Assembly (NCBI GenBank): GCA_027492035.1
Contig: JAOZFT010000039.1
Coordinates: 1-8,492 of the forward strand
Direction of reading: 5' to 3'
DNA from: Thermoproteota archaeon
GTDB taxonomy: Archaea; Korarchaeota; JAOZGF01; JAOZFZ01
DNA: 8,492 nucleotides
Shown here: positions 1 to 8,492 of the stretch, piece after piece
Layout of the letters: each line of letters starts with the position of its first letter
How positions within the stretch are numbered: the stretch's first letter is position 1
Notes under the pieces: generated by a model
Told to the model about the DNA's origin: nothing
The model's input: only the letters and a program-made list of their open reading frames with translations
The model's database searches: none
Made by a program: the position numbers and the translations under genes

Positions 1-102
1 CTTTTTAAGTGATACCATGTTGTCGGTATGAGTAGAGGTAGTGTTGGTAGGACTGTGAATGTGAATAGCATGTCTATTGTTGTTTTTTGTGTGTTGGTAC
101 GG

Positions 103-124
103 TACACCGTGTGTATACGGTGTA
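103..124. repeat. 8-bp perfect inverted repeat at the edge of repeat copy A
   Basis: TACACCGT (103-110) and ACGGTGTA (117-124) are perfect reverse complements separated by 6 bp. A 7-bp version of the same inverted repeat (ACACCGT/ACGGTGT) is present in the other copy at 3427-3449 with a 9-bp spacer. It partly coincides with the coding turn after the TPY residues, so it may be coincidental. Confidence 0.4.
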
Positions 125-221
125 AGCCCAAGTTCATTGAAGAAAGCCGTTGTCTCAGCTATTTCACCCCATTCAATCCTATATTTTTTCTTCACTTCTT
201 CAATGAAACTTGAAGCATTAA
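114..221 (-). pseudogene. Degenerate partial copy of the small gene at 3381-3612 (repeat copy A)
   Basis: Read on the minus strand, this stretch encodes a segment nearly identical to the middle of the small protein at 3381-3612 (FIEEVKKKYRIEW, then AFFNELGLTPY). The ungapped nucleotide match to 3440-3547 has about seven mismatches in 108 positions, all transitions. Three change the protein (Asp to Gly, Ile to Thr, Leu to Ser relative to the other copy). Homology fades after TPY with a 3-bp gap, and the C-terminal end is missing. Upstream the frame stays open only to a TGA near 270, with no plausible start codon. I read it as a dead fragment; its function is unknown. Confidence 0.7.
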
Positions 222-370
222 GTAATGTAGTGCTTCTCTCCTCTGTAAATTTTGACTTGAGTGATTCTCTTCATGGCAAGTTATTCAATGAGCCTTTTTT
301 TAACCTTTTGTATAGAACTGTTTCGTAGTTATTTATATAGTTTTACAAATTGTGTTATAAATGATGTGTT
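222..370. other. Non-coding stretch upstream of vapB
   Basis: No convincing gene is visible here. The stretch separates the degenerate repeat copy from vapB and carries the vapB promoter near its right end. Possible ORFs on the plus strand across 28-328 are shadows of the minus-strand fragment, with no family resemblance. Confidence 0.5.
332..339 (+). promoter_or_regulatory. TATA box for vapBC
   Basis: TTTATATA ends 31 nt before the ATG at 371. In archaea transcription starts about 25 nt after the TATA centre, which predicts a start around 360 and a very short leader. No Shine-Dalgarno sequence precedes the ATG, in agreement with a leaderless or nearly leaderless message. Confidence 0.5.
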
Positions 371-598
371 ATGAAAAGTGTAACTATAACAGTGAGAATA
401 TCTAAAAGGCTTAAAGAGAGCCTTGACAGATATGGAGTTGAAGTGAGTAAAGTGGTGAGGGAGGCGCTTGAGAAAGAGGTTAAAAGGAGAAAACTTGAGG
501 ATCTCAAGAGGGTTGCAGGTGAATTAGGGGTTTTCTTCTCGAAGATACCCGATGAGAAGATAGTTAAAAGCATAAAGGAGACTCGGAGGTCTAGATAA
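371..598 (+). CDS. vapB: VapB-type antitoxin (ribbon-helix-helix-like)
   Basis: This 75-residue protein begins with a short beta strand (residues 3-9, SVTITVRIS). Two amphipathic helices follow, including LKESLDRYG and VSKVVREALEKEVKRRK, the layout of a ribbon-helix-helix DNA-binding domain. The charged tail (residues 40-75) would be the toxin-binding part. Such antitoxins neutralise the partner PIN nuclease and repress their own operon. The neighbouring PIN toxin starts 2 nt after this stop codon, a standard vapBC arrangement. The ATG at 371 is chosen because it follows a TATA box at the right distance. The assignment leans on length, fold pattern and the partner gene rather than on a strong sequence signature. 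Confidence 0.8.
   Translation: MKSVTITVRISKRLKESLDRYGVEVSKVVREALEKEVKRRKLEDLKRVAGELGVFFSKIPDEKIVKSIKETRRSR
585..590 (+). promoter_or_regulatory. Ribosome binding site of vapC
   Basis: GGAGGT inside the last codons of vapB lies 10 nt before the GTG at 601. It supports GTG as the start of vapC and independent ribosome loading within the operon. Confidence 0.6.
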
Positions 599-600
599 AC

Positions 601-1017
601 GTGTATCTCTTGGATGCAAGCGCTATAGCTATAACCCTTAAAAAGCTTAAAGAAAGGTCAGTTGAGGTTTTAGAGGACAAAGCAACCTTAGACCTTGCCC
701 GTTACGAATTAAGCAATGTAATATGGAAGGAATGTACATTGGAAGGGCTAATAAGTTCTGAGGAAGCTGCGGTTAAAGCCGAGAACATAGCGAAGATACT
801 GGAGATCACAAAGGAAGAGAGGGTAGAGTCCAGTAAAGACTTTAGAGGAGCGATGGAGTTAGCTACAAAGCTGAAACTAACCTTCTATGATGCTTCATAC
901 CTATATGTAGCCAAAAAAGAGGGATTTACCTTAATAACAGAGGACAAAGAACTCCTCGAGAAGGCGAAGCATATTAAAGTTGAAACCTTAACGACAGATG
1001 AGTTTCTGGGGATCTAA
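601..1017 (+). CDS. vapC: VapC-type PIN-domain ribonuclease toxin
   Basis: This 138-residue protein has the size and motif order of a PIN-domain toxin. The acidic metal-binding residues are in place: D5 in LLDASAI, E36 in YELSNVIWKE, D97 in TFYDASYLYVA and D115 in LITEDKEL. VapC toxins are Mg2+/Mn2+-dependent endoribonucleases that cut tRNA, rRNA or mRNA when freed from VapB; the target here cannot be told. The GTG start is 2 nt after the vapB stop and is preceded by GGAGGT. The catalytic set is complete and the frame intact, so the toxin is probably active. No clear terminator follows. Confidence 0.92.
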   Translation: MYLLDASAIAITLKKLKERSVEVLEDKATLDLARYELSNVIWKECTLEGLISSEEAAVKAENIAKILEITKEERVESSKDFRGAMELATKLKLTFYDASYLYVAKKEGFTLITEDKELLEKAKHIKVETLTTDEFLGI

Positions 1018-1113
1018 ATCACACATCTTTACAACGACTTAATGAACCCTACTTGTCCACATTTATTATGGGAAAGAATAGAGAACAGTAATTGAGGGAA
1101 AAAAGGAAAGGAA
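1018..1113. other. Spacer after vapC
   Basis: No gene, hairpin or strong promoter is visible in this short spacer, which precedes degraded coding sequence. Confidence 0.4.
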
Positions 1114-1398
1114 TTGGTTTGGGGTCCTTTACCTGATAAAGCATCAAAAACTTTTTCTTTATCTACAGTACTCTCTCCAACTTGGCGCAAGGATTTGCTG
1201 GATTCATCGTTTGCTAATGGGGTAATTTCAAATGAACTTTCAAGAAGGCTTGATGAGTATCTTGATGTATTTGATGAGAAACTGGTTTTTAAGGTTATTG
1301 AGGATATAGAACCAGATGTAGTGGTTCACTATGCAGCTATAATGATAGGTATGGAAACAAAAATGTCTCTTAGATGGGTGGAGGGGAATAAGGCGTAG
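1114..1398 (+). pseudogene. Remnant of an NAD-dependent epimerase/RmlD-like reductase gene
   Basis: The open frame (94 codons from a TTG) ends in FKVIEDIEPDVVVHYAA. This matches the stretch of extended short-chain dehydrogenases where a helix and 'xPDxVxHxAA' follow the NAD-binding strands. The glycine-rich nucleotide motif expected upstream is missing from this frame, but GFAGFI appears at 1191-1208 in a different frame (open 1140-1217). That suggests a frameshift between about 1208 and 1240. The catalytic YxxxK region and the rest of the ~300-residue protein are absent. The intact enzymes act on nucleotide sugars for cell-surface glycans. The N-terminal part of the frame resembles nothing I know. 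It could also be a chance ORF, but two family motifs in the right order argue for decay. Confidence 0.45.
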
Positions 1399-1435
1399 GA
1401 ACCCAAAATACAGGGTTTCAAAACATGGTTCTTCA

Positions 1436-1942
1436 ATGTTTAGAGCATTGTTAGCATTTATATTGGAAATGGAACCAAAAAAATTTAGGGGAGAAATTAA
1501 AAAGACAGTAGAGTGGGGGAAAGTGGACAATAAGGAGGAATCTTTAAGATTGCTTAAAGAAGCTGAGGAAGATCTTGAGAGGGCTAAAAGATATATTAAG
1601 CTTAAGGATTGGGTTACGGTCATCCATTATGCACAGCTTGCAATTGAGAAATCTGCGAAAGCTGTGATTTCCTGCTTTGAAGCATATGAGTGGACACATG
1701 ATCCGTCGGGACAATTGAATAAATTAATTGAAAAGGGGTATTTAGATGAGGATTTCAAGAAAGTAGCTTCCCATGTAAAAGAAGCGGCGCCGTGGCACGG
1801 GCGTTCAACGTATGGGGGTTTAAGGGGTGGTGCATGGAGAAGTCCATCTGAGCTATGCACTGAAAACGATGCAAGAAGACTACTTCAAAAAGCAGTGGAA
1901 TGCATGGGTAAAGCAAAGGAATTTACAGGAAAATTTTGGTGA
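1436..1942 (+). CDS. HEPN-domain protein, partner of the MNT nucleotidyltransferase
   Basis: Residues ~36-77 (SLRLLKEAEEDLERAKRYI, then HYAQLAIEKSAKAVI) show the typical start of a HEPN domain, and the last ~25 residues form its closing helix. HEPN proteins are all-helical and often RNases held in check by an MNT partner. The next gene is such an MNT and overlaps this stop by 1 nt. No R-X4-6-H nuclease motif is visible, so this may be a non-catalytic or divergent member. The start is uncertain: ATG 1436 and ATG 1469 would add a non-HEPN leader that seems inherited from a degraded upstream gene. GTG 1523 (residue 30 of the longest frame) gives a HEPN protein of normal size, about 139 residues. 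No good ribosome site decides among them. Confidence 0.75.
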   Translation: MFRALLAFILEMEPKKFRGEIKKTVEWGKVDNKEESLRLLKEAEEDLERAKRYIKLKDWVTVIHYAQLAIEKSAKAVISCFEAYEWTHDPSGQLNKLIEKGYLDEDFKKVASHVKEAAPWHGRSTYGGLRGGAWRSPSELCTENDARRLLQKAVECMGKAKEFTGKFW

Positions 1943-2385
1943 TGGAAATGATAGAAGAGGTTAAGGGAGAAGTAGAAAGGATCGCGAAAAACTTAAGGAA
2001 GGAAACCTTGGCGGTGGGTTTATTCGGTTCCCTGGCAAGAGGGGAATTTAATGAGAAAAGTGATATTGACATATTCGTCATCACAAGTAAGGAGCTAACG
2101 CTAAAAGAGCAGGATGAGTTTTATTATGCGTTTAGTGAATTGATACCGAGGTTTGGCAGGGATGTCACGGTTCTTGTTTACGACATAGAAAGTTTAAAGA
2201 AGATTCCAAGTTGGCAAACATTCAATCTCATAAGAGATGCAATATTTGTACACGATGTCTCTGGGATAGAAAAAATATTTAAGGATATCTTGAGGAAAGC
2301 CGAGCAGCATGGCATAGTATATGATGAAAAGGAAAGGGTTTTCAAGTTAAAAAAGAAGGGGAGAATAGTTTTCTCTTATGGATAG
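1942..2385 (+). CDS. MNT-type nucleotidyltransferase (MntA-like antitoxin)
   Basis: The ~147-residue protein carries the minimal nucleotidyltransferase signature: FGSLARGEF, then SDIDIFV (the GS...DxD metal site, D41 and D43 counted from ATG 1942). A third acidic residue follows in GRDVTVLV (D74). All catalytic residues are present. In studied HEPN/MNT systems the MNT protein inactivates the HEPN toxin by adding AMP to it; inferred here from family and pairing. The frame is open from TTG 1936, but ATG 1942 shares its A with the HEPN stop (TGATG), a common coupling arrangement, and is preferred; ATG 1948 is also possible. The reading frame is undamaged. Confidence 0.85.
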   Translation: MEMIEEVKGEVERIAKNLRKETLAVGLFGSLARGEFNEKSDIDIFVITSKELTLKEQDEFYYAFSELIPRFGRDVTVLVYDIESLKKIPSWQTFNLIRDAIFVHDVSGIEKIFKDILRKAEQHGIVYDEKERVFKLKKKGRIVFSYG

Positions 2386-2414
2386 ATTTAGATGGTGTTA
2401 ATCGACTTGTTTTA

Positions 2415-2451
2415 GCTAATTGTGTGTCAGGGCTAATTAGTTTTATTTTCC
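2415..2451 (+). terminator. Possible T-rich terminator between convergent genes
   Basis: The 74-bp gap between the MNT gene and the convergent protease gene holds a repeated GCTAATT (2415-2421 and 2432-2438) followed by TTAGTTTTATTTTCC. Archaeal transcription often ends at T-rich runs without a strong hairpin, so this would suit the HEPN/MNT transcript. There is no firm stem-loop. Confidence 0.35.
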
Positions 2452-2459
2452 ATTAAATT

Positions 2460-3322
2460 TTATTTGGATCCTGGCTGCTTCGGCGCTGCAGGTTTGATTC
2501 CGATCGTCAGGTTAAGTGTTAACTCTCCGGATTCAAATAATTTAACGGCTCCTATGTTATTTAGGTGGACAAGTGCTCTAGCATAGTACTCCCATAGAAT
2601 TTTCCAAAGGGGATCCTGCTGGTTCATCACTGAAATCCTTAAGCCGAGATTCCTTGCCTCCTGGTAGCCTATCCTTTTACCATGTGAAAGCCATCTCCTG
2701 TTATCAGATAAAGCATCTGCTATATTCTTAGCTTTCCCTGGATAGCCTTTGAACATATATTTTGAAAGCCACTCCTCTGCAAATTTCCTTGAGAACTGTA
2801 TGGCCTTATTTGCTACGTCCAAGAGTGAAGGATCAATTTTTTGTATTAAAGCAATGGTCACTCGTGGATCTAATCCCTTTTTAAGGGCATCATGTACAAT
2901 CCTAAACTGTCTATGATTGATTGAGCAGGTATATAGGTTATTTGCCCCTGTGGAGTTACAGCTCTAATTTGAGGATCAATAGGGCCTATTTCTGATAGGT
3001 AACCCATAATTATTTCATCACTTGCAAGGGCTATCATAGTTGCAGCACTTTTAGCTGCATTGGGAATGATCACTCGAAATTGATATTTACAATAGCTTCT
3101 ACACATAAATGCAATTTTTTCAGCGATATTTGGGTCTCCCCCAGGACTGTCAATTACTAAGTCAAGTTTATCTGTTTGGCCTATGCTTTCAAGTACATCG
3201 TTAAAGAATACAGGGTCATTGTGGTCTATGAAGTTAGGGGACACATTTGGGTTAGCTATGTATGCAATGATCCTTGTACCAGTGATATTTTCTGCTTTTC
3301 TAAGGAGGCTTCTCCTATTCAA
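2460..3322 (-). pseudogene. SDH-type serine protease (ClpP/S49-like), frameshifted
   Basis: Two minus-strand frames together make one protein of the SDH family (serine dehydrogenase proteinase, PF01972-like), about 287 residues, the normal length. The first frame (3322 to 2870) has LDLVIDSPGGDP (residues 53-64), the nucleophile region AKSAATMIALASDEI (K91-S92) and SEIGPIDPQI. The second (2460 to about 2893) has SLLDVANKAI, KFAEEWL and LSHGKRIGYQEARNLGL. They join if one base is added near 2890-2898, turning LGLYMM into LGL(Y)HDALKKGLDPR. The start is TTG 3322 with GGAG just upstream. Intact relatives are cytosolic or membrane-near serine peptidases of unclear substrate. The lesion leaves the catalytic half separated, so activity is doubtful. 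A sequencing error or recoding is possible. Confidence 0.8.
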
Positions 3323-3380
3323 ATCTCCTTCGCTTATATATCTTTGATATAGGTGCTTTCATCATGACTGCCACTAGCTG

Positions 3381-3612
3381 TTAAGAAGTAGAAGCTTTAA
3401 ACCTAATAACTGAGGGATTTTCTTCAACACCGTTCAACCTGTACGGTGTAAGCCCAAGCTCGTTGAAGAAAGCCGTTATCTCAGCTATTTCATCCCATTC
3501 AATCCTATATTTTTTCTTTACTTCTTCAATGAAACTTAAAGCATTAAAGACTTCATCTGGCAACTAACTCCACCCATCTTTCCAATTTTTTCCCCTTGTA
3601 AGATAAAAACAT
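3381..3612 (-). pseudogene. Small gene of unknown function, frameshifted, upstream of the SDH protease
   Basis: A 19-codon frame from ATG 3612 (MFLSYKGKKLERWVELVAR) stops at TGA 3553. It is continued in another frame from TTG 3563 (LPDEVFNALSFIEEVKKKY) to the stop at 3381; an in-frame TAG sits just before that TTG. Joined, they give a soluble, mostly helical protein of about 80 residues, with no signal peptide and no family I recognise. The junction reads GTTGCCAGATGAA. If an 8-bp TTGCCAGA unit had once been duplicated there, the frame would read VAR-LPDEV, so loss of one unit may explain the break. It lies 58 bp upstream of the protease on the same strand, so the two were probably an operon. 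Part of it is duplicated at 114-221. Confidence 0.6.
3440..3547 (+). repeat. Direct repeat copy B (partner of 114-221)
   Basis: This 108-bp segment matches 114-221 without gaps, with about seven transitions and no transversions, and in the same orientation. It lies within the small frameshifted gene. The two copies are 3326 bp apart and bracket vapBC, the HEPN/MNT pair and the SDH protease. Recombination between them would remove the whole segment. Confidence 0.85.
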
Positions 3613-3878
3613 TAGATTACGATTTTAAGCGAAAAATAAGGCGGTTATTTCCAAACATAAATATATGAAGTTTTATTCTCTTAAATATTTAACTTTACTC
3701 TTAAACAATTAACCTAAAAATTTCTACTTGATAGAACCTTTAAGAAACCTAGGATGTTTTTCCTTTTCACATCGTTTGTTTTTCAGGTAACTTCTTAAAA
3801 AAGAAGACTGAAACAGGTTATTAAACCAAGTAGACTTTGAAAAAACAAAATTTCATCACCAAAATGGAGTAGGAAGTT
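3613..3878. other. AT-rich gap without a recognisable gene
   Basis: Long A and T runs dominate. On the minus strand a ~41-codon open frame ends near 3722 (its end reads KHPRFLKGSIK), but it has no start codon and no resemblance to a known family. I assign nothing here with confidence. Confidence 0.4.
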
Positions 3879-3879
3879 T

Positions 3880-3886
3880 TTTATAT
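3880..3886 (+). promoter_or_regulatory. TATA box upstream of the 18-codon ORF
   Basis: TTTATAT ends 32 nt before ATG 3919 and is preceded by a purine-rich GTAGGAAG that could serve as a TFB recognition element. The spacing suits a short-leader transcript. Confidence 0.4.
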
Positions 3887-3918
3887 CTCAAGAAGATTAG
3901 TTAACAACGCTGTAAAAC

Positions 3919-3975
3919 ATGGGCAAGGAAGAAACTGGAAAGATTGAACCTATTTATGAGAAGCTCAGCCTTTAA
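3919..3975 (+). CDS. 18-residue ORF with an archaeal-type promoter (possible gene remnant)
   Basis: An ATG placed as expected for a short-leader message opens a frame of 18 codons (MGKEETGKIEPIYEKLSL), ending in TAA exactly where the convergent surface-protein gene ends. The peptide is charged and lacks any signal or membrane segment. It could be a genuine small protein, but the abrupt end at the neighbour's stop suggests the surviving 5' end of a longer gene whose body was lost when the neighbouring operon was joined here. I do not recognise the sequence. Confidence 0.3.
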   Translation: MGKEETGKIEPIYEKLSL

Positions 3976-5468
3976 CTATTTCTTGGTGAACCGGGTTTAT
4001 ACCTATAAAATTCGCCGAAGCCATAGACGTCTTCAACCTTTATTGTTTCATTTCTCAGAGTCACTGTTCCCCTCCACTTCACAAAGGAGCGACCCCAAGC
4101 AGCTTTGCCACCGGGGTCCCACCATGTTTTATGCACCCTCCAGTTTTCAGTGCCTCCCCACCCCCAAAAGGCGAAGGCTTCAGCTGTTAAGTTTACATTG
4201 CCAACAACTATTTTATTAGCATCGGTGAAATTCCCCTTCAAATAATATACGTTTGGCTGTAATTTATCGTCGGTGCTGAATATGTAATCGTCAAACCTGT
4301 AACTTTCCCCCCTGCTGACAAAGTTTATTCTCCCTGTATGCTCGAATTCAGGGAATTCAAACTTCTCCTTCAATTTCTCTGGCAGTGGATTTCTTGCTAA
4401 GAGAAATATAAATTCTATTTCCTCCCCTTTAATTTTATGGAAGGACATAGCGTCAAATTCCACACCATCTGTTGCAATGCCGTTTTTAATGGTTACTGAG
4501 CCTATGGGGAGATTTCTGTGGTACTCTCTGTCCATGAATGTGAAGCCTGAGGTGAAGTTATAGGTTTTCCCTGTTTCCAGGTCGTGGTACACACATTTTG
4601 TTAACTCCTCAAAGTCTAGGTACCCTCCCCAGGTGTCGAGGCAAAGTTGACCAGCTTTGATCCCAGAGACTCCATGAACAAGGAAGGGGCCTTCAGGTTT
4701 CCCTATCCAAAGTGGAATAAGTCTGCCTTTACCTTCAACATTTAGAATCTCTGTGGGAGGAGAAGTTTTCATGTAGATTACCTTGTGATACCAGGTTCTT
4801 GTCTCCTCATCGTAACCAATGGTGATCACATAATCTTCTACTGGATTGGTGTGAACGGTTGGGTGGGGGAGAAATTTCCCACTTATGTCATAGTATGAAG
4901 CCCCTGTGACCTTTCTGAATATCCGTTTATCATCAAACATTAACCGTAGAAACCCGCCACCTATGTTTACCGATGAATGGAAGATGATGATGTGACTTCC
5001 ATCTGTGCACATGCCAAATGAAACAAAGTTACTTGCCGTCCATCCCTTTCTTCTGTCGATTGCTATTCTGTTATCGGGGAGTTTCACCAGGGGGCCTCGG
5101 AAAGGCACAAAGTCTCGTAGTGTAACTGGATCTGTTATCCATGAATTACTTTTCACAACTGGGAAAGAGGGTAAAAGAAGTTTACCTGCTTTTTCTAGGG
5201 TCTCAAAAGCTTTATCTAGGAATGTATTTGCGGCTTCATAATCTTTTTCTTTGAAAGCCTGCTTTGCCTTCCTTATCCATTTCTCAGCCTCGGAAACCTC
5301 AAGGCCCTGTTTTTTCTTTTCCTGGTACTTGACTTTGAACTCAGAGAACCTTTGAATCAGCTGCTCCTTTGTAATAGGTTTATGGAGTAAATGGAAACTA
5401 AGGATTAAAATGATTACCGCTGCTAGAATGCAAACTGTAACTAAGATTTTTTTGTTCGTTTCAACCAC
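3972..5468 (-). CDS. Membrane-anchored extracytoplasmic protein with helical module and beta-rich domain
   Basis: This 498-residue protein has an uncleaved-looking N-terminal membrane segment (residues 8-28, after basic KK). A helical module follows (~33-95: FKVKYQEKKKQG, then AEKWIRKAKQAF, then AANTFLDKAFETLEKA) that is clearly related to the same part of the upstream gene product. The rest (~100-498) is rich in Trp, Gly, Phe and short beta strands, for example FAFWGWGG and EDVYGFGEFYRY, as in secreted sugar-binding or lipocalin/CrtC-like folds; I cannot assign a family. The GTG start at 5468 overlaps the upstream gene by 8 nt, and AAGGAAGG lies just ahead, so translation is probably coupled. 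It is likely exposed outside the cell and works with its operon partner. The frame is intact. Confidence 0.7.
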   Translation of the reverse strand: MVETNKKILVTVCILAAVIILILSFHLLHKPITKEQLIQRFSEFKVKYQEKKKQGLEVSEAEKWIRKAKQAFKEKDYEAANTFLDKAFETLEKAGKLLLPSFPVVKSNSWITDPVTLRDFVPFRGPLVKLPDNRIAIDRRKGWTASNFVSFGMCTDGSHIIIFHSSVNIGGGFLRLMFDDKRIFRKVTGASYYDISGKFLPHPTVHTNPVEDYVITIGYDEETRTWYHKVIYMKTSPPTEILNVEGKGRLIPLWIGKPEGPFLVHGVSGIKAGQLCLDTWGGYLDFEELTKCVYHDLETGKTYNFTSGFTFMDREYHRNLPIGSVTIKNGIATDGVEFDAMSFHKIKGEEIEFIFLLARNPLPEKLKEKFEFPEFEHTGRINFVSRGESYRFDDYIFSTDDKLQPNVYYLKGNFTDANKIVVGNVNLTAEAFAFWGWGGTENWRVHKTWWDPGGKAAWGRSFVKWRGTVTLRNETIKVEDVYGFGEFYRYKPGSPRNS

Positions 5469-6948
5469 CCCCCTTCCTTTGAGAAAGCTCCTTTATCGTT
5501 TCATAGGTTTGAAACTCAGGTGAAAGTGAATCATAAACCCTGGATTTCCCGAATGAAAGTATTTCTGCATCTACACCCATTGTTCCACCGTGAACTGGGT
5601 AGATAAAGATAACCCCCCTTTCAGTAAAGAAGCTATCAGCTATTTCCAAAAACACTTTTTGTTCTTCTTTACTTAATTTTTGACTAAACACACCTAGCGG
5701 AGTTTTTGTAGTCGCTGCCCAATCTATAAAGGCGAACACTGGGATGTCACCAAATTTCTGTTTAACAGCTTTTAGTTTCTCATCCCATTTTTCTCCGTCA
5801 AGTTTCATTTCCATTATTTCTTTAGCTGAAGGACTTGAAGTAACAAAGTCAAGGTTTGGCGGTGGATAGGGGTACATCGCAGCAGTTGCCCAACTACCTA
5901 CATACACGTATCTACCCTTAGCATCTCCATACCTGTGGATTTCATCCACGATTTTACAAGCTGCCTCATAGCTCTCTTTCACTGCTGGGTGATTAATGTC
6001 CTTTGTAATTTTTGCAAGTATCTTTGACTGGGTAAAAAGCATGTCAATCCATATGGCATCTGCACCTGCATCAATTTGTCTTTCAGCCCAGCTTAGGAGA
6101 AGCTCTTGGAATTTTGGATTGGTTAGGTCTGGAAAGTACGCTGTTACATTTTCAGGGTCATAGAATCTGCAATCTAAATCCCTTGGAACCCATAAATGGG
6201 TTTTGCCAAATTCACATTGAAACCTTTCCTTTGATACATTGATCCCCAGTTTTTGAGGGTCTAAAGCAAGTTTCCATGTTTCCGGGTACCTTATAACTTC
6301 TTCTGTTTCAGGGTTCCAAACAACTCCCTTATGGATTATTTGGGAGGGAATAGCCCCGCAGAAAATTACATTCGGTATCTCAGCTTTTATCTTTGAAATC
6401 ACGTTTTTTAGGTGTTCATAGCTGTAACCAGTGAATTTACATCTTTGCTTAGCTCTGAGAGACAGTAACTGTTCACATTTATTTGGACAGGGACTCCATC
6501 TCCAAAAACCCCTAAAAATGAAATCAGTTCCGGTCTCCCTAAGTAAGTCTATGACTTCCTCAATACTTCTATTTATAATGGCGCCATCAGTTACTCTTTC
6601 ATAGAGAGAAGCAACTTTAACCTTGGAAAGCCTTTCTTTAGCTTCCAAAGTAAAATTTTTGCATGTAGTGTTTGCAGAGGCTCTTTCTAAGGATTCAAAA
6701 GCACTGTTTAACAGTTCATTTGCCACCTTGTAATTCCCCCTTTTAAAATTCTCTTCAGCCTCCCTTGCTAAATCTTCAGCTTCTCTAAGGTCATAGCCCT
6801 GAGACTTCCTTTCTCCACATAGAATTTTAAAGGTTAAAAGTTTCTCCCTGAACCTTTCCTTCTCCAAGGTTGACGCATAGAAAACATGAAACACAGTTAT
6901 CAATACAGCAGCAACTACTAATACCCCAGTCAGGATTCTCCTACTCAT
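5461..6948 (-). CDS. Membrane-anchored TIM-barrel protein, probable glycoside hydrolase-like
   Basis: This 495-residue protein begins MSRR followed by a hydrophobic anchor (residues 5-25). A helical module (~33-90) matches that of the downstream gene product; the two align with an offset of four residues and share QG, EAE, AN and AFExLE positions. From ~120 the pattern is that of a (beta/alpha)8 barrel: GTDFIFRGFWRW (140-151), NVIFCGAIP, DAGADAIWIDMLF (293-305), RYVYVGSW, IPVFAFIDWA and GVIFIYPVHGG. D302 and D409 end barrel strands and are the best catalytic candidates. This suggests action on a polysaccharide or glycoprotein outside the cell, but no specific GH family is recognised. Several Cys (96, 154, 158, 170, 197, 245, 260, 331) could form disulfides. 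It is the first gene of a two-gene operon with its own TATA box. Confidence 0.7.
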   Translation of the reverse strand: MSRRILTGVLVVAAVLITVFHVFYASTLEKERFREKLLTFKILCGERKSQGYDLREAEDLAREAEENFKRGNYKVANELLNSAFESLERASANTTCKNFTLEAKERLSKVKVASLYERVTDGAIINRSIEEVIDLLRETGTDFIFRGFWRWSPCPNKCEQLLSLRAKQRCKFTGYSYEHLKNVISKIKAEIPNVIFCGAIPSQIIHKGVVWNPETEEVIRYPETWKLALDPQKLGINVSKERFQCEFGKTHLWVPRDLDCRFYDPENVTAYFPDLTNPKFQELLLSWAERQIDAGADAIWIDMLFTQSKILAKITKDINHPAVKESYEAACKIVDEIHRYGDAKGRYVYVGSWATAAMYPYPPPNLDFVTSSPSAKEIMEMKLDGEKWDEKLKAVKQKFGDIPVFAFIDWAATTKTPLGVFSQKLSKEEQKVFLEIADSFFTERGVIFIYPVHGGTMGVDAEILSFGKSRVYDSLSPEFQTYETIKELSQRKGGG

Positions 6949-6973
6949 ACCCTCTTATCTCTCTATGAAAGAA

Positions 6974-6979
6974 TTTATA
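6974..6979 (-). promoter_or_regulatory. TATA box of the surface-protein operon
   Basis: On the minus strand TATAAA begins 31 nt before ATG 6948. The predicted transcription start falls within a few bases of the ATG, so the message would be leaderless; only a weak GAGGG lies before the start codon. This supports ATG 6948. Confidence 0.6.
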
Positions 6980-7005
6980 GAGGAAATAAAAACTTGGAAA
7001 GGCAA

Positions 7006-7519
7006 CTACATCCATTCCTCTAGATTTAAATAAAGGGTAAAGGCCTTTCCATCCATAACTACGCCGCACCCTGCTTTTCCTTTAATAACTGTACAATTTA
7101 CTTAGTTAGCTTAACACATGTTGAAATAGCCTTTTAATCCCGAATTTTAAAAGATTTGTGAACCAATCATCCACACATTTCCGAAACCCGGGGGGATCAC
7201 CGTTTCCTAGAAGTTACAGCTTGCAGCTCACATATCACCTTGTTTCAAGTGGAAAGCCCACGATAACTTAGATTCTTAGCTACATTGTAACATCATCTTT
7301 ACAATGATCGTAGGGTTTATTAAGATCTTCTGGCGCCTCTACAATACCTACAAAAATTGTATCAACACCAGACTCAATTGACATATCCAGAAAATTTTAG
7401 GTCATCGTCTGAATTAGTATAATTTCTTAGGACGCCACTAAGCGGTAAGTGAAAGCCAATAAAGTGCTGGAATTTGAATTCAGTTAGCTTCCACTTTTAT
7501 CACTTATGAATGGGATCAT
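7006..7519 (-). pseudogene. Decayed minus-strand gene or genes in several frames
   Basis: Four protein-like pieces follow one another on the minus strand. 7496-7377 includes FQHFIGFHLPLSGV and NSDDDLKF. 7396-7280 includes SGVDTIFVGIVEAPEDL and ends DDVTM-stop. 7213-7106 includes GNGDPPGFRKCVDDWF. 7101-7006 includes IKGKAGCGVVMDGKAF. Pieces one and two join if one T is removed from a TTTT run near 7391-7398; pieces two and three share a frame interrupted by stop codons. A possible original start is ATG 7519 (MIPFISDKS). Very tentatively, IFVGIVE, then LRI-stop-VIVGFPLET, then KAGCG recall a dual-specificity phosphatase with a ruined active-site loop. The spacing to that loop (~66 codons) is longer than usual, so the family stays open. 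Confidence 0.5.
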
Positions 7520-7728
7520 GGGACTTAAAAGATTTTAAAGTGCGTGCGCAAGAAAACAAATGGTTAAAGAATCGCTGAGAAATCTAAAATGAATCGTCAA
7601 AATGTTTTGTAGACCAATTTTGGCTTCAATTTTTTTATGGCTGAAATTTATTCTAAAGTTGTGGTCGAATGGGATTAGAAGGTAAGGGTAGGGTAATTCG
7701 GCTCTAAAAGGGTAGGATTGGAATTTAT
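7520..7728. other. Gap with only tiny open frames
   Basis: I see no supported gene. On the plus strand ATG 7669 opens a frame that meets TAA at 7705 and then continues openly (KGRIGIYISKEMFGN) to TAA 7777. This might be the trace of a short protein, but it is too little to call. Confidence 0.35.
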
Positions 7729-7742
7729 ATCTCTAAAGAGAT
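7729..7742. repeat. Inverted repeat ATCTCT-AA-AGAGAT
   Basis: Perfect 6-bp arms around a 2-bp centre, directly after a TATA-like ATTTATAT on the plus strand. The CTAAAG core is shared with the inverted repeat at 8170-8181 in the regulator control region, so both could be binding sites of the same dimeric regulator. Confidence 0.4.
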
Positions 7743-7755
7743 GTTCGGCAATGGG

Positions 7756-7773
7756 TCTGTTAATGCTAACAGA
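7756..7773 (-). terminator. Hairpin downstream of the winged-helix regulator gene
   Basis: TCTGTTA and TAACAGA form a perfect 7-bp stem with a 4-nt loop (ATGC), 17 nt past the stop codon at 7791. No T run follows on the minus strand, so it may be an RNA 3'-end structure or a protein site rather than a classical terminator. Confidence 0.4.
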
Positions 7774-7790
7774 GAATAAGACCTTTATCT

Positions 7791-8144
7791 TTAGGTTGCT
7801 GGAATAGCCTTTTTCATCTTTTCGGCTTCTTTCTCTGCTATTTGTAAGGACACCTCGTTTATGATTTCATCCAGCTTTTTCACCAGTGGATGTTCCTTGT
7901 TTATCCTGTAAAGGGTTGCCCTCCCTATCTTTCTAGAAACCTTGACAACTCCGAGCTCCACCAAATCCTCAAAGTACTTGTAGAAGGTCTGCTTGCTCAT
8001 CCCCAATTCTCTTATGACCTCGCTCTTGCTGAAGTCGAAGTATGGGTTGTCCATAAAAAGGTCTAGTATCCTAAGCTTGGGGGAATCGCCAAACATCCTC
8101 ACGAGCAAGGTTTCCCCGAGGTCCTTATACGTCACTTCAGCCAT
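7791..8144 (-). CDS. Winged helix-turn-helix transcriptional regulator
   Basis: This 117-residue protein has an N-terminal winged-helix domain. SPKLRILDLFMDN (21-33) is the first helix, SKSEVIRELGMSKQTFYKYFEDLVELGVV (39-67) holds the helix-turn-helix, and KVSRKIGRATLYRIN (68-82) is the wing. A charged C-terminal helix (85-113, VKKLDEIINEVSLQIAEKEA) would mediate dimerisation. This is a common archaeal one-component regulator type of the broad MarR/ArsR-like class; no metal- or ligand-binding residues stand out. It acts in the cytoplasm on DNA. It is transcribed away from the gene at 8218 from a shared 73-bp region holding palindromes, so autoregulation plus control of the neighbour is likely. 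The ATG is the only good start. Confidence 0.88.
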   Translation of the reverse strand: MAEVTYKDLGETLLVRMFGDSPKLRILDLFMDNPYFDFSKSEVIRELGMSKQTFYKYFEDLVELGVVKVSRKIGRATLYRINKEHPLVKKLDEIINEVSLQIAEKEAEKMKKAIPAT

Positions 8145-8169
8145 GTCAATCTACCTACTAATTTATTTG

Positions 8170-8181
8170 ATACTAAAGTAT
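8170..8181. promoter_or_regulatory. Inverted repeat ATACT-AA-AGTAT beside the divergent TATA box
   Basis: 5-bp arms around AA, abutting the TTTAAA TATA-like element. It is a candidate operator for a dimeric regulator and shares the CTAAAG core with the repeat at 7729-7742. Confidence 0.4.
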
Positions 8182-8187
8182 TTAAAT
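8180..8187. promoter_or_regulatory. Symmetric TATA-like element shared by the divergent genes
   Basis: ATTTAAAT is self-complementary. It lies 30-37 nt before ATG 8218 on the plus strand and 36-43 nt before ATG 8144 on the minus strand, suitable for short leaders in both directions. Confidence 0.45.
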
Positions 8188-8191
8188 CTTG

Positions 8192-8203
8192 ACCATTAAT
8201 GGT
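8192..8203. promoter_or_regulatory. Perfect 12-bp palindrome, candidate operator
   Basis: ACCATTAATGGT lies between the TATA-like element and the start codon of the plus-strand gene, over or just before its predicted transcription start, and upstream of the promoter for the winged-helix gene. Binding here would block the plus-strand gene and could leave or help the minus-strand one. The most likely binder is the regulator encoded next door. Confidence 0.55.
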
Positions 8204-8217
8204 ATTATAGGTGTACT

Positions 8218-8484
8218 ATGTCATTCGCCGAGAACCATATCAAAGCAATAGTTATGGACAAGCTTAGGAAGAGGGGTTGTTGGGGTGCCAGATACACGCC
8301 ACTTGACTCTTTGGTCCGATGGCTTGGCATGAAGGTGAAGAGGAATGGGAGGAGGGTTAGAAGGGCTGTGAGACAGCTTGTTAACGAAGGATACCTCGTG
8401 CTCCACAAGAGGGGTGAAACCGTCTCGTTAAACCCTTCAAAAAGCAGGGAAATAACGGACTTCATCGCAAGGTTTCTAGCCTAA
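8218..8484 (+). CDS. Small basic DNA-binding-like protein (probable winged helix)
   Basis: This is an 88-residue, strongly basic protein. Helices around residues 4-19 (ENHIKAIVMDKLRKRG), 28-37 (PLDSLVRWLG) and 44-57 (GRRVRRAVRQLVNE) are followed by GYLVLHKRGETVSLNP (58-73), which fits the strands and wing of a winged-helix fold. A last helix (76-87) follows. The Arg/Lys cluster in the third helix would be the DNA- or RNA-contacting surface. The conserved-looking CWGARYTP (21-28) is characteristic of a family of archaeal hypothetical proteins as far as I recall, but no function is known to me. It is divergent from the regulator gene and shares its control region. The ATG follows the TATA-like element at the expected distance, and the frame is complete within the window. 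Confidence 0.75.
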   Translation: MSFAENHIKAIVMDKLRKRGCWGARYTPLDSLVRWLGMKVKRNGRRVRRAVRQLVNEGYLVLHKRGETVSLNPSKSREITDFIARFLA

Positions 8485-8492
8485 GAATTTAG

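Follow-up and report, generated by a model that had tools for sequence, protein, structure and literature searches.

Helical hairpins of the TPR type are frequent mediators of protein contacts. Among the glycosidases that share the TIM-barrel fold, the endo-galactosaminidase TmGH191 uses Asp156/Glu225 as its catalytic pair, and PelA uses Asp160/Glu223 (PMC12054363). In the AttH/CrtC superfamily, CrtC protonates its substrate via Asp268, which is found among the conserved residues Trp110, Trp283 and Trp285 (PMC12402844), and CghA has been described as AttH-like (PMC8159843).

Here we describe two overlapping archaeal genes whose products carry, behind a shared type of membrane anchor and TPR-like helical module, a predicted glycosidase-like TIM barrel in one case and a predicted AttH/CrtC double-lipocalin domain in the other (hereafter the barrel protein and the beta protein). 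This is a real and recurrent pair of unclassified surface proteins, in which known folds, as predicted by modelling, appear in an unusual combination.

The gene pair and its recurrence across genomes

The window, that is the whole stretch of DNA analysed, is an entire contig of 8,492 bp (C2) from an archaeal assembly of 1.87 Mb, with 42 contigs and a completeness of 93%; its phylum is sampled by 29 genomes. Both open reading frames of the pair are present on the minus strand and overlap by 8 nt, as the first-pass annotation had it, with the barrel gene as the upstream member and the beta gene downstream (Table 1). A purine-rich tract, AAAGGAAGGGGG, immediately precedes the GTG start of the beta gene. 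Comparison with the 96%-identical copy at L016 gives dN/dS values of 0.21 for the barrel gene (42 differences) and 0.27 for the beta gene (32 differences), values that are drawn from few changes and suggest purifying selection on both. This near relative is named "Thermoproteota archaeon" in GenBank. Its beta open reading frame of 609 aa was rejected as a genuine extension, the sequence running into assembly Ns.

Table 1. Features of the barrel and beta genes and of their products, in window coordinates
Feature	Position	Strand	Basis
Barrel protein P0002, 495 aa, ATG start	5461..6948	-	ORF list
Parts of the barrel protein: N-terminal membrane anchor, helical module, predicted (beta/alpha)8 glycosidase-like barrel (residues ~106-495)			AF2, VIA, 27-sequence conservation
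Beta protein P0001, GTG start	3972..5468	-	ORF list
Parts of the beta protein: N-terminal membrane anchor, helical module, predicted AttH/CrtC double-lipocalin domain (residues ~104-497)			AF2, VIA, conservation
8-nt gene overlap, GTGGTTGA, with the GTG start of the beta gene and the TGA stop of the barrel gene	5461..5468	-	
Membrane anchor and TPR-like helical module of the barrel protein, residues 1-95	6664..6948	-	
Membrane anchor and TPR-like helical module of the beta protein, first 96 codons	5181..5468	-	
D302 codon, end of strand β4, likely nucleophile	6043..6045	-	invariant 27/27, AF2 strand ends, inside local PF01055 match
D409 codon, just after strand β7, second invariant carboxylate	5722..5724	-	invariant 27/27, AF2

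Neither protein came up to the curated cut-off in a Pfam search, and the NCBIfam search gave a credible match for neither; by sequence, both families are unclassified and unnamed in the curated libraries searched. Viral contigs and phage records contained zero relatives of the pair, so there is no sign of a phage system.

The remainder of the window contains several other features. On the plus strand, an RHH/CcdA-like antitoxin gene and the PIN-domain toxin gene behind it (371-1017) are a likely toxin-antitoxin pair, and the HEPN and nucleotidyltransferase (MNT) genes at 1436-2385, which overlap by 7 nt, are a likely HEPN/MNT toxin-antitoxin pair. A ClpP-like SDH_protease on the minus strand (2460-3322) is apparently split by a frameshift or an assembly error into open reading frames of 150 and 133 aa, together near the 286 positions of the Pfam model. 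A direct repeat of 106 nt, 94% identical, is found at 116-221 and 3442-3547 inside two short minus-strand open reading frames that encode the same peptide, KKKYRIEW-EIAE-TAFFNELGLTPY. At the contig end, two divergent genes for winged-helix-type regulators are located at 7791-8144 (minus strand) and 8218-8484 (plus strand).

Both families are rare. A scan of genome contigs yielded 17 barrel loci, with a beta protein present in 8 of the 17 genomes and missing from 9. Far from never occurring together in their homologs, the two genes recur as neighbours or near neighbours, and in either order, at about ten archaeal and Acetothermia loci. They are adjacent in the window and at L016, G002, L018, L019, L028, L029 and L064; at L030 one GH13-like gene lies between them, and at L032 the beta gene adjoins a broken barrel gene. 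The barrel-beta order is seen in the window, L016, L029 and L032, the beta-barrel order in G002, L018, L019, L028, L030 and L064. Both families are found together in 4 of 29 genomes of the window's own phylum (7 with beta, 8 with barrel; P 0.07, marginal), in 2 of 389 genomes of the L030 phylum (4 and 5; P 8e-4) and in 3 of 100 genomes of the L028 phylum (4 and 3; P 2.5e-5), P values that are indicative only since phylogeny was ignored and the last two phyla were chosen for known members. Adjacency is the stronger evidence. In G433, the one extra beta-bearing genome of the L028 phylum, the contig breaks off directly behind the beta gene. L018 is assigned to Neomarinimicrobiota in GenBank, yet its genome (G031) is listed under the same phylum as the Acetothermia genome G041.

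Carbohydrate-active neighbours or fusions were recorded at L018, L019, L022, L023, L026, L028, L030 and L114, as a raw tally. They comprise GH13-like genes (L022, L026 and L030), a GH13-type C-terminal fragment (L023), and GH130 (L019), MGH1/GH63 (L018), GxGYxYP (L028) and GH99-like (L114) genes. In Thermoplasmata, Big_7 Ig domains form the C-terminal end of several of these proteins, and one contains a CBM_4_9 domain. The window's own 8.5-kb contig has no GH gene.

The window's genome also holds three more barrel copies (L014:7284-8529, L013:6139-7239 and L012:8769-9992): one is degenerate with many stops (C9), one is a 50% copy (C15), and one is a lipoprotein-like 69% copy with an extra N-terminal domain that is also present on the G002 barrel. 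At L021, L022 and L023, in Altiarchaeota and Thermoplasmata, several barrel genes or domains are arrayed in tandem, their N-termini being lipoprotein-like or of the signal type.

Predicted folds and conserved residues

The AlphaFold2 model of the barrel protein (mean pLDDT 91.4, input alignment of 25 relatives) predicts an N-terminal helix (residues 3-49), a helical hairpin extending to residue 92, and then an eight-strand TIM barrel in which a large insertion separates strand 3 from strand 4. The best Foldseek matches are GH168, GH13, GH191 and GH31 enzymes, with E values from about 1e-7 to 1e-5, PelA being also listed. In VIA-align the nearest solved structures are nearly all glycosidases, many of them tied at Z scores of 17-19 (18-19 for the nearest, which include GH13, GH191 and GH168 enzymes), so that the fold picks no single CAZy family. 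A PDB search with the single barrel sequence gave no match, and the best entry of the PDB profile search, 9jom (GH168), has an E value of 0.066 over about 55 positions, below significance. Residues 260-304 match PF01055 (GH31) locally at 16.0 bits, below the cut-off of 23.5, and 15 of the 25 barrel family members match this model (best 9e-5).

Residues D302, D409, D367, D297, H320, H453, W353, R127, K188, Q423, Y472 and D473 are invariant in all 27 sequences; E377, located after β6, is Glu in 24 of the 27, Asp in 2 and Met in 1. Given its position at the end of β4, its invariance, the local GH31 match and the comparison with the Asp of TmGH191 and PelA, D302 is likely to be the nucleophile. 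The spacing between D302 and E377 is 75 residues, to be compared with 69 between Asp156 and Glu225 of TmGH191, as counted along the sequence. Strand β5 ends with the motif YVGSW353, where there is no conserved acid, and D409, E377 and perhaps E478 would be the candidates for the acid/base. A TIM barrel with D302 and D409 as likely catalytic residues had been suggested before, and in the model both remain good active-site candidates.

The beta protein is modelled as an all-beta structure with moderate confidence (mean pLDDT 76.6). The VIA search returned 14 entries of one fold with Z scores of 19.5-21.4 over 274-304 residues, among them kievitone hydratase, CghA, Fsa2, Phm7, 25-phosphosteroid lyase and the AttH protein NE1406, and the next entry drops to 9.9 over 133 residues. 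By this gap, what was at first described only as a Trp/Gly-rich beta domain is now identified as a predicted AttH/CrtC double lipocalin. The Pfam search of the beta family gave no match to CrtC (PF07143) or to another AttH model, and the PDB sequence search no credible match; a CrtC Pfam search of the phylum genomes was empty, with controls equally empty, and is uninformative. The literature library searched contained nothing relevant on a link between AttH-fold proteins and glycosidases. Residues D277, W279, D312, R313, H316, N359, R379, Q403, W442, W449, W457, R459 and W464 are invariant in 13 of 13 relatives, a polar and aromatic set that speaks for a functional pocket and against a simple scaffold. 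This set, together with a fold that is the one of hydratases, lyases and Diels-Alderases, weakens the earlier view of the domain as merely a binding protein.

The shared N-terminal anchor and helical module

The N-termini of the two proteins are homologous, with 37% identity over 92 aligned positions (BLASTP, E 3e-15; 9e-13 in the own-genome search), which bears out the first-pass observation that they carry the same membrane anchor and helical module. Module positions ~51-85 match the TPR consensus (best E 1.2e-10). A search for other proteins with this N-terminal module, among the 29 genomes of the phylum, gave whole-module matches at E < 1e-6 only on the barrel and beta families. Signal anchors or signal peptides are present in the complete family members inspected.

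Beta proteins carry the module in the window, L016, L029, L032, G002, G015, G025 and G028, and barrels in the window, L016 and L017/G003 only. The window's family (G000/G001) is the only one to have it on both partners; in the G002 and L029 pairs it is on beta alone, and in those of L018, L019, L030 and L064 on neither. The beta proteins of these last four loci have simple signal sequences, and the G002 barrel is lipoprotein-like with another N-terminal domain. In L017/G003 a barrel with the module is present and no beta gene was found in the genome. Similar hairpins occur near the C-terminal membrane helix of P0003, another membrane protein encoded by the window's genome. A tree of the modules was without resolution, and recent copying between the two module copies was neither supported nor excluded. 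As judged from its occurrence across these genomes, the distribution of the module does not fit an obligatory interface, and the most economical reading is that of a membrane-proximal stalk common to neighbouring genes.

Proposed role and comparison with known systems

We consider it moderately probable that the pair consists of a surface-tethered glycosidase-like enzyme and an AttH-fold enzyme or binding partner acting on one substrate, with the module as a stalk. The overlapping genes would probably form a translationally coupled unit, whose two products would be extracytoplasmic and tied to the archaeal membrane by the N-terminal signal anchor, the short TPR-like hairpin serving as a membrane-proximal stalk. 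The barrel would be a TIM-barrel enzyme of an unclassified glycoside-hydrolase-like family, most likely with D302 as the nucleophile and with D409 (after β7) or E377 (after β6) as the acid/base. The beta protein would probably be a second enzyme, lyase- or hydratase-like, or else a partner that binds ligand. Both proteins would act on the same extracellular substrate, for which a glycan, alone or joined to a small hydrophobic molecule, is the most likely candidate.

Support for the glycosidase reading comes from the fold, the conserved acids and the neighbours. As the two families adjoin each other in distantly related microbes, frequently with sugar-degrading genes close by, they probably act on the same surface molecule. 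Against this reading, neither family is credibly matched in a curated library, the window's contig carries no GH gene, the AttH-fold proteins of known role act on hydrophobic small molecules and not on glycans, the association in the window's own phylum is marginal, 9 of the 17 barrel genomes are without beta, and the beta model has moderate pLDDT. From the earlier proposal of an undescribed surface polysaccharide-processing or recognition system, the outer location, the undescribed families and the carbohydrate-type context in relatives are retained; the merely binding role of beta and the assembly through the module are not.

That assembly, in which the TPR-like modules would bring the two proteins together and place the enzyme beside a binding protein, seems distinctly unlikely to us. 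The homology of the two modules, the confinement of strong whole-module matches to the two families in the 29 phylum genomes, and the frequent service of such hairpins in protein contacts all speak for it. However, the bacterial and Thermoplasmata pairs as well as G002 and L029 lack the module on one or both partners, L017/G003 has the barrel with its module and no beta gene found, and the P0003 hairpins beside a C-terminal membrane helix fit a generic stalk. It is more improbable still that the barrel has kept a glycosidase fold without catalysis and serves at the surface in glycan binding or as a structural protein: the GH13-style Glu at the end of β5 is indeed absent, the acid/base is not evident and the C9 copy is degenerate, but D302, D409, D367, D473, H453 and Q423 are invariant in archaea and bacteria, and pseudo-enzymes usually lose such residues.

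A further alternative, unlikely though less so than these two, is that the pair processes a glycosylated lipid or terpenoid, the barrel removing the sugar and the AttH-fold protein carrying out a hydration, cyclisation or elimination on the hydrophobic part thus exposed, in the manner of CrtC with its acidic Asp and aromatic residues. The characterised proteins of this fold (kievitone hydratase, the Diels-Alderases and 25-phosphosteroid lyase) do act on hydrophobic molecules, and several Asp and Trp residues are invariant in the beta family, which recalls the Asp268 and Trp set of CrtC; D277 and D312 are among them, as possible counterparts of D268. On the other side, the GH13-like, GH99-like, GH130, GH63/MGH1, CBM_4_9 and Big_7 neighbours are those expected for glycan breakdown, and the invariant Arg, His, Asn and Gln of beta suggest a polar ligand. 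We only tentatively put forward, as a possible but doubtful reading, that the beta proteins represent a novel type of carbohydrate-active protein built on the AttH/CrtC double-lipocalin scaffold, be it a glycan lyase, a hydrolase or a transferase, and that they work with a new glycoside hydrolase family on the surface of archaea and candidate-phylum bacteria.

If correct, the glycosidase reading would contribute one more glycosidase-like family and a branch of the AttH/CrtC fold that is linked to carbohydrates. The two co-occur in uncultured archaea and bacteria, for which annotation makes sugar metabolism hard to interpret. Their gene association offers a hypothesis on the substrate that can be tested, for families without a name in the curated libraries searched.

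The module resembles one repeat unit of TPR repeat proteins, and differs from them in that about one repeat only is present, not in tandem, and is fused to a membrane anchor. With the GH114/GH135/GH166/GH191 endo-galactosaminidases such as TmGH191 and PelA, the barrel shares its predicted fold (TmGH191: Z 18.6, rmsd 3.2, 267 residues aligned), whereas the identity is only about 10-12% and a large insertion precedes β4; the Z score for GH191 is tied with those for GH13, GH168 and others. The GH13/GH31 alpha-glucan enzymes have the same barrel geometry (Z up to 19.1) and the Asp at the end of β4. In L018 and L028 the barrel occurs as a fusion with segments that contain a GH13-type C-terminal domain, yet it is missing the Glu that GH13 enzymes have at the end of β5, and its PF01055 match to GH31 is local and under the Pfam cut-off. 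Finally, the beta protein has in common with the AttH/CrtC superfamily (kievitone hydratase, the CghA/Fsa2/Phm7 Diels-Alderases, 25-phosphosteroid lyase and NE1406) a predicted double-lipocalin fold over ~275-300 residues, at 8-12% identity and without a Pfam match, but its family is linked to glycosidase genes and not to terpene or polyketide genes.
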